Assembly (NCBI RefSeq): GCF_025449215.1
Contig: NZ_CP104900.1
Location: 744,001 to 808,000, forward strand
From: Shewanella seohaensis
GTDB taxonomy: Bacteria; Pseudomonadota; Gammaproteobacteria; Enterobacterales; Shewanellaceae
Reading direction: 5' to 3'
Length of the DNA stretch: 64,000 bases
Shown here: positions 1-64,000 of the stretch, in pieces
Position numbering within the stretch: position 1 is the first letter of the stretch
Layout of the letters: each line of letters begins with the position of its first letter
Notes under the pieces: generated by a model
The model's database searches: none
What the model saw: only the letters and a program-made list of their open reading frames with translations
Told to the model about the DNA's origin: nothing
Translations under genes and position numbers: made by a program

Positions 1-171
1 TGGCCGCTCGTTCTGATTATCGCCGTGTCCGGGTAAATCGAGGCAGATACAATGAAAATGCTGGCTCAGTTCGGGGATAAGCGGCAGCCAATCGGCCTTA
101 GTCCCTAAAAAGCCGTGAAGCAGGACTAAGTTTGGCTGCGAGACTTCCCCGTAACGGGCCACGGTTGGCAT
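1..171 (-). CDS. menH: MenH, SHCHC synthase (partial, C-terminus outside window)
   Basis: The minus-strand reading begins [20 protein letters not shown] and continues through the alpha/beta-hydrolase oxyanion region (LLHGFLG) to DLPGHGDN, where the window ends. In menaquinone synthesis MenH removes pyruvate from SEPHCHC to give SHCHC, in the cytoplasm. The start codon overlaps the menD stop codon by one base (TAATG at 169-173), so the two genes should be translationally coupled. The nucleophile and His of the triad lie outside the window. Naming rests on the N-terminal motif plus the menD linkage. Confidence 0.88.
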   Translation of the reverse strand, partial: MPTVARYGEVSQPNLVLLHGFLGTKADWLPLIPELSQHFHCICLDLPGHGDNQNERP

Positions 172-1892
172 TAGCTTTGTTTCACCCATAAATTCAGCGC
201 GGCGATCTGCTCGCTGGCTTGGTGTTGGCTTACACTGACTTCGATCACTGAGGCGCCCTGATAATCCAGCGCTTCGTGATAACAGCTTTGGAAGTCGGCT
301 AAATTATCCACTTGATTATATGGCAGATTAAACATGGCAGCGGCGTAACCAAACTCTAAACCATGGCTTAAGCGGTAGTAATCACTGCGCAGTTCCTCGT
401 TGGGAACGGGCAAGAGATTAAAGATATTGCCGCCGTCGTTGTTGAGAATAATGATCACCAGCGGGCTGGTTAAGCTGCGGGCAATGGCAAAAGAGTTGAG
501 ATCATGCAGCTGGGATAAGTCCCCAATAATCAAGCTCGTGGGTTTACCTTGATGCGCGGCAATGCCGCAGGCGGTGGCCAGTAAGCCGTCGATCCCCGAT
601 GCGCCGCGGTTGGTATAAGTGCTGGCCGTGCAACAACTCACTGGGGCGTACATATCGTATAACCGCACGGGCAGACTATTGCCGATAAACAATTGCTGCT
701 CTAACGGCCGCGTATTGGCAATGGCGCGGATAACCTGCGCTTCACCAAACTCACCTTGATCGATATTACGTACAAATAAACTATGTAATTCATCGTTGTA
801 GGTGACTAAGGTGTTGGCCCAATTAGCCGAAGAGGAGCGATACCAATTAAGCTGAGCAAATTGCGCGGCGTTGGCGTGCCAAATGTGTTTGGCATTATGG
901 CTTGGGTCGAGCCTGTCTTGCTGTGGCAGCACTTGCCAGTAACTGTGCCAGTTTTGCTCGGCAAGGTAAGCAATCAAACGCTTAGACAATAAGCGCCCAC
1001 CAAACACCAGCACGCGGTCCGCCTCTTGCAACAGATTGCGCGCCTTTGGATGTTGCAGTAGTTGGTCAATATTGCCGATCGCCGCGGGATGTTGCCGCAG
1101 TTGTGACTGCGCATCGGTCAGCAATGGCCAACCAATTTTTTGTGAGAGGGCGATAAGCTGCGCAGGATCTTGCTCCGGCGTGAGTGTACCGGCGATGATG
1201 ACGCCCTTACCGTGGACGAAACGCATAATGGCATCATCGCTCGGGCTGCTGAGTTGTTCACTCTTACCGTATTGAGTGTAGGGTCTGGCGTGTTGCAACC
1301 AAGTTTGCAGTGGCTTCAGATAAGGCGATTCGCTATCGAGAATGGTGCCACTCATCTCACTCGGATATAAGGGTTCGCGGTACATGCAGTTGATGTGCAC
1401 TGGGCGTGTTTGGTTTGCCACCGCTTCATCGAGGGTTGTGAGTAACATCTGCGGCGCAATGTGCGCATCTGGCGTGGGCAGGTTTACCTGCTGGGCATAA
1501 TTGGCAAAAATCGCTGGTTGCACTATGGCTTGGTTGGCGCCGCAACCGAGTAATTCTGGCGGCCTGTCACCGCTTAAGACAATCAAGGGCACATGGGTCA
1601 ACCAAGCTTCGACTATCGCAGGATAAAGGTTGGCGACGGCCGTGCCTGAGGTGGTGATAATCGCCACGGGGGCGCAGCTGGCTTTGGCTAATCCGAGGGC
1701 CATAAAACCTAAGCCACGCTCATCGAAATGCAAGTGACGTTTAAGCTTGGTTTGCTGAGCCGCGGCTAAGGTTAGCGGTGTCGAGCGTGAGCCCGGCGCC
1801 ATGCAGACATGCTGCACACCAAGACGTGCTAATTCTTCCAGAATAAGTGCGCCCCACATCAGGTTCAGTGTGGCTGTGTTTTCGGTTCGCAT
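171..1892 (-). CDS. menD: MenD, SEPHCHC synthase
   Basis: A 573-residue thiamine-diphosphate enzyme that condenses isochorismate with 2-oxoglutarate, the first committed step of menaquinone synthesis. The family N-terminus is clear: [20 protein letters not shown], then PGSRSTPL and [18 protein letters not shown], which holds the cofactor-activating Glu. A C-terminal [12 protein letters not shown] with [11 protein letters not shown] matches the ThDP/Mg binding segment. Length is normal for the family. It overlaps menH by one base, so the pair is an operon. Menaquinone is the carrier used by the formate dehydrogenase and Nrf-type modules elsewhere in this window. Confidence 0.96.
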
Positions 1893-2066
1893 AGCAAGAT
1901 CTATCAGGATAAAGATGGGCTTAGTGTAACGTGTTTGGCGGGCAAGATGTATGCCTGGCTTAACAAAACTTGGGTCGACACTGTGGGGGATGAGGTGGAG
2001 CCTAAGCTAAGGCAGAGTATGCCTATCACCTCGTATTACAAGATGAAAATACAGGATAAGGAGCCG

Positions 2067-3035
2067 CTAAATAATATGGTCGACAATTTTCTTTATCTGT
2101 CCGCTTAGCCAGAGCAAGTCCTCATTCACCTTATTCGGTTGGTTTTTTTGCACGAGGAAAATCGTTGGCGCTTCGGTATGGGCGTACAAACGTTCGGCCT
2201 CCAGTTGCGACAGCTGACAAGTGTGTAACTCGGGAATATCGCTCACCATCTCGTAAACCACTCGATAGGGCAGTAATGAAATTGTCTGGCTCTCGCCGAG
2301 ATATTCAAACAGGCTAGAAATACTGGTAATGGTAATTTCAGTATTGAGTTTTATGCCATTTTTAATGCAGAACTCCTGATATGGGCTGAGGCGAGTGCTG
2401 GGATTGCCAAGATCTGTATTGACATAGGGATACTCGGCGATGCTCTCAAGCGTGATTTCGCGTTTAAAAATCGGATGGTTACGGCTGGCGATGAGGTAAA
2501 CCTTGTCCATGCGTTGTAGCGTCGTGGTTTGCAACTTATCACCAAAGGCCGCCACATCGGCGGTGCTCTTATTACAGCAAATGCCTAAGGCCACATCGCC
2601 ATTGATGATGTCCTGTGTCGTGTGCAGCGACCAAGGGGTGATATTAATCTGCATCGGCTTTTGTTCTTCCTTAATGGCCTGCATTAAGGCTTTAGGAAAC
2701 GCATAGGCAATGAGGCCCGGCGCAGCAATTTCAACATGGGTTTTGACTTGGCTTGCATTTGCCGCGCGCACTTTTTGAAATTTATCCGAGCATTCTATGG
2801 TTTGTTTCGCAATAGGATATAAATGAGTTACAAACTCATTTGGAAATAAACCGTATTTTTTACGAATGAAAAGTTCATCGCCAAATGTTTCCCGCAGATT
2901 TTTTAGGCTGCGACTTATTTTGGGGGCAGGGATATCTAACGCCTTTGATACATAGGTTGCAGATTTGTTCTCATATAATGAAACCAATATTTTTAAACTC
3001 AAAATATCGAGGTTGTCCATGTTATTAATATGCAT
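2067..3035 (-). CDS. LysR-family transcriptional regulator
   Basis: A 322-residue protein with an N-terminal winged helix-turn-helix (LDILSLKILVSLYENKSATYVSKAL, then ISRSLKNLRETFGDELFIRKKYG) and a LysR substrate-binding domain. The HTH resembles the LeuO/NodD-like branch, where the regulator starts with a D-I/L-N-L-type segment. The start at 3035 has AAGGAA a few bases upstream; a second Met at 3020 is also possible. It is separated from menD by about 170 bases and transcribed away from the DUF2726-like gene, with a 400-bp AT-rich intergenic region between them. Its target is unknown; the divergent gene and the downstream nrf-like operon are candidates. Confidence 0.85.
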   Translation of the reverse strand: MHINNMDNLDILSLKILVSLYENKSATYVSKALDIPAPKISRSLKNLRETFGDELFIRKKYGLFPNEFVTHLYPIAKQTIECSDKFQKVRAANASQVKTHVEIAAPGLIAYAFPKALMQAIKEEQKPMQINITPWSLHTTQDIINGDVALGICCNKSTADVAAFGDKLQTTTLQRMDKVYLIASRNHPIFKREITLESIAEYPYVNTDLGNPSTRLSPYQEFCIKNGIKLNTEITITSISSLFEYLGESQTISLLPYRVVYEMVSDIPELHTCQLSQLEAERLYAHTEAPTIFLVQKNQPNKVNEDLLWLSGQIKKIVDHII

Positions 3036-3350
3036 TTTTTATATTCCTTAATATTGGGCAAGCACTAGATAAGCAAGGAATTATTATGGTGTTGGTAATT
3101 AAAATTAATGTGAAACCAGTCTCAAGTCTAGCACCTTTTTTCTATCTATGTGTAACAGGAAATTTAGATTTGAATTTTTTATTTTTCAAAAAACATCTTT
3201 AATTTAATTTGAAATTTTAGTTTGTGATATTTGACTATTTGAATTTCAATTTATTAATTAATCATTATCAATATGTGCATTTTAGATTTACGTTAAACGG
3301 TAATGTGTTCTGTATCTTAACTTGTTGTTTATGTGTAATTTTGTATTTTT

Positions 3351-3372
3351 AAATGTGATCTATGTCAAAAAA
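3351..3372 (+). promoter_or_regulatory. CRP-like site in AT-rich intergenic region
   Basis: The core TGTGATCTATGTCAAA at 3354-3369 has a perfect left half of the CRP consensus (TGTGA preceded by AAA) and a partial right half (TCA). It lies about 80 bp before the gene at 3450. The rest of 3036-3449 is very AT-rich and holds no gene that I can see. In Shewanella CRP controls many anaerobic respiration genes, so control of the following genes is plausible but inferred. Confidence 0.4.
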
Positions 3373-3449
3373 ATAAATGGGATTAACAATAATACTGAAG
3401 CTGCTTTAAAGGAGAAAACAAAAATATAATTGTGTTATTGGAGGCGTAT

Positions 3450-3923
3450 ATGAACACTTCAGTCATTCTCAGCTATGCGTTTATGTACTTTGTACTATTC
3501 GTCGCAGTTCCATTCGTGTTTGTAATGTTTGTCATGACTTGCATTAAGTTTTTTAGAGCAGATCCTGATGACGCTCATCATGAAATGAAACTCAAACCAG
3601 TGTTATTTGATGAAGAAAGCTTCAGCTTTTTTAAATCACTCAAAACTGTCGTAGAAGGTAAATATGATGTCTGCTGCAATGTGCCGTTAGACACTGTATT
3701 TGATATGGACCAGCATGATGCTGATTTAAATCACGAATGCCGTCTCGACTATGTGTTGATTGACCATGACTCTTCTGAAGTCAAAATGGTGATCAGCGAC
3801 GCTGGTAAGCAAATTAACTCACCCATGAAAAAGCTGTTCAGTAAATTCAATATTGGCTTTATTGAAATGAACCAGCATAAACAGTGGGATACCCAAAGCC
3901 TTAAGCAAGCTTTAGCCGTCTGA
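3450..3923 (+). CDS. DUF2726-like membrane-anchored protein
   Basis: A 157-residue protein. The N-terminus (MNTSVILSYAFMYFVLFVAV and on to about residue 30) is one long hydrophobic segment, probably a membrane anchor. The rest is soluble and resembles DUF2726: a LFDEESFSFFKSLKTVV segment, then CRLDYVLIDHDSSEVKMVIS and a hydrophobic FNIGFIEMN strand, the fold of a nuclease-like domain. I recognise the family only tentatively and assign no reaction. The start at 3450 is chosen because GGAGG lies about 6 bases upstream; an earlier in-frame start at 3432 has no such site. It precedes the cytochrome gene but is followed by a strong hairpin, so co-transcription is uncertain. Confidence 0.6.
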   Translation: MNTSVILSYAFMYFVLFVAVPFVFVMFVMTCIKFFRADPDDAHHEMKLKPVLFDEESFSFFKSLKTVVEGKYDVCCNVPLDTVFDMDQHDADLNHECRLDYVLIDHDSSEVKMVISDAGKQINSPMKKLFSKFNIGFIEMNQHKQWDTQSLKQALAV

Positions 3924-3934
3924 CCACGACTGTC

Positions 3935-3956
3935 GGGTTCGGAGCCTTCCGAACCC
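3935..3956 (+). terminator. Strong hairpin after the DUF2726-like gene
   Basis: A 9-bp perfect stem, GGGTTCGGA and TCCGAACCC, with a 4-base loop. It is followed by TGACTTCCTCTG rather than a clean T-run, so it may attenuate instead of fully terminating. Confidence 0.55.
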
Positions 3957-4000
3957 TGACTTCCTCTGTATTTCCCCATCTATCAATATGAGGACTCGCT

Positions 4001-4465
4001 ATGTCTACACGACAATGGCTGTGGTCATTACGCTTGGGTGTCGTTGCTGTATTGCTCAGTTTTTCTGCGATGAGTGCTGAACCTGCTAGGCAAATTAACA
4101 GTGATGCTTGCATGAAGTGTCATAAGCGTAATGGTCAAATGTTAGGGCATCACAGCCAGGATGCCATGAAAATGACCTGTTCCAGTTGTCACGGTGAAAA
4201 GGGTGATCACCCTAAAAAACCAAATGATTTAGTGGTTTTTGGATTAAATGAGGCATCCGAAACCACTGTGCAATTACAGGCATGCCAAAAATGCCACAGG
4301 CCCGCCAAACTCAGTTCCCAAGAGTGGACGCATAATGTGCATGCGCAAAAAGTGGCGTGCGCCGCTTGCCATAAATTACATAGCCCAACTGAACCTATGG
4401 CCGACATGACGCCTAAGGTTCGCAGTGAGCTGTGCCGTAACTGTCATACAGGCCAGCAGGAGTAA
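4001..4465 (+). CDS. Periplasmic pentahaem c-type cytochrome, NrfB-like
   Basis: A 154-residue exported protein. The signal peptide covers about residues 1-26 (LRLGVVAVLLSFSAMSA). Five CXXCH haem sites follow: CMKCH, CSSCH, CQKCH, CAACH and CRNCH. Size and haem count match NrfB, the carrier that passes electrons from the NrfCD quinol-oxidising complex. GAGG lies 7 bases before the ATG. The nrfC start follows 4 bases after the stop and nrfD overlaps nrfC, so the three form an operon. No nitrite reductase NrfA is present here, so the terminal acceptor cannot be told from the sequence. Confidence 0.88.
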   Translation: MSTRQWLWSLRLGVVAVLLSFSAMSAEPARQINSDACMKCHKRNGQMLGHHSQDAMKMTCSSCHGEKGDHPKKPNDLVVFGLNEASETTVQLQACQKCHRPAKLSSQEWTHNVHAQKVACAACHKLHSPTEPMADMTPKVRSELCRNCHTGQQE

Positions 4466-4469
4466 GGTT

Positions 4470-5156
4470 ATGGAAAATTCAAAAAGAAGATTTCTCAAAG
4501 GGACATGCGCCCTGTTGGCCGGCGCTTCGGGAGCGACCCTACTCGCGACTGTCAGTGCTTCGAATGAGGCGAAGGCCGAACCCAGCGTGAAGTATGCGCT
4601 GATCCACGATGAGACTAAGTGCATAGGTTGCAAGGCCTGTGAGGTTGCATGCCGTGAAACCAACCAGGTGCCCGAAGGCGTGGCGCGGCTGAAGATAGAA
4701 CAAACCGGACCTTACGGAGAATATCCAAACCAGTTTTATCACTTTAGCCGTAAGTCTTGCCAGCACTGTGAAGACGCGCCCTGTGTCAATGTCTGCCCGA
4801 CTGGTGCCGCTTTTATCGATAAAGAGACGGGAATCGTGTCGGTGGATGCGTGGAAGTGTGTGGGCTGTCAGTATTGTATCGCGGCTTGTCCCTACAAAAT
4901 TCGCTTTATCAATCCCGTTACCCATGCCGCGGACAAATGTGATTTTTGCCGTGAGACTAATCTGGCCCAAGGTAAACAGCCCGCCTGCGTCGTGGCTTGT
5001 CCAACTAAGGCCTTAGTGTTTGGCAACTTAAAGGATCCGAGTTCACAGGTGGTACAAGTGTTGAAGGCTAACCCGACCCAAAGGGCTAAGGTTGACCTAG
5101 GAACGCGGCCAAAACTGTTCCGCATTGTGGCCAAATCAGGGGAGGTAGCAATATGA
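4470..5156 (+). CDS. nrfC: NrfC-like periplasmic ferredoxin, 4 x [4Fe-4S]
   Basis: A 228-residue protein with a twin-arginine leader (SKRRFLKG at residues 4-11), so it is exported folded by Tat. Four Cys clusters are visible in order: CIGCKACEVAC, CQHCEDAPCVNVCP, CVGCQYCIAACP and the CDFC/CVVACP pair. It should carry electrons between the membrane subunit NrfD and the pentahaem cytochrome. The start at 4470 puts the Tat motif at the N-terminus; an upstream start at 4425 would lie inside the cytochrome gene and bury the leader. The stop overlaps the nrfD start (ATGA). Confidence 0.9.
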   Translation: MENSKRRFLKGTCALLAGASGATLLATVSASNEAKAEPSVKYALIHDETKCIGCKACEVACRETNQVPEGVARLKIEQTGPYGEYPNQFYHFSRKSCQHCEDAPCVNVCPTGAAFIDKETGIVSVDAWKCVGCQYCIAACPYKIRFINPVTHAADKCDFCRETNLAQGKQPACVVACPTKALVFGNLKDPSSQVVQVLKANPTQRAKVDLGTRPKLFRIVAKSGEVAI

Positions 5157-6094
5157 GCGCCCTACATTTTGATACGCTAGTGTGGCATTGGCCGATCGCG
5201 ATTTACCTGTTTTTAGCGGGCGCATCGGCCGGCGCCATGTTCTTTGCGGTGTTACTCAAACATTTTGTGTTAAAGCATAACGCCTACCAGTCTGGCTTTG
5301 TACAAGCGGCCTGTATTGTGGCGCCCGTGGCTGTGATGGCGGGTTTGGGCATCTTAGTCTTGGACTTAACTAAGCCCTTCGATTTTTGGAAGATCTTAGT
5401 CTTCTATAATCCCAAGTCCGTGATGTCGATGGGGGTGTTGATTCTGCTGATTTACCAAGTCTTTATGTTTATGTGGATTGGCTTGTTATTCCGTAAACCT
5501 ATCGATGCTTGGTGTGAGAGTCGCTTCCCCATGGTGCTGAAGTTCACCGCCTGGCTGAGCCGCTTCGAGGCGACAATTACCGGTTTGTTGGTGATCTTCT
5601 CCCTCGCGCTTGGGGCTTATACCGGCTTTTTACTGTCGGCCTTACCCGGCTATCCGATGTTGAAAAACCCCGTGTTGCCGCTGCTGTTTTTGGCTTCGGG
5701 GCTTTCATCGGGCGCAGCATCTTCTCTCTTGGGTGGCGTGTTGCTTAACGCCAACCCCAATGCCAAGGAAGTACACTTTATCCATAAAGTTGAGATCCCA
5801 TTGATTTTGGTGGAGATAGTGCTGATTTTCACCTTTTTTATGGGGCTCGTCTTATCGGGAGGCCAGAGTAAGTTTGCCGCCTTCAATGCGATAGGTTATG
5901 GCTTCTGGGGATGGGTCTTCTGGATTGGCATAGTTGGGCTGGGATTATCGGGACCATTGGCGATGAACCTGTTTATGACGGCTACTTCCAAACGTAAGTG
6001 GGCCTATGTGGCAGGCACCGCATGTTTGAGTCTTATTGGTGTACTACTGCTGCGTAACTTTATTCTCTACACGGGGCAAATGACGGTCGTTTAA
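5153..6094 (+). CDS. nrfD: NrfD-family membrane quinol-oxidising subunit
   Basis: A 313-residue polytopic protein with about eight hydrophobic segments. It opens with WHWPIAIYLFLAGASAGAMF, the typical NrfD/PsrC start. The family has no haem and moves electrons between quinone and the attached iron-sulfur protein. It overlaps nrfC by four bases. In Shewanella, NrfA usually receives electrons from CymA, so this orphan NrfBCD set may serve another periplasmic reductase; that is inference. Confidence 0.9.
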   Translation: MSALHFDTLVWHWPIAIYLFLAGASAGAMFFAVLLKHFVLKHNAYQSGFVQAACIVAPVAVMAGLGILVLDLTKPFDFWKILVFYNPKSVMSMGVLILLIYQVFMFMWIGLLFRKPIDAWCESRFPMVLKFTAWLSRFEATITGLLVIFSLALGAYTGFLLSALPGYPMLKNPVLPLLFLASGLSSGAASSLLGGVLLNANPNAKEVHFIHKVEIPLILVEIVLIFTFFMGLVLSGGQSKFAAFNAIGYGFWGWVFWIGIVGLGLSGPLAMNLFMTATSKRKWAYVAGTACLSLIGVLLLRNFILYTGQMTVV

Positions 6095-6306
6095 TGGGGC
6101 ACGGTTTGCCCAAGTTAAAGATAAGAAGGAATAACGGCGGATGGCGAAGCGGTGCTTAAGGAATGCACTGTGAGTTAACCTCCTTTGATTACACTGGCTG
6201 AAGTAGTTAAAGGTGGGTTGCCTTGTCGCGATTTGCTGTCACAGGGAGGTTATTGGGAAGGGAAGCCATATTTTTGATATTGTTTGCCCTGCCTCCACAA
6301 GGGCCT

Positions 6307-6340
6307 CGCCACCTTTATTCCTTAGGGGTGGCGTTTCTTG
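6307..6340 (+). terminator. Terminator-like hairpin between nrfD and the Lrp gene
   Basis: CGCCACC at 6307-6313 pairs with GGTGGCG at 6327-6333, followed by a T-rich stretch TTTCTTGTTTG. It fits the end of the nrf operon, though it is about 210 bases past the nrfD stop. The 6095-6306 stretch shows no other feature I can support. Confidence 0.5.
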
Positions 6341-6358
6341 TTTGGGGGCAAAGCACGC

Positions 6359-6790
6359 CTATTCACCCGCGTTATTTATCCACTCGCTCATCACCACATG
6401 GGTTTTGATTTTGATGATGTCCGTGTGGGTATCGATATATTCACGAATTTCGTGCAAGCGGCGCATCGACGGGGCGTGCACATACACCAACAAATCCATA
6501 TCGCCAGAGATACCGCGGCAAGTGATCACCTCGGGGATGGCATGGAACACATGCACCACATCGGCGCAGCGCGGGCATTTATGTTGGATTTCGAAATAGG
6601 CCGACACTCCTTCCTTTTGCGATTCGCTCAGCAAAACCTGATAGCCGCGGATCACCCCAGTTTGCTCGAGTTTTTTAATCCGCTCGGCAACCGCACTACG
6701 GGAAAGGTTAACCTGCTCAGCGATACTGGAGACACTCTGGCGAGCATCTTGGCGTAGGCTGTGGATGATGGCGGTATCAAACTTATCCAA
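6359..6790 (-). CDS. Lrp/AsnC-family transcriptional regulator
   Basis: A helix-turn-helix (residues ~1-60, IAEQVNLSRSAVAERIKKLE) followed by an Lrp ligand-binding RAM domain (CRGISGDMDLLVYVHAPSM). The reading frame is open to an ATG at 6841, but a TTG at 6790 with GGAG just upstream gives MDKFDTAIIHSLRQDARQSV, the usual Lrp-family N-terminus, so 6790 is preferred (143 aa). A Cys pair (CPRC) in the middle could bind a metal. It is divergent from the YjeH-like permease, a common layout for amino-acid-responsive control of an exporter. Confidence 0.82.
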   Translation of the reverse strand: MDKFDTAIIHSLRQDARQSVSSIAEQVNLSRSAVAERIKKLEQTGVIRGYQVLLSESQKEGVSAYFEIQHKCPRCADVVHVFHAIPEVITCRGISGDMDLLVYVHAPSMRRLHEIREYIDTHTDIIKIKTHVVMSEWINNAGE

Positions 6791-6881
6791 CTTGAGCTCC
6801 GATAAAAACGGGTTGTAAAAAAGCGCGAGGCAAATCGCCAAGGCAGGCTAATATCAGTTAAGCACCCTGCGCTGGGGCTGC

Positions 6882-6990
6882 GCCGTCATTTTGCCGGAAA
6901 TATGCATTTTTGCCGTCATTTTGCCGGTATTTGCCATGAAGAACACTGAGATTGACGGCAGATTGCGGCGTAAAATCTCACTATACTGAC
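6882..6990. promoter_or_regulatory. Repeated TGCCGTCA operator-like boxes
   Basis: The 16-mer GCCGTCATTTTGCCGG occurs at 6882-6897 and again at 6913-6928, 31 bases apart. Inverted versions of the half site follow as TTGACGGCA near 6953 and CTGACGGC near 6989. Four half sites at about three-helical-turn spacing in the divergent promoter region suit a multimeric regulator such as the adjacent Lrp-like protein. The regulator assignment is inference. Confidence 0.45.
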
Positions 6991-7017
6991 GGCTTCAAAA
7001 CCACTGAATTTTAACAG

Positions 7018-8046
7018 ATGAACTCACATAGCGGAACTATAGGACTGATTTTTTTACTGGTGGTGCCCATGGGCGCGCCAGCTGCGATTTTGATGACCTT
7101 CCAATTTGTTAATGCACTCATCCCCCTCGATGGCTGGTCTAAGGTGGGCGCTGAGGTATTAGTGATTTTCGGCTTATTCCTACTTAATCTGCGTGGCATT
7201 CAAGTCTCGGCCAAACTGCAATTTGGCTTAACTCTTTGTATTGTGGCGATTGTGGTGCTGTTATTCGGGGCGAGTAGTGTGCAACCTGGGCACTTAACCT
7301 CATTAGCGAGCTATGGCACGCCAGAAATCCCCACTATTATGATTGCCGCAGGTATCGCCTTTTGGAGTTTCCTTGGGATTGAGGCCATGACTCACCTCGC
7401 CGATGATTTCCGCCGCCCGCAGCAGGATATGATCCCAGCGATGATGATGGGCACTGTGCTGGTGGGCATTATTTATGTGGCCTGTACCTTGATTTTACTG
7501 TTAGTGCCGACCGATAAAAGCGTGGCCATGATTGGCGTGTTCGATGCGCTTTTGGGTGGCTATGGCGCACAAGTGATAGGTGTATTGGGGATTGCCAGTG
7601 GTCTTGCTACGGTTAACGTGTATGCCGCCAGTGCCGCACGCCTTATCTGGAGCTTTAGTAACGAAGGCATTTTGCCACGCTGCTTTGCGGTAAAAAATCG
7701 TCACGGAGTGCCTATCCGCGCCTTGGCGGCGTTACTCAGCGTGATGGCGAGTGTGATAGTGTTGACCCACACCACGGGCCAAGAGCTCGAACATTTGATT
7801 GCATGGAGTAATGGGGTGTTCGTGGTGATTTATTTAATGGCGATGTTAGCCGCGGCTAAGCTATTGCCCCGCAGCAACTTACCCTTAGTGGTATTAGGTT
7901 GTGGCTTCTGTTTGGCCTTAGGTATCGCGCTTGGTGCAAGCATGGCCTACGTGTTGGTGTTGATTTTGTTCGTGGCACCATTCCTGTGGTGGCAGAAGAC
8001 GCATATCAGTCGCAAACAGAGCTTAGCGGTAAATAAAGCGTCTTAG
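7018..8046 (+). CDS. yjeH: YjeH-like amino-acid exporter, N-terminally truncated
   Basis: A 342-residue APC-superfamily permease. From LLVVPMGAPAAI onward it follows E. coli YjeH (L-methionine/branched-chain amino-acid exporter) as remembered, including FWSFLGIEAMTHLADDF. YjeH is about 418 residues; homology here begins at about YjeH residue 80-90, so the first two or three membrane helices are missing. A stop codon lies two codons before the ATG and the 227 bp up to the Lrp start cannot hold the missing part in any frame. The lesion is therefore a deletion or rearrangement, not a frameshift, and the protein is probably non-functional. Confidence 0.75.
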   Translation: MNSHSGTIGLIFLLVVPMGAPAAILMTFQFVNALIPLDGWSKVGAEVLVIFGLFLLNLRGIQVSAKLQFGLTLCIVAIVVLLFGASSVQPGHLTSLASYGTPEIPTIMIAAGIAFWSFLGIEAMTHLADDFRRPQQDMIPAMMMGTVLVGIIYVACTLILLLVPTDKSVAMIGVFDALLGGYGAQVIGVLGIASGLATVNVYAASAARLIWSFSNEGILPRCFAVKNRHGVPIRALAALLSVMASVIVLTHTTGQELEHLIAWSNGVFVVIYLMAMLAAAKLLPRSNLPLVVLGCGFCLALGIALGASMAYVLVLILFVAPFLWWQKTHISRKQSLAVNKAS

Positions 8047-8078
8047 TGGCCGAAGTGCTGAGGTACCACTGAATGACG

Positions 8079-8110
8079 GACCAGAACGCCAACCATCATG
8101 CGTTCTGGTC
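8079..8110. terminator. Bidirectional terminator hairpin
   Basis: GACCAGAACGC and GCGTTCTGGTC form an 11-bp perfect stem with a 10-base loop between two convergent genes (permease and tonB). Confidence 0.6.
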
Positions 8111-8118
8111 TCTTGGTC

Positions 8119-8730
8119 TTAAATCTTCTGATCCAGTTTAAAGTCGAGCTGCACCTGTTGATTCAGCTGTGGCACGGCCTTGCCCGCATCAAACTTAGGT
8201 TTGTATTTCCAGTTTTGCACCGCTGACAGTGCCGCCTTATCAAACACCCGTTTCGGATTGGCATCGAGCACGCGCACATTGCTGACACTACCGTCCGCCG
8301 TGATATCAAATCCCACGACCACATAACCTTCCTTGCCATTTTGCGCCGCATCAATGGGATAGCGAGGTGACACTTGCACCATAGGTAAGGCTTCGGCCGT
8401 CATTGCTGATTGGGTAAAGAGTGTGGTTTGGGTTGGCATTTCGGGGGTAAAAGTCTGAGTGTTGAAATCGACGAGTTGATTGCTCTCACCCGGAGTCGTC
8501 ACCCGCTCCCTCGCTGGAATAGGTTTAGGTGGTTCGGGTTTACGGCTTTCCTTAGGCGGAATGGGTGTTCGCTCGCTCATCAAAATATTAATTTGCGGCG
8601 CATCGCTCGCTTGTCCGCTCAAGGGCTGCGGATTATGGATAAGTTGCGCCATAAACACGAACAAACCTAAGGTGATCAGTGCGCTAACAAGGATAATACC
8701 TGTGCGATTAACGAGTGCATTTTGGCCCAT
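8119..8730 (-). CDS. TonB-family energy transducer
   Basis: A 203-residue inner-membrane protein. One N-terminal helix (GIILVSALITLGLFVFMAQL), a Pro/Lys/Glu-rich periplasmic linker (PKESRKPEPPKPIPARE) and a C-terminal TonB domain (PRYPIDAAQNGKEGYVVVGF then DKAALSAVQNWKYKP). It couples the proton motive force to outer-membrane receptors. No exbB or exbD gene lies beside it, so it must use those encoded elsewhere. It could serve one of the two TonB-dependent receptors in this window. Confidence 0.88.
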   Translation of the reverse strand: MGQNALVNRTGIILVSALITLGLFVFMAQLIHNPQPLSGQASDAPQINILMSERTPIPPKESRKPEPPKPIPARERVTTPGESNQLVDFNTQTFTPEMPTQTTLFTQSAMTAEALPMVQVSPRYPIDAAQNGKEGYVVVGFDITADGSVSNVRVLDANPKRVFDKAALSAVQNWKYKPKFDAGKAVPQLNQQVQLDFKLDQKI

Positions 8731-9024
8731 AGTGTTTCCTTACAATGGATGAACAAGATTTAATCTATATCACTCATCACTAAAATGTAGAAACATTTAT
8801 TTACAAATAAGCATAATTGTTGAGCGATTTTGACGGGCTGGAATGGCATAAAGCACGAGCCAATCGCGCTTGCCGAGCGGATTTGTGGCAATTACAGCCC
8901 GCTTTAAATATCGTTTGAAGCAAGACAAAAGTACCAGACGCCATTGATATACGGCGATATCTTTGCAAGCGAGGCTAAATTCTGTGTTCTATATTTTGAT
9001 CATTCATGTCGAAGGAGAATAAAT

Positions 9025-9848
9025 ATGGATTCTGCTGCGCTACTGAGTCGAGTCGATGACTTACCCCGTTTACCTAAAGCCATTAGTGAGCTGCTTGAAG
9101 TAGTTAACGATGATAATGCCACGGTCAAAAATATTGCGACTAAGGTGTCCCACGATCCCTTGATCAGCGCTAAGGTGCTGAGGCTGGCCAATTGCGCCCA
9201 CTATGGTCACAGCCGCGAGGTGGGCAGTATTGACGAAGCCGTTGTGCGCCTTGGCATGCAGACGCTGCGGACGTTAGTCCTAGCGTCGGCGGTGATGGGA
9301 TCAGTGCCTAAATGCCAAGGGGTCGATCTCGCGCAGTTTTGGGGGCAGACCTTTGAAATTGCACTCTATTGCCAAGAGATGGCTAAACGTTGTGGGGTGC
9401 AGCCCGATGAGGCCTTTACCTGTGGGATCCTCCACCGGATTGGTGACTTACTGATTGCGGCGATTTCCCCGAAGATGCCGAGAAGATTACCGAAGCCGTC
9501 GCTCAGGGCAAAGATAAGCATACGTTTGAGCGCGAGCTGCTCGGCTATGATTCGCCCGATATAGGCGCCTTGTTGGCCCAAAACTGGAAATTTACCCCCG
9601 CGCTGGTGCAGGGGATTCTGTATCAGGATCACCCCAAGGATTCGAATCCGTTTTCTAAATTGGCCGCCTTGTTGTGCCTCGCCTATAAAGTGCTGGAGGA
9701 GTGGGACAGCATAGATGATGACGATAAAACCAGTTGGTTATCGCAATTAGCGACCAAGAAGGGCTTAAAGATGGAAATGGGGGGATTGCGAGTCAAGTTA
9801 ACAGAACTGAGAGGCGCTGGATTTGAAATAGGTAAGGCCCTTGCTTAA
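9025..9848 (+). CDS. HDOD-domain signalling protein, one-base frameshift
   Basis: Starts MDSAALLSRVDDLPRLPKAI with AAGGAGA 7 bases upstream. The HDOD domain (LPRLPKAISELLEVVNDDNATVKNIA, DPLISAKVLRLAN) is related to HD phosphohydrolases and is often regulatory. The frame breaks in a C4 run at 9467-9470. With five Cs the protein continues ISPEDAEKITEAVAQGKDKH and reads through the second part (LLAQNWKFTPALVQGILYQDHP) to 9848, giving 274 aa, normal for stand-alone HDOD proteins. No second lesion is present, so an assembly error is as likely as a true mutation. Confidence 0.8.
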
Positions 9849-9890
9849 GACTGTTTGACCCGCAAACGGCAATTTAAAACGTTAAACTCA

Positions 9891-9927
9891 AAGCATGAAT
9901 GGCAGCACTGCGATTCATGCTTTTTTA
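9891..9927. terminator. Terminator hairpin
   Basis: AAGCATGAAT and ATTCATGCTT form a 10-bp stem followed by TTTTTTATT, between the convergent HDOD and TerB genes. Confidence 0.75.
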
Positions 9928-9937
9928 TTGGGCGCTT

Positions 9938-10399
9938 TTAGTGTGCCGCTTGGGTCGCTTCGATAGCCTGATTACGCATCTGGATCAGTTCACTGTGTTT
10001 GAGGTACAGCAAATCGGCGGTGCGGCGAATGATTTGATCTTCGTATTGGGAGAGTTGTCCATCGGCATAGGCTAATTGCCACATAGCTAACAGCAATTGT
10101 TGTTTTTGCTCCAAGCTAAATTCGGCATTGATGGTATTGGTAAACTCAAACAGCGAGGTAGCATTACCTTGGGCTTTCTTCGCTTCTTCAATCAGTTCAT
10201 AGGCTTCCTGCGCTGGCATCGACAATGTTTCCGTCAGCAAGGTCGGCAGTAATGCCATTTCTTCTGCCGCGAGGGTTTCATCGGCAAATACCACTTCGAG
10301 CAACATGCTCGCGGCCGCCAACTTGAGCTGGTGGGCTTTCTCCTCGGGGGAGATGGCCTGGGTGTGGGATTGAAGGAATCGTTTCAGCTTAGCAATCAT
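9938..10399 (-). CDS. TerB-family (DjlA N-terminal-like) protein
   Basis: A 153-residue all-helical protein with the TerB pattern: LLEVVFADETLAAEEMALL in the first half and LAYADGQLSQYEDQIIRRTADLL in the second, each with an acidic A-D-G/E-x loop that may bind metal. The exact role is unknown; the family is linked to stress and tellurite phenotypes. The ATG at 10399 is preferred over an in-frame TTG at 10420, though neither has a strong ribosome site. Confidence 0.8.
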   Translation of the reverse strand: MIAKLKRFLQSHTQAISPEEKAHQLKLAAASMLLEVVFADETLAAEEMALLPTLLTETLSMPAQEAYELIEEAKKAQGNATSLFEFTNTINAEFSLEQKQQLLLAMWQLAYADGQLSQYEDQIIRRTADLLYLKHSELIQMRNQAIEATQAAH

Positions 10400-10458
10400 A
10401 AAAGGGCACTGCTCTGGCAAGAAGGGATAACTAAATAGAGTGATTTACGGCGCTAAAG

Positions 10459-10487
10459 TTCACCCTAAGCCGTGTGCTTAGGGTGAA
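10459..10487 (-). terminator. Terminator-like hairpin after the DUF2780 gene
   Basis: TTCACCCTAAGC and GCTTAGGGTGAA pair around a 5-base loop, directly downstream of the DUF2780 gene on the minus strand. The T-tract is short. Confidence 0.55.
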
Positions 10488-10495
10488 AGCGAAGA

Positions 10496-11023
10496 TTACA
10501 GCAGAGAGTTTAGGCCCTTCATCAGAAGATCTGAGCTGCCTTCGGCGCCATTTGTTTCAAGGTAAGACTTAGCGATATTGATCATCGGCATAGCGAGATC
10601 TTTAGAAATACCTAATTTTTCAAAAGCATCTAACACCATTGCGCTACCTTGGAGGGAAGATCCAATATTACCCGCCTTAGACAAAAGGCCTGAAACGCCA
10701 GAGTTAGCGTCAAGCTTTGGCGCTGCGGCTAATAGGCTGTCGGCATTAGGAATGCTGGCGGCTAATTTGGTGTAATCATTCGAACCTAGGCTAGACTGGG
10801 CTAGGCCTAACAGGCTGCCTAAACCGCCTTCTGCTTGGTTTTGGCTTAAACCGAGTTGCGACATCACACTACCGACTAACTCGTTGGATTGAGTCGCGGT
10901 ACCTGTGGCTACTTTTTCTGTTTTTGCTTGTGTTCCTGCGAGGTTATCTAACCAGCCTGCACTGGCGGGAGCCGCTAAAAGCGTGGCGCTGATCAGGATT
11001 GAGAGAGTGAGAGTGTGTTTCAT
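10496..11023 (-). CDS. Exported DUF2780-like protein
   Basis: A 175-residue protein with signal peptide MKHTLTLSILISATLLAAPASA, then an Ala/Gly/Ser/Leu-rich body with QLGLSQNQAEGGLGSLLGLAQ and KLGISKDLAMPMINIAKSYLETNG, the DUF2780 layout of small helical hairpins. It ends DLLMKGLNSLL. Function unknown. The start at 11023 is chosen because AAAGGAT precedes it and the signal peptide begins there; the frame is open further upstream to 11119 without a signal. Confidence 0.75.
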   Translation of the reverse strand: MKHTLTLSILISATLLAAPASAGWLDNLAGTQAKTEKVATGTATQSNELVGSVMSQLGLSQNQAEGGLGSLLGLAQSSLGSNDYTKLAASIPNADSLLAAAPKLDANSGVSGLLSKAGNIGSSLQGSAMVLDAFEKLGISKDLAMPMINIAKSYLETNGAEGSSDLLMKGLNSLL

Positions 11024-11213
11024 GAGTGGCATCCTTTGAGGGTTTGCGCGCAATAAAGGCCCACAGTGTAACGGCTTTGCGACTTTTGTTGCAGTCCTTT
11101 TCTGTGATTTACGGTTCACTCAAGTGATTTGTGTTGTGCATTGGCGTGGGATTTTGGGTATCCTTAGCGGCAATTCACGGTGTTAATTTACTTCAATTAT
11201 TTTGGAAAGGCGC

Positions 11214-11927
11214 ATGTCACTATCCGCAATTTTGACCGAAGCTTATAACTTTTTCCGTAATCATCTCACTCAGCTTGCCATGCTGACGGTACCATTGCTG
11301 TTAATTCAGTTTGGCCTTCAGTTATGGTTCGGAGCCGAGATTGGTAAGATTGATCTGGAGAATCCACAGTTTGATATGCAGCATATGATCGTTGTTATGC
11401 TGATGTTATTGAATGTTTCGGTATTAATCGCTGCTTTAACGCTATACCTCGAACTGCGCTCTCAAGGCCACACCCCTTCAGTTGGTTTAGTGTTGAAGGC
11501 GAGCCTAGCTTTCGTGCCACCGTTATTGCTGGCAGGGGTATTTTCGGGACTCGCGATTTTTGCTCCATTTATGATTTTATTCGCTATCTTAGGCCCTTTG
11601 GGGGTTGTAGTTGGTTTTGTGATCAGTTTTTACCTGTTTGCCCGCCTAGCCTATGTGAACTTTATGGTGGTGGTTGAGCGTCTCACACCGCTGGAAGCTA
11701 TTAAGGCAAGCTTTAGCTTTAGCGGTCCAATCGTACTGAAAACCATCGCCTTATTGATGCTTTATTTGCCGCTTTCTGTCGTGGGGGCTCAGCTCTCTGG
11801 TGCGGCTTCTCTTGGCGGCCTGCCAGTGCAAATGTTGGCGGATACCTTGATGGCATTTATTGGTCTATTCGTGAACTTAGCGCTGTTCCGCCTGTATATG
11901 GTGACGAAAAAGCCTACCGCGGAATAA
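11214..11927 (+). CDS. YciC-like multi-pass membrane protein
   Basis: A 237-residue protein with six or so hydrophobic helices and the opening MSLSAILTEAYNFFRNHLTQLAML, which is like the UPF0259/YciC family. The role of that family is unknown. GGAAAGG lies 5-11 bases before the ATG. It is followed 36 bases on by the Sel1 gene and may be co-transcribed with it. Confidence 0.65.
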   Translation: MSLSAILTEAYNFFRNHLTQLAMLTVPLLLIQFGLQLWFGAEIGKIDLENPQFDMQHMIVVMLMLLNVSVLIAALTLYLELRSQGHTPSVGLVLKASLAFVPPLLLAGVFSGLAIFAPFMILFAILGPLGVVVGFVISFYLFARLAYVNFMVVVERLTPLEAIKASFSFSGPIVLKTIALLMLYLPLSVVGAQLSGAASLGGLPVQMLADTLMAFIGLFVNLALFRLYMVTKKPTAE

Positions 11928-11963
11928 TATCAACTGAGTACATTTGAACTGAGGTAAGGATTT

Positions 11964-13421
11964 ATGGGGACAGGGGCTGAGTTACTGGATAGCGAATTTA
12001 TCCAAGGGTTTTCGGCCTCTCTCCTCGATGATTACCTCAACGCCAAAAACTATGTGCAGGATGTGCCCACTCAGTCACTGCTGCATATCCGCAGTTTTAC
12101 CCACAGGCTGACCGAACTACTCGGTCAGGATAAAGCCGTCTCCTTCACCAGTCCCAACCTCTATGATCGTATCGAGCTGTTAAACCAAAAGCGGCTGATC
12201 GATGTGAAGACGACCAGAGCCTTGCATCGCCTGCGTGGCTATGGCAACCGTGGCGCCCACCCTGAAAAATACCATTTAACCCAAGAACAATTGCTCGCCT
12301 TGGCTCAAAAGGCCATCAAGGATGTGTTGGCCTTAATTGAGCACTTGTATCCTAAGGTGACTGGGCGTGCTGCTCCCGCGTACCATTACCAAGCAAGCGA
12401 TACAGTTACCATCAAAGATCTTTGTTACCGCGCGGTGATGGAAGACGACCCTAAGGCCCAATATCTAGTAGGGATTTCTTTTAAAACCAAAGCATTAATG
12501 CTGAAAGAGCAAGAGCTTGCCTTGGCTGACCAATCCTATGGTAATGAAGATGAAAATGGTCCAGCGGTAAAGGAAGTGGCGCAAAAAGCCAGTGATACCT
12601 TTGCCAAAGCTGCCTATTGGTTTGCCCTTGCGGCGCCAAAACATTCCGATGCTCTCTATGAACATGGGGTTGGGCTTATCCATGGCTATCAAGGCCAGGC
12701 TGATGCCATTCAGGGCGAAGCGGCAATTGCCAAGGCCGCTCAGGCGGGTGTCGTCAATGCGATGGCGTTACTCGGGTATTTTTATCTGGTGGGCAGCGAG
12801 ACATTTAAGCCGGATTTAGTGCAGGCGAAGCACTATTTACAATTGGCAGCCGAGGGCGAGCAGACCGAAGCCATGGCGAATTTAGGCGTGCTTTACTATC
12901 AGGCGAAAGATCTGACCCAAGCCTATCATTTTATTAATAAAGCGGCGCAAGCGGGTTATCCCCATGCCCAGTACCATTTAGCCTTAATGCTCGCTAATGG
13001 CGATGGTTGTCAGCGCGATCCTATTGTGAGTGAATATTGGATGGCCGAAGCGGCGGAACAGGGCCAACTCGATGCCATGCTTACCCGCGCACAACACATG
13101 CTAAACGATGAAAGTGGTTTGGGTGGCGATGTGAGTCAGGCGGAGCGTTACCTGCGTGAAGTGATTAAATACGGTCACAGCGTGCCAGCCATGATTGAGT
13201 TGAGCATGGCACTCGCAGACGGTATTTTAGGGCGCATCGATGTGGTGGGCTCTGCGGCGCTGCTCAACCTGGCGCGCCGTCATGCTAATGCCAAAGAGGC
13301 CGAAATCATCGAGCCTCTCTGGCAATCACTCGTGCTGCAAATTGATACTGTGCTGGAGATGACCCAAGATCCCGGCGAGATTCAAACCCTTAAGCGCGCA
13401 AAGACATTACTAAGCGCCTAG
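11964..13421 (+). CDS. Sel1-repeat protein with DUF4145-like N-terminus
   Basis: A 485-residue cytosolic protein. The first ~130 residues (QSLLHIRSFTHRLTELLG to ALHRLRGYGNRGAHPEKY) resemble the DUF4145 domain, which occurs in type I restriction and other systems. From about residue 150 there are Sel1-like TPR repeats, for example NAMALLGYFYLVGSE, EAMANLGVLYYQAKD and HAQYHLALMLANGDG. Such repeats bind proteins; no enzymatic domain is visible. TAAGGA precedes the start. The stop codon TAG is contributed by the left terminal repeat of the MITE-like element at 13418. Confidence 0.8.
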   Translation: MGTGAELLDSEFIQGFSASLLDDYLNAKNYVQDVPTQSLLHIRSFTHRLTELLGQDKAVSFTSPNLYDRIELLNQKRLIDVKTTRALHRLRGYGNRGAHPEKYHLTQEQLLALAQKAIKDVLALIEHLYPKVTGRAAPAYHYQASDTVTIKDLCYRAVMEDDPKAQYLVGISFKTKALMLKEQELALADQSYGNEDENGPAVKEVAQKASDTFAKAAYWFALAAPKHSDALYEHGVGLIHGYQGQADAIQGEAAIAKAAQAGVVNAMALLGYFYLVGSETFKPDLVQAKHYLQLAAEGEQTEAMANLGVLYYQAKDLTQAYHFINKAAQAGYPHAQYHLALMLANGDGCQRDPIVSEYWMAEAAEQGQLDAMLTRAQHMLNDESGLGGDVSQAERYLREVIKYGHSVPAMIELSMALADGILGRIDVVGSAALLNLARRHANAKEAEIIEPLWQSLVLQIDTVLEMTQDPGEIQTLKRAKTLLSA

Positions 13422-13701
13422 GGCGTGTTGACGTTTCGAAATTAGATTTTGTTCGTTCTGACAAGTATGTGCTCGCAAAACGAGGAATGATGTGTAGTTA
13501 TTCTACTCAAATGACGAGCGGCTCTTATGGCAGAAAGTAAGAGCAAGGGCTTGCTAGACGAACCCTTCGGGCAGCATTTGGCTGGCATTTCTGCTGCGTT
13601 ATCGTCCGTTTATGTAGAATGACTACACTGCACGGACTTTGCCTTGCATAAAAGCCAGCCAAATTGCTGCAAAATAACCCTGAAACGTCAACACGCCCTA
13701 G
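13418..13701. mobile_element. MITE-like element with 20-bp terminal inverted repeats
   Basis: The left end (13418-13437) reads CTAGGGCGTGTTGACGTTTC and the right end (13682-13701) is its exact reverse complement. The 284-bp interior has no coding frame of note. It has an internal inverted pair (TGTAGTTATTCTAC near 13494 and GTAGAATGACTACA near 13614, one mismatch), so the whole element can fold into a long imperfect hairpin. It sits between two convergent genes and abuts both stop codons. A decayed relative lies at 52612-52720. Confidence 0.7.
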
Positions 13702-13703
13702 TA

Positions 13704-14039
13704 TTATTTCTCATCCTGTTGATGCTCGAAGGTGCGGCCACGATAATGTTCTGCATGGGGTTCACGTACCACATTCGCCGAGCGATAAAAGTCCGATGCT
13801 TGGCTTGCCGCCTCCTGTGCTTGCGCTTGGGCGCGATTAAACTTACTCATTTGGCGTGCGACATAAAAACGGCTAAATAGCACGACACATCCGAGTGCAA
13901 TCGCGCCGAATAAAAGCACAAAAGGTAATAAAAACAGAGATAAGCAGATTAGGCTGACGCTGATCGCCATGGCTAACCAAGCCCGAGCTCCTGAAATGCG
14001 TGGCTGAAATGGGCTCTGTTGAAATTGTTGATAGATCAT
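13704..14039 (-). CDS. Small membrane protein of unknown function
   Basis: A 111-residue protein with a cytosolic N-terminus, a hydrophobic hairpin (AWLAMAISVSLICLSLFLLPF then VLLFGAIALGCVVLFSRFYV) and an Ala/Gln-rich then charged tail (NRAQAQAQEAASQAS). No family recognised. Its stop codon is three bases from the end of the MITE-like element. Confidence 0.6.
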   Translation of the reverse strand: MIYQQFQQSPFQPRISGARAWLAMAISVSLICLSLFLLPFVLLFGAIALGCVVLFSRFYVARQMSKFNRAQAQAQEAASQASDFYRSANVVREPHAEHYRGRTFEHQQDEK

Positions 14040-14483
14040 AAGAACTCCTAATCAAAATGGGCGAGGCGGAAAACGAGTAAAGCCATATTGTAGAGTGGAT
14101 GTCGCCAAGCTGGCGCCATCAATGGGCCTCTTTCCCAATGCTATGGAGGGTCAGTGTGCAATAAATAATCGGATTGGGTCACGTTAATTTGGGTTAATTT
14201 ACGTTGTTTTACGTCTATGAAACCGAAATTGTTGTGCCTTTTGTTTGGCTGTGATCTTTGTGTTTACCTGAGGTTTGTTTTTGGCGTTTTTTGGTTATCT
14301 TAATGTTTTTGCTTAATTATTTGTTATTCTGACTGTAACGTATTCTTTGTTTGTTGTGCAATATGTGCGAAAATTTAGCCGATATTTTGATTGGTTTTGG
14401 CTAAAACTGTAAATTTACGACGTTAACTGCCTGCCTCTCATCATTACCTTCCTTCAGTGCTGTGTAAAACCGTAGATACCAAA
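14040..14483 (+). other. AT-rich intergenic region upstream of the first chemoreceptor
   Basis: Rich in T-runs and TTGTTT motifs. No gene, RNA or clear promoter pair could be defined. It must hold the promoters of the divergent small membrane protein and of the chemoreceptor gene. Confidence 0.5.
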
Positions 14484-16354
14484 ATGAACTCATATTCGCT
14501 TAAACAAAAGATCCTGATTTCGGTCGTGATCGCGCTTTCCCTCGTCATCGGCTCACTGTCATGGCAAAGCTATTCCAGTCAAAAGTCATTGTTGCTGCAA
14601 AATAGCCTAGAGCAGGTGCAGCGCTTGGGTGAACAACAGGCCGAGCGCATTCAAGAGTGGCTCGCAGGACGCCAAGATATCGTAGGCGCATTAGTCTCTA
14701 AGGTGGAAGGTAACAGTTTAAGTGCATTGCAACAGGCGCAGGCCTCTGGGCGATTCCAGCTGACCTATTTTGGTACCGAGACCGGGCAGATGTTGGATTC
14801 AGATCCAAGTATCGACCGCACGGGTTACGATCCGAGAACGCGCCCTTGGTATAAACAGGCCATGAATGAGCGCAGTCTTATCCTGACAAAACCCTATGTT
14901 GACGTGGCGTATAACGTGTTAGTGGTCACTATGGCGCAGCCGACCTCGCAAGGTGTGGTGGGGGGCGATCTCTCAATTGCGAGCCTAGTCGAGAGCGTGA
15001 ATCGCATGACACTCCCCGCCAATGGCTATGCGATCATGATGCACAAAGACGGCACTGTGATTGCTTACAAAGATGCTTCAAAGGCGATGAAGCCTGTCGG
15101 CCAAATCGACAACGATCTGAGTCATGATTTACCGCAGCAGAGCCGCCAAGCGGGAGCCTTGCTGCCTATGTATTTTGAGAATGAGGGCCGCGACAAGTTA
15201 GTCTGGGGCGTCGATATTCCCAATACCGATTGGGAATTGGTGATAGTGCTGGATAAGGAGACCTTAGAGGCGCCGTTAACCAATCTTTTGCTGACGCAAT
15301 TTGGACTTTCCGCCGTGGTGTTACTCCTGAGCGTGTTGGCGATTTCCTGGTTGGTGAATCTATTGCTAGGTCCACTCGGACGCGTGTCTCAGGCGCTGGC
15401 ACGCATTGCCGACGGCAATGGCGATTTAACTCAACGCATCGAGGTCGACACACAGGATGAAGTGGGCGTCTTGGCCGATAGCTTTAACCGTTTTGTCGGC
15501 AGCCAGCATCAATTGATCAGCCATATTCGTCAGTTAGCGAGCGAGCTGGATGCGGATGCCGAGCGCAGTCTTAAAACCAACCATATTGCCGTGGCAGAGT
15601 TGCAACGTCAGCAGCAGGAAGTGGCTATGGTGGCAACGGCGGTGACCGAAATGGCAAGCGCGACCAATGAAATTGCCGCTAATGCGGAAAACACTGCGAC
15701 AGCGGCGCAGCAGTCGGCCGCGAGCAGTTTCCAAGGCAAAGAGCTGGTCAATAAAACCCGCAGTTCGATCAATTCCCTCGCCGATGAAGTCGCTCAGGCA
15801 ACAGACGTGATTGAAGATTTAAGTCGCCATGCCCAGTCGATTTCTAGCATTTTAGCGACTATTCAAGGGATTGCGGAGCAGACTAACCTATTAGCGCTCA
15901 ACGCGGCGATTGAAGCTGCCCGCGCGGGTGAGCAGGGCCGTGGTTTTGCTGTGGTCGCCGATGAGGTGCGGGTATTGTCGCGTCGGACTCAAGATTCGAC
16001 CCAAGAAGTACATGCGACTATTGAAACCCTGCAACGCACCACAGCAAAAGCCGTGAGTTTGATGGAAAGCAGTCAAATGCTCGCAGGTAACAGCGTGGAA
16101 GATGCGAATGCAGCCGCGAAGGCATTGGAGGAGATCACCCAAGCCGTGCATATCATTTCAGATATGGCGGGCCAAATTGCCACTGCCGCCGAAGAGCAAA
16201 CCCAAGTTACGGGGAAATCACCCAAAATACCGTAGCGATCAAGGACGTGACCGACGAAATCACCGAGGCCGCGAAATCAGATCTGACTCAAGCTCAAGGA
16301 TTAAAGGCGCGTGCGAACGATCTTAATGCTCAGGTAGCGACTTTTATTCTCTAA
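14484..16354 (+). CDS. Cache-type methyl-accepting chemotaxis protein 1, one-base frameshift
   Basis: Starts [20 protein letters not shown] (membrane helix 1). A periplasmic double-cache sensor follows with the ligand-pocket motif [12 protein letters not shown], then helix 2 (~275-297), HAMP and the signalling hairpin with tip [20 protein letters not shown]. Near 16211 the reading frame is lost: ACGGGGAAATC here versus ACGGGAGAAATC in the second copy. With that base restored the gene runs to the TAA at 16352-16354 and encodes 623 aa, exactly the length of its neighbour. The last part that is lost covers only about 46 residues. Confidence 0.88.
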
Positions 16355-16396
16355 TCCAATCTTAAAACTATTCCGACAGATAGTCATTTCTCTTCA

Positions 16397-16432
16397 ATAT
16401 AAGTGTCAGTTAATAAAATTGGCACTTATATT
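16397..16432 (+). terminator. AT-rich hairpin downstream of chemoreceptor 1
   Basis: ATATAAGTGTCA pairs with TGGCACTTATAT (one mismatch) around an 11-base loop. The remainder of 16433-16743 is AT-rich and holds nothing else I can support apart from the promoter of the second receptor. Confidence 0.5.
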
Positions 16433-16743
16433 TACATTAAATTGATAATCTATTATTTGAATTTATCTCTAATCCGTTAGCATTAATATGCGATATTTTA
16501 TGATTCATACTAGTCATATTGCATATTTAACTTTAAATAAGCTAAGCGTTCTGTTAAGTAGGACTTAAACATTAATATCTAGATGTTTAATTATCTTGGC
16601 TTTTATTGTGAATTTGTTTATTTTTGCGATCAAGAGTAAATACGTAAGTTGTTAATTCACGTATTTTGGTAAGCTAAATGCTGCTTTGAATAATTTTTAT
16701 TCGAAGTAGGGCGGTTATCCTGTGTTTATTTGCGAAATATCCT

Positions 16744-18615
16744 ATGAAATCATATTCATTAAAGCAGAAAATTCTTTCGTCCGTTATTCTTGCTCTTTCA
16801 GCAGTGATTTTACTACTGTCGTGGCAAAGTTATACCAGTCAGAAAAAAGTGCTGTTAGATGTTAATTTAGAGCAAGCTCAGCGTCTTGGAGAGCAGCAAG
16901 CGTTAATCATAAGTGAGTGGCTTTCAAGTCGTCAGCAAATTGTGAAAGCGATGGAAACTCAGCTAAACCATGACATTGTGCAAGCAATGAAGCAGGCGAA
17001 ACAATCGGGAGGTTTTGAATCAACATTCTTTGGGGAGTCTGACGGTAACATGCGGGACTCTGAGCCTGCGACCGATTATACCAATTTCGATCCTCGTACT
17101 CGCCCTTGGTACCAAGAAGCTATGCGAACTGGCGGAAGTGTTTTAACTAAGCCTTATCTTGATACTGCATTTAATATTCTGGTGGTGACTTTGGCTGAGC
17201 CTGTTGCAGGTGGTGTTATTGCTGGAGATTTGTCGATTAATAATCTTACTGAAGAAGTTAATCGAATGGAGTTACCTGCAGACGGTTATGCCATCATGAT
17301 GCATAAAGACGGCACCATTATCGCTTATAAAGATCAAACTAAAACACTAAAGCCTATTAGTGATATAGACAATGAGCTAAATAGTAATTTGTCAGAATTA
17401 AGCCGAAAAATTGGCACTTTGCTTCCTATGTACTTTGAAAGTGAAGATCGCGATAAGTTAGTTTGGGGTGTTGATATTCCAAATACAGATTGGAAATTAG
17501 TCCTTGTACTGGATAGAGAAACACTCGAGGCACCACTCTCTAGTTTGCTACTCACTCAGTTTGGATTATCGACACTAGTATTAATTTTAAGCGTATTAGC
17601 AATTTCTTGGTTAATAAGCGTTCTACTCGGTTCATTGAGCCGAGTATCTCAGGCGCTCGCACGTATTGCCGATGGAAATGGGGATTTGACTCAACGTATT
17701 TCCGTCGACACTCAGGATGAGGTGGGCGTGCTGGCTGATAGCTTTAACCGTTTTGTCGGCAGTCAGCATCAACTGATCAGCCATATTCGTCAATTGGCAA
17801 ATCAATTAGATCAAGATGCTGAACGTAGCCTCGTGACGACACAATCTTCGGTTGCGGAGTTACTGCGTCAGCAGCAGGAAGTCGCTATGGTGGCAACGGC
17901 GGTGACTGAAATGGCGAGTGCAACCAATGAAATTGCCGCCAATGCGGAAAATACCGCGACAGCGGCGCAGCAATCAGCTGAAAGTAGTTTCCAAGGGAAA
18001 GAGTTAGTTAATAAAACCCGCAGTTCGATCAATTCCTTAGCCGATGAAGTTACTCAGGCAACTGAGGTCATTGAAGATTTAAGTCATCACGCTCAGTCTA
18101 TCTCCAGTATTCTGGGCACAATTCAAGGGATTGCGGAGCAGACCAACCTATTAGCGCTCAATGCGGCGATTGAAGCTGCCCGCGCGGGTGAGCAGGGCCG
18201 TGGTTTTGCCGTGGTCGCCGATGAGGTGCGGGTATTGTCGCGCCGGACTCAAGATTCGACCCAAGAAGTACATGCGACCATTGAAACCCTGCAACGCACC
18301 ACAGCAAAAGCCGTGAGTTTGATGGAAAGCAGTCAAATGCTCGCAGGCAACAGCGTGGAAGATGCGAATGCCGCTGCGAAGGCATTGGAGGAGATCACCC
18401 AAGCCGTGCATATCATTTCAGATATGGCAGGCCAAATTGCCACTGCCGCCGAAGAGCAAACACAGGTCACGGGAGAAATCACCCAAAATACCGTAGCGAT
18501 TAAAGATATTACCGACGAAATCACCGAGGCCGCGAAATCGGATCTGACTCAAGCCCAAGGATTAAAGGCGCGTGCGAATGATCTCAACGCCCAAGTAGCA
18601 ACTTTTATTCTCTAA
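16744..18615 (+). CDS. Cache-type methyl-accepting chemotaxis protein 2
   Basis: An intact 623-residue chemoreceptor: helix 1 ([19 protein letters not shown]), cache sensor with [13 protein letters not shown] and [14 protein letters not shown], helix 2 around 275-297, HAMP ([20 protein letters not shown]), then the methyl-accepting domain with the CheA/CheW-binding tip [20 protein letters not shown]. It is a tandem paralogue of the preceding gene. The sensor half is AT-rich and clearly diverged in DNA, while from about 17.9 kb the signalling half is almost identical to copy 1, a mosaic that suggests gene conversion. Ligand unknown. Confidence 0.93.
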
Positions 18616-18632
18616 GTGTGTAGAGTTGAATC

Positions 18633-18666
18633 AGCCCAGGATACGCTTGTATCCTGGGCTTTTTTA
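18633..18666. terminator. Rho-independent terminator
   Basis: AGCCCAGGATAC and GTATCCTGGGCT form a 12-bp stem with loop GCTT, followed by TTTTTA. It serves the chemoreceptor and, reversed, the convergent LysR gene. Confidence 0.9.
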
Positions 18667-18677
18667 TGGCTTTAATC

Positions 18678-19637
18678 CTAAGGTTGCATAAGCTTTTCAA
18701 CACTTTGGCAGATGGTATCACGCATCCATTTATGGCCTTGGTCTTCATCGTTGCGCTGATGCCAGAGCAGCACATAGGCCATAGGGATAAATTCAAAGGG
18801 CAGAGGCAATAGCCTCAGTGGATACAGCTTGCATGCGTGCAGTGCAAAGCTTGAAGGCAAAGTGAAAATTAAATCACTGTGGGCACAGATGCTGGCCGCG
18901 CCATAAAAATCTGGCACAGTCGTGCTGATTTTGCGCCTGTGGCCAAGGTCGGCCAGAAAGTAATCCAGCGCCCACCAATCACTCCCTTCACAACGAACCT
19001 GCACATGTGCCATATCCAAGTACAGGGATAAATCCCACTGGAGCGAGGTGAGTGCGGTCATCAAGGGATGATCTTGGCGCACCAAACACACTTGCCTGTC
19101 GGTAAACAGGGTTTGGCAGCTAATGCCATCTGGGAGTCTGTCCGTTTGCGAGTCCGACAGTGGGTGTAGATCCCGCCCCGAGATCCCAAAGTCAATTTGC
19201 CCCTGCTGCAAATCGTGCATCGATTTCTCGGTCCACACATAGGAGTCGAGCTTCAGATTCGGTGCAGTGCTTAATAATGGGCCGATAAAATAGGGAATTA
19301 AGGTTTCGTAGGCGCTTTCAACCATGGCGAAGGAAAACTGCCTGTTACTGCTGGCCGGCGTAAACGTCGGTGGCTGAGTGAGTTGATATAAGTCCTGCAA
19401 AATATTCGGCAATTTAAGCCCAATATTGAGCGCATGTGCCGTGGGTTTTAGGCCGTGGGCAGTGCGCTGGAACAGGGGATCATCTAGAGTTTCTCGCAGG
19501 CGATTCAAGCTCTTGCTCAATGCTGACTGGCTAATATGTAATCGACTCGCTGCGCGGGTGACGCTCTGCTCTTCGAGCAAAACCTTCAATATCACCAGTA
19601 GGTTGAGATCGATTCTGGCTAAGTTGTCGAGATTCAT
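18678..19637 (-). CDS. LysR-family regulator, divergent from an MFS pump
   Basis: A 319-residue protein. N-terminal DNA-binding domain LARIDLNLLVILKVLLEEQS with SALSKSLNRLRETLDDPLFQ, then a LysR effector domain. The RIDLNLL start places it in the LeuO/NodD-like branch, as for the regulator at 39299. It is divergent from the Bcr/CflA transporter with 115 bases between starts, so it probably controls that pump. The ligand is unknown. Confidence 0.87.
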   Translation of the reverse strand: MNLDNLARIDLNLLVILKVLLEEQSVTRAASRLHISQSALSKSLNRLRETLDDPLFQRTAHGLKPTAHALNIGLKLPNILQDLYQLTQPPTFTPASSNRQFSFAMVESAYETLIPYFIGPLLSTAPNLKLDSYVWTEKSMHDLQQGQIDFGISGRDLHPLSDSQTDRLPDGISCQTLFTDRQVCLVRQDHPLMTALTSLQWDLSLYLDMAHVQVRCEGSDWWALDYFLADLGHRRKISTTVPDFYGAASICAHSDLIFTLPSSFALHACKLYPLRLLPLPFEFIPMAYVLLWHQRNDEDQGHKWMRDTICQSVEKLMQP

Positions 19638-19752
19638 AGATATTCCTTAGAGGAAATTCACTTTGGAAATTATACCATTTCTGTTCATACCTTGAGTTAT
19701 TTAAAATAGCGCCCACTGAAATACTTTTTACTGTTTAACCGAGATAAGTTTT

Positions 19753-20961
19753 ATGCGGCGCAATCTGTTACCTATTTTGATGTCTTTGGTGCTACTTAGC
19801 CCTCTGGCAATTGATATTTACCTCCCTTCTATGCCCACTATGGCGGCAGAGTTCGCCGTGTCTGCCAGCGAAGTACAGTCCACCTTAGTACTGTTTTTAT
19901 TTGCTATGGGTGTGGGACAGGTATTGATTGGCCCCTTGGCCGACCGTTATGGACGTCGCCCCGTGGCACTCTTTGGTGTATTGCTCTATGGCGCGAGCAG
20001 TTTGCTCGCCGCTGCTGCGATTGAATTTCACTGGTTGCAACTTGCTCGCGTGCTGCAAGGTTTAGCGGCGTGTTCAACCTCGATTGTGGTCTTTAGTGCT
20101 GTGCGTGACTGTTATTCGCCGAAGGAAGGCGCCCGTATTTACAGTTACTTAAATGGTGCTATTTGCGTTATTCCCGCCTTGGCACCTACCCTTGGCGGAC
20201 TATTAGCCATGCAATTTGGCTGGCGCTCGACCTTTGTGTTTATGACCCTATACGCGATTTTGATGATGTTATTGGTGGGCTATCGTTTACCCGAAACCCG
20301 TCCTGCCAATACCGTTAGCACAGGCCCATTGTACCGTTGGAGTCGTTATAAACCTGTGCTGAGCAATACCCATTTCTTGTTCTATGCCTTTGCCTGTATG
20401 TCGGCGATGGCGGCAATTTTAAGTTATGTGTCTTACTCTCCCGTGTGGCTTATCGGCCATTTAGGGGTGTCTGAGTTAGCTTTTAGTGGTTTGTTCGGTT
20501 TGAACGCTGTAGTCAATATTGTGGCCTGTTTTGCCGCGCCAGTGGTGATCCGCAAGTTAGGCAACCGTCCAACCGCCATCCTTGCCTTAGTGCTACTGGT
20601 GCTTTCGGCGGTATTGATTATCGCAACGCAAGCCTTCGGCCCGAGTGTCGGCATGGCCGCCGCCTTTGCCTTTATGCTGCCTATGATGCTGTTGTGTATT
20701 GGTTTTGCGCTGTTATTAGGCCCAGCGACCAGTATGGCACTGTCTGCCTTTGGCGAGCGGGCGGGTACCGCTACGGCGATGTTAGGTTTTATTCAGATGA
20801 GTGGTGCGTCTGTGGTGGCTGGCCTTGTGCAGCAAACAAACCTGACCGCACCCTATGCTGTGGCCTTAGTGATGGGAGTATTTTCTGTCGGATTACTTTC
20901 AATGATGGCGCTCAGCCGCTTCGACCACTGGCACCAAGAGCAATTAGCCGCAGAGCATTAA
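19753..20961 (+). CDS. Bcr/CflA-family MFS drug efflux transporter
   Basis: A 402-residue protein with twelve expected membrane helices. The Bcr/CflA signature appears at helix 1 (SPLAIDIYLPSMPTMAAEF) and the MFS motif A in loop 2-3 (GPLADRYGRRPVALFG). The family exports drugs or small metabolites (bicyclomycin, chloramphenicol, cysteine) by proton antiport in the inner membrane. The substrate cannot be told from the sequence. A divergent LysR gene likely regulates it. Confidence 0.9.
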   Translation: MRRNLLPILMSLVLLSPLAIDIYLPSMPTMAAEFAVSASEVQSTLVLFLFAMGVGQVLIGPLADRYGRRPVALFGVLLYGASSLLAAAAIEFHWLQLARVLQGLAACSTSIVVFSAVRDCYSPKEGARIYSYLNGAICVIPALAPTLGGLLAMQFGWRSTFVFMTLYAILMMLLVGYRLPETRPANTVSTGPLYRWSRYKPVLSNTHFLFYAFACMSAMAAILSYVSYSPVWLIGHLGVSELAFSGLFGLNAVVNIVACFAAPVVIRKLGNRPTAILALVLLVLSAVLIIATQAFGPSVGMAAAFAFMLPMMLLCIGFALLLGPATSMALSAFGERAGTATAMLGFIQMSGASVVAGLVQQTNLTAPYAVALVMGVFSVGLLSMMALSRFDHWHQEQLAAEH

Positions 20962-20994
20962 TTCGCCCTAAGCGGCTAACCAAAAACACCCTTT

Positions 20995-21032
20995 GCCCGT
21001 AGCTTATTTGACCATAACTACGGGCATTTTTT
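20995..21032 (+). terminator. Rho-independent terminator
   Basis: GCCCGTAG and CTACGGGC pair with a 15-base loop, followed shortly by TTTTTT, downstream of the MFS gene. Confidence 0.8.
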
Positions 21033-21086
21033 ATCGGTAATTTAAGCTGTTATACTGCTGGATAAACGTTTTATAGAGAGTTTGCT

Positions 21087-21689
21087 TTGAGCCGCCACTA
21101 TTGTCCTATTTGCTGTTATCCGATGAATGCATGCCTCTGCGCCCATGTGCAGCTAATACAACCGCAAACGCAGTTAGTGATATTGCAGCATCCCTCGGAA
21201 GTCGAGCATAAAAAGAATAGCGTCAAGGTGTTAAGTCTAGTGATCCCCAATACCCAAGTGTATGTGGGGGAGACTGAAGCGGATTTTGCCTTATTGCGCG
21301 AACAATTGATGAATGGCGAACGCCCTGTCTATCTTGTGTATCCCTCTGAGCAGAGTGTGAGTGTCGAACAACAGAAGCTTTGCGCCGATTGTGTGCTGTT
21401 GTTGATCGATGGCACTTGGCGCAAAGCCTTTAAAATCTTGCAGCTCAATCCTTGGTTAGCTCAATTGCCGGCTGTGCACTTGGCCGAAGGTTATGCATCA
21501 AGATATAAGATCCGTAAATCGAGTCGCAGTGACAGTTTATCAACCTTAGAAGCGAGTGCTTATATGCTAAAAGCACTCGAGCCGGATTTAGATCTGTCGC
21601 CTTTATTGAATGCCTTCGATGCTATGGTGGAGATGCGCATTCGGGCGATGCCAGCTCAAGTAAGGCTGCGTTATCAGGGCGGAGAATAA
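21087..21689 (+). CDS. DTW-domain tRNA acp3U aminocarboxypropyltransferase (TapT/YfiP-like)
   Basis: A 200-residue cytosolic enzyme. It has the N-terminal Cys cluster (CPICCYPMNACLC, likely metal-binding) and the signature DGTWRKAFKI, then SRYKIRKSSRSDSLSTLEA. DTW proteins such as E. coli TapT use S-adenosylmethionine to place an acp group on uridine in tRNA (acp3U47). The start is TTG at 21087 with GAGAG upstream; the frame holds no better start before the Cys cluster. Confidence 0.85.
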   Translation: MSRHYCPICCYPMNACLCAHVQLIQPQTQLVILQHPSEVEHKKNSVKVLSLVIPNTQVYVGETEADFALLREQLMNGERPVYLVYPSEQSVSVEQQKLCADCVLLLIDGTWRKAFKILQLNPWLAQLPAVHLAEGYASRYKIRKSSRSDSLSTLEASAYMLKALEPDLDLSPLLNAFDAMVEMRIRAMPAQVRLRYQGGE

Positions 21690-21791
21690 GTGTTTTTAAA
21701 TTCTTACGTTTTTGAGACCCCGTACGAATTAAAATAGTTAAAATCTTATTCAGATCACGCTAACGTAACGTAAAACAAGGTTTAATAGCGG

Positions 21792-21888
21792 TGATTCATT
21801 TGCAGCGCAAATGATGAGATAGCTTTGCCAGCCAATTGCTTTGCAGGGGAGTGATTCCATTCTTAATGGTGTGCTGGCAGGGCTATCG
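21792..21888. repeat. Two adjacent hairpins in an intergenic stretch
   Basis: CATTTGC/GCAAATG (about 21793-21812) is followed by a long imperfect stem in which ATAGCTTTGCCAGC pairs with GCTGGCAGGGCTAT (about 21820-21888). They lie between the convergent DTW and GGDEF-EAL genes. They may act as terminators or be a degraded repeat; no known RNA family recognised. Confidence 0.4.
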
Positions 21889-21956
21889 AGCCAATGAGTC
21901 TATTCGTAAAAATCCACCCATAAACCAGTCAATTATCACCGCGTTGCAGCTCAACC

Positions 21957-24077
21957 TTAAGCGATACACCTTTCGGCTAAAAAGGCTTGAGTAAACTGTT
22001 CAACCGAGCTGGGATAACCAAACAAGAAGCCTTGCGCAAAACCTTGTCCCATATGGGTAATGATGTCTTTTTGCTGCTGCGTTTCAATGCCTTCTGCCAC
22101 AAAGTGAATGTCGAGAGCCTGTGCTAATTGCACTATGGCGTGGCAAAGTTTTTGTCCCGAGACATCATTAAGGCGCATAGCAAATTCAGCATCAATTTTG
22201 ACACTGTCTATCGGTAAGGTTCCTAAACGACTGAGTGATGAGAGACCCGTACCAAAGTCGTCAATGGCGATGCCGACACCTAAGGCTTTGATGCGCTCAA
22301 GGGTTTGGCGCGCTAACTCGGGTTGACGTAACAGCGCTGACTCGGTGATTTCTAAAATCAGCGCTTCGGCGGGCAGAGCGACCATTTCTAGGGCGCTAAT
22401 CACTTGGCCGACAAAATCCACATGCTCCAACTGTAAGGGCGATACGTTAACCGACACTTTAAAATCAGGCTGATAACTCGCGCGCCATATGGCGGCCTGC
22501 TTACAGGCTTGCTCCAGTGCCCATTGCCCAATGGTAATAATCAGCCCTGTTTCCTCGAGTAAAGGGACGAATTCGGCCGCTTCATAATGCTCGTTAGGGG
22601 ATTTTTGCCAACGCAACAGCGCCTCGGCACCAATGGGCTTATTGGTGTGTAAATCCACAATTGCCTGATAGGCAAGATTGAACTGCTTGAGGCTATGTGC
22701 ATGCCTTAGATTGTTGATAAGCTTTAATTTAAGCTCAGCTGCTTGGCTCATCGCCTTGTCATAAAAGACTAAGTGCGGCTGATTTTTCTTCGCGCTATAC
22801 ATGGCGGTATCGGCCAAGCTAATCAGCTGTCCCGCTTGATCGCTGTGGGTTGGGAACAGTGCGATACCAATACTGGTACCGAGGAAGAACTTTTGCCCTT
22901 CGATTTCAAATGGACTGTCGAACAGGCTCAGTATTTGCTCGGCAAATAATTGAATTTCTTCCTTACAGCTGCATTCCTGCAGCACTAAGGTAAATTCATC
23001 GCCCCCCATACGGGCGATATCGGCCTTCTCAATGCAGCCTGCTTCTAAACGCGCGGCCACCAGTTGTAACACCCTGTCCCCCATGGAATGACCAAAGCTG
23101 TCATTGATGTTCTTAAAACCATTGAGGTCTAAAAACATCAGTGCGCCGAGGGTGGAAGGATCATCCTTCAGTTTATCGAGGGCACTATTGAGTATTTGCT
23201 TGAGATGATAACGGTTCGGCAACCCCGTTAATGTGTCGTACATAGCGCGGGTGGTGAGCTGTGTTTCGAGCAGTTTTTTGGTGCTGATATCGCTGAAAAT
23301 ATTCACATGATACAGGGCATTATCATCGGTCTCGATTCGGCGACTGCTCTGCCATGCGGGAAAGTGACTCCCGTCAGAACGCTGTTTAAGTGTCTCGCCA
23401 TGCCAAAATCCCCGAAGTTTCATGGCGGCTTGGCAATCGGTTTCTTGCCCTGGTGGCAGGAGTTTGGCCTCTAAAAACTCAGGAGTTTTACCGATCAATT
23501 GCTCCGCACTGTAACCGCAGATACGGCACATAGCCTTGTTCACGGCCAATATGCGATTATCAGCATCGGTGATATAAACGGCCTCGGCACTCTCTTCAAG
23601 TGTGGTCGCCATAATTTCCCGTGGGATATGGGCAAAGCCATCGGAGATCGACGGCCGAACTTGAGTTCGACGGTTGAGGGCTTGTAGCTCAACGAGCACT
23701 ACGGCTTGTTGCTGTAAATAACAAGGGTAGAGTCTTACCTTGGTGGGGAGTTCTTTACCCTGTTGGCTCAGGTGGAGCCAACTAAATTCGACATGGTTCC
23801 CCGATGCCGCCTCAATAATCATTTCCCGTGCAAATTCAACGCTATTGCGTCCAGAGGATTGGATCCTAGGTGAAAAGTCATAGGGCGTGGTATTCACTAA
23901 GGCATCGTATTCGGTGCCAAAGTAATCGAGGGTGGCGCTATTTGCGCTAATAAAACTAAAGCCTTGGATCAGGGCGAGGGGAGTCTGGTGCGGATCGGCT
24001 TGCCAGCATGACAGCTTATCTTGCAATACAGGGTCATCTGTACTGAGTTTATTGAGCAAGTGTTGCCATCTGATCAT
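21957..24077 (-). CDS. PAS-GGDEF-EAL cyclic-di-GMP enzyme
   Basis: A 706-residue protein. An N-terminal PAS-like region (~1-135), then a clear PAS domain (~155-275, ESAEAVYITDADNRILAVNK), GGDEF domain (~285-440) with intact MGGDEFTLVL, and EAL domain (~455-700) with intact GAEALLRW and AIDDFGTGLSSL. Both active-site signatures are kept, so it may make and degrade c-di-GMP. No membrane segment is visible, so the sensor is cytosolic. GGGAG precedes the start. Confidence 0.93.
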   Translation of the reverse strand: MIRWQHLLNKLSTDDPVLQDKLSCWQADPHQTPLALIQGFSFISANSATLDYFGTEYDALVNTTPYDFSPRIQSSGRNSVEFAREMIIEAASGNHVEFSWLHLSQQGKELPTKVRLYPCYLQQQAVVLVELQALNRRTQVRPSISDGFAHIPREIMATTLEESAEAVYITDADNRILAVNKAMCRICGYSAEQLIGKTPEFLEAKLLPPGQETDCQAAMKLRGFWHGETLKQRSDGSHFPAWQSSRRIETDDNALYHVNIFSDISTKKLLETQLTTRAMYDTLTGLPNRYHLKQILNSALDKLKDDPSTLGALMFLDLNGFKNINDSFGHSMGDRVLQLVAARLEAGCIEKADIARMGGDEFTLVLQECSCKEEIQLFAEQILSLFDSPFEIEGQKFFLGTSIGIALFPTHSDQAGQLISLADTAMYSAKKNQPHLVFYDKAMSQAAELKLKLINNLRHAHSLKQFNLAYQAIVDLHTNKPIGAEALLRWQKSPNEHYEAAEFVPLLEETGLIITIGQWALEQACKQAAIWRASYQPDFKVSVNVSPLQLEHVDFVGQVISALEMVALPAEALILEITESALLRQPELARQTLERIKALGVGIAIDDFGTGLSSLSRLGTLPIDSVKIDAEFAMRLNDVSGQKLCHAIVQLAQALDIHFVAEGIETQQQKDIITHMGQGFAQGFLFGYPSSVEQFTQAFLAERCIA

Positions 24078-24368
24078 TTAGGATACTCCCTTGTGACGCA
24101 AATTAAGGTCACATCCTATAGCTAGGTACTTCGTTTATAACGAAATTAATTCAAATAGTACATCATTCCAGCGAGGTTAAAATAAACATAATCGAGGTTT
24201 TGCTCAAATAACAACTAAAAACTGACAGTCTAAGATAGCTGATTTTCAGCGTCTTACACGAAAATCATTCTAACTCATCACTGTAAAATACGGTTTTATG
24301 CTATGTTTTGCCCTGAATACCCAGTTTGCCGTGTCAATCAGCCGAGGAAGGACTCTAAGGAATATAGG

Positions 24369-24721
24369 ATGCAAAAACTTATCCCCACCATCGCGTTAAG
24401 TGTCGTTGTCGGCCTAGTATTGTCTACCGCGCATGCGGCTGAACAGCCGAAACCACGGCTGACCTTAGAGCAAAGGGCCGATAAGGCGCGCATCGACTCG
24501 CAGCGTATTGAGCAGGCGCAGCTTGAAAAGGCCCGCCGAGCCGCCCAAGAAACCTCGGCACGGGAAGAAAAATCCGCCAACAGTCCAATCCGCAGGATTG
24601 GGAAGCCCAACAAAAGCTTAAGGCTCAAAAGCAGTTCGATGAAAGGGAAAGCCGCGAGCAAAAATATCTGCAAGAAGCCAAGGAAGCGGCCGCCAAAGAG
24701 CGTAAAATCCCCAAACCTTAG
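24369..24721 (+). CDS. Exported charged helical protein, one-base frameshift
   Basis: Starts MQKLIPTIALSVVVGLVLS with a signal peptide ending near AHAAEQ. The mature part is highly charged and helical, probably a coiled coil (TLEQRADKARIDSQRIEQAQ). In the A5 run at 24568-24572 the frame is lost. With six As the protein continues RQQSNPQDWEAQQKLKAQKQ and ends KERKIPKP at 24721, about 117 aa, keeping the same Gln/Lys/Glu character. In the given frame the tail turns into a Ser/Lys/Pro-rich sequence running to 24785. Function unknown. Confidence 0.65.
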
Positions 24722-24781
24722 TTATTTTTACATTAAGGGCAATATTCACCGTTTGCCCTTTGATTCTGCTAGGAATTGCTG

Positions 24782-25420
24782 TTGAACACCTGTCCCCTTT
24801 GCCACAGTGCCGATTTAGTGGCTTACCACCAAGATAAACGCCGTCGTTACCAACAGTGCCAGCAGTGTGCCTTGGTGAGCGTGCCTGCCGAATTTTATCT
24901 GAGTCCTGAAGCCGAAAAGGCTGAATACGATAAGCACGAGAATCACCCGCAGGATCTCGGTTATCAGCAGTTTCTAGACCGAACCCTCGCCCCCTTGTTG
25001 AGCCGCTTTGCGCCAACGGCATTGGGGCTCGATTTTGGTTGTGGTGAGGGCAAGGCGTTGAGTCTGCTGGCGCAAACGCGGGGTTATCGGGTCGAAAACT
25101 ACGATCTCTATTACGCTAACCACCCCGAGTTACTCACGCGGCAATACGATTTTGTTACCCTAACAGAGGTCATTGAGCATGTGAGTGATGCCGATGCGTT
25201 ACTGACCTTATTAAACACCTTGCTCAAGCCCAAGGGCATTTTGGCCGTAATGACGAAGCGAGTGCTCAATCCCACGGCCTTTAGCACTTGGCATTATAAA
25301 AATGATCCCACCCATATTAACTTTTACTCCGAAGCCACCTTTCAATGGCTCGCCGAGCATTACGGCTGGCAACTGGAAATCATCGACAAAGACGTCGTGT
25401 TTTTGCATCAAGCTAATTAA
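24782..25420 (+). CDS. Class I SAM-dependent methyltransferase with zinc ribbon
   Basis: A 212-residue protein. An N-terminal Cys ribbon (CPLCHS then CQQCALV) precedes a Rossmann methyltransferase domain with motif I LDFGCGEGKALSLL and the post-motif TLTEVIEHVSDADALL. The substrate is unknown. The family resembles those acting on sugars or small metabolites. The start is a TTG; 24782 is preferred to 24776 because AGGA at 24771 is then correctly spaced. It is convergent with the FtsZ-like gene and shares its terminator. Confidence 0.8.
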   Translation: MNTCPLCHSADLVAYHQDKRRRYQQCQQCALVSVPAEFYLSPEAEKAEYDKHENHPQDLGYQQFLDRTLAPLLSRFAPTALGLDFGCGEGKALSLLAQTRGYRVENYDLYYANHPELLTRQYDFVTLTEVIEHVSDADALLTLLNTLLKPKGILAVMTKRVLNPTAFSTWHYKNDPTHINFYSEATFQWLAEHYGWQLEIIDKDVVFLHQAN

Positions 25421-25438
25421 CCTGAACTCAGGTTAATT
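25415..25438. terminator. Bidirectional 24-bp palindrome joining two stop codons
   Basis: AATTAACCTGA and TCAGGTTAATT form an 11-bp perfect stem around AC. It contains the stop codons of both convergent genes. Confidence 0.6.
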
Positions 25439-26573
25439 AATGCGCTTGAGGCTTTTGCTGCCGCAGATAAGTTGGGATCTGTAAGTTTTCTAAATCGAAC
25501 TTGGATGGTGCAGGATCGGCGATGGATATCGCCTGACGCTTAATAAAATCATGCACATTGATATAGTTGTCATTGACTGCCTGGATAGGATCTTGAATTT
25601 CCGGCGGCGTGAATCCAATCCCTGTTGCTATCACCATGATTTCGAGCTCCGATTCGAGGTTAGGGTCGATAGTTAGCCCAATAATCACAAGGGCATCCCG
25701 CGGTAATTGCTCATGTACAGTTGCGCCGATTTGGTTGTATTGACTGAGCTCTATCGTGTCTTTTGCGACAACACTGACAATTGCCGCTTGTGCTTGATTG
25801 AGTTCAATATTATCGAGCAAAGGATGTTGCATGGCGCGTTTCACCGCCGAGATAAGCTCCTCGTCGCCCTGAAGGCAGCTCACGCCCATTGCGGCGCGAC
25901 CTTGGCGGCTGATGACGGAAATAAAGTCATTTAAATCAATATTGATAAGCCCAGCTTGGCTGATGGTATTGGCAAGCCCCAGTAACACATCCTGTAAAAT
26001 TTTATTGCTCTCTTTGAATGCATTAAGCAGGGTCACTTTGGCGCCAAGCACCTCGGCAAGCTTATCGTTGGGGAGAACGATAACGGCATTGGCGCTCTCC
26101 AATAATTCCTGCAGTCCGGCTTCGGCATTGGCCTTTCTGTGCTGGCCCTCAAAGCTAAAAGGCATGGTCACAACGGCGATAACAGGTTTGGTTAACTCTC
26201 GAGCGAGCTTTGCCACCTGCGGTAGCGCGCCCGTACCTGTGCCGCCGCCTAATCCCGCGGTGAGAAACACGATATCGCTATGCTGCATTTGTTCAGTTAA
26301 TGCCTGCGCCGACTCAATCGCTGCTGCGCAGCCGACATCGGGCTTGGCGCCTGCGCCTAAGCCTTTCGTCGTTTGTGGACCAATTTGAATACGGTAATGG
26401 CTGCTGGTGGCTGCCATGGCTTGGGCATCGGTATTGACGGAAATTAATTCTACGCTGGATGGCAGATTGACTTGGCTGAGTTGATTAATGGTATTACAAC
26501 CACAACCTCCGACGCCGAATACCGTTAATTTGGGCATGGCGCCAGTGGCAGTTTCATGAATTAGTTCAAACAT
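25437..26573 (-). CDS. Second FtsZ (FtsZ paralogue)
   Basis: Starting at MFELIHETATGAMPKLTV (26573) this is a complete 378-residue FtsZ/tubulin GTPase. Visible parts: nucleotide loop FGVGGCGCN (~19-27), tubulin signature GLGGGTGTGALP (~108-118), the catalytic T7 loop NIDLND (N211, D213, D216; NxDxxD kept) and a C-terminal peptide LQIPTYLRQQ that resembles the FtsA/ZipA-binding tail (DIPAFLRKQ) of cell-division FtsZ. The linker before the tail is only about 45 residues. It is not in a division gene cluster, so it is presumably additional to the housekeeping ftsZ. GAGAG lies before the ATG. The frame is open upstream into the WYL gene (see that entry). Confidence 0.85.
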   Translation of the reverse strand: MFELIHETATGAMPKLTVFGVGGCGCNTINQLSQVNLPSSVELISVNTDAQAMAATSSHYRIQIGPQTTKGLGAGAKPDVGCAAAIESAQALTEQMQHSDIVFLTAGLGGGTGTGALPQVAKLARELTKPVIAVVTMPFSFEGQHRKANAEAGLQELLESANAVIVLPNDKLAEVLGAKVTLLNAFKESNKILQDVLLGLANTISQAGLINIDLNDFISVISRQGRAAMGVSCLQGDEELISAVKRAMQHPLLDNIELNQAQAAIVSVVAKDTIELSQYNQIGATVHEQLPRDALVIIGLTIDPNLESELEIMVIATGIGFTPPEIQDPIQAVNDNYINVHDFIKRQAISIADPAPSKFDLENLQIPTYLRQQKPQAH

Positions 26574-26655
26574 AGCGACTCTCACGGTTAGCAATGGTAA
26601 AGCAAGACTAACCTTGAGTTGCGACTCAGCTTGTCGCATCAATGCGATAAACGGT

Positions 26656-27650
26656 TTAACGGTATTTCGCCGCCATTTTTTGGCTGAGGGCGGCAAAGTG
26701 CTCCCCAGTTTTATCGGTGCCAGCACCTCCACGGTATCGGCCATTTCCCACAATGCTGCGCGCAGTTTTGGGGTGTCAGTGACTTCTGCTACCACATAAA
26801 AGCGGCCATCCTCGCGTAATTGCATGGTCTGGTTATCGCTAAACTTGGCTTCGCGCATGATAAAACTCGCCTTATCGGAGAGCAGCAGTTCGAGACATAT
26901 CTTCTCGCCACGCGAGCCCTGTGCGGTTTTATTGATATCAAAATCGGCACTCTTAACCGCCGCGCTGGGCAATAGCTGCGCGTTAAGCAGTAAGCCTATC
27001 GGTTTATGGTGGCGGCGCTTATCAAAGCTGCCAATGGTAAAAGCGAGTAGCGCCACCCCATCGCGAATTAAAATTCCTTGTGGATTGATAGGGTTGTAAT
27101 GCAGCCAATGCATTTTACCATTGATCCATTTTTTGATATCGCAGCGAATTTGTTTCTTATCCAAAATCGCTTGCTGTATGACCTCTAAGGACTGAGGTTG
27201 GTGCTGCGGCAGGATAAAGGGGTAAGGCTCGGGAAGCTGTGCGACTCGGCACGCCCAATAGAGCCAAGGGTTTTCGGGATCGCTAGCCAGCACCTGATCG
27301 GCCCTGTCGAAGTAGGGCTGTAGTTGTTGCAAGCTTTGTGGTGGCATCAACTGACTCGCACTGCGCTTTAAGGTGGTTAAAGCCAGCGCCATATGTTGGT
27401 CCATTAGCTCTAGGTTCAACCCGCGCCAGCAGGACTCAATCGACCAACCATAGGGCTTGTTTCTATCATCGAGGCGTAAGCCAAAGGTGCCCATTTCATA
27501 CATGGCCTTTAAATCCCTTTGCACCGAACGCTTGCTGATATCCTGCGTGCGGTTTGCCAGCCGCTCGACTAATTCATTCACCGAGATTTTACGTGGCGCC
27601 CGCGGGATTAAACTCAGTAGTGTCACTTGGCGTTGAAAGTTAGGTTGCAT
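26656..27650 (-). CDS. WYL-domain transcriptional regulator, probably frameshifted at its end
   Basis: Starts MQPNFQRQVTLLSLIPRAPR. N-terminal winged helix (VNELVERLANRTQDISKRSV, QRDLKAMYEMG), a WYL ligand-binding domain (~150-250) whose W-Y-L residues look degenerate (ALLAF), and the WCX C-terminal part (LRAALWEMADTVEVLAP). As given, the frame runs on without a stop into the FtsZ at 26573, making a 737-residue fusion. One extra A in the A6 run at 26676-26681 gives an end of AKKMAAKYR then TAA at 26656, a typical WYL ending, and a 331-residue protein of normal size. I prefer two separate genes. It is likely to control its downstream ftsZ partner. Confidence 0.72.
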
Positions 27651-27958
27651 GGTGAATTTTTCGATGTTTAGCGGAATAACAGTATATTAATTAAAGGTTG
27701 CGACAAAAGCTGTCGCAGGTTTTGTATGGTGTGTGAAAATCTCTCAAAATCCTGACTGACTCACCTTATGTGAGTAATCGCTTTGCCTCGTCTTTTGATT
27801 TCGGGAGGCCATCAACAATAGGTTGTCGGCATATTTTGCAAGCCGCGTGATTTATACTGAGTGGACTGCGTAATGTCTCCTTACTATTAAATCTATTAAC
27901 AATTTCTCTATGTCCGTGTAGTTTAGATAGCTTATAAAAACAACAATAGGTTATCGCT

Positions 27959-29370
27959 ATGACTGTACCCTCGGTATTGCGCGCGTTATCAACATCCTCT
28001 GTAGCAACATCCTTTGCACCTTATTCCCGTTCACTCGGTGTGAGCAAATCAAGATTCACCAAAAGCTTACTCGCTTCCATCGTCACCTTGAGCTTAATGG
28101 GTGCTGGGCTAAGTTCTGCCTATGCGGCGCAGCTGACGCGGCCAAGTTAGCGGCGGGTGTGGAGCAAAAGGTGATCGACTGGCGCCGTGACTTGCACCAG
28201 CATCCTGAGTTATCTAACCGCGAGTTTCGCACTAGCAAGATTATCGAAAAGCATCTGAAATCCCTCGGATTAGAAGTGCAGACGGGCATTGCCCATACTG
28301 GGGTTGTTGCTATCTTGAAAGGCGGAAAGTTAAAGGGCGGTAAACCCGGTCCTTTGATTGCTATTCGCGCGGATATGGATGCTTTGCCCGTGACCGAAGT
28401 GGTCGATGTGCCCTTTGCCTCCAAAGCGACGGATACCTATCGTGGTCAAACCGTTGGGGTGATGCATGCCTGCGGTCACGATACCCATGTGGCTATGTTA
28501 ATGGGCGTGGCCGAGAATTTAGTGAAAGTGAAGGATAGCCTTGCTGGCGATGTGATGTTTATCTTTCAACCCGCCGAAGAAGGTGCGCCTGATGGTGAAG
28601 AGGGCGGCGCGGAATTAATGCTAAAACAAGGGCTGTTTGCCAAGCGCAAACCCGACCAAGTGTTTGGCATGCATGTGACCTCGAGTATGCCAAGCGGCAT
28701 GATTGGTGTGCGTAGCGGCCCAGCCATGGCGAGTGAAGATTCCTTTACAATCAAAGTGAAAGGTCGTCAAACCCATGGTTCTCGCCCCTGGAATGGCGTC
28801 GACCCTATCGTCGCCGCGGCGCAAATTATTACCAATGTGCAAACCATTGTCAGTCGTCAGGTGGATATTACCAAAGCGCCCGCCGTGGTGAGTTTTGGCG
28901 CAGTCAATGGCGGTATTCGCTCGAATATTATTCCCGATGAAGTGGAACTGATTGGCACCATCCGCACATTCGATCAACCTATGCGCGCCGATATTAAGGT
29001 GCGTTTGGCCGAAATCGCCGAGTTATCGGCAAAAACTTTAGGTGCCACCGCGACAACTGAAATCCATCAAGGTTATCCCGTGGTGGTGAATAATCCTGAA
29101 TTGGTCGCCAGTATGCGCCCAGTGCTTGCCAGTGTGGTTGGCGATAAGATGCTGATTGAGCCTGGATTAATCACAGGTGCCGAGGACTTTTCATTCTATG
29201 CCCTAGAGTCTCCTGGGATGTTTTTCTTCCTCGGGGTGACACCAAAAGGCACTGATCCTGAAACGGCTGCCAGTAACCATTCTCCCGCCTTCTATGTGGA
29301 TGAAAGTGCACTCAAAGTCGGGGTAGAAGCCATGACCAAGGTTGCCCTTACGGCACTTAAGGCGCAATAA
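27959..29370 (+). CDS. M20-family amidohydrolase, one-base frameshift
   Basis: From 28159 the protein is a clear M20D metallo-amidohydrolase like the hippurate/IAA-amino-acid hydrolases: DLHQHPELSNREF, ADMDALPV, the metal motif MHACGHDTHVAMLMG, FQPAEEGAPDGEEGG and the dimerisation part GSRPWNGVDPIV. The N-terminus (from ATG 27959) is in another frame and carries an exported leader LLASIVTLSLMGAGLSSAYA. Joining them needs one base near 28130-28138 (ACGCGGCC), after which AKLAAGVEQKVIDWRRDL follows directly; the total is 470 aa. A likely substrate is an N-acylated amino acid or peptide. Confidence 0.8.
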
Positions 29371-29427
29371 ACCGCTTAAGCCTTATTCCGTCAGCTTTTC
29401 GGTATAACTTGAGCTTACAAAAAATCG

Positions 29428-29449
29428 GCGTGGGAAGGCCTTCCCACGC
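29428..29449 (+). terminator. Terminator-like perfect palindrome
   Basis: GCGTGGGAAGG followed by CCTTCCCACGC, then TTGATTTG, just after the M20 gene. Confidence 0.55.
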
Positions 29450-29508
29450 TTGATTTGCTAGGCAATTTGCCTTCATATGTGGATTTTTACAGCAAGGAGC
29501 GAGACAAG

Positions 29509-30840
29509 ATGAAGCGCACGCTATCGGCGCTGGTGTTGGCGATGGGACTCTTTAATCCCTTAAGCCAAGCACAGGCCACAACGGCAGAAGACATCAAGAG
29601 TTTTACGCTAGCCAACGGCATGAAAATCATGGTGCTAGAGGACTCTTCTATTCCCAATGCCAACATGTATCTGTTTTGGAAAGTCGGTTCCCGCAACGAA
29701 GTCCCGGGGATTACCGGTATCTCACACTTTTTCGAACACATGATGTTTAACGGCTCGAAAAAATACGGCCCTAAGATGTTCGACCGTACCATGGAAGCCG
29801 CGGGTGGGGCTAACAATGCCTACACCACAGAGGATATGACGGTCTACACCGACTGGTTCCCAGCTAATGCGCTAGAAACCATGTTCGACCTCGAGGCTGA
29901 CCGTATCGCCAACTTAGATATCAATCCCGATATGGTGGAAAGCGAGCGTGGCGTAGTGCAGTCGGAGCGTTCGACTGGGCTTGAAAACTCCAACTGGAAT
30001 ACCCTCGAAGGCGAAGTTAAAGGCGTGGCCTTTTTAGCGCATCCCTATTCTTGGTCTGTCATTGGCCATGAGTCGGATATTGCCGCTTGGACCTTAGAAG
30101 ATTTAGTGCAATACCATAAAACCTACTATGCGCCGAACAATGCGGTCGTAGTGATTGCCGGTGATGTAAAACTGGCTCAAGTTAAGGCATTGGCAGATAA
30201 GTATTTTGCGCCTATTCCTGCGCAAACACCGCCTAAGGCCGTGCGTACCGTCGAGCCTTTGCAAAAGGGCGAGCGCCGTACTTTCGTTCAAAAAGCCTCG
30301 GTCAGTACACCTAACGTGATGTTGGCGTACCATGTGCCAGCGGCGACCCATGCCGATTATTATGCCTTGGATCTGCTCAGCTCTATCCTAAGCCAAGGTA
30401 ATAGCTCGCGTTTATATCAAGCGCTGGTGGATAAGCAAGTCGCGCTCGAAGCCGAGACTTATATGCCGATGTCGGTCGATCCTAACCTGTTCTACGTGAT
30501 GGGCGTAGCCACGCCTGAAGTGAATGCTAACACCTTAGAGCGCGCGCTGATCGAACAAATCGATGCCATTGCGACCAATGGCGTGACCCAGCAAGAGCTA
30601 GATAAAGTCAAAAATATCAAGTTGATGGACTTTTATCGTGCGATGGAAACCATCAATGGCAAGGCCAACACCATAGGCACCTATGAAATGTATTTTGGTA
30701 GCTACGATAAATTATTTAATGCGCCAGAGGCCTATAACAAGGTAACGCCTGCGGATATCCAACGTGTTGCCCAAACCTATTTACGCAAATCGAATCGCAC
30801 TGTTGCGGTATTGGCGGCAAACGAGGAGTCGGATCAATGA
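29509..30840 (+). CDS. M16 zinc peptidase (catalytic subunit)
   Basis: A 443-residue exported protein: signal peptide MKRTLSALVLAMGLFNPLSQ ending near AQA, then the M16 active site HFFEH (H73, E76, H77) and the third-ligand region VESERGVVQSER. It belongs to the processing-protease/pitrilysin group. The next gene overlaps it (ATGA) and encodes an M16 protein without the metal site, so the two probably form a heterodimer in the envelope. The start at 29509 begins the signal peptide. Confidence 0.9.
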   Translation: MKRTLSALVLAMGLFNPLSQAQATTAEDIKSFTLANGMKIMVLEDSSIPNANMYLFWKVGSRNEVPGITGISHFFEHMMFNGSKKYGPKMFDRTMEAAGGANNAYTTEDMTVYTDWFPANALETMFDLEADRIANLDINPDMVESERGVVQSERSTGLENSNWNTLEGEVKGVAFLAHPYSWSVIGHESDIAAWTLEDLVQYHKTYYAPNNAVVVIAGDVKLAQVKALADKYFAPIPAQTPPKAVRTVEPLQKGERRTFVQKASVSTPNVMLAYHVPAATHADYYALDLLSSILSQGNSSRLYQALVDKQVALEAETYMPMSVDPNLFYVMGVATPEVNANTLERALIEQIDAIATNGVTQQELDKVKNIKLMDFYRAMETINGKANTIGTYEMYFGSYDKLFNAPEAYNKVTPADIQRVAQTYLRKSNRTVAVLAANEESDQ

Positions 30841-32300
30841 AATTCTCCTTTGTTAAATCATCCTTTATAAAATCATCTTTGCAGCCGACTAAGTTAATGG
30901 TCGCATTAGCCCTAGGCACTAGCTTAGCCTTATCCGGCTGCGCCTCCACCACGGCACCAAAACGCGTCGATACTGGCAGCTTTGCCATGCCAAGTTACGA
31001 CAAGTTAGTGTTAGATAACGGCCTAACCGTGTATTTAATGCCACAGCGTGAAGTGCCGTTAATCACCCTAAACGCGGTCGTGCGTGCTGGGGCGGTAAAC
31101 GACACCACAGCGGGTATCGCCCAAATGACCGCCGAAGGTTTACTCCTTGGTGCGGCGGGTAAATCCAAGGCCGAGATTGAGCAGCAAGTGGATTTTCTCG
31201 GCGCTAGCTTAGGGGCCGAAGCCGACAAAGAAGGTAGTTATCTGGCCGCCGATTTTATGGCGAAAGATACCGATGTGATGCTCGGCCTATTCAGCGCCGC
31301 GCTATTAAGCCCCGACTTTGATTCGGCCGAGTTCGACAAGCTTAAGCAGCGCGCCATTGCGGGTTTACAGCAGGATAAAGAAAGCCCGCGCGCCGTGATT
31401 GGTCGCTACTTCGATAAACTGGTGTTCGGTGCCCATCCTTACGGTAATGCGTCATCGGGTAATCGCGAGTCACTTGAGCAAGTCACAGTGTCGCAGCTGC
31501 GCGCCTTCCATAAAAGCTACTATCAACCCGCCAATACCGCATTAACAGTGGTGGGGGATTTTGATGTGGCGGCGATGAAGGCCAAGCTAACCCAGACTTT
31601 TGGCCAGTGGAAAGGCAGCGAAAAACTCGTTCAGCCCGACTTAAACCAAGGTTTACCAAAGTTAACTGAGGCCAAAGTGCTGCTGGTGGATAAGCCTGAT
31701 GCGATGGAAACTACCTTTGTTATCGGTGGTTTAGGCATTAGCCGTGATAACCCCGACTATGTGGGGCTAACGGTAGTGAACACCATTTTAGGTGGCCGCT
31801 TTACCTCTTGGCTGAACGATGAGCTGCGGGTGAATGCGGGGCTAACCTATGGCGCGCGCTCCGGTTTTAGTCCTTATACCGACTCGGGCGTGTTTACCAT
31901 TAGCACCTTCACTAAGACGGAAACCACTCAAGAAGCGATTGATTTAGCGCTGAAAACCTATGCTCGTTTATGGGAAAAAGGCGTTGACCAAGCGACTCTT
32001 GATTCGGCTAAGGCCTATGTTAAAGGTCAGTTCCCGCCTAAGTTTGAAACCTCGGGACAATTGGCTGGACTCTTATCTGGCATGTATCTCTACGGCTTCG
32101 ATGATAAGTTTATCAACGAGTTCCAAGCTAAAGTGGACGGCTTAACCTTAGAAGAGACCCAAAGGTTAGTAAAAACTTACTTCCCACAAAAAGACCTGCA
32201 GTTTGTGCTGATTGGCAACGCTAGCAAGATAGCGCCTATCGCTGCCAAATATGGCCAAGTGCAAACCGTTGATATTAATGCGGTGGGTTTTGGTCAATAA
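30837..32300 (+). CDS. M16-family lipoprotein, inactive partner subunit
   Basis: A 487-residue lipoprotein with lipobox ALSGCA (about residue 33-38). The M16 fold is clear (LDNGLTVYLMPQREVPLITL) but the HxxEH zinc motif is absent: the aligned segment is AGIAQMTAEGLLLGAAG. The C-terminal R/Y-type motif LRVNAGLTYGARSGFSP, used by M16 partners to hold substrate, is kept. It overlaps the catalytic gene by four bases. Confidence 0.88.
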   Translation: MKFSFVKSSFIKSSLQPTKLMVALALGTSLALSGCASTTAPKRVDTGSFAMPSYDKLVLDNGLTVYLMPQREVPLITLNAVVRAGAVNDTTAGIAQMTAEGLLLGAAGKSKAEIEQQVDFLGASLGAEADKEGSYLAADFMAKDTDVMLGLFSAALLSPDFDSAEFDKLKQRAIAGLQQDKESPRAVIGRYFDKLVFGAHPYGNASSGNRESLEQVTVSQLRAFHKSYYQPANTALTVVGDFDVAAMKAKLTQTFGQWKGSEKLVQPDLNQGLPKLTEAKVLLVDKPDAMETTFVIGGLGISRDNPDYVGLTVVNTILGGRFTSWLNDELRVNAGLTYGARSGFSPYTDSGVFTISTFTKTETTQEAIDLALKTYARLWEKGVDQATLDSAKAYVKGQFPPKFETSGQLAGLLSGMYLYGFDDKFINEFQAKVDGLTLEETQRLVKTYFPQKDLQFVLIGNASKIAPIAAKYGQVQTVDINAVGFGQ

Positions 32301-32329
32301 CCACTGGCGTTAGTCTATTTCGTCCAATA

Positions 32330-32361
32330 AAAAGGTCTGCATAGTGCAGACCTTTTGTTTT
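32330..32361. terminator. Bidirectional terminator
   Basis: AAAAGGTCTGCA and TGCAGACCTTTT form a 12-bp stem with loop TAG, then GTTTTTC. It lies between the M16 and S9 genes, which converge. Confidence 0.88.
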
Positions 32362-32374
32362 TCTGTTCTAGGTG

Positions 32375-34420
32375 TTATTGGGCACCAGGCTTAGCGTAAT
32401 GGGTCATCCAATCTTTCACTTGGTTATACCAATAGATGGAGTTGTTGGGCTTCATAATCCAATGGTTTTCATCGGGGAAATAAATCATCCGCGATTCGAC
32501 ATTACGGGTTTGCAGGGTGCGGAACAGCTCAAAACCTTGGCCGACGGGCACGCGATAATCGAGTTGCCCATGGCTGACTAAGGTTGGAGTGTTAAAGTTG
32601 GCGGCAAAGTAATGGGGCGAAATCGCTTTATACAGCTCAGGATTATCCCAGTAGTTACCAAAGCGGGTGCTGTGGACGGCAAAGTCCGCCGACATTTGTG
32701 AGTACATGTCGTATACTGCAGCATGGATTAGCAGCGCCTTGAAGGGATGCGGCTGGCCTAAAATAATCGAGGTTAAGTAGCCGCCATAGCTGGCGCCGCC
32801 AGCGACCATACGATCGCTATCGATCCAACTTTGTTGCTTAAACCAGTCTGCGGCTTTGAGCACATCTTCGAGGGATTTGTTTTTCCAATCTGGATTAATG
32901 GCATCGGCAAACTCTTGTCCAAAGCCGCTAGAGCCGTGGAAGTTTGGCCAGGCGGTGACATAACCCCAAGAGGCGAAGGTTTGCGCGTTCCAGCGGAAGT
33001 GGAAACCATCACTAATGGCGTTGTGTGGGCCGCCGTGGATCAACATAAACAGCGGGTACTTCTTGCTGCGATCGAAGCCGGGTGGATAGTGCACCCACAT
33101 TTGAATATCTTGGCCCTGATAACCCTTGTAGGTGACCGACTCATAGGTGCCTAAATCGACATCCTTTAAAATCTCGTCGTTAAACTGTTCTAAACGCTCG
33201 GTTTTACCATTGCGAGGGTTGATGCTGACTAAACGCGCGGGATACAAAAAGCTCTGATTGGTCGCAATCAACTGGCCATCTTTAGCGATAGCAGGTTGGC
33301 TAAAGTCGGTCGCTTGAGTGATGGCCTTGGCCTTACCGCTCTTGGCATCGATATGATAAATACGGTTTGTCGCCGCATCATCAATGCTGGCATAGAAGCC
33401 CTTGCTGTCGGGTGTCCATTCAAATTGAGACACTGAGCGATCCCAATCCGCGGTGAGCGTGGTGAGTTTGCGACTGCTCACATCCAGCAGCATCAACCTT
33501 GCGGTATCGGCATAAAATCCGGGGATTTTTTGTCGAGTAAAGGCGAGGGTTTTGCCGTTAGGGCTAAATGTTGGGTTTAGATCCGGCGCTGGGTTATCTG
33601 GAGTGATGTTTTCAGCCTTGCTGTCGCCAATGGTGGCGAGGAACAAGTCTAACTTAGGGTCGACGCGATTATCCGAACCATAGGCGCTGAAGGCGATTAA
33701 ACGTTCATCGGGGGAAATATCATAGCTTGAACTGCTTTGGCTTGAGCGTGGCAGTTCATGGCCTAAAGGCTGAGTCACGGCTTCAACCGCGCCGCCTGTG
33801 GCTGGGATCCTAAATACATGGGCCTGACGGCGCTCGTCTAACCAATGATCGAACTGCGAATAGGGCAGCGCATTCCACTGGCGTGCGGAGACTTTATTAT
33901 CTTTATCTGTCTTGAGCTGGGTCTTCATTTGCTCCCAGTTCTGCTCAGGGAAGATATTGCTGATAAAATACAAATGCTTGCCAACCCACTTGATTCCATT
34001 GACGCCAGTGGGGATGTCCGTGAGTTTGCTGGCTTCACCCGGGCCATCCATAGGTAACAGGTAAATTTGGCCCGCGTCGTCATCGTTACGTTCGCTGATA
34101 AAGGCTAAGGTTTTGCCGTCTGGCGAGAACACTGGCTCGCTGACTTTTAAGCCTTTGGCGGTAATCGCACGGTTATTTTTACCTTCACCGTCGAAGCGCC
34201 ACAGTTGGGTTGAACCTTTGTCTTCCTTAAGGTCGTATTCAGTCACAGGCGCAATAATGTGCTCGCCCGTGGAGGACACCACAGGGCTACCTATGCGTTT
34301 GAGTTGCCAAAGTAATTCGACTGAGAGTGGTTTGCTGGCTTCTGCAAATGCCGTACTGAGGGGCATTAGCAGACTCAGCAGTATAATTCCTGCCTTCTTC
34401 ACTAGATGTCTCCTTATCAT
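32375..34420 (-). CDS. S9-family prolyl oligopeptidase/acylaminoacyl peptidase
   Basis: A 681-residue exported serine peptidase: signal peptide (GIILLSLLMPLSTAFA), an N-terminal beta-propeller (WD40/TolB-like PVFSPDGKTLAFISE repeats), then an alpha/beta-hydrolase domain with nucleophile GGASYGGYLTS, acid SHGQLDYRVP and base ENHWIMKP. It releases short peptides or acyl amino acids in the periplasm. It sits with M20 and M16 peptidases, so the region forms an envelope peptide-catabolism cluster. Confidence 0.93.
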   Translation of the reverse strand: MIRRHLVKKAGIILLSLLMPLSTAFAEASKPLSVELLWQLKRIGSPVVSSTGEHIIAPVTEYDLKEDKGSTQLWRFDGEGKNNRAITAKGLKVSEPVFSPDGKTLAFISERNDDDAGQIYLLPMDGPGEASKLTDIPTGVNGIKWVGKHLYFISNIFPEQNWEQMKTQLKTDKDNKVSARQWNALPYSQFDHWLDERRQAHVFRIPATGGAVEAVTQPLGHELPRSSQSSSSYDISPDERLIAFSAYGSDNRVDPKLDLFLATIGDSKAENITPDNPAPDLNPTFSPNGKTLAFTRQKIPGFYADTARLMLLDVSSRKLTTLTADWDRSVSQFEWTPDSKGFYASIDDAATNRIYHIDAKSGKAKAITQATDFSQPAIAKDGQLIATNQSFLYPARLVSINPRNGKTERLEQFNDEILKDVDLGTYESVTYKGYQGQDIQMWVHYPPGFDRSKKYPLFMLIHGGPHNAISDGFHFRWNAQTFASWGYVTAWPNFHGSSGFGQEFADAINPDWKNKSLEDVLKAADWFKQQSWIDSDRMVAGGASYGGYLTSIILGQPHPFKALLIHAAVYDMYSQMSADFAVHSTRFGNYWDNPELYKAISPHYFAANFNTPTLVSHGQLDYRVPVGQGFELFRTLQTRNVESRMIYFPDENHWIMKPNNSIYWYNQVKDWMTHYAKPGAQ

Positions 34421-34646
34421 TCAGAGTGTTATCGTTATTTTTCCCATTAAACCCCAAAGTATAAAAACCGAGCATGAAATCAAGCTGAGTCTGTGAAGGT
34501 TGAGGCGGACTTTTATGTAAGTAACTGTAACCACAGGCCGCATTTTGATGACGAGTTATGACAGGCATGGCGCAAACTGTCGTGACGTGTTTGTGGCTAA
34601 GGTGTTTTAACGCTAATGTATTGGAAGATTGAAATAGGACTCGAAT

Positions 34647-35200
34647 ATGGCGTTAATCATCCCGCAAAAACTGGTCAAGCTATTGATCAAAAAAGTATTG
34701 ATACTCGCCTTGGGCAGCTTGGCTGTCTTTCCTGCGCAAGCCGCTAAGATCAGTTTTAAAGCCTTTTGCCCGCAAATGGTGGGGCAGTGGCAGGGCAATG
34801 CCGCTAAGGTGGGGAGATCCCTAAGCAAGTTATCGTCAACGGTTTTTGCTCCCATGATCTGCACCAGTTGATCCTTTCCGTGAGTGTCGGTACGCGCGCT
34901 CCCTACAGCGAGACTTGGTGGTTTCGGGAGCAAGGCGAGCAAGTGCTGTTAACCTACTACGACGGTGTTTCGCAGGAAAAGCAGCAACTCTTTAGTTTAT
35001 ATCAACAAAATGGCGATTATTCCCTGCTGGGCGAGGGAGTCGTGAATGCGCGCGCTGCCTTAATCCAACTGTTATTCGAGGCTAAATCGCCCCAGGGCGC
35101 ATGGCAGTGGACGCAAAATATCCAATATTTAGACGATGATATCGACCGCTATCAGCTCTTTCGCGGGATAGAGATGACGCCTATCGCGCCATCTTATTAA
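34647..35200 (+). CDS. Exported protein of unknown function, one-base frameshift
   Basis: N-terminus MALIIPQKLVKLLIKKVLIL with signal ending near FPAQAA, then FCPQMVGQWQGNA. The frame ends early because of a G4 run at 34811-34814. With five Gs it reads GEIPKQVIVNGFCSHDLHQL and continues into TWWFREQGEQVLLTYYDGVS to the TAA at 35200, 184 aa. The mature protein looks like a small beta-rich lipocalin-type fold, which is only an impression. No family recognised. Confidence 0.7.
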
Positions 35201-35299
35201 GTCTACTCATTGATACTCGACAATATGCAGCTCACTTTGGGACAAATTCGAGTTTAAGTCTTAACTCTAACGTATCTGCTTCGGATAAAAATATCTATG

Positions 35300-35400
35300 G
35301 GTTAACGCCCAACTTTGGGGCTGCTATAGCTTGGCTTAAATGTGTAGCGAAGCGGAACCGAGCCAAGCTTTAGCAGTCCCACATAAGTTGTTTGTTATAT
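35300..35400 (-). other. attC site of the 63-aa cassette
   Basis: On the minus strand it runs from ATATAAC (R'') to GTTAACC (R'), about 101 bases. The paired arms AACTTATGTGGGACTGC and GCAGCCCCAAAGTT, then AAGCTTGGCT with AGCCAAGCTA, form the long stem of a VCR-like site. Strand-typical unpaired bases fit attC rather than a terminator. Confidence 0.75.
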
Positions 35401-35406
35401 TACGGG

Positions 35407-35598
35407 TTAAAGTTTTAATACCCAAACTAATATAAGTAACGGTATTACCAAGCCAAATACAACAGACACCAAAGAGCTCAAAATAATTAGAAATTTACCA
35501 AAAATGCCTGATTTTCGATATTCAAAAAAACAGTTTTCCCGAAATATTTTACTGAATATAAATAGCCAAAAGCCTAATGCCAGTTCAAGTACTTCCAT
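35407..35598 (-). CDS. Small two-helix membrane protein (cassette)
   Basis: A 63-residue protein, MEVLELALGFWLFIFSKIFR, with two hydrophobic helices (LALGFWLFIF and IILSSLVSVVFGLVIPLLI) joined by a short basic loop. It ends seven bases from attC, the usual cassette layout, and is the only open frame in its cassette. Family not recognised. Its size and topology are compatible with a toxin or pore, which is speculation. Confidence 0.6.
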   Translation of the reverse strand: MEVLELALGFWLFIFSKIFRENCFFEYRKSGIFGKFLIILSSLVSVVFGLVIPLLILVWVLKL

Positions 35599-35625
35599 GT
35601 TTTACCATTAATACAAAATTACATT

Positions 35626-35717
35626 GGTTAACGAGTAACATCACGCCGCCAACACGGGCCGACCGAAGGGAGTTTCGGCCCCTGCGCAGGAGGGTAAAGT
35701 GCTTGGCTTTGTTAAGC
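35626..35717 (-). other. attC site of the 119-aa cassette
   Basis: Minus strand from GCTTAAC (R'') to GTTAACC (R'), 92 bases, with imperfectly paired outer arms (AAAGCCAAGCAC and GTGATGTTACTC) and a perfect inner stem GGGCCGA/TCGGCCC. R'' matches the start of its own cassette (TTAAGC at 36092-36097), as the recombination mechanism demands. Confidence 0.75.
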
Positions 35718-35718
35718 A

Positions 35719-36078
35719 TCAGTCGAAAATATCAAAGATTGATAGAAAATCGAAATCAGGCCAATCCAACCATGAAAGATCAAAATCGAACCATGAGTCT
35801 GAAGCCCCATTCGTTATGGCATGTGCCATTTGACCTTTCATTGAGGCGTAATCACACACCTCACCGATTGATTCGTGATACCGATTGAAATCTCTTGGTG
35901 ATGTATAAAGGCACATAGCCCAACAATGCCAATCGATATCCCATTTAGTTTCCTTCGACGCCAGCTTTACACGATGAGGGCTGTAATACTTCTGCTTCCC
36001 ATATTTTTTTACGAGAACCTTCCCAACATCTTTCGCATATTGTTTCTTTTCTTTTTCCGTTAAAGTTCTCGCTACCAT
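35719..36078 (-). CDS. 119-residue protein of unknown function (cassette)
   Basis: MVARTLTEKEKKQYAKDVGK, basic N-terminal half with many Lys, then DIDWHCWAMCLYTSPRDFNR and a strikingly acidic, Trp/Phe/Asp-rich tail (DLSWLDWPDFDFLSIFDIFD). No signal peptide or membrane helix. GGAG precedes the ATG. The stop is two bases from its attC site. The tail resembles a low-complexity interaction tail. Family not recognised and no function proposed. Confidence 0.75.
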   Translation of the reverse strand: MVARTLTEKEKKQYAKDVGKVLVKKYGKQKYYSPHRVKLASKETKWDIDWHCWAMCLYTSPRDFNRYHESIGEVCDYASMKGQMAHAITNGASDSWFDFDLSWLDWPDFDFLSIFDIFD

Positions 36079-36091
36079 GTGATCTCCGTAT

Positions 36092-36151
36092 GCTTAACGC
36101 TTCAAGAAGGGGCGCCGCTTTGCGGCGTCCCTCTTGCTTGATTTGTTAGAA
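36092..36151 (-). other. attC site of the protease cassette
   Basis: A compact 60-base site on the minus strand, from TTCTAAC (R'') to GTTAAGC (R'), with arms AAATCAAGCAAGAGGGACGC and GCGCCCCTTCTTGAAGC around a small hairpin GCCGC/GCGGC. It is very close to the classical class-1-type attC (aadA-like) layout. The protease gene's stop codon lies inside it. Confidence 0.9.
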
Positions 36152-36963
36152 GGGATGCTGCAATAGACTCAATAGCACCCAATTCTGTTGCTTTAATAAC
36201 GTAACCAAGATTATTTGGCATAGAAGTTAAGCTCATTGGTACATTACTTGTAGGTACTGGCTTAAGAACGATTTCTCCACTGGCAGTATGCTGGGGGCCA
36301 GCATACAAAACGCCAAGTAATTTGATACGGGTTCCCATATTCAAATTACCATTTCTGTCGGCAAAGCTACCGAAGTTTGCTAAATATACTGGGCTTCCGC
36401 TAGAGCCGGGAAACAGGCCATATCAACAACAAACTGCTTTTTCCCAAATAGTTGTCTTCAGGTTTAGTTGCAATAATACCGCGTCTAGCAATCGATCCGT
36501 TATTGGTCGAGTCCCAAATCCCATTTGGATAGCCAATCATTGTCACCTCCTCAAGGGGAAGCAACTCAGAGAAGGTAGCATCAGTAGCTGCAATATATTT
36601 ATCCAGGCGGAACAACAGCGGCTGCGTATTCTTACTTTGAAAATATTGGTAGATCGGTGCGGCCAATATTGCGCATAGATCGATGTCAGGATCGGGATGA
36701 TAGATAACATTGTTTTGCAGAGGATAAGTTATAACTTCGAACTTGCCTGTAGGATTGCCTTGGTTATCCGCTGTGCTAATCGGCAAAGAAACAGATACTG
36801 CACCTTCAATAACATGCTTATTCGTAACTATCGCAGGAACATACATTCCATCTTCTTGCTGTGCAAAGCTAAAAGCGAAACCTGATCCGGTTGCTTTAGA
36901 ACCATTATTTAAATTAGCTTCAATGCGGACAACTGACATCATTAATTGATCAAGTGGGTGCAC
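36102..36963 (-). CDS. Trypsin-like serine protease (cassette), two one-base frameshifts
   Basis: Starts MHPLDQLMMSVVRIEANLNN with no signal peptide, so cytosolic. The chymotrypsin-fold triad is visible: His50 in TNKHVI, Asp95 in DPDIDLCAI, and Ser189 in FPGSSGSP. Two bases are missing: one in the A5 run at 36438-36442 (plus-strand T5) and one in CC at 36416-36417; restoring both gives 287 aa. The end reads SLLTNQARGTPQSGAPS, translated from the attC. Cytosolic trypsin-like proteases occur as effectors in several anti-phage systems, so defence is a possible role by analogy only. Confidence 0.8.
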
Positions 36964-36973
36964 GATGTTTTCC

Positions 36974-37020
36974 TTCTAACTTCTTAGTATTTATGCGCAT
37001 GCGCGTTTACCTCGTTAGAC
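36974..37020 (-). other. attC-like or attI-like site at the head of the array
   Basis: On the minus strand GTCTAAC to GTTAGAA (47 bases) encloses GCGCATGCGC. GTTAGAA begins the protease cassette and matches that cassette's own attC (R'' TTCTAAC), so a recombination junction is firmly placed here. The site is shorter than usual for attC, so it could be an attI-like half or a degenerate attC. Confidence 0.5.
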
Positions 37021-37090
37021 CAGTGAAAGCGCGCACAGTTAACTATCTGTATGCAAAGAACTTATCAGCATTCTATTAGATATACCATCT

Positions 37091-37115
37091 GGAAAAACGC
37101 GCATGCGCGTTTTCC
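37091..37115. promoter_or_regulatory. Palindrome GAAAACGCGCATGCGCGTTTTC-type
   Basis: A near-perfect palindrome centred on GCGCATGCGC. A second, less complete copy (TATGCGCATGCGCGTTT) is at about 36992-37007, just upstream of the protease gene. About 100 bp separate them. Operators for a dimeric regulator or terminator-like hairpins are both possible. Between 37116 and 37411 I see only AT-rich sequence, with one weak 64-residue frame. Confidence 0.45.
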
Positions 37116-37411
37116 AAACCTATTAACTAAAAATCTGTCACCATAGTTAATTGATTTGATAGAATTTTATTTATTGCGGATGTAATTAGTGCGCACTGAT
37201 TTTGTCTAAAAATCATACCAAAAAACCTAAATTTAAATACGACTGTATACCCATACATTGTTAGTCGCTTTACGTTAGGTCCAAACATTAGGTAAATGGA
37301 TGAGATTTTGTATGGCAACAAGAGTAGGAGTTTTCTATTGAGCCAACGAAACGAAACAAGGAATGGGGCATTAGCCTTTTAGTCGGATGAGCAGTTCAAT
37401 GGTCGTCAAAA

Positions 37412-37505
37412 TTGTCACTATTGCAACAGTGACCGTTGGCGGCATGGATGCCGCCGTCGAGCCTATAGGGATATATTCACGGCGTGTCACTGGGGAAACA
37501 GTGGC
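37412..37505 (+). repeat. Cluster of three hairpins, possible repeat remnant
   Basis: GTCACT/AGTGAC (37412-37431), GGCGGCAT/ATGCCGCC (37439-37456) and CACTG/CAGTG (about 37488-37503) follow one another. The middle block continues GTCGAGCCTATAGGGATATA. This looks like a decayed, structured intergenic repeat. It has no coding frame. The rest of 37506-37736 shows nothing I can support. Confidence 0.35.
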
Positions 37506-37736
37506 AATGTATATTACGCAATATCCGATTCAGCCGCCTTGCTTTGGGGAATATCTTTTTAGTTGAACAAACAGCTAGAGGGCAGCGAGGATTGGCATTG
37601 TTGTACCGACGATCTTCTAAAGCAGGAATGTTTTAGTAGAGCCTTCATGGATACTTCTTGTGAAATAAGGCAGCTTATCACTGGGAAAGAAATCTTTCAG
37701 AGCTGATGGCTGAATGATTTGGCTGAGTGATTGGAA

Positions 37737-37762
37737 AATTGGCTGGTTCAGCCCAGCCAATT
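37737..37762 (-). terminator. Terminator for trmL
   Basis: AATTGGCTGG and CCAGCCAATT, 10-bp stem and 6-base loop, with a T-rich run after it on the minus strand. Confidence 0.75.
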
Positions 37763-37782
37763 TAAATCAGTATTCTTAGGTA

Positions 37783-38247
37783 TTAAATTGCGCCTTCAAA
37801 CCCGAGCTGACGCCAGGCTTCGTAGCTGATAATCGCCACGGCATTGGAGAGGTTGAGGCTGCGACTGGTGGCCGCCATCGGAATGCGTAATCGCTGCTCG
37901 GTTGGGATCGACTCGATAATTGGCATAGGTAGCCCACGGGTTTCAGGGCCAAATAGCAGCACGTCATCCTTGGCAAAACTGAGTTCAGTGTGAGGGCGAC
38001 TTCCCTTAGTGGTACAGGCCATAATGCGTTTGCCTGCCATGGCTTCGAGGAAGGCATCGAAGTTTTTATGGCGAGTCACATTGGTTAAATCGGCATAGTC
38101 TAGGCCCGCGCGGCGCAGTTTTTTCTCTTCAAAATCAAACCCTAGTGGCTCAATTAGATGCAGTTGGCTGCCGTTGTTTGCGCAAAGGCGAATGATATTA
38201 CCCGTGTTGGGTGCGATTTCTGGCTCATAGAGTGCGATATGGAACAT
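37783..38247 (-). CDS. trmL: TrmL, tRNA (cytidine/uridine-34 2'-O) methyltransferase
   Basis: A 154-residue SPOUT-family enzyme. The knot motifs are clear: [19 protein letters not shown] at the N-terminus, [11 protein letters not shown], and [19 protein letters not shown] at the C-terminus, which binds S-adenosylmethionine. It methylates the wobble ribose of tRNA-Leu species in the cytoplasm. AGGCGGG precedes the ATG. Single-gene unit with its own terminator. Confidence 0.95.
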
Positions 38248-38443
38248 GCTTGCCCGCCTATAAAAAATGACGCCCGATTATACGGCAAACAAGCCTTAAG
38301 CGCAGCTCTGTGTGCGCATATCTAAAGCGGCATAAACGCGAGTCCATTTTCTTTTCTCCCTATTAACCTTATCTCAGCACTTGCCTGTTTTATTCTCTCA
38401 AAGTAATATATCTCAACATCAAGATACTTTTTAAGAAGTCATT

Positions 38444-39298
38444 ATGCCGTTTGTGATTGCGTTACTCGCCCCCGTGTTTTGGGGGACTACCTATGCATTG
38501 GTGAGTCTTTACTTACAGGATATGTCGCCTTACTGGGTAGCGGTTTGGCGTGCGCTGCCTGCGGGCATATTGCTGCTGATGCTGCGCCCACGTTTGCCGA
38601 CGCTGGCGTGGTCTAAATTAAGCTTGCTGGCGTTTTGTAATATTGGCGCCTTCTTTGCGCTGCTGTTTATTGGCGCCTATCGGCTACCCGGCGCCGTCGC
38701 GGGCACGCTGGGGGCGACATTGCCATTAATCTTTTTGATCCTCGCTTGGCTGATTGATAAAAAACGCCCGGGGATGAAGTGGCTACTGCTCGGTTTAATG
38801 GGCCTCGGTGGCGTGATTTTATTGCTGAATCCCTCGGCGGATCTCGACCCGATTGGTGTCCTGTGTATGCTGAGCGCGACAACGTTGATTGCCTTTTCTT
38901 CCCGCTGGATGCAGCGCTGGGATGTGGGCGACTTTTTAGTGCTCACCGCTTGGCAATTACTCTTGGGGGGATTGATGTTGATCCCGCTGGCGTGGTTTAT
39001 GGCGGGGCCGCCACAGATCCCGAGTATGGATGTGGTTCCCTCGTTAATCTGGTTGGTTACCGCCAATACCGCGGTGGCTTATTGGGCTTGGCTCTGGTCA
39101 ATGCGAAATTTAGGGCCAGAAATCATGGGGATGGTGGCTTTAGTCAATCCCGTGGTTGCCGTATCATTAGGCGTATTGATTGTGGGTGAAGCCTTAGATA
39201 TGCGCCAGTGGGCAGGGATTTTAGTGATTTTACTGTCGCTACTGCTGATGAAATTGCCGCAAAACTTGAGGTGGAATCCCTTAAAAGCGAGGGGTTAG
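38444..39298 (+). CDS. EamA/DMT-family transporter
   Basis: A 284-residue protein with ten predicted helices and the EamA duplication. The family signature appears twice, for example FWGTTYALVSLYLQDMSPYW and the second half VTANTAVAYWAWLWSMRNLG. Such proteins export amino acids or metabolites. The LysR gene starts directly after its stop codon (TAG then ATG), so the two are one transcript and the regulator probably controls the transporter. Confidence 0.9.
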   Translation: MPFVIALLAPVFWGTTYALVSLYLQDMSPYWVAVWRALPAGILLLMLRPRLPTLAWSKLSLLAFCNIGAFFALLFIGAYRLPGAVAGTLGATLPLIFLILAWLIDKKRPGMKWLLLGLMGLGGVILLLNPSADLDPIGVLCMLSATTLIAFSSRWMQRWDVGDFLVLTAWQLLLGGLMLIPLAWFMAGPPQIPSMDVVPSLIWLVTANTAVAYWAWLWSMRNLGPEIMGMVALVNPVVAVSLGVLIVGEALDMRQWAGILVILLSLLLMKLPQNLRWNPLKARG

Positions 39299-40234
39299 AT
39301 GCTAAAACACTTAGACTTAAATTTACTGCCCGTACTGGAAATTCTCCTCGAGGAGCAGAGTGTCACGGCCGCGGCGGCGCGGCTGCATTTGAGTCAGTCG
39401 GCGGTGAGCAAGCAATTGACCCGCCTGCGCGAAGTGTTTGATGATCCCTTATTCGAGCGCACCGCTTACGGCCTCAAGCCAACGCCCAAGGCGCTGTCGC
39501 TGGCACCCGACTTGCGACAATGCTTACAGCAATTAGCGCAATTTACCCGGCCAGACAGTTTTGAACCCGCCTTAAGTCAGCGCCAGTTTCGGATGCATCT
39601 GGTCGAGACGACTTACTCGCTGACCTTTCCACACTTTATGCCTTCGCTATTGGCGCAGGCGCCCGGTGTGAGCATTAATTGCCAAACCTGGCGGCTGGAT
39701 ACCATGGATAGACTCCAACGCTGCGATATCGATCTCGCCATAGGTTGCCGCGAATGGGATGAACGTTCACCCATGCATGTAAACCATATTCCGGACGATA
39801 TCCATTATGTTGAATTGGTTCAGGATTACACCGTTTGCCTGATGCGCCGTGACCATCCAGCCCTTTCGCAGGAATGGGATCTCGACACCTTTTTAAGCTA
39901 TCGCCAATTGCAGGTCGCCTTTGGTGGTTTGGAACATTGGTTGTTAGACGATGTGCTGCAAATCCAAGGGCGTAAACGGGATATTGCGGTGAATATGACC
40001 GACTTCCAGAGTGCGTTGGCCCTGTGTGAGCAGAGCGATTTGATTCTCTGCGCTCCTTCCCGTTATGCCTTAGCGGTGATGAAGTCGTTTGATCTTAAGT
40101 ATTTACCCTCGCCGATTAAACTGATCCCCGGTGCGTATCTGCTGATGTGGCATAAGCATTTCGAGCACGATCTCAGCCATAAATGGCTGCGGGAGCTGAT
40201 TATTAACAAAGTCAGCGCCTCGCTCCCTAACTGA
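39299..40234 (+). CDS. LysR-family regulator, co-transcribed with EamA transporter
   Basis: A 311-residue LysR protein. DNA-binding domain: LKHLDLNLLPVLEILLEEQS, then SAVSKQLTRLREVFDDPLFE, followed by a LysR substrate domain (LVETTYSLTFPHFMP). It is a paralogue of the regulator at 18678 (same HLDLNLL/LEEQSVTxAAxRLHLSQSA framework). There is no gap to the transporter gene. The 3' end overlaps the convergent patatin gene by eight bases. Confidence 0.88.
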   Translation: MLKHLDLNLLPVLEILLEEQSVTAAAARLHLSQSAVSKQLTRLREVFDDPLFERTAYGLKPTPKALSLAPDLRQCLQQLAQFTRPDSFEPALSQRQFRMHLVETTYSLTFPHFMPSLLAQAPGVSINCQTWRLDTMDRLQRCDIDLAIGCREWDERSPMHVNHIPDDIHYVELVQDYTVCLMRRDHPALSQEWDLDTFLSYRQLQVAFGGLEHWLLDDVLQIQGRKRDIAVNMTDFQSALALCEQSDLILCAPSRYALAVMKSFDLKYLPSPIKLIPGAYLLMWHKHFEHDLSHKWLRELIINKVSASLPN

Positions 40235-41099
40235 TATCTGCCCCAGTGTTTAGCCAAGCCTTCAGCTTGGGCAAAATCGCCTGTCCATCGGCCAGCCCTT
40301 GGTGATATACGGCGGTCACTTTATCGATATTGCGGTCAAGTCGCGAGAGAGTAAGCGGCGCAGCAGGGCGGATCACAAAGGTATGACCGCTGGCAACACT
40401 CTGGGTGAGTTCCTCGAGGGATTGGTTATAACGTTGATGGCGTATTTTGAGCGCGGCGGCCACTGCCGGATAAGCTTGATAACGCTTGCGCGCTAACCAG
40501 TTGAACTTCATCGGCGATTTTCGATAGTTTGCGTCTTGAGTCAGGATCACCACTTGGCGTGAATAGCCCTCTTGCTGCGCCTTCGCTACCGGAATGGGCG
40601 CGGCGATACCGCCGTCGAGGTAGGTTTGCTGGTTTATCCGATAGGGATTGGCCATAAAAGGCAGGCTAGAGGAGGCGATAAGCACGTCGAGCAATTTGTC
40701 GTGCTCATGAAAATCGGCCATGCCAAAGTAATCGGTTTGGCCTGTCTGGCAGTTAAATGCCCCGACCTTAAACTCGGTTCCGCTGCCTAAAAAGGTTGTA
40801 AAATCAAAAGGCAGTAACTCATAGGCCATGCGCTTATAGGTAAAGTCGGTGTTGACGTAATTGCCCGTGGTTAACCAGTGGCGCAGCCCCATGTAGCGCT
40901 TATCCCGCAGATATTGCTGCTGAATTTGTAAATTGCGGCCAAATTGGCGTGAGACGTAAGAAGCGGGATAAATCGCCCCCGCCGATACGCCTATCACATA
41001 GGGGAAGTGCAATTGTTGCTGTAAAAAGGCATCTAACACGCCGGCGGTATAGATTGCCCTCAGGCCGCCGCCCTCTAACACTAAGGCCACATCTTGCAT
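40227..41099 (-). CDS. Patatin-like phospholipase, YjjU/RssA type
   Basis: A 290-residue cytosolic protein. Oxyanion loop GGGLRAIYTAG (residues ~11-20), nucleophile Ser39 in GVSAG, and Asp in YLDGGIAAPIP complete the Ser-Asp dyad. The size and C-terminus (KLKAWLNTGADIS) match YjjU. Lipid or ester substrate unknown. It overlaps the LysR gene end to end. Confidence 0.88.
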   Translation of the reverse strand: MQDVALVLEGGGLRAIYTAGVLDAFLQQQLHFPYVIGVSAGAIYPASYVSRQFGRNLQIQQQYLRDKRYMGLRHWLTTGNYVNTDFTYKRMAYELLPFDFTTFLGSGTEFKVGAFNCQTGQTDYFGMADFHEHDKLLDVLIASSSLPFMANPYRINQQTYLDGGIAAPIPVAKAQQEGYSRQVVILTQDANYRKSPMKFNWLARKRYQAYPAVAAALKIRHQRYNQSLEELTQSVASGHTFVIRPAAPLTLSRLDRNIDKVTAVYHQGLADGQAILPKLKAWLNTGADIS

Positions 41100-41178
41100 T
41101 GAGTTACTACTGTTTAATCGAATGGATAGAACAGCATACTCTAACTCACCTGATAAATGAAACGCGTGTCTACAAGGG

Positions 41179-42140
41179 TTAGGCGGGTATGGCTAATCTT
41201 GGCGTATGCTCGCAGGCGCTGGGTTGAGTCAGTAATGCTGGGTTCGGACTAAAATCCATCTGGCTAAAATATTGGCTGAGCGCCGCAATGGCTTCTTTCA
41301 CTTTGGCGGGCTGTTTATCCCGCGCCGAGGTCACGCTGTAAACGCTGTAGGTGCGCAGCGACCAGTCGGGCAAAAGTGTCACCAGTTGGCCAGATGCAAG
41401 ATATTGATGCACTTCTGGCTCTGGCAATACGGCATAGCCTAATCCATCGAGGGTGAGTTGGATAAGCGTCTGCATATTATTGACGTTGATGCGCTGGGTA
41501 GGGAGTTCTATTCGCGCTTGAGTCTGTGAATGGGTTAAGAACTCGGGCTTAGCATAGCTGTGGCTAATACGGTTGAACCCTTGTAACTCGTCAGGATGCT
41601 GTAGGTGTTGATGCTGAGGAATATAGTTAGGGGCGACGCACAACAACATGCGCCAATCCGCCAAGGGGCGAGCGATAAGGTTCGAATCCGATAGAGGGCC
41701 GATGCAAATTGCCAGATCAATTCCTTCGTTAACTATATCGATTGGGCCGTCCTGCAACTGCAGATTGAGGCTGATCTGCGGATGAGCCGCCAATAAATGT
41801 GCTAAAGGCTGGCTGAGTAAACCACCGCCAAAACCGACTGGCGCGGCGATTTTAAGCTCCCCGAAGGAGTGCCCTTTAATGCGTGTAGCTGATGTTCGGC
41901 GCTTTCTACTATTTTTATGATTTTAATGCAGTTTTCATAAAATAACGTGCCCGCCTCTGTGAGTGTCAGGTGGCGGGTATTACGGTGAAACAGACTAATT
42001 CCCATATCCATTTCAAGCTTTGCGACTTGTTGGCTCACCGCCGATGAACTCAGATTAAGCTGTGTTGCCGCAGCGCTCATCGAGCCTTTTTCCGCGATGG
42101 CGGCAAACACGATCATGCCCTTGACCATATTTCTATTCAT
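41179..42140 (-). CDS. LysR-family regulator (IrgB-like position), one-base frameshift
   Basis: N-terminal HTH: MNRNMVKGMIVFAAIAEKGS, SSSAVSQQVAKLEMDMGISL. The frame breaks in a G4 run (plus-strand C4 at 41859-41862). With five Gs it reads SGELKIAAPVGFGGGLLSQP and joins the LysR substrate domain (LLAAHPQISLNLQLQDGPID) to 41179, 320 aa, the usual LysR size. It is divergent from a TonB-dependent siderophore receptor, the layout of Vibrio irgB/irgA, where the LysR protein activates the receptor. Control of irgA by this regulator is inference. Confidence 0.8.
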
Positions 42141-42215
42141 TCTTAAGCAACTCTTACAAGTGATTACTCAAAGTCTAACTTGAGCCGATTGTAACATAGG
42201 GATACATTGCCGTAT

Positions 42216-42230
42216 TGAAAATTATTATCA
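42216..42230 (+). promoter_or_regulatory. Fur box before the siderophore receptor
   Basis: TGAAAATTATTATCA matches the 7-1-7 Fur site TGATAATnATTATCA with one mismatch. It lies 32 bases before the receptor start and about 75 from the divergent LysR start, so both may be iron-repressed. Confidence 0.8.
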
Positions 42231-42261
42231 TTTACAAAGGGTCAAGGGAGATTCGTTGGTT

Positions 42262-44252
42262 ATGTTGTTACGTCGTAAAAAGATCCTCGCACAGCTGGTA
42301 TCTACAACTCTGTTGCTACCGGCTACTCAGGCTTTGGCGGATGCCGCCCCGATCAAGACAAAATGATGGAAAGGATTGTCGTCACCGCATCGGGTTTTGA
42401 GCAGCAAGTGCGTGATGCGCCGGCATCGATTAGCGTGATTACCCGTGAGGATCTCGATACTCGTTTTTACCGTGACTTAACCGACGCAATGTTAGAGGTG
42501 CCTGGCGTGGTGGTGACTGGTGGTGCCGACCGTCGGGACATTAGTCTGCGGGGCATGGGCAGCCAATACACGCTGATTTTAGTTGATGGTAAGCGTCAGT
42601 CTTCCCGCGAAACCCGCACCAACAGCGATGGTCCTGGTGTTGAAGGCGCTTGGACGCCGCCGCTCGCCGCAATCGATAGGATTGAAATTGTCCGCGGCCC
42701 CATGTCATCCCTTTATGGCTCCGATGCTATCGGTGGGGTGATCAACATTATCACCCGTAAAGTGCCCAATGAGTGGCAGGGGGAACTGCGACTCGACACC
42801 ACGCTGCAGGAGAAGTCGGACTCGGGCAATGTGTATCAGGGCAACTTTTTTGTGAACGGTGGCTTGATTAAAGACCTGCTCGGCGTGCAGTTATACGGCC
42901 AATATACTCAGCGTGAAGAAGATAATATCTACGGCGGTTACCGAGGTCGCGATGCGGATAATCTCACCGCCAGATTTGCCCTCACGCCTAATCAAGACCA
43001 TGACATCATGTTGGAAGTTGGCATCGCTAACCAAGAGTTGGATAGCACCTTAGGGAAAACCGTTGCGCCATTAGCGCCGGGAGCCAGTTGTGGCCGCCGC
43101 GGTTGCCCTGCATCGTCGACAACCGAATATGAAAACAGCACGATTTCATTGTCGCATACCGGGCGTTGGGACTTTGGCACTTCGGATACTTATATCAAGC
43201 ACGAAGTGTACGATAACAAGTCCCGCAAGATGAAAATCAAAAATACTGATGCTCAAACCAGCCTGATCGCTACCTTAGGAGAAAGCCATACCGCCACGTT
43301 CGGCGCGGCCTTCAATAAGCAAGATCTCACCGATGAAACTGGTAATCAGGTCAGCGAGTTAACCGATATTAGTCGCCGCCAATGGTCGGTGTTCTCAGAG
43401 GATGAATGGCGTATCGTCGATAATTTTGCCTTAACCTTAGGCCTGCGTTTAGACGATGATGAAAACTTTGGCGACCACCTCAGCCCACGGATTTACGGGG
43501 TATGGGGGCTGACCGAGCACACTACCTTAAAAGGTGGTGTGTCGACTGGCTTTAGGGCACCGAGCCTGAGGCAAACTGTACCCGATTGGGGGCAGGTGAG
43601 CCGAGGCGGCAATATGTACGGTAATCCCGATTTGCAACCCGAAACCTCAGTGAACTATGAGCTAGGGATTTATACCGATCTTACCGATTCCATCACCACC
43701 AGTGCTGGCGTGTTTTATAATGAGTTTGAGGACAAGATCACCCGTGTCGCTTGCCCTGCGACTCAATGTACCGATGGGCCGAATCAGTTTGGTTCTGACC
43801 CAACCACCTATGTGAATATCGATGAGGCGGTCACCCAAGGGGTTGAGTTCAGTATCGACTATAAAATCCTCAGTAACTTGGCATTAACTGGCAACTACAC
43901 TTATACCGACTCGGAGCAGAAAACGGGTGCCTATAAAGGTAGTCCATTGAATCAGTTACCTAAACATCTGGTGCAATTGTCGGTTAACTATGAGCCGATA
44001 GATAAGTTAAGCACTTGGCTGCGAGTCAACTACCGTGGCGAAGAGAGCCAACCAACCACAGGGCCTTCCTCAAGCAGCTTGATTGCGCCTTCCTATACGC
44101 TGTTAGATTTAGGGGCGAACTATCGCGTTAATGACAGCATTAAGTTCAGTGCGGGCATCTATAACGCCTTCGATAAGGACATCACGGAAGAGGAATACGG
44201 TTATATCGAAGACGGCCGTCGTTACTGGTTAGGTATGACCTATAGCTTTTAA
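42262..44252 (+). CDS. TonB-dependent ferric siderophore receptor (IrgA/FepA-like), one-base frameshift
   Basis: ATG at 42262 gives a leader LLRRKKILAQLVSTTLLLPA, then plug and barrel. The lead to the mature start is lost in a C4 run at 42347-42350; with five Cs it reads DAAPDQDKMMERIVVTASGF without interruption, 663 aa total. Plug signatures: SLRGMGSQYTLILVDGKRQS and RIEIVRGPMSSLYGSDAIGG. The C-terminus ends with the outer-membrane Phe (LGMTYSF). It imports a ferric siderophore, with catecholates as a reasonable guess from its IrgA/CirA-like look. Confidence 0.87.
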
Positions 44253-44279
44253 CCGCCTTTAAAATTAGTCGCTTAATAC

Positions 44280-44305
44280 AAAAGCCAGCATTTAGCTGGC
44301 TTTTT
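44280..44305. terminator. Bidirectional terminator
   Basis: GCCAGC and GCTGGC with a 5-base loop, flanked by AAA and TTTTT, between the convergent receptor and DUF4424 genes. Confidence 0.75.
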
Positions 44306-44308
44306 CGA

Positions 44309-45246
44309 TTATTCATAATTCGGTTTACGGATAAATAGGATGCTGAGATCCTGCGTTGGCGTGAATTGTTTTTGCTGGAACTCAAAGGTGAGTGGGTCGA
44401 TTTTTTTAGCTCGCCATCAAAACACAAGCTAATGAGATCTGTGGGCTGGGATTTTTTCAGCGTCAGTTTGAAGTCCTTAATCGCCCCTTGCCAGTTATTG
44501 GCCGTCACCAATATATAGCTAAGGTGGCTCCACTCGACGCCAATCTCCTGATCTTCACCGTCTTGTTTAACGATAAGGTTTCGCTTACGAATGCCTTGCT
44601 TGGCGCTTTCATCTAAACAGGCAAGTTCAGTGTAAGTATCGATAATACTGTTGGCGGTATCGGGCACGCCCGTTGAGAGGCTCGGGGTGTAACTGTGGCT
44701 GATGGCAACGTTTTTTCCTGCGGGAAAGGTTTGCTGCCACACAAAGTAGTCACTCAGGGTAAAGGCGATTTGTTGGTCCTCATCCAACCATTCCTTGGGG
44801 AGTGCTGGTTTGCCCTTGGGGACTTCGCCATATTCGGTAAAGTAAGCGACTTCTTCTACGCCCCAGCCGAGATTTTTAAGCTCTCGTGAAATATCCGTCT
44901 TATCGGTAAGTTGGGCGACGAGCCTGTGCTCAGTTGGTTGGGGGCTGCCATTTACTTTGAGGGTGAAGTTATCGATGCTGCTGTGATCGGCTGAGCCAAA
45001 AAACATCGGCGGCATAGGGAAGGCGATGGGGACGGTAAGATCCTGCGAACTGGTGTTGGTAAACAGATAATCGACCCTGACTTCGGTCTCGCTGATAAAG
45101 AGCGACTCCTTATCCATACTGATATGTGGCTGATATTTAAGGGTGATAGAACCATTAGCATCACCAAAACTGCTGTCATTGGCGATGGCTGCTGTGCTCA
45201 GCAGTGCGAGTAAACCGCCCATTAGGGCGCGAATATGGATTGACAT
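44309..45246 (-). CDS. DUF4424-like exported protein, one-base frameshift
   Basis: Signal peptide MSIHIRALMGGLLALLSTAA, then a DUF4424-like domain (EVRVDYLFTNTSSQDLTVPI, AFPMPPMF) with LGWGVEEVAYFTEYGEVPKG. The frame is lost in a T7/A7 run (44401-44407). With eight As it reads KKIDPLTFEFQQKQFTPTQD and ends FIRKPNYE at 44309, 312 aa. Function unknown, but the same family often has such a signal peptide and this Asp-rich pattern. The start at 45246 was chosen because GAG lies upstream and the signal starts here. Confidence 0.72.
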
Positions 45247-45274
45247 AAACATCTCAAAAGATAGCAATAAAGGA

Positions 45275-45508
45275 TTAAGCGCGGCGGGCAAGCTCAATGG
45301 CTGCGGCGATGGCATTGCGAGCCTGTGGGCTGTTTTTCCAACAAGTGGTGCGTAGCATGCTGGCGACGAGGTTGGCGATATCTTCGACCTCATGCTCGGC
45401 TAACTGGGCGAGTGAGCTAATACCGATTTCTTCAAAGCGTTTAATGACCGTCGGGCCAACGCCCTTAACGGCGAGTAGTGCTTGTCTTTCTTGCTCATTA
45501 AAACCCAT
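45275..45508 (-). CDS. Small helix-hairpin-helix protein
   Basis: A 77-residue protein starting MGFNEQERQALLAVKGVGPT with GGAG upstream. The helix-hairpin-helix VKGVGPTVIKRFEEIG is a typical sequence-independent DNA-binding element, followed by a helical tail. It lies 28 bases upstream of the DUF4424 gene. No family name can be given. A nucleic-acid-binding role is a reasonable inference. Confidence 0.75.
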   Translation of the reverse strand: MGFNEQERQALLAVKGVGPTVIKRFEEIGISSLAQLAEHEVEDIANLVASMLRTTCWKNSPQARNAIAAAIELARRA

Positions 45509-45584
45509 AACGAATACTCCTTTATTACTGGGCGACAGACTCATGCGTGAGTGGTGGCAAGCGTAGCCTGAAATGGCGCTAACA

Positions 45585-45607
45585 AAAAGGCCCATCATGG
45601 GCCTTTT
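45585..45607 (-). terminator. Terminator after the radical SAM gene
   Basis: AAAAGGCCCA and TGGGCCTTTT, 10-bp stem and 3-base loop, with TTTTTG on the minus side. Confidence 0.82.
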
Positions 45608-45623
45608 GTGGTTTAACTGATAT

Positions 45624-46961
45624 TTACATATCGCAGGGCTTGAGCGGCTTACGCAATTGGGCGCGCACGTTATCCATGCCGGCGTAGAACTCTTTCATCA
45701 TTAACAAGCCCATCATCTTACCGTTATCTGTGATGATCAGATTATCGGGATCGGTTGGGTCGTTCTTGATGGCGCCAATTAGCTTCATCGAGGTCATTTC
45801 CTTAAACAGGGCTGTGTCTAAGTTAACGCCAAAGGTTTCGCGGAAGTATTTGCGCGATAGACGGCCAGAGAACATCCCCAGCAGGAAGCGATACTGCATC
45901 ACATCCTTTTTGCTGTAGTTTTTCTGTTGCTCGACGCCCATCTTGCCGGCGGCGATCCGCTCTTGGTACTTACGCAGCGAGAAAGTGTTAACGTATAAAG
46001 TGTCGTTCAGGAAGCTAAATGAGCCTGAACCCACCCCTAAATACTCATCGTAATCGATAACATACTCGTCGAAGCCTTCGTCATTCGCCTTACCAAAGGC
46101 CCATGCAGACAACTGATTATATTGGCCATTTAAACGGTTTAAGATCTGGCGATATTGGTTGGCCATATCCGCCTGTGGCGCTGCCAGCTTACCCTTAACA
46201 CTCTTACGCGTTTGGTGCGTGATCATCAGCGGATAGGTGGTGATCTGTCTTGGGTCGAGGCGTGAGGCCATGTCTAAGTCGTGCTGGATCACTTCATCGG
46301 TTTGACCGCGAAAGCCAAAAATCAGGTCGACGTTGATAATAGGGAACAGCTCTTTGGCCGCCATGATCTTGTCGAAGGTTTGCTGACCTGTGCCGAACTT
46401 TTCGAGGCGATCGGTCATTTTTAAAATGTCGTCGTTAAAGCTTTGTACGCCGATGGACATACGATCCACTAAGCCCTTGAGTTGCTTAAAGCCTGGGCTG
46501 TCTAAATGCTGTGGATCCGACTCGCAAGACACTTCTTTAATGCTTGGGAATAGGGTCTTGGCATGCTCAATGGTACGGGCGAGTTCATCTTCTAATACTG
46601 TGGTGGTGCCGCCGCCAATGTACATAGATTCAAAGTCATAGCCTAAGGCTTTGACCATCTCCATCTCTTTACGTAGAGAGATAAAGTAAGCGCGCGCCTT
46701 GTCTTCCTTAAACATAAAACGGTGGAAGGTACAGTAAGAACACAAGGTATGGCAGAAGGGCACATGGGCATAAAGCATGTACTTTTTACCTTCGACCGGG
46801 GCGGGCATAATGTCGGCGGAGAGCGTATCGAGGCGAAGATTCTTATCGACATAATACTGCATGACTCGTTCCATCGAGCTGAGCATCCAGTTAGGGACGG
46901 TAATATTCGCTTGATAAGGCGTTGCGATCGCGCCATTGAGCGTTTGAATAACAGAAGACAT
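45624..46961 (-). CDS. HemN-like radical SAM protein
   Basis: A 445-residue protein of the coproporphyrinogen-oxidase-like family. The radical SAM cluster motif CHTLCSYC (C70, C74, C77) is intact, followed by YIGGGTTT, SIGVQSF, and the HemN-type domain. Members next to iron genes, such as HutW, open haem anaerobically; others are haem chaperones. The neighbourhood of an iron-siderophore receptor is compatible with a haem or iron role, but no direct evidence fixes which. It is intact, about 660 bases away from the DUF4424 gene's start. Confidence 0.85.
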   Translation of the reverse strand: MSSVIQTLNGAIATPYQANITVPNWMLSSMERVMQYYVDKNLRLDTLSADIMPAPVEGKKYMLYAHVPFCHTLCSYCTFHRFMFKEDKARAYFISLRKEMEMVKALGYDFESMYIGGGTTTVLEDELARTIEHAKTLFPSIKEVSCESDPQHLDSPGFKQLKGLVDRMSIGVQSFNDDILKMTDRLEKFGTGQQTFDKIMAAKELFPIINVDLIFGFRGQTDEVIQHDLDMASRLDPRQITTYPLMITHQTRKSVKGKLAAPQADMANQYRQILNRLNGQYNQLSAWAFGKANDEGFDEYVIDYDEYLGVGSGSFSFLNDTLYVNTFSLRKYQERIAAGKMGVEQQKNYSKKDVMQYRFLLGMFSGRLSRKYFRETFGVNLDTALFKEMTSMKLIGAIKNDPTDPDNLIITDNGKMMGLLMMKEFYAGMDNVRAQLRKPLKPCDM

Positions 46962-47347
46962 AACGATTCCTATCTGAGAGTGCTAACCGTAAACACCGAA
47001 ATTGCTTTAGGTAATTCACGACCACCTAGCGCAATTAGACTACCTCGTATGGAGTAAGCAAAACGTGAACTGGTTATAAGTTACGGTTTCCTAACAAGGA
47101 AATCACTGGCTTTTTGTTAAGCAGATCATGTTTTAGTAAACATAGATGCATATTTACTGAGGTTTTTGGCTGTTTGTTATTGAATTTGAGCGATTAACTT
47201 TAGCGCTCAATCGAAAGACTGAAATGATAAAAAGTTGAGCTTCTTACTTGTGGGCATTTTGACTTGTACTGAGGGTATCTGGCTGTCATTATCCCTGCGG
47301 ACATTGCCTAATCTCCCCAACCTGCCTGAAATCTTGGAGGATCCCCA
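46962..47347. other. Intergenic region without recognisable gene
   Basis: Contains the divergent promoter region of the radical SAM and BASS transporter genes. I see no Fur box, RNA or repeat. Confidence 0.5.
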
Positions 47348-48283
47348 TTGGTTAATATCAACCGCTTTTTTCCGCTATTCGCCTTAGTTGGGGCGGGTAC
47401 GGCGTATTTGATGCCCGCATGGTTTAGCGGATTGAAAACCAGCATAGTACCGTTGCTGGTGGTGATTATGTTATCTATGGGGCTGACCTTAGATGTGCGG
47501 GACTTTGCCAATGCATTCAAACAGAAACGTGCCGTTATCACTGGCTTAATCTTGCAATTTACCCTAATGCCCTTAAGTGCCTTAGCCATTAGCTTGCTGT
47601 TAGGGCTCAATCGGGAATTGACCATAGGCATGGTGCTGGTGGGGAGTGTGGCGGGTGGCACGGCATCGAACGTGATTTGCTATTTGGCCAAGGGCGATGT
47701 CGCCTTATCTATCACTATGACTGCGCTATCGACCTTAGCGGGTGTAGTGCTCACACCCTTGATTATTGAGCTATTAATCGGCGAGATGGTCGCCATTCCT
47801 TTAATGGATATGCTCGTCAGCCTCGTTAAAATCGTGCTTATCCCTGTGACTGTGGGTGTGGTGTTGAATCACTTCTTTAAACCGCAGGTTGCTAAACTTG
47901 CCCCCGCATTACCCATCATTTCTATCGTGGCGATTGTACTGGCCATCAGCATTATTGTGGCCCTAAATGCAGGGCAATTTTCGCAGGTGGGGCCTGTGAT
48001 TTTACTCGCGGTGTTTCTACATAACGGTTTGGGACTCGCCTTGGGTTATACCTGCTGCCGCTTGCTCGGCTTTAACCGTACAGTGTGTAAAACCATTTCG
48101 ATTGAGGTCGGGCTGCAAAACTCAGGCCTTGCGACCGCGTTATGCATCAAGTTTTTTAGCCCGCTCTCCGCCGTCCCCAGCGCAATTTTCTCGATTTGGC
48201 ATAACCTTTCAGGCGCCCTGCTGGCAGGCTACTGGGCGAGTTTAGAGCAAGATCCGGATGGTGTGAAAACCACCACCAAATAG
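47348..48283 (+). CDS. BASS-family sodium-coupled transporter
   Basis: A 311-residue membrane protein with about nine or ten helices and BASS features: MLSMGLTLDVRDFANAFKQK, AGGTASNVICYLAKGDVALS, and EVGLQNSGLATALCIKFFS. The family imports bile acids, pantoate or other carboxylates with sodium. TTG start at 47348 follows GGAGG by 8 bases, and no in-frame ATG precedes the first helix. Substrate unknown. Confidence 0.87.
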   Translation: MVNINRFFPLFALVGAGTAYLMPAWFSGLKTSIVPLLVVIMLSMGLTLDVRDFANAFKQKRAVITGLILQFTLMPLSALAISLLLGLNRELTIGMVLVGSVAGGTASNVICYLAKGDVALSITMTALSTLAGVVLTPLIIELLIGEMVAIPLMDMLVSLVKIVLIPVTVGVVLNHFFKPQVAKLAPALPIISIVAIVLAISIIVALNAGQFSQVGPVILLAVFLHNGLGLALGYTCCRLLGFNRTVCKTISIEVGLQNSGLATALCIKFFSPLSAVPSAIFSIWHNLSGALLAGYWASLEQDPDGVKTTTK

Positions 48284-48540
48284 TGAGAAACAATAGCAGC
48301 TTTTTAATAAGCTGAAGTAACGTATATCTTAATATCGTAAATGAAATATATGAGTGTTTTATGGATAAGTCAGTATGTGGTCACTCGCTCATAAATGCGC
48401 ATCACTTAATTAGCATCAACTTATGCCAGCCGATTAACTTGTTGTTAAATTATAGATACTTGTTGTTAACTTTAATTAATTCGGTAAAGTAGCTGGCAAA
48501 TTAAAAATATGATCTGTTTTTGCTAGTTTAGGGAACGAAT

Positions 48541-50511
48541 ATGACCGCAAAAGGAATCTGTGTATTACTTGGCAGTTCACTAGTCTTATCTGCTTGTGGC
48601 GGGGGAGGTGGCGACTCTACAACGCCAACATCACCGACCAATCCTCCTCCGACAACAACTTTTAAAGTTACTGATTACCCGACGGAAGTTGCTGTCACTT
48701 CGCTATCGTTAGCGGAGAGTGTTTTGCAAGTTGGTTTTTTTGCTAATGACATCTTACGCAATTTTGATATCGAGGCTAATGGAGCTGAAAAGTCGTGCTC
48801 TAATGGCGGTTTAGCGACGATTGAGTTGATTGATAAGGATGACTCAAAAGGCATTTCTGTCGGCGATAGTCTTAATATGTCCTATCGTGATTGTTACATT
48901 CAAGCACTCGACAGCACAGTGAATGGCGAAGGTTCATTAACGCTATCTGAATATCAACAGGGCACTAAGGCAAAAGGGTCGATTGATATTTCTAATCTGC
49001 AGGTTAATGGAGATGATAACTTCAACTTGGTTGGTCAAATGTTGTTCGAAAATAACATTTCACCGTTGCAAAGACAGTTGAACATTCAAAGCAAAAGCAC
49101 TGTTAAATTAGTTGTAAATAGTAATTCGGAGTTAAGTTTTACTAATCTCTCTTTAACGAGAGTGGAAAACTTTTCCGATGCAACTTATGCGATTAGTGGT
49201 AAAGGCCAGATTTCGGTCGCACAATTTAATAATGGCTTTGGTTTTGAGTTTACTAAACCATTGAAAGGACATTTTGACGAATTTCCCCATGAAGGCTCTA
49301 TTGTCGCCAGTACATCAGCTCAGGACTCAGTTCAAATGACGAGTAACTTCGTTACTGACTCTAAAATGCTCAATGTGAATACTGCTAAAGAAGCTTACAT
49401 GGTTTATTGGAGTCAAATTGTTGAGGGAAGTTTGTGGCATCTTGAAGGTGGAAAATCTAACTCATCATTTGAGTTTCGCTCTGACAACTTTAACTATGTA
49501 GGCATGATTGATGACCAGGATTTACAAGCATTTCCTGTGTCTGGCGGGACGATTCGATTACTCATGTCACGCCCTATCAAAGACCAAGTTTACGAAAGTT
49601 CTTTTGATGAGGATTCATGGCCATACCGAAAAGTTGCAGCCAAAATTAGCGTGAATGGTGCGATATTAAACATCACGCCAGAGACAGATTTAAAGGCGAA
49701 TACGGTATATCGCTTTAATGGTGTTTTGCTTGAAAGCAAATTTGGTGCAGTGGCGAATACTATGTGGTCTGAACGTTTTAAAACCAGCGATGCAATCATT
49801 ATCGATGTGGCTGCAAGTAGCTATTTATATAAAGCCAACGACACGCCAAAGCTCGATGCTTCACAAACCGTTATGAATAAAGGTAGTGCACTGACATTTA
49901 AGTGGGTAGATGTGAATAATGTCGGCATTGTTTTTTCAAATCCGACTAGTGCCAAGACAGGTTTTACCGTTCCAAATGAAGTGACATCTGATGTCGCGAT
50001 AAAGTTAGAAGTGTCCAATGGACAGGGATACCAAGTATTCCGAACTTTAACGATGCACTATTATGCTGGCAGTGACACATTCATGCACTATGTGAGCCCG
50101 CAAGGTGACTACATTGGTGGTGGGAAAACAGTGATTATGGATTCGAGCAGTGCAGTGTTCACGCCAACGAATTACGACAACAGCTTAAATGCAATCACCT
50201 TATCTATTGACGGAAATACTTGGTGGAGCTTTGATATTGCTGCACCCGCTGGTGAAAACCTGCAAGTGAAGAAATATATCAATGCTACTCGTTATCCGTT
50301 CCAAGGCCCCTTGACGGCAGGTTTGTCATTTACGGGTGATGGTCGTGGCTGCAATCAAAGTATCGGGGATTTTGAGGTGCTTGAGTTGAGTTATAATGCT
50401 GATAAATCTGTTAAATCTCTAGCGGTTAACTTTAATCAGCGTTGTGAAAATACCATGCCGCCTTTAAATGGTGTGATTCGTTATCACTCTTCGGTGGGAA
50501 TTAACCACTAA
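48541..50511 (+). CDS. Large surface lipoprotein with Ig-like domains
   Basis: A 656-residue protein with lipobox LSACGGGGG (Cys about residue 19), then a Thr/Pro linker (TTPTSPTNPPPTTT). A central SbsA/Big-like segment (GGTIRLLMSRPIKDQV, LNITPETDLKANTVYRFNGV) and a PKD-like segment (DASQTVMNKGSALTFKWVDV) suggest beta-sandwich domains. No family is recognised. The gene is AT-rich relative to its neighbours and has its own terminator, so it could be an accessory gene. Confidence 0.75.
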   Translation: MTAKGICVLLGSSLVLSACGGGGGDSTTPTSPTNPPPTTTFKVTDYPTEVAVTSLSLAESVLQVGFFANDILRNFDIEANGAEKSCSNGGLATIELIDKDDSKGISVGDSLNMSYRDCYIQALDSTVNGEGSLTLSEYQQGTKAKGSIDISNLQVNGDDNFNLVGQMLFENNISPLQRQLNIQSKSTVKLVVNSNSELSFTNLSLTRVENFSDATYAISGKGQISVAQFNNGFGFEFTKPLKGHFDEFPHEGSIVASTSAQDSVQMTSNFVTDSKMLNVNTAKEAYMVYWSQIVEGSLWHLEGGKSNSSFEFRSDNFNYVGMIDDQDLQAFPVSGGTIRLLMSRPIKDQVYESSFDEDSWPYRKVAAKISVNGAILNITPETDLKANTVYRFNGVLLESKFGAVANTMWSERFKTSDAIIIDVAASSYLYKANDTPKLDASQTVMNKGSALTFKWVDVNNVGIVFSNPTSAKTGFTVPNEVTSDVAIKLEVSNGQGYQVFRTLTMHYYAGSDTFMHYVSPQGDYIGGGKTVIMDSSSAVFTPTNYDNSLNAITLSIDGNTWWSFDIAAPAGENLQVKKYINATRYPFQGPLTAGLSFTGDGRGCNQSIGDFEVLELSYNADKSVKSLAVNFNQRCENTMPPLNGVIRYHSSVGINH

Positions 50512-50520
50512 TCGATTATG

Positions 50521-50550
50521 AAGGCACCTTAGGGTGCCTTTATTTTTTTG
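50521..50550 (+). terminator. Terminator after the lipoprotein gene
   Basis: AAGGCACC and GGTGCCTT pair (loop TTAG), followed by TATTTTTTTG. Confidence 0.88.
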
Positions 50551-50635
50551 ATGTATTTAATGGCTCATTATGAATGAAATGTATGAGCACTGAGATTGTG
50601 ATGTTGTCGCCAATAGTTGCTCGCCCTTAATCAAA

Positions 50636-50667
50636 AATGGCCTAACATCTTGCGATATTAGGCCATT
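50636..50667 (-). terminator. Terminator of the chemoreceptor at 50690
   Basis: AATGGCCTAA and TTAGGCCATT form a 10-bp stem. On the minus strand a T5 follows. Confidence 0.7.
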
Positions 50668-50689
50668 GTAACGACTTAGCTGACTCGAA

Positions 50690-52273
50690 TTAGAGTCTAA
50701 AATGCGAGACTACGCCTGTTAGCTGTTCTTTGGTGGCGGCCAAAGAGGTTGCGCTATTGAGGGTTGCTTTACCGCTTTGATTTAACTCTTCAACCATTTC
50801 GCGAATGGTATTCAAGTTACGATTAATCTCTTCACTCACGGCGCTTTGTTCTTCGGCGGCGGTGGCGATTTGATTGCTCAATCCATTAATATCAAATACA
50901 TAGGTCGTTAAGGTTTCAAGGCTTTCAGTCACCAGCGTAGTGGTGTCCGCTGCATCTTGGCAACTCTGTTTGGTCTCATCCATCGCATTAACGGCGCTGT
51001 TAGCACCCGTGCGCAGGCGTTCCAGCATTTGATTGATCTCGGCCGTGCTCGCTTGGGTACGAGCGGCTAGGGCGCGTACTTCGTCGGCGACGACAGCAAA
51101 GCCTCGGCCCTGTTCACCAGCACGGGCGGCTTCGATGGCGGCGTTAAGTGCGAGTAAGTTGGTTTGGTCGGCAATATCTCCAATCACACCTAAGATAGTG
51201 GCGATATGGCGAGTGTTTTCATTCATTTCCGCTATGGTGTGGGCGGCGGTATCGACCTTACCAACTAAGGCGACGACAGTATTTGCCGCTTGTTCGACAG
51301 CCTTTTTCGACTTATCAGCCTGTTCATTTGCCTGTTGGGTAAAGCGTGCGGCAGAGGCGGCATCACCGGCAACGTTATGGGCAGTTGCACTCATTTCGGT
51401 CATGGCCGTCACGACTTGGTCGGTTTCTACCGCGTGGGTTTGCAATGCATGGGTATTGGCGTTGGACTGCACATTCAACTGACCAATTTGATCTGACATA
51501 TGTTCAGAGGCCTGAGCAATATCGGAAATCATATGGCGCAAGTGGTCAATCACTCGGTCGAGATCGGCGCCGAGTGAACACAGTTCGTTTTGACCGCTGA
51601 TTTGGGTCTTCTGAGTCAGATCACCATCGGCAAGGCGCTCTACAACCCGCTTGATTTGATTAACGATATTGACCAAACGTTTGCTCATAAAGAAGGCGCT
51701 TAGTAAGGAAGCGACAATGGCAATTAGGATTAGGCCAAGGAGCAGCGCTTCGGTGGCATTGACTTTGTCTTCTGCCTGTTTGCCTAGTTCATGGTTTCGT
51801 TGGGTGATTAATTTGACTAATTGATTGATCTCATTGCTAACTTTGGGCCCAAGTGCGCCACGTTCTGGCGTGAGTTCAGGCTCGGTGCCCGTTTGTTTGG
51901 CGTAGGCTAACTCCTGCTGATAGAGACGCACATATTGCTCGATTTGTGGCAGTAGTGTGCGGATCGTTCTAGCATCTTGCCCCATAAAATCGGTGTTAAA
52001 TCCTGCGAGTTGCTCGACAAGCTGCTGCACATTGCGTTGCTGCAAGCTGATGGCGTCGCTGTTATGGACTAATGTGGCTAAGCGCAACTCGAAGAAAGCT
52101 TCACGCACATTGGTGAAGGTTTCGGCGAGCTGGGTATTGTTGACCAGCCTGCTGCTGGTGTCATTGAGTTCAGCAAAACCCCGATAGGAGGAAATGCCGA
52201 TAATGATCAATAAAATACTCGCAAACACTGAAGGCAGCGCCGTCAATGTGCTGGTTTTTGCATTGTTAAACAT
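50690..52273 (-). CDS. Methyl-accepting chemotaxis protein, four-helix-bundle sensor
   Basis: A 527-residue chemoreceptor: helix 1 ([18 protein letters not shown]), a ~145-residue helical periplasmic sensor of the 4HB type ([20 protein letters not shown]), helix 2 (~185-205), HAMP, and the signalling domain with tip [20 protein letters not shown]. Unlike the two cache receptors at 14-18 kb it has no DPRTRPWY motif. Single gene on the minus strand, apparently intact. Ligand unknown. Confidence 0.92.
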
Positions 52274-52611
52274 GGTGGCCTACTGGGGTATTAATCAAGA
52301 CGGGGTGTAATTAAATTACACATTGAGGCCATTTTAACGCTTGGATTTAGGCAGCTGCAAGGCGACATTTTGAGCGTTTTAGCTATAGTGGTATGTTTTA
52401 AAAGGGATTGTTTTTGCCGTGTTAATTGGGAATGGTGCAGTGGTTGCCAGATGTTATGTAAGTAAAAATCAAAGTATTCTCAGTTGATTGATTTTCATGG
52501 TGAAAATAAAGTGATGTAGCAGTCACTCTACAGCCTATTAACAGTGCAAAAATCGATTGTGAGGCAGATCGCAAAACTTACAAATGTTTATAAGTGTATC
52601 TATAGCGCTTG

Positions 52612-52720
52612 ACCGCGTTATTGGCTGATGGTGTCGAACAGCTATGCACCACAAGCTTAAACTCGAATAAAAGCCCGCCAAATCACTGCAAAAAACTGAG
52701 GCCTCAACACGCTCTTGTGT
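52612..52720 (+). repeat. Decayed MITE-like element (second copy)
   Basis: AATAAAAGCCCGCCAAATCA and the following CTGCAAAAA...CTCAACACGCTCT match the right half of the element at 13418-13701 (AAAAGCCAGCCAAATTGCTG, GTCAACACGCCCT) with point differences; GCGTTAT before it also matches. The left end and first half were not found. It lies in a 638-bp intergenic stretch (52274-52911) whose remainder shows only a Fur box. Confidence 0.65.
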
Positions 52721-52815
52721 TAGTCGAAGCGAGTGGTAATTGTCCCTCACTCAATCTTTTATCTCTCATTCCTACGAATTTGCGTTCGGTCACAAAGCTA
52801 TGTATTGAATGTAAA

Positions 52816-52830
52816 TGATATTGGTTATCA
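52816..52830 (+). promoter_or_regulatory. Fur box before the second TonB receptor
   Basis: TGATATTGGTTATCA, flanked to give 8-bp perfect arms AAATGATA/TATCATTT, close to the Fur palindrome. It is about 80 bases before the receptor start, so the gene should be repressed by iron-loaded Fur. Confidence 0.78.
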
Positions 52831-52911
52831 TTTGGATTTAAGGTTGTTTTAATGTAGATTGTCGGCATTTCAAGCTAACACCGTTTATCAATGAGTGCCG
52901 TCGAGGTTTTT

Positions 52912-54969
52912 ATGGAATGCAGGGCGTTTAAGAAAAGTGCAATTGCAGTAATAGTTTCGAGTTTAGTGATGTCCTCAGCTTACGCTGCTGTGGACGCAGA
53001 ATCTGCTGAACCGATTGAAAAAATTACTGTTTATGGTGAGAAAATCGAGCGTAGCCTTAAGGATACGACTTCCTCTATTTCGGTTATCGATAAAGAAGCG
53101 CTCGACAGCGGTCAATATCAATCCACCTCGAGTGCCTTATCTGAAGTGCCTAACGTGGTGGTGCTTACGGGATCTGTGCCCGATATCCGTGGGGTTTCTG
53201 GTAATGGTTCTGCCTCGGGATTTAACTCTTTTACCGGCGGTGCTCGGGCGCGGGTATCCACCTTAGTCGATGGCGTTGCCGAACCTTTTGTGGCCGATCT
53301 TACTGGTGATACTGGTCTGTGGGATATCCAACAAATTGAGGTGTACCGCGGTCCGCAATCGACGATTAACGGGCGTAACAGCATTGGCGGCACAGTGTTT
53401 ATTAAAACGGAAGACCCCACCTTCGATTGGCAAGGTGCGGCTCGTGTTGGTTATCGCAATCAAGATAACTTTATCGATAGCGCCGTTATGCTCTCAGGCC
53501 CCATCCTCGATGATGAGCTGGCATTTAGGGTGAGCGGACAAAATGTGACAGGGAATACCTTCAATAAAGGCTTGGAATATGAGACAAATCCTGCCCCATT
53601 TGACCTCAATGAACTGATCACCAATCGCTGGCGCGGTAAATTCCTGTGGCAGCCGAGTGCGATTGAAGATCTCAAAGTGCTCTATAGCTTTTCATACAAT
53701 GATGAGAAAGGTGACTCTGGGCGTAACTATTTTACCGGCGATGATCCTTGGGCGTTTAAGCCTATTTTCCAACGTTATATCGAGACTAAATCTACGACTC
53801 ATTCAGTGAAAGTCGATTATGACCTCGGTGAAGGCCGCGCCTTCGATCTCATCGTCGCTTATATGGATTATGACTGGGGCTTTGAATCCTATGAGGCCCT
53901 CGCCACGGCGCAGCAATATGTGGATATGAATGACCAGAGTTACACCGTCGATGGTAAGTACAGCTTTGGTCTAAAAGATAAAGATTTCAATGGTTTTGTG
54001 GGTTTAGCCTATTTTAAACGCGATCAAGATTTTGGTAGTACTGGCAGCTCTGTTTACAGTGGGGATGACAGCACTGAATCCACCTCTATATACGGTGAAA
54101 TGACCTATGGCCTTGCCGAATCACTCTGGGTCACATTCGGCGGCCGCGTGATGCGTGAGGAGCAATTGCGTAACTTCAATATGCTCTATCAAGGCAGTCA
54201 ATTGCAGGAGAAACTCGATAATGCCAATACCGTTACCCTGCCGAAGTTAGTGCTGCAATATGCGCTGAATGACAGCACAACTTTGGCGGCCAGTGTGCGT
54301 CGCGGTTATAACTCGGGTGGCGGTGCGCTGTCGTTAGCCGAAAGTGAGTATTACTACTACGACGAAGAGTACGTAAATACCTATGAAATCAGCAGTCGCA
54401 GCGCGTTTATGGATGGCGATGTTAACTTTAATGCCAACCTCTTCTACAACGATTTCGACGGTTACCAAGCCTCTAACAGCGCCCGCAAAATTACCAATAT
54501 CGATAAAGCGGTCAGTTACGGTATTGAGGCTGAATTCAGCGCCATGCTCACCGAAAACCTGCAGTTTATTTCGGGCGTAGGTTTACTCGATAGTGAGATC
54601 AAACAAGCGGATCCTAGCTATGGTGACATTATCGGCAATCAGCTGAACTCGGCGCCGCATGTGACCGCCAATGCTGGATTAAAATATTGGTTAGGCGATG
54701 CATTTTCTTTTGGTTTTTCAGGCAACTATGTGGGTGAGTATTATGCGGATATCAATAATACCGAATCACGGGTGGCTGGCGATTATGTTGTTGCCCGCTT
54801 AAGCCTCGATTATCAAACTGATAGCTGGAGAATCAGCGGCTTTGTAAACAACCTGTTTGATGAGCAAGCCTTGACGGTAAATGAACCCGCTAGCCGCAGT
54901 TATCCCGATGGTTATGCGGCGATTATCGACCCAAGAAATCTCGGTGTATCTGTGATGTACCGCTTCTAA
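52912..54969 (+). CDS. TonB-dependent outer-membrane receptor
   Basis: A 685-residue receptor. Leader IAVIVSSLVMSSAYAA, plug motif EKITVYGEKIERSLKDTTSS (TonB box region EKITVYG) and the plug end QIEVYRGPQSTINGRNSIGG, then a 22-strand barrel ending VMYRF. It differs from the IrgA-like receptor by having the GRNSIGG plug motif common to siderophore receptors of the FecA/FyuA-like group, so the ligand is likely an iron-siderophore. GAGG precedes the 52912 start, preferred over the upstream 52891. Confidence 0.88.
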   Translation: MECRAFKKSAIAVIVSSLVMSSAYAAVDAESAEPIEKITVYGEKIERSLKDTTSSISVIDKEALDSGQYQSTSSALSEVPNVVVLTGSVPDIRGVSGNGSASGFNSFTGGARARVSTLVDGVAEPFVADLTGDTGLWDIQQIEVYRGPQSTINGRNSIGGTVFIKTEDPTFDWQGAARVGYRNQDNFIDSAVMLSGPILDDELAFRVSGQNVTGNTFNKGLEYETNPAPFDLNELITNRWRGKFLWQPSAIEDLKVLYSFSYNDEKGDSGRNYFTGDDPWAFKPIFQRYIETKSTTHSVKVDYDLGEGRAFDLIVAYMDYDWGFESYEALATAQQYVDMNDQSYTVDGKYSFGLKDKDFNGFVGLAYFKRDQDFGSTGSSVYSGDDSTESTSIYGEMTYGLAESLWVTFGGRVMREEQLRNFNMLYQGSQLQEKLDNANTVTLPKLVLQYALNDSTTLAASVRRGYNSGGGALSLAESEYYYYDEEYVNTYEISSRSAFMDGDVNFNANLFYNDFDGYQASNSARKITNIDKAVSYGIEAEFSAMLTENLQFISGVGLLDSEIKQADPSYGDIIGNQLNSAPHVTANAGLKYWLGDAFSFGFSGNYVGEYYADINNTESRVAGDYVVARLSLDYQTDSWRISGFVNNLFDEQALTVNEPASRSYPDGYAAIIDPRNLGVSVMYRF

Positions 54970-55001
54970 GTGCTCAATTTAACGCACTTATTTTACCCAT
55001 A

Positions 55002-55035
55002 AAAAAACCTCCACAGCATGCTGTGGAGGTTTTTT
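55002..55035. terminator. Bidirectional terminator
   Basis: A perfect 34-bp palindrome, AAAAAACCTCCACAGCA then its complement, ending TTTTTT, between the receptor and fdhC. Confidence 0.95.
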
Positions 55036-55049
55036 GTTTTCAGCGACTT

Positions 55050-56036
55050 TTACTCTTTATATTTCAAAGTGCCGTTAGCTTTGATTTCGTCGTACCACAG
55101 GTTGTGGTGTTGGGTTGCCCAGTTTTCATCACAATAACCAGACACCATACACTCCATACCACCTTCAGACATTACCGTTGCCATGAAGATATGCACGATA
55201 GAGAAGGCGCAGATCACGATAGCGCTCACTGAGTGTAATACCAGCGCGATTAAGCTTAAGGTGCGGCTAGGTTCGAAAAGATTGGGGAACAGTAACAACA
55301 TGCCCGAGGCTGAAATCACTAACCCAAACAGGGCAAAGGCCCAGAACCACATTTTTTCACCGGCGTTAGCAAAACCTGCGTCAGGGTGCTTACCTTTGAA
55401 GGGACCAAAGTTGATGTAACCACCCACAACGAGGAACCACTTCACGTCGTACATTTTTGGCAGCTGGTTCTTCGCCCATAACACTGTCATCAATGCCCAG
55501 CCGATCATAAACGGAATCGCCATCACATCGTGGATTTGCTTAGCGCCATAAACGATGGCTTCCCAGATGCCTTCGCCCAACCAAGGTTGGAAGAAGAAAC
55601 GACCCGCTAATAAGGTTAAGCCCGTTAAAATCAGCATTAAGCACGGGATCGCGCCTAACCAGTGGATTGAAACGTCAAACTTTGACCAGCGATACACTAG
55701 CTTGCCCGAAAAACCATGGTGTAGCTTGGAGATGCCGTTCACCTTGATAAATAAGACAAAGATAATGATCATGCCGAATAACGCCGCCATTAAGGCCGGC
55801 GCTAACCAGTCGCTACGCAGCTCCAGTACACGCAGATCATAGGTATTGATCGGTTGTGCGTGGAACTCGCTTTGGGAGGTAGTGTATCCCGTGGCGCCGT
55901 CCTTCAGCTGTGCCCAAATTTGGGCATCAGAGGCTTGAGGTTGGAGCGCCTGTTCATCACCACCATTGGCTAGACACACGGCACTAAATAGCAGTGCTAT
56001 GGCTAAACCTATGTGTTTGAACCATTTGTTCATCAT
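55050..56036 (-). CDS. fdhC: Formate dehydrogenase cytochrome b subunit (FdhC, cluster 2)
   Basis: A 328-residue inner-membrane protein with N-terminal signal-like helix (HIGLAIALLFSAVCLANGG) and four or five further helices carrying the haem b histidines (FDVSIHWLGAIPCLMLILTG; GAKQIHDVMAIPFMIGW; ALVLHSVSAIVICAFSIVHI). It passes formate electrons to quinone. It is the last gene of fdhABC cluster 2, closely resembling the copy at 60151. Confidence 0.92.
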   Translation of the reverse strand: MMNKWFKHIGLAIALLFSAVCLANGGDEQALQPQASDAQIWAQLKDGATGYTTSQSEFHAQPINTYDLRVLELRSDWLAPALMAALFGMIIIFVLFIKVNGISKLHHGFSGKLVYRWSKFDVSIHWLGAIPCLMLILTGLTLLAGRFFFQPWLGEGIWEAIVYGAKQIHDVMAIPFMIGWALMTVLWAKNQLPKMYDVKWFLVVGGYINFGPFKGKHPDAGFANAGEKMWFWAFALFGLVISASGMLLLFPNLFEPSRTLSLIALVLHSVSAIVICAFSIVHIFMATVMSEGGMECMVSGYCDENWATQHHNLWYDEIKANGTLKYKE

Positions 56037-56109
56037 ACATCCTCTCTCGCTTAGTGGCGCCTGCTAGCAGGCGCCAAGCTAAGTCTGTGGACAGATCCTG
56101 TGACCTGAA

Positions 56110-56679
56110 TTAATTCCAAGCCGCGTTTTTAGCGCCACGGTAAGCCACACGCTCACGGAAGATGCTAGAAACCACTTCTGCATCACCCGCTAACAGGGCC
56201 TTAGTCGCACATAGTTCTGCGCACATTGGCAGTTTGCCTTCGGCAATACGGTTAGAACCATACTTCTGACGCTCTGCATCTGAATGGTTCTCTTCAGGAC
56301 CACCGGCACAGAAAGTACACTTATCCATCTTACCGCGGCTGCCAAAGGCACCCTTTTTAGGGAACTGAGGCGCACCAAACGGACAAGCGTATAGGCAGTA
56401 ACCACAACCGATACAGGTATCTTTGTTGTGCAGCACAATGCCATCTTCCGTCTTGTAGAAGCAGTTTGCAGGACAAACCGCCATACAAGGGGCGTCTGAG
56501 CAGTGCATACAAGCCACAGAGATAGAGGCTTCGCCTGGCTGACCGTCATTGATGGTCACCACGCGGCGACGTTGAATACCCCACTCCAGCGCAGAGTCAT
56601 TTTCGTTTTTACATGCCGTGACACAGCCGTTACATTCGATGCAGCGCTTGGTATCACATAAAAATTTCATTGTAGCCAT
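56110..56679 (-). CDS. fdhB: Formate dehydrogenase iron-sulfur subunit (FdhB, cluster 2)
   Basis: A 189-residue ferredoxin-like subunit with four [4Fe-4S] Cys clusters: CIECNGCVTACKNEN, CMHCSDAPCMAVCPANCF, CIGCGYCLYACPFG and CTFCAGG. It lacks the C-terminal transmembrane helix of E. coli FdnH (294 aa), so it must bind through FdhA and FdhC. It carries no signal of its own and is probably co-exported with the Tat-targeted FdhA. Very similar to the copy at 61229. Confidence 0.93.
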   Translation of the reverse strand: MATMKFLCDTKRCIECNGCVTACKNENDSALEWGIQRRRVVTINDGQPGEASISVACMHCSDAPCMAVCPANCFYKTEDGIVLHNKDTCIGCGYCLYACPFGAPQFPKKGAFGSRGKMDKCTFCAGGPEENHSDAERQKYGSNRIAEGKLPMCAELCATKALLAGDAEVVSSIFRERVAYRGAKNAAWN

Positions 56680-56699
56680 ATTGGCAAATCTCCCTGCAC

Positions 56700-59552
56700 T
56701 TAAGCTTTAGTGATCTGACAAAGCGACGCTTTGGTCTCTTGCATCTGCGTGACAGGGTCATAACCATAGGTCAATGCCGTGTTTGCAGACTCACCAATCA
56801 CATAAGGCACAGTACCTTCTGGATAGTTATTCTCTAAGCTCTCACCGTGCATAACACCGGCGAAGTGGTATGGCATAAAGGTCACACCTGGTTTAACGCG
56901 TGGCGTTACCATGGCTTGTACTTTTATGCGGCCACCTTCGGCGCCCTCTAACCACACAAACTCGCCGTTGCGGATACCGCGGTCAGCTGCGTCACCTGGG
57001 TTGATCTCAACAAACATCTCTTGTTGTAGTTCAGCCAGCCATGGGTTAGAACGCGACTCTTCACCACCACCCTCGTACTCAACCAAACGACCAGAAGTCA
57101 GTACCAGTGGGTACTTAGCTGCTGAGTCTTTCTCTTGGATTGACTTGTACAGCGTTGGTAGACGGTGAACTTGCATGTCATCATATGTTGGGTACTTAGA
57201 CACTAAGTCACGACGTGGTGTGTACAGCGGCTCACGGTGTACAGGCACTTGATCAGGGAAGGTCCAAACAATACAACGCGCTTTGGCGTTACCAAATGGA
57301 ATACAACCGTGCTTCATTGCCACGCGCACGATACCACCTGATAAGTCGGTCTTCCAGTTGCGTCCTTCCGCTTCAGCTTTCTCTTCAGCAGTCAGGTCAT
57401 CCCACCAGCCAAGTTGCTTAAGCAGCTTGTCGCTAAACTCTGGGTAACCGTCTTGGATCTCGGCACCTTTAGAGAAAGAACCTTCAGCCAGCAGGTTTTT
57501 ACCATTGTATTCAACGCCATAACGAGCACGGAAGTTACCGCCGCCGTCTTTAACGTGTTTGGATTGGTTATACAGAATTTGGGTGCCAGGGTGTTTAGCT
57601 TCTGGTGTACCCCAACATGGCCATGGTAGACCATAGGTTTCACCCTTAGCTGGGCCACCGGCGGCTTCTAGTGTCTTGTTGTTGAAAGTGCCCCAGTTTT
57701 GGGTGTGCAGCTTGATACGCTCTGGGCTCTGGCCAGACATACCGATAGTCCACATACCGCGGTTAATCTCGCGGGTAATGTCTTCGATAACCGGTAAGCC
57801 GTTTTCTTTGGCGATGCGTTTAGTGTATTGCTCGGCGATACCGAGTTTTTGCGCTAAACGGTACATGATTTCGATGTCGGTTTTTGACTCGAATAAAGGT
57901 TGGATAACCTGCTCACGCCATTGGATAGAACGGCCAGAGTTAGACACTGAACCTTGAGTCTCGAACTGAGTCGCAGCTGGTAGCAGATAAACACCATTCT
58001 TACGACGGTGCATAACACCCGCCATGGTTGGGAATGGATCCACAACCACGACTGTGTCCATCTTATCTAAGGCATCACGCACTTCGCGCTGGCGGGTTTC
58101 TGTGTTGACAGACTGTCCCCAGAAGAACGCCATACGGATATTGTCTTTTTGTGCCAGCTTGCTCTTGTCTTCTAACACGCCATCGTGCCAGCGAGAACAA
58201 GGAATACCTGGGGTGGTCATTGGATCTTTGCCTAAATAGGCGTTTTGATCGAAGCGGCTCTTCACCCACTCCATATCCAGATCCCACACATGGGTCCAGT
58301 GAGTCCAAGCGGCTGAGGTTAAACCGTAGTAACCAGGAAGGTTATCGAACAGTAGACCTAAGTCAGTTGCACCCTGTACGTTATCGTGACCACGGAAGAT
58401 GTTAGTACCACCACCAGATACACCCATGTTACCCAGGGCTAACTGAAGGATACAGTAGGCACGAGTGTTAGCGTTACCTACGTGGTGCTGGGTACCACCC
58501 ATACACCAAATCACAGTACCTGGACGGTTTTCAGCCATCAGCTTAGCGGCTTGGTAAACTTCTTCTTCACTCACGCCAGTGATGTCCGCAACCTCTTTAG
58601 GTGGGAACTTCTTCACTTCTTCGCGAATTGATTCCATCTCGAACACGCGCTGCTCGATAAAGGCCTTATCTTCCCAACCATTTTCGAAGATATGCCACAA
58701 CATACCGTAGATAAAGGGAATATCGGTACCTGGACGAATCGCACAGTGCAGATCAGAGTGTGCCGCAGTACGAGAGTAACGTGGGTCAACAACGATGATC
58801 TTAGCGTTGTTCTTCTCTTTGGCGATCAGAATATGCTGCATGGCAACAGGGTGTGCCTCGGCAGGGTTTGAACCGATAAAGAAGATCGCGTTCGCATTCT
58901 GAATGTCGTTAAAAGAGTTAGTTTGCGCACCGTAACCCCAAGTGTTAGCAACACCGGCTACAGTGGTAGAGTGACAGATACGTGCCGAGTGGTCGACGTT
59001 GTTAGTACCCCACATGGCCGCAAATTTACGGTACATGTAGCAGCCTTCGTTAGAAAACTTAGCACTACCCATGAAGTACACAGAGTCAGGGCCGGATTCT
59101 TTACGAATGTTGAGCATTTGGTCGCCCACTTCGTTAATCGCATCTTCCCAAGAGATTTTTTTCCACTTACCGTCAACCAGCTTCATTGGGTACTTGAGGC
59201 GCTTCTCACCGTGACCGTGTTCACGCAGTGCAGCGCCCTTGGCACAGTGACCACCGGCGTTGAATGGGTGATCGAATGCAGGCTCTTGACCAGTCCAAAC
59301 ACCATTTTGTACTTCAGCATACAGACCACAACCCACAGCACAAGCACTACAAATCGTACGTTTAACTTCGATCGGCGCGTCGTGTGGCACATCTTTGGCT
59401 TCTGCGCGGCGCATCATGCCAGTACCCATCAGAGAAGCGGCTGCGATACCACCAGTAGTAATACCTGCTTGCTTCATAAATTGACGACGGCTAATGCCTA
59501 ACGTCGGTTTGTCGGCCACTTGGGCGACATCGGACTTGCGAGTTAACTTCAT
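56700..59552 (-). CDS. fdhA: Formate dehydrogenase catalytic subunit (FdhA, Mo/W-pterin, cluster 2)
   Basis: A 950-residue molybdopterin enzyme. Tat leader SRRQFMKQAG (residues 21-30), [4Fe-4S] site CSACAVGCGLYAE (68-80), and the active-site ligand Cys193 in ARICHSTTVAG where E. coli FdnG has selenocysteine. The catalytic His194 follows directly. It oxidises formate to CO2 in the periplasm. A small Tat-leader gene lies just upstream (59570), then the fdhC of the neighbouring cluster. Confidence 0.95.
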   Translation of the reverse strand: MKLTRKSDVAQVADKPTLGISRRQFMKQAGITTGGIAAASLMGTGMMRRAEAKDVPHDAPIEVKRTICSACAVGCGLYAEVQNGVWTGQEPAFDHPFNAGGHCAKGAALREHGHGEKRLKYPMKLVDGKWKKISWEDAINEVGDQMLNIRKESGPDSVYFMGSAKFSNEGCYMYRKFAAMWGTNNVDHSARICHSTTVAGVANTWGYGAQTNSFNDIQNANAIFFIGSNPAEAHPVAMQHILIAKEKNNAKIIVVDPRYSRTAAHSDLHCAIRPGTDIPFIYGMLWHIFENGWEDKAFIEQRVFEMESIREEVKKFPPKEVADITGVSEEEVYQAAKLMAENRPGTVIWCMGGTQHHVGNANTRAYCILQLALGNMGVSGGGTNIFRGHDNVQGATDLGLLFDNLPGYYGLTSAAWTHWTHVWDLDMEWVKSRFDQNAYLGKDPMTTPGIPCSRWHDGVLEDKSKLAQKDNIRMAFFWGQSVNTETRQREVRDALDKMDTVVVVDPFPTMAGVMHRRKNGVYLLPAATQFETQGSVSNSGRSIQWREQVIQPLFESKTDIEIMYRLAQKLGIAEQYTKRIAKENGLPVIEDITREINRGMWTIGMSGQSPERIKLHTQNWGTFNNKTLEAAGGPAKGETYGLPWPCWGTPEAKHPGTQILYNQSKHVKDGGGNFRARYGVEYNGKNLLAEGSFSKGAEIQDGYPEFSDKLLKQLGWWDDLTAEEKAEAEGRNWKTDLSGGIVRVAMKHGCIPFGNAKARCIVWTFPDQVPVHREPLYTPRRDLVSKYPTYDDMQVHRLPTLYKSIQEKDSAAKYPLVLTSGRLVEYEGGGEESRSNPWLAELQQEMFVEINPGDAADRGIRNGEFVWLEGAEGGRIKVQAMVTPRVKPGVTFMPYHFAGVMHGESLENNYPEGTVPYVIGESANTALTYGYDPVTQMQETKASLCQITKA

Positions 59553-59569
59553 CGCTGACTTCTCCTAGA

Positions 59570-59770
59570 TTAGCTACGCAGGCTATCGTAATAGCTGATA
59601 ATGTGCGCAGTTTCGTGGTAACCCTTAGGCTCTTTAGTTGTTACCTTGCTGCTCTCGCTGGCTTGGGCTGCGCTCATGCCGGTAGCGGCAATTGCGGCGC
59701 CGGCAACGCTGCCAACGGTGAGTGCTTTAAGCAAAGAACGGCGAGATAAATCGCTAGGTTGTTGCTTCAT
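59570..59770 (-). CDS. Small Tat-targeted protein of the formate dehydrogenase region
   Basis: A 66-residue protein with a twin-arginine motif SRRSLLKALT near residue 9, a hydrophobic stretch (VGSVAGAAIAATGMSAAQA) and a short tail (KGYHETAHIISYYDSLRS). It matches the TAT-target family found beside fdhA genes. It lies 17 bases upstream of fdhA and should be in the same transcript. A chaperone or assembly role is guessed by association. Confidence 0.85.
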   Translation of the reverse strand: MKQQPSDLSRRSLLKALTVGSVAGAAIAATGMSAAQASESSKVTTKEPKGYHETAHIISYYDSLRS

Positions 59771-60150
59771 GCTGACTCCTGAATGAGGGGTTATGGTTCT
59801 TGGATGGCGCGACTTTTCGAGGGATTAAACTCGTTATCAAAAAGTGAAGATTAGAGGTGGAAAAGATAATGAAATCATCTTGCTTGCCGTTAATCATCGC
59901 GCGTGAGGGCAATATAGTAGGAAAAGATTGAGTAGGATTTGATCTAGAACAGTTTGCAGCCGGACAGGCAGGCGCGCTGATGCAAAAGCGTTAACTCGCT
60001 CATGGTTTCGGCACTTGTGTGAGCACGCAAAAATGGGTCAATTTTCGGATGAAAATGAAACGCTTGTTAATGAGTTGTTGTTTGGGTTCTAGGTAAAAAA
60101 CACCCTCGCAGTGCGAGGTGTTTTTATTGGGGTAAAGCTTCAGGCTTTAG
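59771..60150. other. Intergenic region between fdh clusters
   Basis: Between the cluster-1 fdhC and the start of cluster 2. It must hold the cluster-2 promoter, but I found no CRP, FNR or other operator I can support. A terminator sits at 60096-60126. Confidence 0.5.
60096..60126 (-). terminator. Terminator of fdh cluster 1
   Basis: AAAACACCCTCGCA with TGCGAGGTGTTTTT, one bulged base, T-run on the outer side; placed after cluster-1 fdhC. Confidence 0.75.
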
Positions 60151-61185
60151 TTAGTCTTTATAACGCAGACTGCCGTTAGCTTTGATTTCGTCATACCACA
60201 AATTGTGGTGCTGGATTGCCCAGTTCTCATCACAATAGCCTGACTTCATGCACTCCATACCGCCTTCACTGAGTACGGTCGCCATCCAGATATGCACTAT
60301 GGTAAAGGCAATCAGGATAACGGCACTGATCGAGTGGATCAGCAGCGCGCCCATCGAGGCTTCACGGGGTAGGTCTAAGCCGGGTAATACCAACATGATG
60401 CCAGACACACTGATAAACAGCCCGAATAGGGTCAGTGTCCAGAACCACATTTTTTCACCGGCGTTAGCAAAACCACTGTCAGGGTGTTTGCCTTTGAATG
60501 GGCCAAAGTTGATATAGCCACCGACCACAAGGAACCATTTAAGATCGTACATCTTAAAGGTTTGTAGCGGCATCCATTTCACCACGCAGACAATCCACGC
60601 CATGATAAAGATGGGGCCAGCCCAGTCGTGCACGGTTTTACTGCCGTAGATCAGCGGTGCCCAGATGTCGGGCCCTAGCAGCTCTTGCACGACATGCTTA
60701 CCGAGCATAATGGTTAAGCCGGTAAACATCAGCGTGAGACAGCTAATTGCCATGATCCAGTGGATCCACAGATCCGCTTTAGACCAACGAGCCACCATCT
60801 TGCCTGAAAAGCCGTGGCTAAGTCTTGAAGGACCATTCACCAAGTAAAACAGTAAGAAAGCACCAAACACACCCGTTACAGCTAAGGCCATAATCGGGGT
60901 GATGTATTGGTTTCTCAGTTCTTTACCTTGGTTACCGGCAACGTTAATCAACACCCCAGTTTCGACCCCTTTGGCTGTGGTATAGCCAGTTTCACCCGAC
61001 TTTACCGCGCGCCACAGATCGGCTTCGCTGGTTTGCGCTTTCGCCTGTTGTTGACTCGATTGCTGATCACTTGCCTGTACTGGGCTTGCGCTCATTACTG
61101 AACCTAGGCCCAATCCCATCACGAGTACCATCAGAGCAAACAGACTGCGCAGTGATTTGTTTAACTGTTTGTTTAACATTTTCAC
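60151..61185 (-). CDS. fdhC: Formate dehydrogenase cytochrome b subunit (FdhC, cluster 1)
   Basis: A 344-residue paralogue of the gene at 55050, with signal-like start (LFALMVLVMGLGLGSVMSAS), then the Gln-rich linker and the haem-b helices (WSKADLWIHWIMAISCLTLM). C-terminal residues (HHNLWYDEIKANGSLRYKD) are nearly the same as in cluster 2. It transfers electrons to quinone. Confidence 0.92.
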   Translation of the reverse strand: MKMLNKQLNKSLRSLFALMVLVMGLGLGSVMSASPVQASDQQSSQQQAKAQTSEADLWRAVKSGETGYTTAKGVETGVLINVAGNQGKELRNQYITPIMALAVTGVFGAFLLFYLVNGPSRLSHGFSGKMVARWSKADLWIHWIMAISCLTLMFTGLTIMLGKHVVQELLGPDIWAPLIYGSKTVHDWAGPIFIMAWIVCVVKWMPLQTFKMYDLKWFLVVGGYINFGPFKGKHPDSGFANAGEKMWFWTLTLFGLFISVSGIMLVLPGLDLPREASMGALLIHSISAVILIAFTIVHIWMATVLSEGGMECMKSGYCDENWAIQHHNLWYDEIKANGSLRYKD

Positions 61186-61228
61186 TCCTTGCCAGAGGTT
61201 AGGGATGACTCCCTAACCATCACTCTGC

Positions 61229-61825
61229 TTAGTTAATCTCACCGGTCTTTGGGTTGTAGCCCCAAATCACGTTAGGATTGCCTCGAGAGGCCATACGCTC
61301 ACGGTAGATATTGGAAACCACTTCAGCATCACCGGCAAGCAGCGCTTTGGTTGCACAAAGCTCGGCACACATAGGTAACTTACCCTCGGCCAGACGGTTA
61401 GCACCATATTTCTTGTGCTCCGCCTCAGAGAAGGTCTCTTCTGGGCCACCGGCACAGAAAGTACACTTATCCATCTTGCCGCGGCTACCGAAGGCGGTTT
61501 TCTTCGGAAATTGTGGTGCACCAAACGGACAAGCATAGAAGCAGTAACCACAACCGATACAGGTATCTTTGTTGTGTAGCACAATGCCATCGTCGGTACG
61601 GTAGAAACAATCTGCCGGACATACGGCCATGCAAGGGGCGTCGGTACAGTGCATACAAGCCACAGAAATCGAGGCTTCACCTGGTTGACCATCGTTGATG
61701 GTCACGACGCGACGGCGTTGAATACCCCACTCGAGAGCGGAATCGTTTTCGTTCTTACATGCTGTGACGCAACCGTTACACTCGATGCAGCGTTTGGTGT
61801 CACATAGAAATTTCATGACTGCCAT
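61229..61825 (-). CDS. fdhB: Formate dehydrogenase iron-sulfur subunit (FdhB, cluster 1)
   Basis: A 198-residue paralogue of the gene at 56110, with the same four Cys clusters (CIECNGCVTAC, CMHCTDAPCMAVCP, CIGCGYCFYACP, CTFCAGG) and no membrane helix at the end. It lies 43 bases upstream of fdhC. Confidence 0.93.
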   Translation of the reverse strand: MAVMKFLCDTKRCIECNGCVTACKNENDSALEWGIQRRRVVTINDGQPGEASISVACMHCTDAPCMAVCPADCFYRTDDGIVLHNKDTCIGCGYCFYACPFGAPQFPKKTAFGSRGKMDKCTFCAGGPEETFSEAEHKKYGANRLAEGKLPMCAELCATKALLAGDAEVVSNIYRERMASRGNPNVIWGYNPKTGEIN

Positions 61826-61851
61826 AATGGCTTATCTCCTCATCAAGTAGG

Positions 61852-64000
61852 TTAGGCTTTGCTAACTTGGCAAAGGCTAGACTTAGTCTCTTGCATCTGA
61901 GTCACAACGTCATAGCCGTAAGTTAAAATGGTGTTTGCCGATTCACCTTGTACATAAGGTACTGTACCTTCTGGGTAATTCTTCGCGAGGTTTTCACCTT
62001 CGAAGATACCGGCGAAGTGGTATGGCATAAAACATTCACCCGGAACAACCCGTGGTGTCACCATTGCCTTCACTGTGATCTTGGCGCCTTCAGGACCATG
62101 AACAAAGACATTGTCACCGTCACGGATACCACGGTCAGCAGCGTCTGCTGGGTTCATTTCGATGAACATCTCTTGCTGCAGCTCGGCTAACCATGGGTTA
62201 GAACGAGATTCTTCACCACCGCCTTCGTACTCAACCAAACGACCAGAGGTCAGTGTCAGTGGGAAGTCTTGGGTGAAGTCCTGATCCTGAATTGACTTGT
62301 ACAGGGTAGGAAGACGCGCAACCATACGGTCATCGTAAGTTGGGTACTTAGCGACTAAGTCACGACGAGGAGTGTAGAGTGGTTCGCGGTGTAGCGGGAT
62401 ATCATCTGGGAAAGTCCAAACGATACAACGTGCCTTAGCATTACCGAAAGGAATACAACCGTGCTTGATAGCAACACGCTGGATACCACCAGAGATGTCA
62501 GTCTTCCAGTTCTTGCCTTCGGCGTATTTTTTCTCTTCTTCAGTTAAATCATCCCACCAACCCAATTGCTTGAGCATGTCGGCGGTAAACTCAGGATAAC
62601 CATCTTGAATTTCACTGCCTTTGGAGAATGAACCGTCGGCGAGAATATTCACACCATTGTGTTCAACACCATAACGGGCGCGGAAGTTACCACCACCGTC
62701 TTTCACTTCTTTAGATTGATCGTAAAGAATTTGGGTACCAGGGTGTTTCATTTCTGGCGTACCCCAACATGGCCAAGGTAAGCCGTAGACTTCGCCTTTA
62801 GCTGGGCCGCCCGGTGCGGTAAGGCTGTTCACATCGAATGTGCCCCAGTTTTCTTGGTGCATTTTCAAACGTTCTGGGCTTTGACCTGTGTAACCGACGG
62901 TCCACATACCTTTGTTGAACTCGCGAGTCACATCTTCAATCAATGGCTCTTCGCCATTGACTTGGATGTGCTTACAGAATTCTTTTTCGATACCCAGCTT
63001 TTTCGCCAGTTTATACATGATCACGTGGTCAGGCAGAGACTCAAACAGTGGCTCGATGACTTTAGAGCGCCATTGAATCGAACGGTTAGTGGCAGACACT
63101 GAGCCGTAGGTTTCAAATTGGGTCGCCGCAGGGAGTAGATATACCCCATCTTTACGCTGGTGCATCACACCGGCCATAGTTGGGATTGGGTCAACAACGA
63201 CCACTGTATCTAACTTGTTCAGCGCTTCACGCACTTCACGGCCACGGGTTTCGGTGTTAACTGATTGACCCCAGAAGAACGCCAGACGGATATTGTCCTT
63301 TTGCGCGATCTTGGTTTTATCTTCTAGCACACCATCGTGCCAGCGAGAGCAGGGAATACCCGTTGAGGTTTGTGGGGTTTGACCTAAGTACTCGCCTTGG
63401 TCGAAACGGCCTGCAACCCATTTTGGATCTAAGTCCCAAACGTTAGACCAGTGAGCCCAAGCGCCAGAGGTTAAGCCGTAGTAACCGGGTAAGTTGTCGA
63501 ATAACAGACCAAAGTCAGTCGCGCCTTGTACGTTATCATGACCACGGAAAATGTTAGTACCACCGCCTGATACGCCCATGTTGCCCAGCGCTAACTGTAA
63601 AATACAGTATGAACGGGTGTTGGCGTTACCGACGTGGTGCTGAGTACCGCCCATACACCATACGATAGTGCCTGGTTTGGTTTCGGCTAACATTTTAGCG
63701 ATACGATACATCTGCGCCTTAGGCACGCCAGCAACGTTTTCGACTTCTTCAGGCGTATATTTTTTCACTTCCTCGCGGATACGTTCCATACCGTATACAC
63801 GTTGCTTGATGAACTCTTTGTCTTCCCAGCCGTTTTCAAAAATGTGCCATAACAGGCCATAGATGAATGGAATATCGGTACCTGGGCGAATATGCACGTA
63901 CTCATCAGACTTAGCCGCAGTACGGGTGAAACGAGGATCGACAACGATAATTTTCGCGCCGCGCTCTTTTGCCACCAGAATGTGTTGCATGGCGACAGGG
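61852..64000 (-). CDS. fdhA: Formate dehydrogenase catalytic subunit (FdhA, cluster 1), cut by window end
   Basis: The frame is open to the right edge; the visible part aligns with cluster-2 FdhA from PVAMQHILVAKERGAKIIVV to the end (MQETKSSLCQVSKA), including the conserved NTETRGREVREAL and RLVEYEGGGEESRSNPWLAE. The Tat leader, the first iron-sulfur site and the active-site Cys or Sec lie outside, so Cys dependence cannot be checked here. Confidence 0.95.
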   Translation of the reverse strand, partial: PVAMQHILVAKERGAKIIVVDPRFTRTAAKSDEYVHIRPGTDIPFIYGLLWHIFENGWEDKEFIKQRVYGMERIREEVKKYTPEEVENVAGVPKAQMYRIAKMLAETKPGTIVWCMGGTQHHVGNANTRSYCILQLALGNMGVSGGGTNIFRGHDNVQGATDFGLLFDNLPGYYGLTSGAWAHWSNVWDLDPKWVAGRFDQGEYLGQTPQTSTGIPCSRWHDGVLEDKTKIAQKDNIRLAFFWGQSVNTETRGREVREALNKLDTVVVVDPIPTMAGVMHQRKDGVYLLPAATQFETYGSVSATNRSIQWRSKVIEPLFESLPDHVIMYKLAKKLGIEKEFCKHIQVNGEEPLIEDVTREFNKGMWTVGYTGQSPERLKMHQENWGTFDVNSLTAPGGPAKGEVYGLPWPCWGTPEMKHPGTQILYDQSKEVKDGGGNFRARYGVEHNGVNILADGSFSKGSEIQDGYPEFTADMLKQLGWWDDLTEEEKKYAEGKNWKTDISGGIQRVAIKHGCIPFGNAKARCIVWTFPDDIPLHREPLYTPRRDLVAKYPTYDDRMVARLPTLYKSIQDQDFTQDFPLTLTSGRLVEYEGGGEESRSNPWLAELQQEMFIEMNPADAADRGIRDGDNVFVHGPEGAKITVKAMVTPRVVPGECFMPYHFAGIFEGENLAKNYPEGTVPYVQGESANTILTYGYDVVTQMQETKSSLCQVSKA

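Follow-up and report, generated by a model that had tools for sequence, protein, structure and literature searches.

A second FtsZ paired with a DriD-class WYL regulator and shared inverted repeats in Shewanella

Introduction

To our knowledge, the known bacterial division checkpoints operate through small inhibitors (SulA, SidA, and DidA). Among regulators of the WYL class, DriD of Caulobacter and PafBC of actinobacteria are described as DNA-damage activators. According to the published description, DriD is activated by ssDNA and recognizes the site ATACGAC(X)7GTCGTAT over the -35 region, at a fixed distance to the -10 region (PMC12340889), and its target DidA, reported to be a small membrane protein acting on FtsN, halts division without SOS (PMC4211646). 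The DriD regulon is described as scattered. PafBC is reported as a heterodimer of two proteins controlling most mycobacterial DNA-damage genes (PMC5656591, PMC11804915), with promoters of the form tTGTCRgtg-8 nt-TannnT (PMC5656591). Additional FtsZ proteins have also been described. FtsZl1 and FtsZl2 are homologues thought to be active outside standard division, the FtsZl1 operons containing genes for vWA and membrane proteins as far as that report describes them (PMC2875224), and in archaea and chloroplasts two FtsZs share one compartment, with no dedicated WYL regulator mentioned in the accounts drawn on here.

Here we describe a two-gene module, consisting of a WYL-type regulator gene (wyl) and a gene for a second FtsZ (ftsZ2), in a 64,000-nucleotide stretch of the Shewanella seohaensis genome (the window, meaning the whole stretch analyzed). 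As far as the DriD-DidA system is described, the module shares with it a DriD-class regulator and an operator with a 7-base gap, putative in our case, over the -35 region (PMC4211646, PMC12340889). The target in that system acts on division, and we propose the same role for FtsZ2. The module differs in that its target is an FtsZ paralogue encoded beside the regulator (PMC4211646) and in that two promoters at one locus take the place of a scattered regulon. With PafBC, as reported, it shares the WYL activator class and a TTGTC element 8 nt from TAnnnT, and the heterodimeric composition and broad control of PafBC set that system apart from the regulator studied here (PMC5656591, PMC11804915). 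FtsZ2 is, like FtsZl1 and FtsZl2, a homologue that may be active outside standard division, but it is a near-canonical FtsZ accompanied by a WYL protein (PMC2875224). A search of the open-access literature, with subscription papers and bioRxiv outside its scope, found no report of a WYL-paired second FtsZ.

Results

FtsZ2 and the housekeeping FtsZ

The 378-residue FtsZ that the original prediction had placed at 25437..26573 was confirmed. The gene runs from 26573 to 25437 on the minus strand, begins with its own ATG at 26573, and consists of 378 codons and a stop. Its product scored 301.7 bits against the curated TIGR00065 model (cut-off, 295.2) and matched Pfam Tubulin (PF00091) and FtsZ_C (PF12327), both above cut-off. 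The sequence features on which the prediction rested, namely the GGGTGTG motif, the catalytic T7 loop NxDxxD (NIDLND; 25926..25943, minus strand), and the C-terminal peptide LQIPTYLRQQ (25455..25484, minus strand), are all present, and in a motif alignment the first two are invariant in the 26 FtsZ2 sequences aligned (of 32 members). In a structure search with an AlphaFold2 model of FtsZ2 (m12c03e6e7300; mean pLDDT 77, with residues 1-11 and 323-378 below 50), all 50 matches listed were FtsZ, 46 of them with a target TM-score of at least 0.90. The omega values of ftsZ2 (0.06-0.22, 14 pairs) indicate purifying selection. FtsZ2 is thus like the housekeeping FtsZ (TIGR00065) in fold, GTP-binding motifs, T7 loop, and C-terminal peptide, and unlike it in lying outside the dcw cluster, in having its own WYL regulator and repeats, and in forming a separate group in the trees.

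The two proteins also differ in the T1 nucleotide loop, which is GGCGC in FtsZ2 and GGGGG in the housekeeping FtsZ. Cys24 and Cys26 in this loop (GGCGCN; 26496..26504, minus strand) are invariant in the 26 aligned FtsZ2 sequences. Among rows picked from those of a 72-protein FtsZ tree, both positions are cysteine in 21/21 FtsZ2 and 11/11 related rows and glycine in 35/35 housekeeping rows. The GCGC(N/S) form occurred in 50 of the 235 FtsZ matches with a readable T1 loop, and 49 of these 50 proteins ranked within the FtsZ2 group at the top of the match ranking, the remaining one being P0217.

An FtsZ-type C-terminal peptide binds FtsA and ZipA in E. coli. The LQIPTYLRQQ peptide of FtsZ2 is of this type (family consensus, LDIPTYTR), and such binding is predicted for it. 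The linker preceding it is short and carries a further motif, YINVHDFIKRQA (25530..25565, minus strand; family N[LIV]HDF[LI]), which is conserved in relatives, with N339, D342, and F343 conserved in at least 90% of the 26 FtsZ2 sequences; the motif was not seen in the six housekeeping FtsZ tails compared. In our reading, it may loosely resemble a second copy of the terminal peptide. The terminal peptide is eroded in some FtsZ2 lineages (e.g., L054, L056, L058, and L062) and missing from the FtsZ protein of G193 and from P0163. Despite such erosion, L052, L054, L058, and L062 keep the linker motif, intact or in variant form.

The original prediction required a separate housekeeping ftsZ, and this gene was found on the same chromosome in the division cluster, between ftsA and lpxC (G000:C1:968701-969885); the tail of its product is LDIPAFLRKQAD. 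In the 72-protein tree, 32 GGCGC(N/S) rows were split from the 40 others with 100/100 support, and FtsZ2 and the housekeeping FtsZ fell on opposite sides of this branch, as expected for paralogues. FtsZ2 of Shewanella and Paraferrimonas (21 rows) formed one clade in this tree (100/96). A further tree, with 56 rows, separated 26 housekeeping-type rows (100/100) from a set comprising the GGCGC forms, the L236-L241 forms with GGCGG, and P0166. Counted among the 26 are P0220, whose T1 loop is also GGCGG, and two second FtsZs found in G441. As drawn, the root of the 72-protein tree placed P0166, also a GGCGG form, with the housekeeping FtsZs, and in the 56-row tree this protein grouped with the second FtsZs of family f25; the WYL-linked FtsZ rows of the latter tree were not a single clade (6 changes). 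The 72-row tree represented 19 of the other 31 intact Shewanella modules, the 56-row tree 12, and the WYL tree described below 13. For all three trees, the program warned that long branches meet at some joins, which may be false; the split between the FtsZ2 group and the housekeeping FtsZs is among these joins, and the root is not inferred. The FtsZ2 branches are much longer than those of housekeeping copies from the same genomes, and many residues fixed in the housekeeping FtsZs were never found among the 21 FtsZ2 rows. On these comparisons, we consider that FtsZ2 is an ancient paralogue of the housekeeping FtsZ; both FtsZ trees rule out a recent duplicate. Apart from this, a third kind of FtsZ (L165), 60% identical to the housekeeping FtsZ over 327 residues, was seen in a genome lacking the module (G045).

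The WYL regulator

The wyl gene (26700..27650, minus strand) encodes a protein whose residues 1-317 align with relatives, and its omega values (0.03-0.12 in the 13 of 14 pairs with finite dS; one pair had no finite dS) indicate purifying selection. Pfam WYL was not matched in the window regulator, and WCX gave a sub-threshold match only. A search of a PDB set with the WYL sequence of a single relative found neither DriD nor PafBC, that is, no direct sequence similarity of the kind expected of a DriD orthologue, and a profile including distant kin found both among solved structures. Structural matches of the predicted model of a relative ranked DriD first, followed by PafBC and then by CapW and BrxR. 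Foldseek aligned this model with DriD chains over 336-347 columns (best E, 2.7e-13), with a loose superposition (TM 0.46-0.50), and the model has the wHTH, three-helix bundle, WYL, and WCX architecture of the DriD class. Because the similarity appears by profile and model and not by single sequence, we call the regulator DriD-class, not DriD; the diverged WYL domain and the lack of a DriD match from a single sequence also imply that its ligand may differ. PADLOC, applied to eight window proteins, matched the regulator to a general WYL model and a neighboring methyltransferase, marginally, to mad2 (16.3 bits).

A single uninterrupted frame of 737 codons (27650 to 25437) spans wyl and ftsZ2 in the genome of the window. 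Compared with four near relatives, whose frames are separate, one base is deleted close to the end of wyl, and this deletion joins the frames. All of the other 31 intact loci have wyl and ftsZ2 as distinct genes. We take the fused frame, as read from the sequence, to be a strain oddity or a sequencing error and no part of the finding. A WYL-FtsZ fusion protein was rejected on these grounds, as was frameshifting at an A-run in the fused stretch. Relatives with 54% identity first appeared fused, and stops between the two genes were found when the loci were read. A search with the full-length protein gave no protein longer than 572 residues among the 120 matches listed (mostly FtsZ), which argues that there is no fused relative.

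Inverted repeats upstream of both genes

A DriD-type inverted repeat, TGCGWC-N7-GTCGCA or a near variant, is located 5' of both module genes. Site 1, upstream of wyl, was found in all 32 intact Shewanella module loci, and site 2, upstream of ftsZ2, in 31/32 (the union of two scans, which detected 28 and 30 loci); the locus without site 2 is L063, in which the genes overlap. In the window, putative operator 1, TGCGACAGCTTTTGTCGCA, occupies 27699..27717 (minus strand), and a candidate -10 box, TAATAT (27684..27689, minus strand), starts 8 nt past its 9-mer TTGTCGCAA. Putative operator 2, TGCGACAAGCTGAGTCGCA, occupies 26620..26638 (minus strand) and is followed at the same spacing by a candidate -10 box, TAGTCT (26605..26610, minus strand). 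A TAnnnT sequence starts 8 nt past the TGTCG-bearing 9-mer in 32/32 first sites and in 30/30 second sites scored. The putative sites show the arrangement of the DriD class, with CGAC-N7-GTCG over the -35 region at a fixed distance to the -10 region.

The placement of the repeat is nearly exclusive to the module. The exact form TGCGWCA-N5-TGTCGCA occurred at the module in 26 of the 32 intact-module genomes, with an off-module occurrence in one (G077), and in the remaining six the corresponding position holds a variant differing by one or two bases. A search of 24 other Shewanella genomes found the exact repeat only in G082, which has a decayed module, and in G032; a reversed control pattern gave one match in 58 genomes. 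The repeat matched twice in the window and not at all in 100 shuffles, and the flanked form had no match elsewhere in 579 kb of module loci. When 11 genomes were searched with a wider form, the window's genome showed three sites, two of them within the module. The bare core CGWC-N7-GWCG had 14 further matches in the 579 kb and 3 in the window (2.1 expected), and is therefore uninformative alone, being at near chance frequency.

The repeat common to wyl and ftsZ2 ties both genes to one regulator. Judged by comparison across loci, the regulatory link of the WYL protein to wyl and ftsZ2 is well supported, and the putative sites are very probably bound by the WYL protein of the module. The term "inducible" in the original prediction is likewise well supported by the shared repeat and the conserved pairing. 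LexA control of the module was rejected, as no match to CTGTN8ACAG was found within the window.

We consider that the WYL protein probably activates rather than represses. The opposite sign, in which it would repress wyl and ftsZ2 and keep FtsZ2 off in unstressed cells, agrees with the sites overlapping the -35 region and preceding both genes, a classical repressor layout; it is nevertheless unlikely, as all 62 Shewanella sites scored stand at the same distance from the -10 box, which is expected of an activator contacting RNA polymerase, and the best structural matches, DriD and PafBC, are activators.

Distribution of the module in Shewanella

An intact, adjacent wyl-ftsZ2 pair is present in 32 of 129 Shewanella genomes. 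In all 32, wyl lies directly 5' of ftsZ2 on the same strand; where the two are not fused (31 modules), the distance between them ranges from -13 to 82 bases. The module is decayed in two genomes (G082 and G095), and neither an intact nor a decayed module is present in the other 95, among which G112 gave only a weak match, to another WYL protein. The module is missing or decayed in most Shewanella genomes and hence dispensable. In a set of loci that overlaps the 129 genomes and adds nothing to the counts (L095-L117), all 23 Shewanella loci with a full-length WYL relative, including those of strain ANA-3, S. xiamenensis, S. decolorationis, S. colwelliana, S. fidelis, and S. aquimarina, have a GGCGCN FtsZ directly downstream on the same strand. 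In S. morhuae, a relic (L118:5936-6504) retains site 1, while its regulator frame is disrupted and a deletion extends into the part encoding the FtsZ tail.

The genes neighboring the module vary across the 18-kb surroundings, with no third gene constant, and the module as cargo of one mobile element was rejected on this basis. Of the two neighbors named in the original prediction, the WYL gene proved to be a conserved partner, but the methyltransferase gene did not: it is convergent, occurs in 8/33 loci, all from the window's own clade, and looks incidental. SulA is present in 127/129 Shewanella genomes, meaning that a damage checkpoint exists without the module, which would be an additional layer; the module as a SulA substitute was rejected for the same reason.

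Relatives beyond Shewanella

In a partial sample of 394 genomes of the order, 44 had at least two FtsZ matches by a hand count that may include split genes. Second-FtsZ loci were examined at seven loci and in fifteen genomes, with the surroundings taken for part of them. The second FtsZ gene has an adjacent WYL gene in a genus of family f25 (4/4 loci, L236-L239) and in two genera of family f6 (L141, L240, and L241), and has one about 1.5 kb away in G193 (L147). No WYL gene was found within about 6-7 kb of second FtsZs of the FtsZ2 group in L142-L146, or in the stretch examined around those of G441 (L242 and L243). Paraferrimonas has relatives of both the WYL protein and FtsZ2, encoded on contigs of equal length (P0005 and P0265). 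In a 51-protein WYL tree, 22 of the 23 FtsZ-linked regulators formed one clade (98/95), and that of G193 lay elsewhere.

Core sites are located 5' of ftsZ2 in L141, of wyl in L240, and of both genes in L147 and in L241, where wyl and ftsZ2 are arranged tail to tail with a repeat core before each. The -10 spacing is kept at four of these six core sites. No core site was found upstream of the WYL gene in L141 or before ftsZ in L236-L239, and a variant, TGCGWC-N7-GTCACA, was seen by eye before wyl in the latter four loci. The bare core precedes 5 of 13 related non-Shewanella WYL genes (L119, L121, L123, L125, and L126), as would be expected of self-regulation; the single cores far upstream of the WYL gene in L123 and L125 may be due to chance.

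Several further observations were made at these loci. In L236-L239, a hairpin followed by a T run, possibly a terminator or an attenuator, lies between the WYL and FtsZ genes (4/4). In L119 and L121 (Desulfuromonadales), two core copies, 68 bases apart, precede the WYL genes, and the GGGTGTG motif was not found in either locus. L147 has a third CGAC-N7-GTCG core before a small gene (2150-2545) between the WYL and FtsZ genes, and the WYL protein of this genome (G193) groups near a Marinomonas WYL protein (L124) in the WYL tree. About 5 kb downstream of a Marinomonas atlantica WYL gene (L127), there is an FtsZ-like frame with the T1 sequence GGCGCGCS, cut by the end of the locus. Tandem FtsZ gene pairs within about 2 kb were seen in five genomes of family f3 (L216-L220, L228-L231, and L233).

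Discussion

We tentatively propose, as an explanation that may prove right as a whole, that the module works as a dedicated DriD-like switch: an FtsZ paralogue is induced and alters the Z-ring. The WYL protein would be a transcription factor of the DriD class, would serve only its own gene and ftsZ2, and would bind the TGCGWC-N7-GTCGCA sites covering the -35 region of both promoters. A ligand at the WYL domain, most likely ssDNA or another nucleic acid that signals damage, would lead to activation of both genes. FtsZ2 would then accumulate, bind GTP, and join or compete with the filaments of the housekeeping FtsZ, while its C-terminal peptide and extra linker motif would engage or titrate FtsA, ZipA, and other partners. 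Division would be delayed or remodeled until the signal is gone. Sequence comparison shows the paralogy, the intact FtsZ motifs, the purifying selection, the gene pairing, and the paired repeats with their fixed -10 spacing and near-exclusive placement; what the signal is, whether regulation is positive, and how division is affected we infer. Damage or ssDNA is, in our estimate, an even call as the signal; it is somewhat more likely than not that FtsZ2 acts on the Z-ring, and inhibitory and supportive actions appear evenly balanced. The original prediction spoke of a division modulator, perhaps under damage or stress control, and by analogy both ideas would be compatible with the C-terminal tail and with a regulator and a repeat that resemble those of DriD. 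The present analysis adds the paired repeats and the DriD-class regulator to that prediction, and these make the idea testable.

Other roles can be considered for FtsZ2. It may be induced as a back-up ring, keeping or resuming division when the housekeeping FtsZ is blocked, e.g., by SulA or MinC, a role that it could fill because its interface and T1 residues differ. The intact GTPase motifs and tail, the many housekeeping-fixed residues that FtsZ2 lacks, and the near universality of SulA in Shewanella agree with such a ring, but the short linker, the changed T1 loop, the much longer branches, and the erosion of the tail in some lineages argue against it, and we regard it as quite unlikely. 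FtsZ2 may instead be a cytoskeletal GTPase for a task other than division, such as segregation, shape, or envelope remodeling, in line with its sporadic occurrence outside dcw and with the absence of the tail peptide from the G193 protein and P0163; this is improbable, since most of the Shewanella FtsZ2 tails compared keep the FtsZ-type peptide. A phage-defense function is improbable. In this reading, infection would be sensed by the WYL protein, as it may be by BrxR or CapW, and FtsZ2 would be a decoy for phage FtsZ inhibitors or a division block. The DriD and PafBC structural matches are stronger than those to CapW and BrxR, and PADLOC gave only the general WYL and marginal mad2 matches for the eight window proteins, despite the patchy presence of the module in many settings, the reported co-localization of WYL regulators with defense islands (PMC9122601), and those weaker matches themselves.

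A bolder form of the induced-FtsZ2 proposal is that the module represents an ancient, SOS-independent division checkpoint found across several families of gammaproteobacteria. A DriD-like switch that senses nucleic acid would turn on a modified FtsZ, tuned by the two T1 cysteines and bearing two partner-binding motifs in its tail, and this FtsZ would poison or re-program the Z-ring, so that a cytoskeletal protein would itself be the effector under checkpoint control. We regard this form as rather doubtful.

That many Shewanella, and also some of their marine relatives, carry a regulator-adjacent FtsZ2 with likely shared sites suggests that division is under a control that is inducible and probably triggered by stress. 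A damage-type regulator owning an FtsZ paralogue would, if true, be a different solution from the checkpoints based on small inhibitors, and it would make division control through the mixing of filament subunits testable. The WYL regulator thereby gains one clear target and a predicted operator, and the proposal accounts for the presence of a second FtsZ of this kind in a quarter of the sampled Shewanella genomes.
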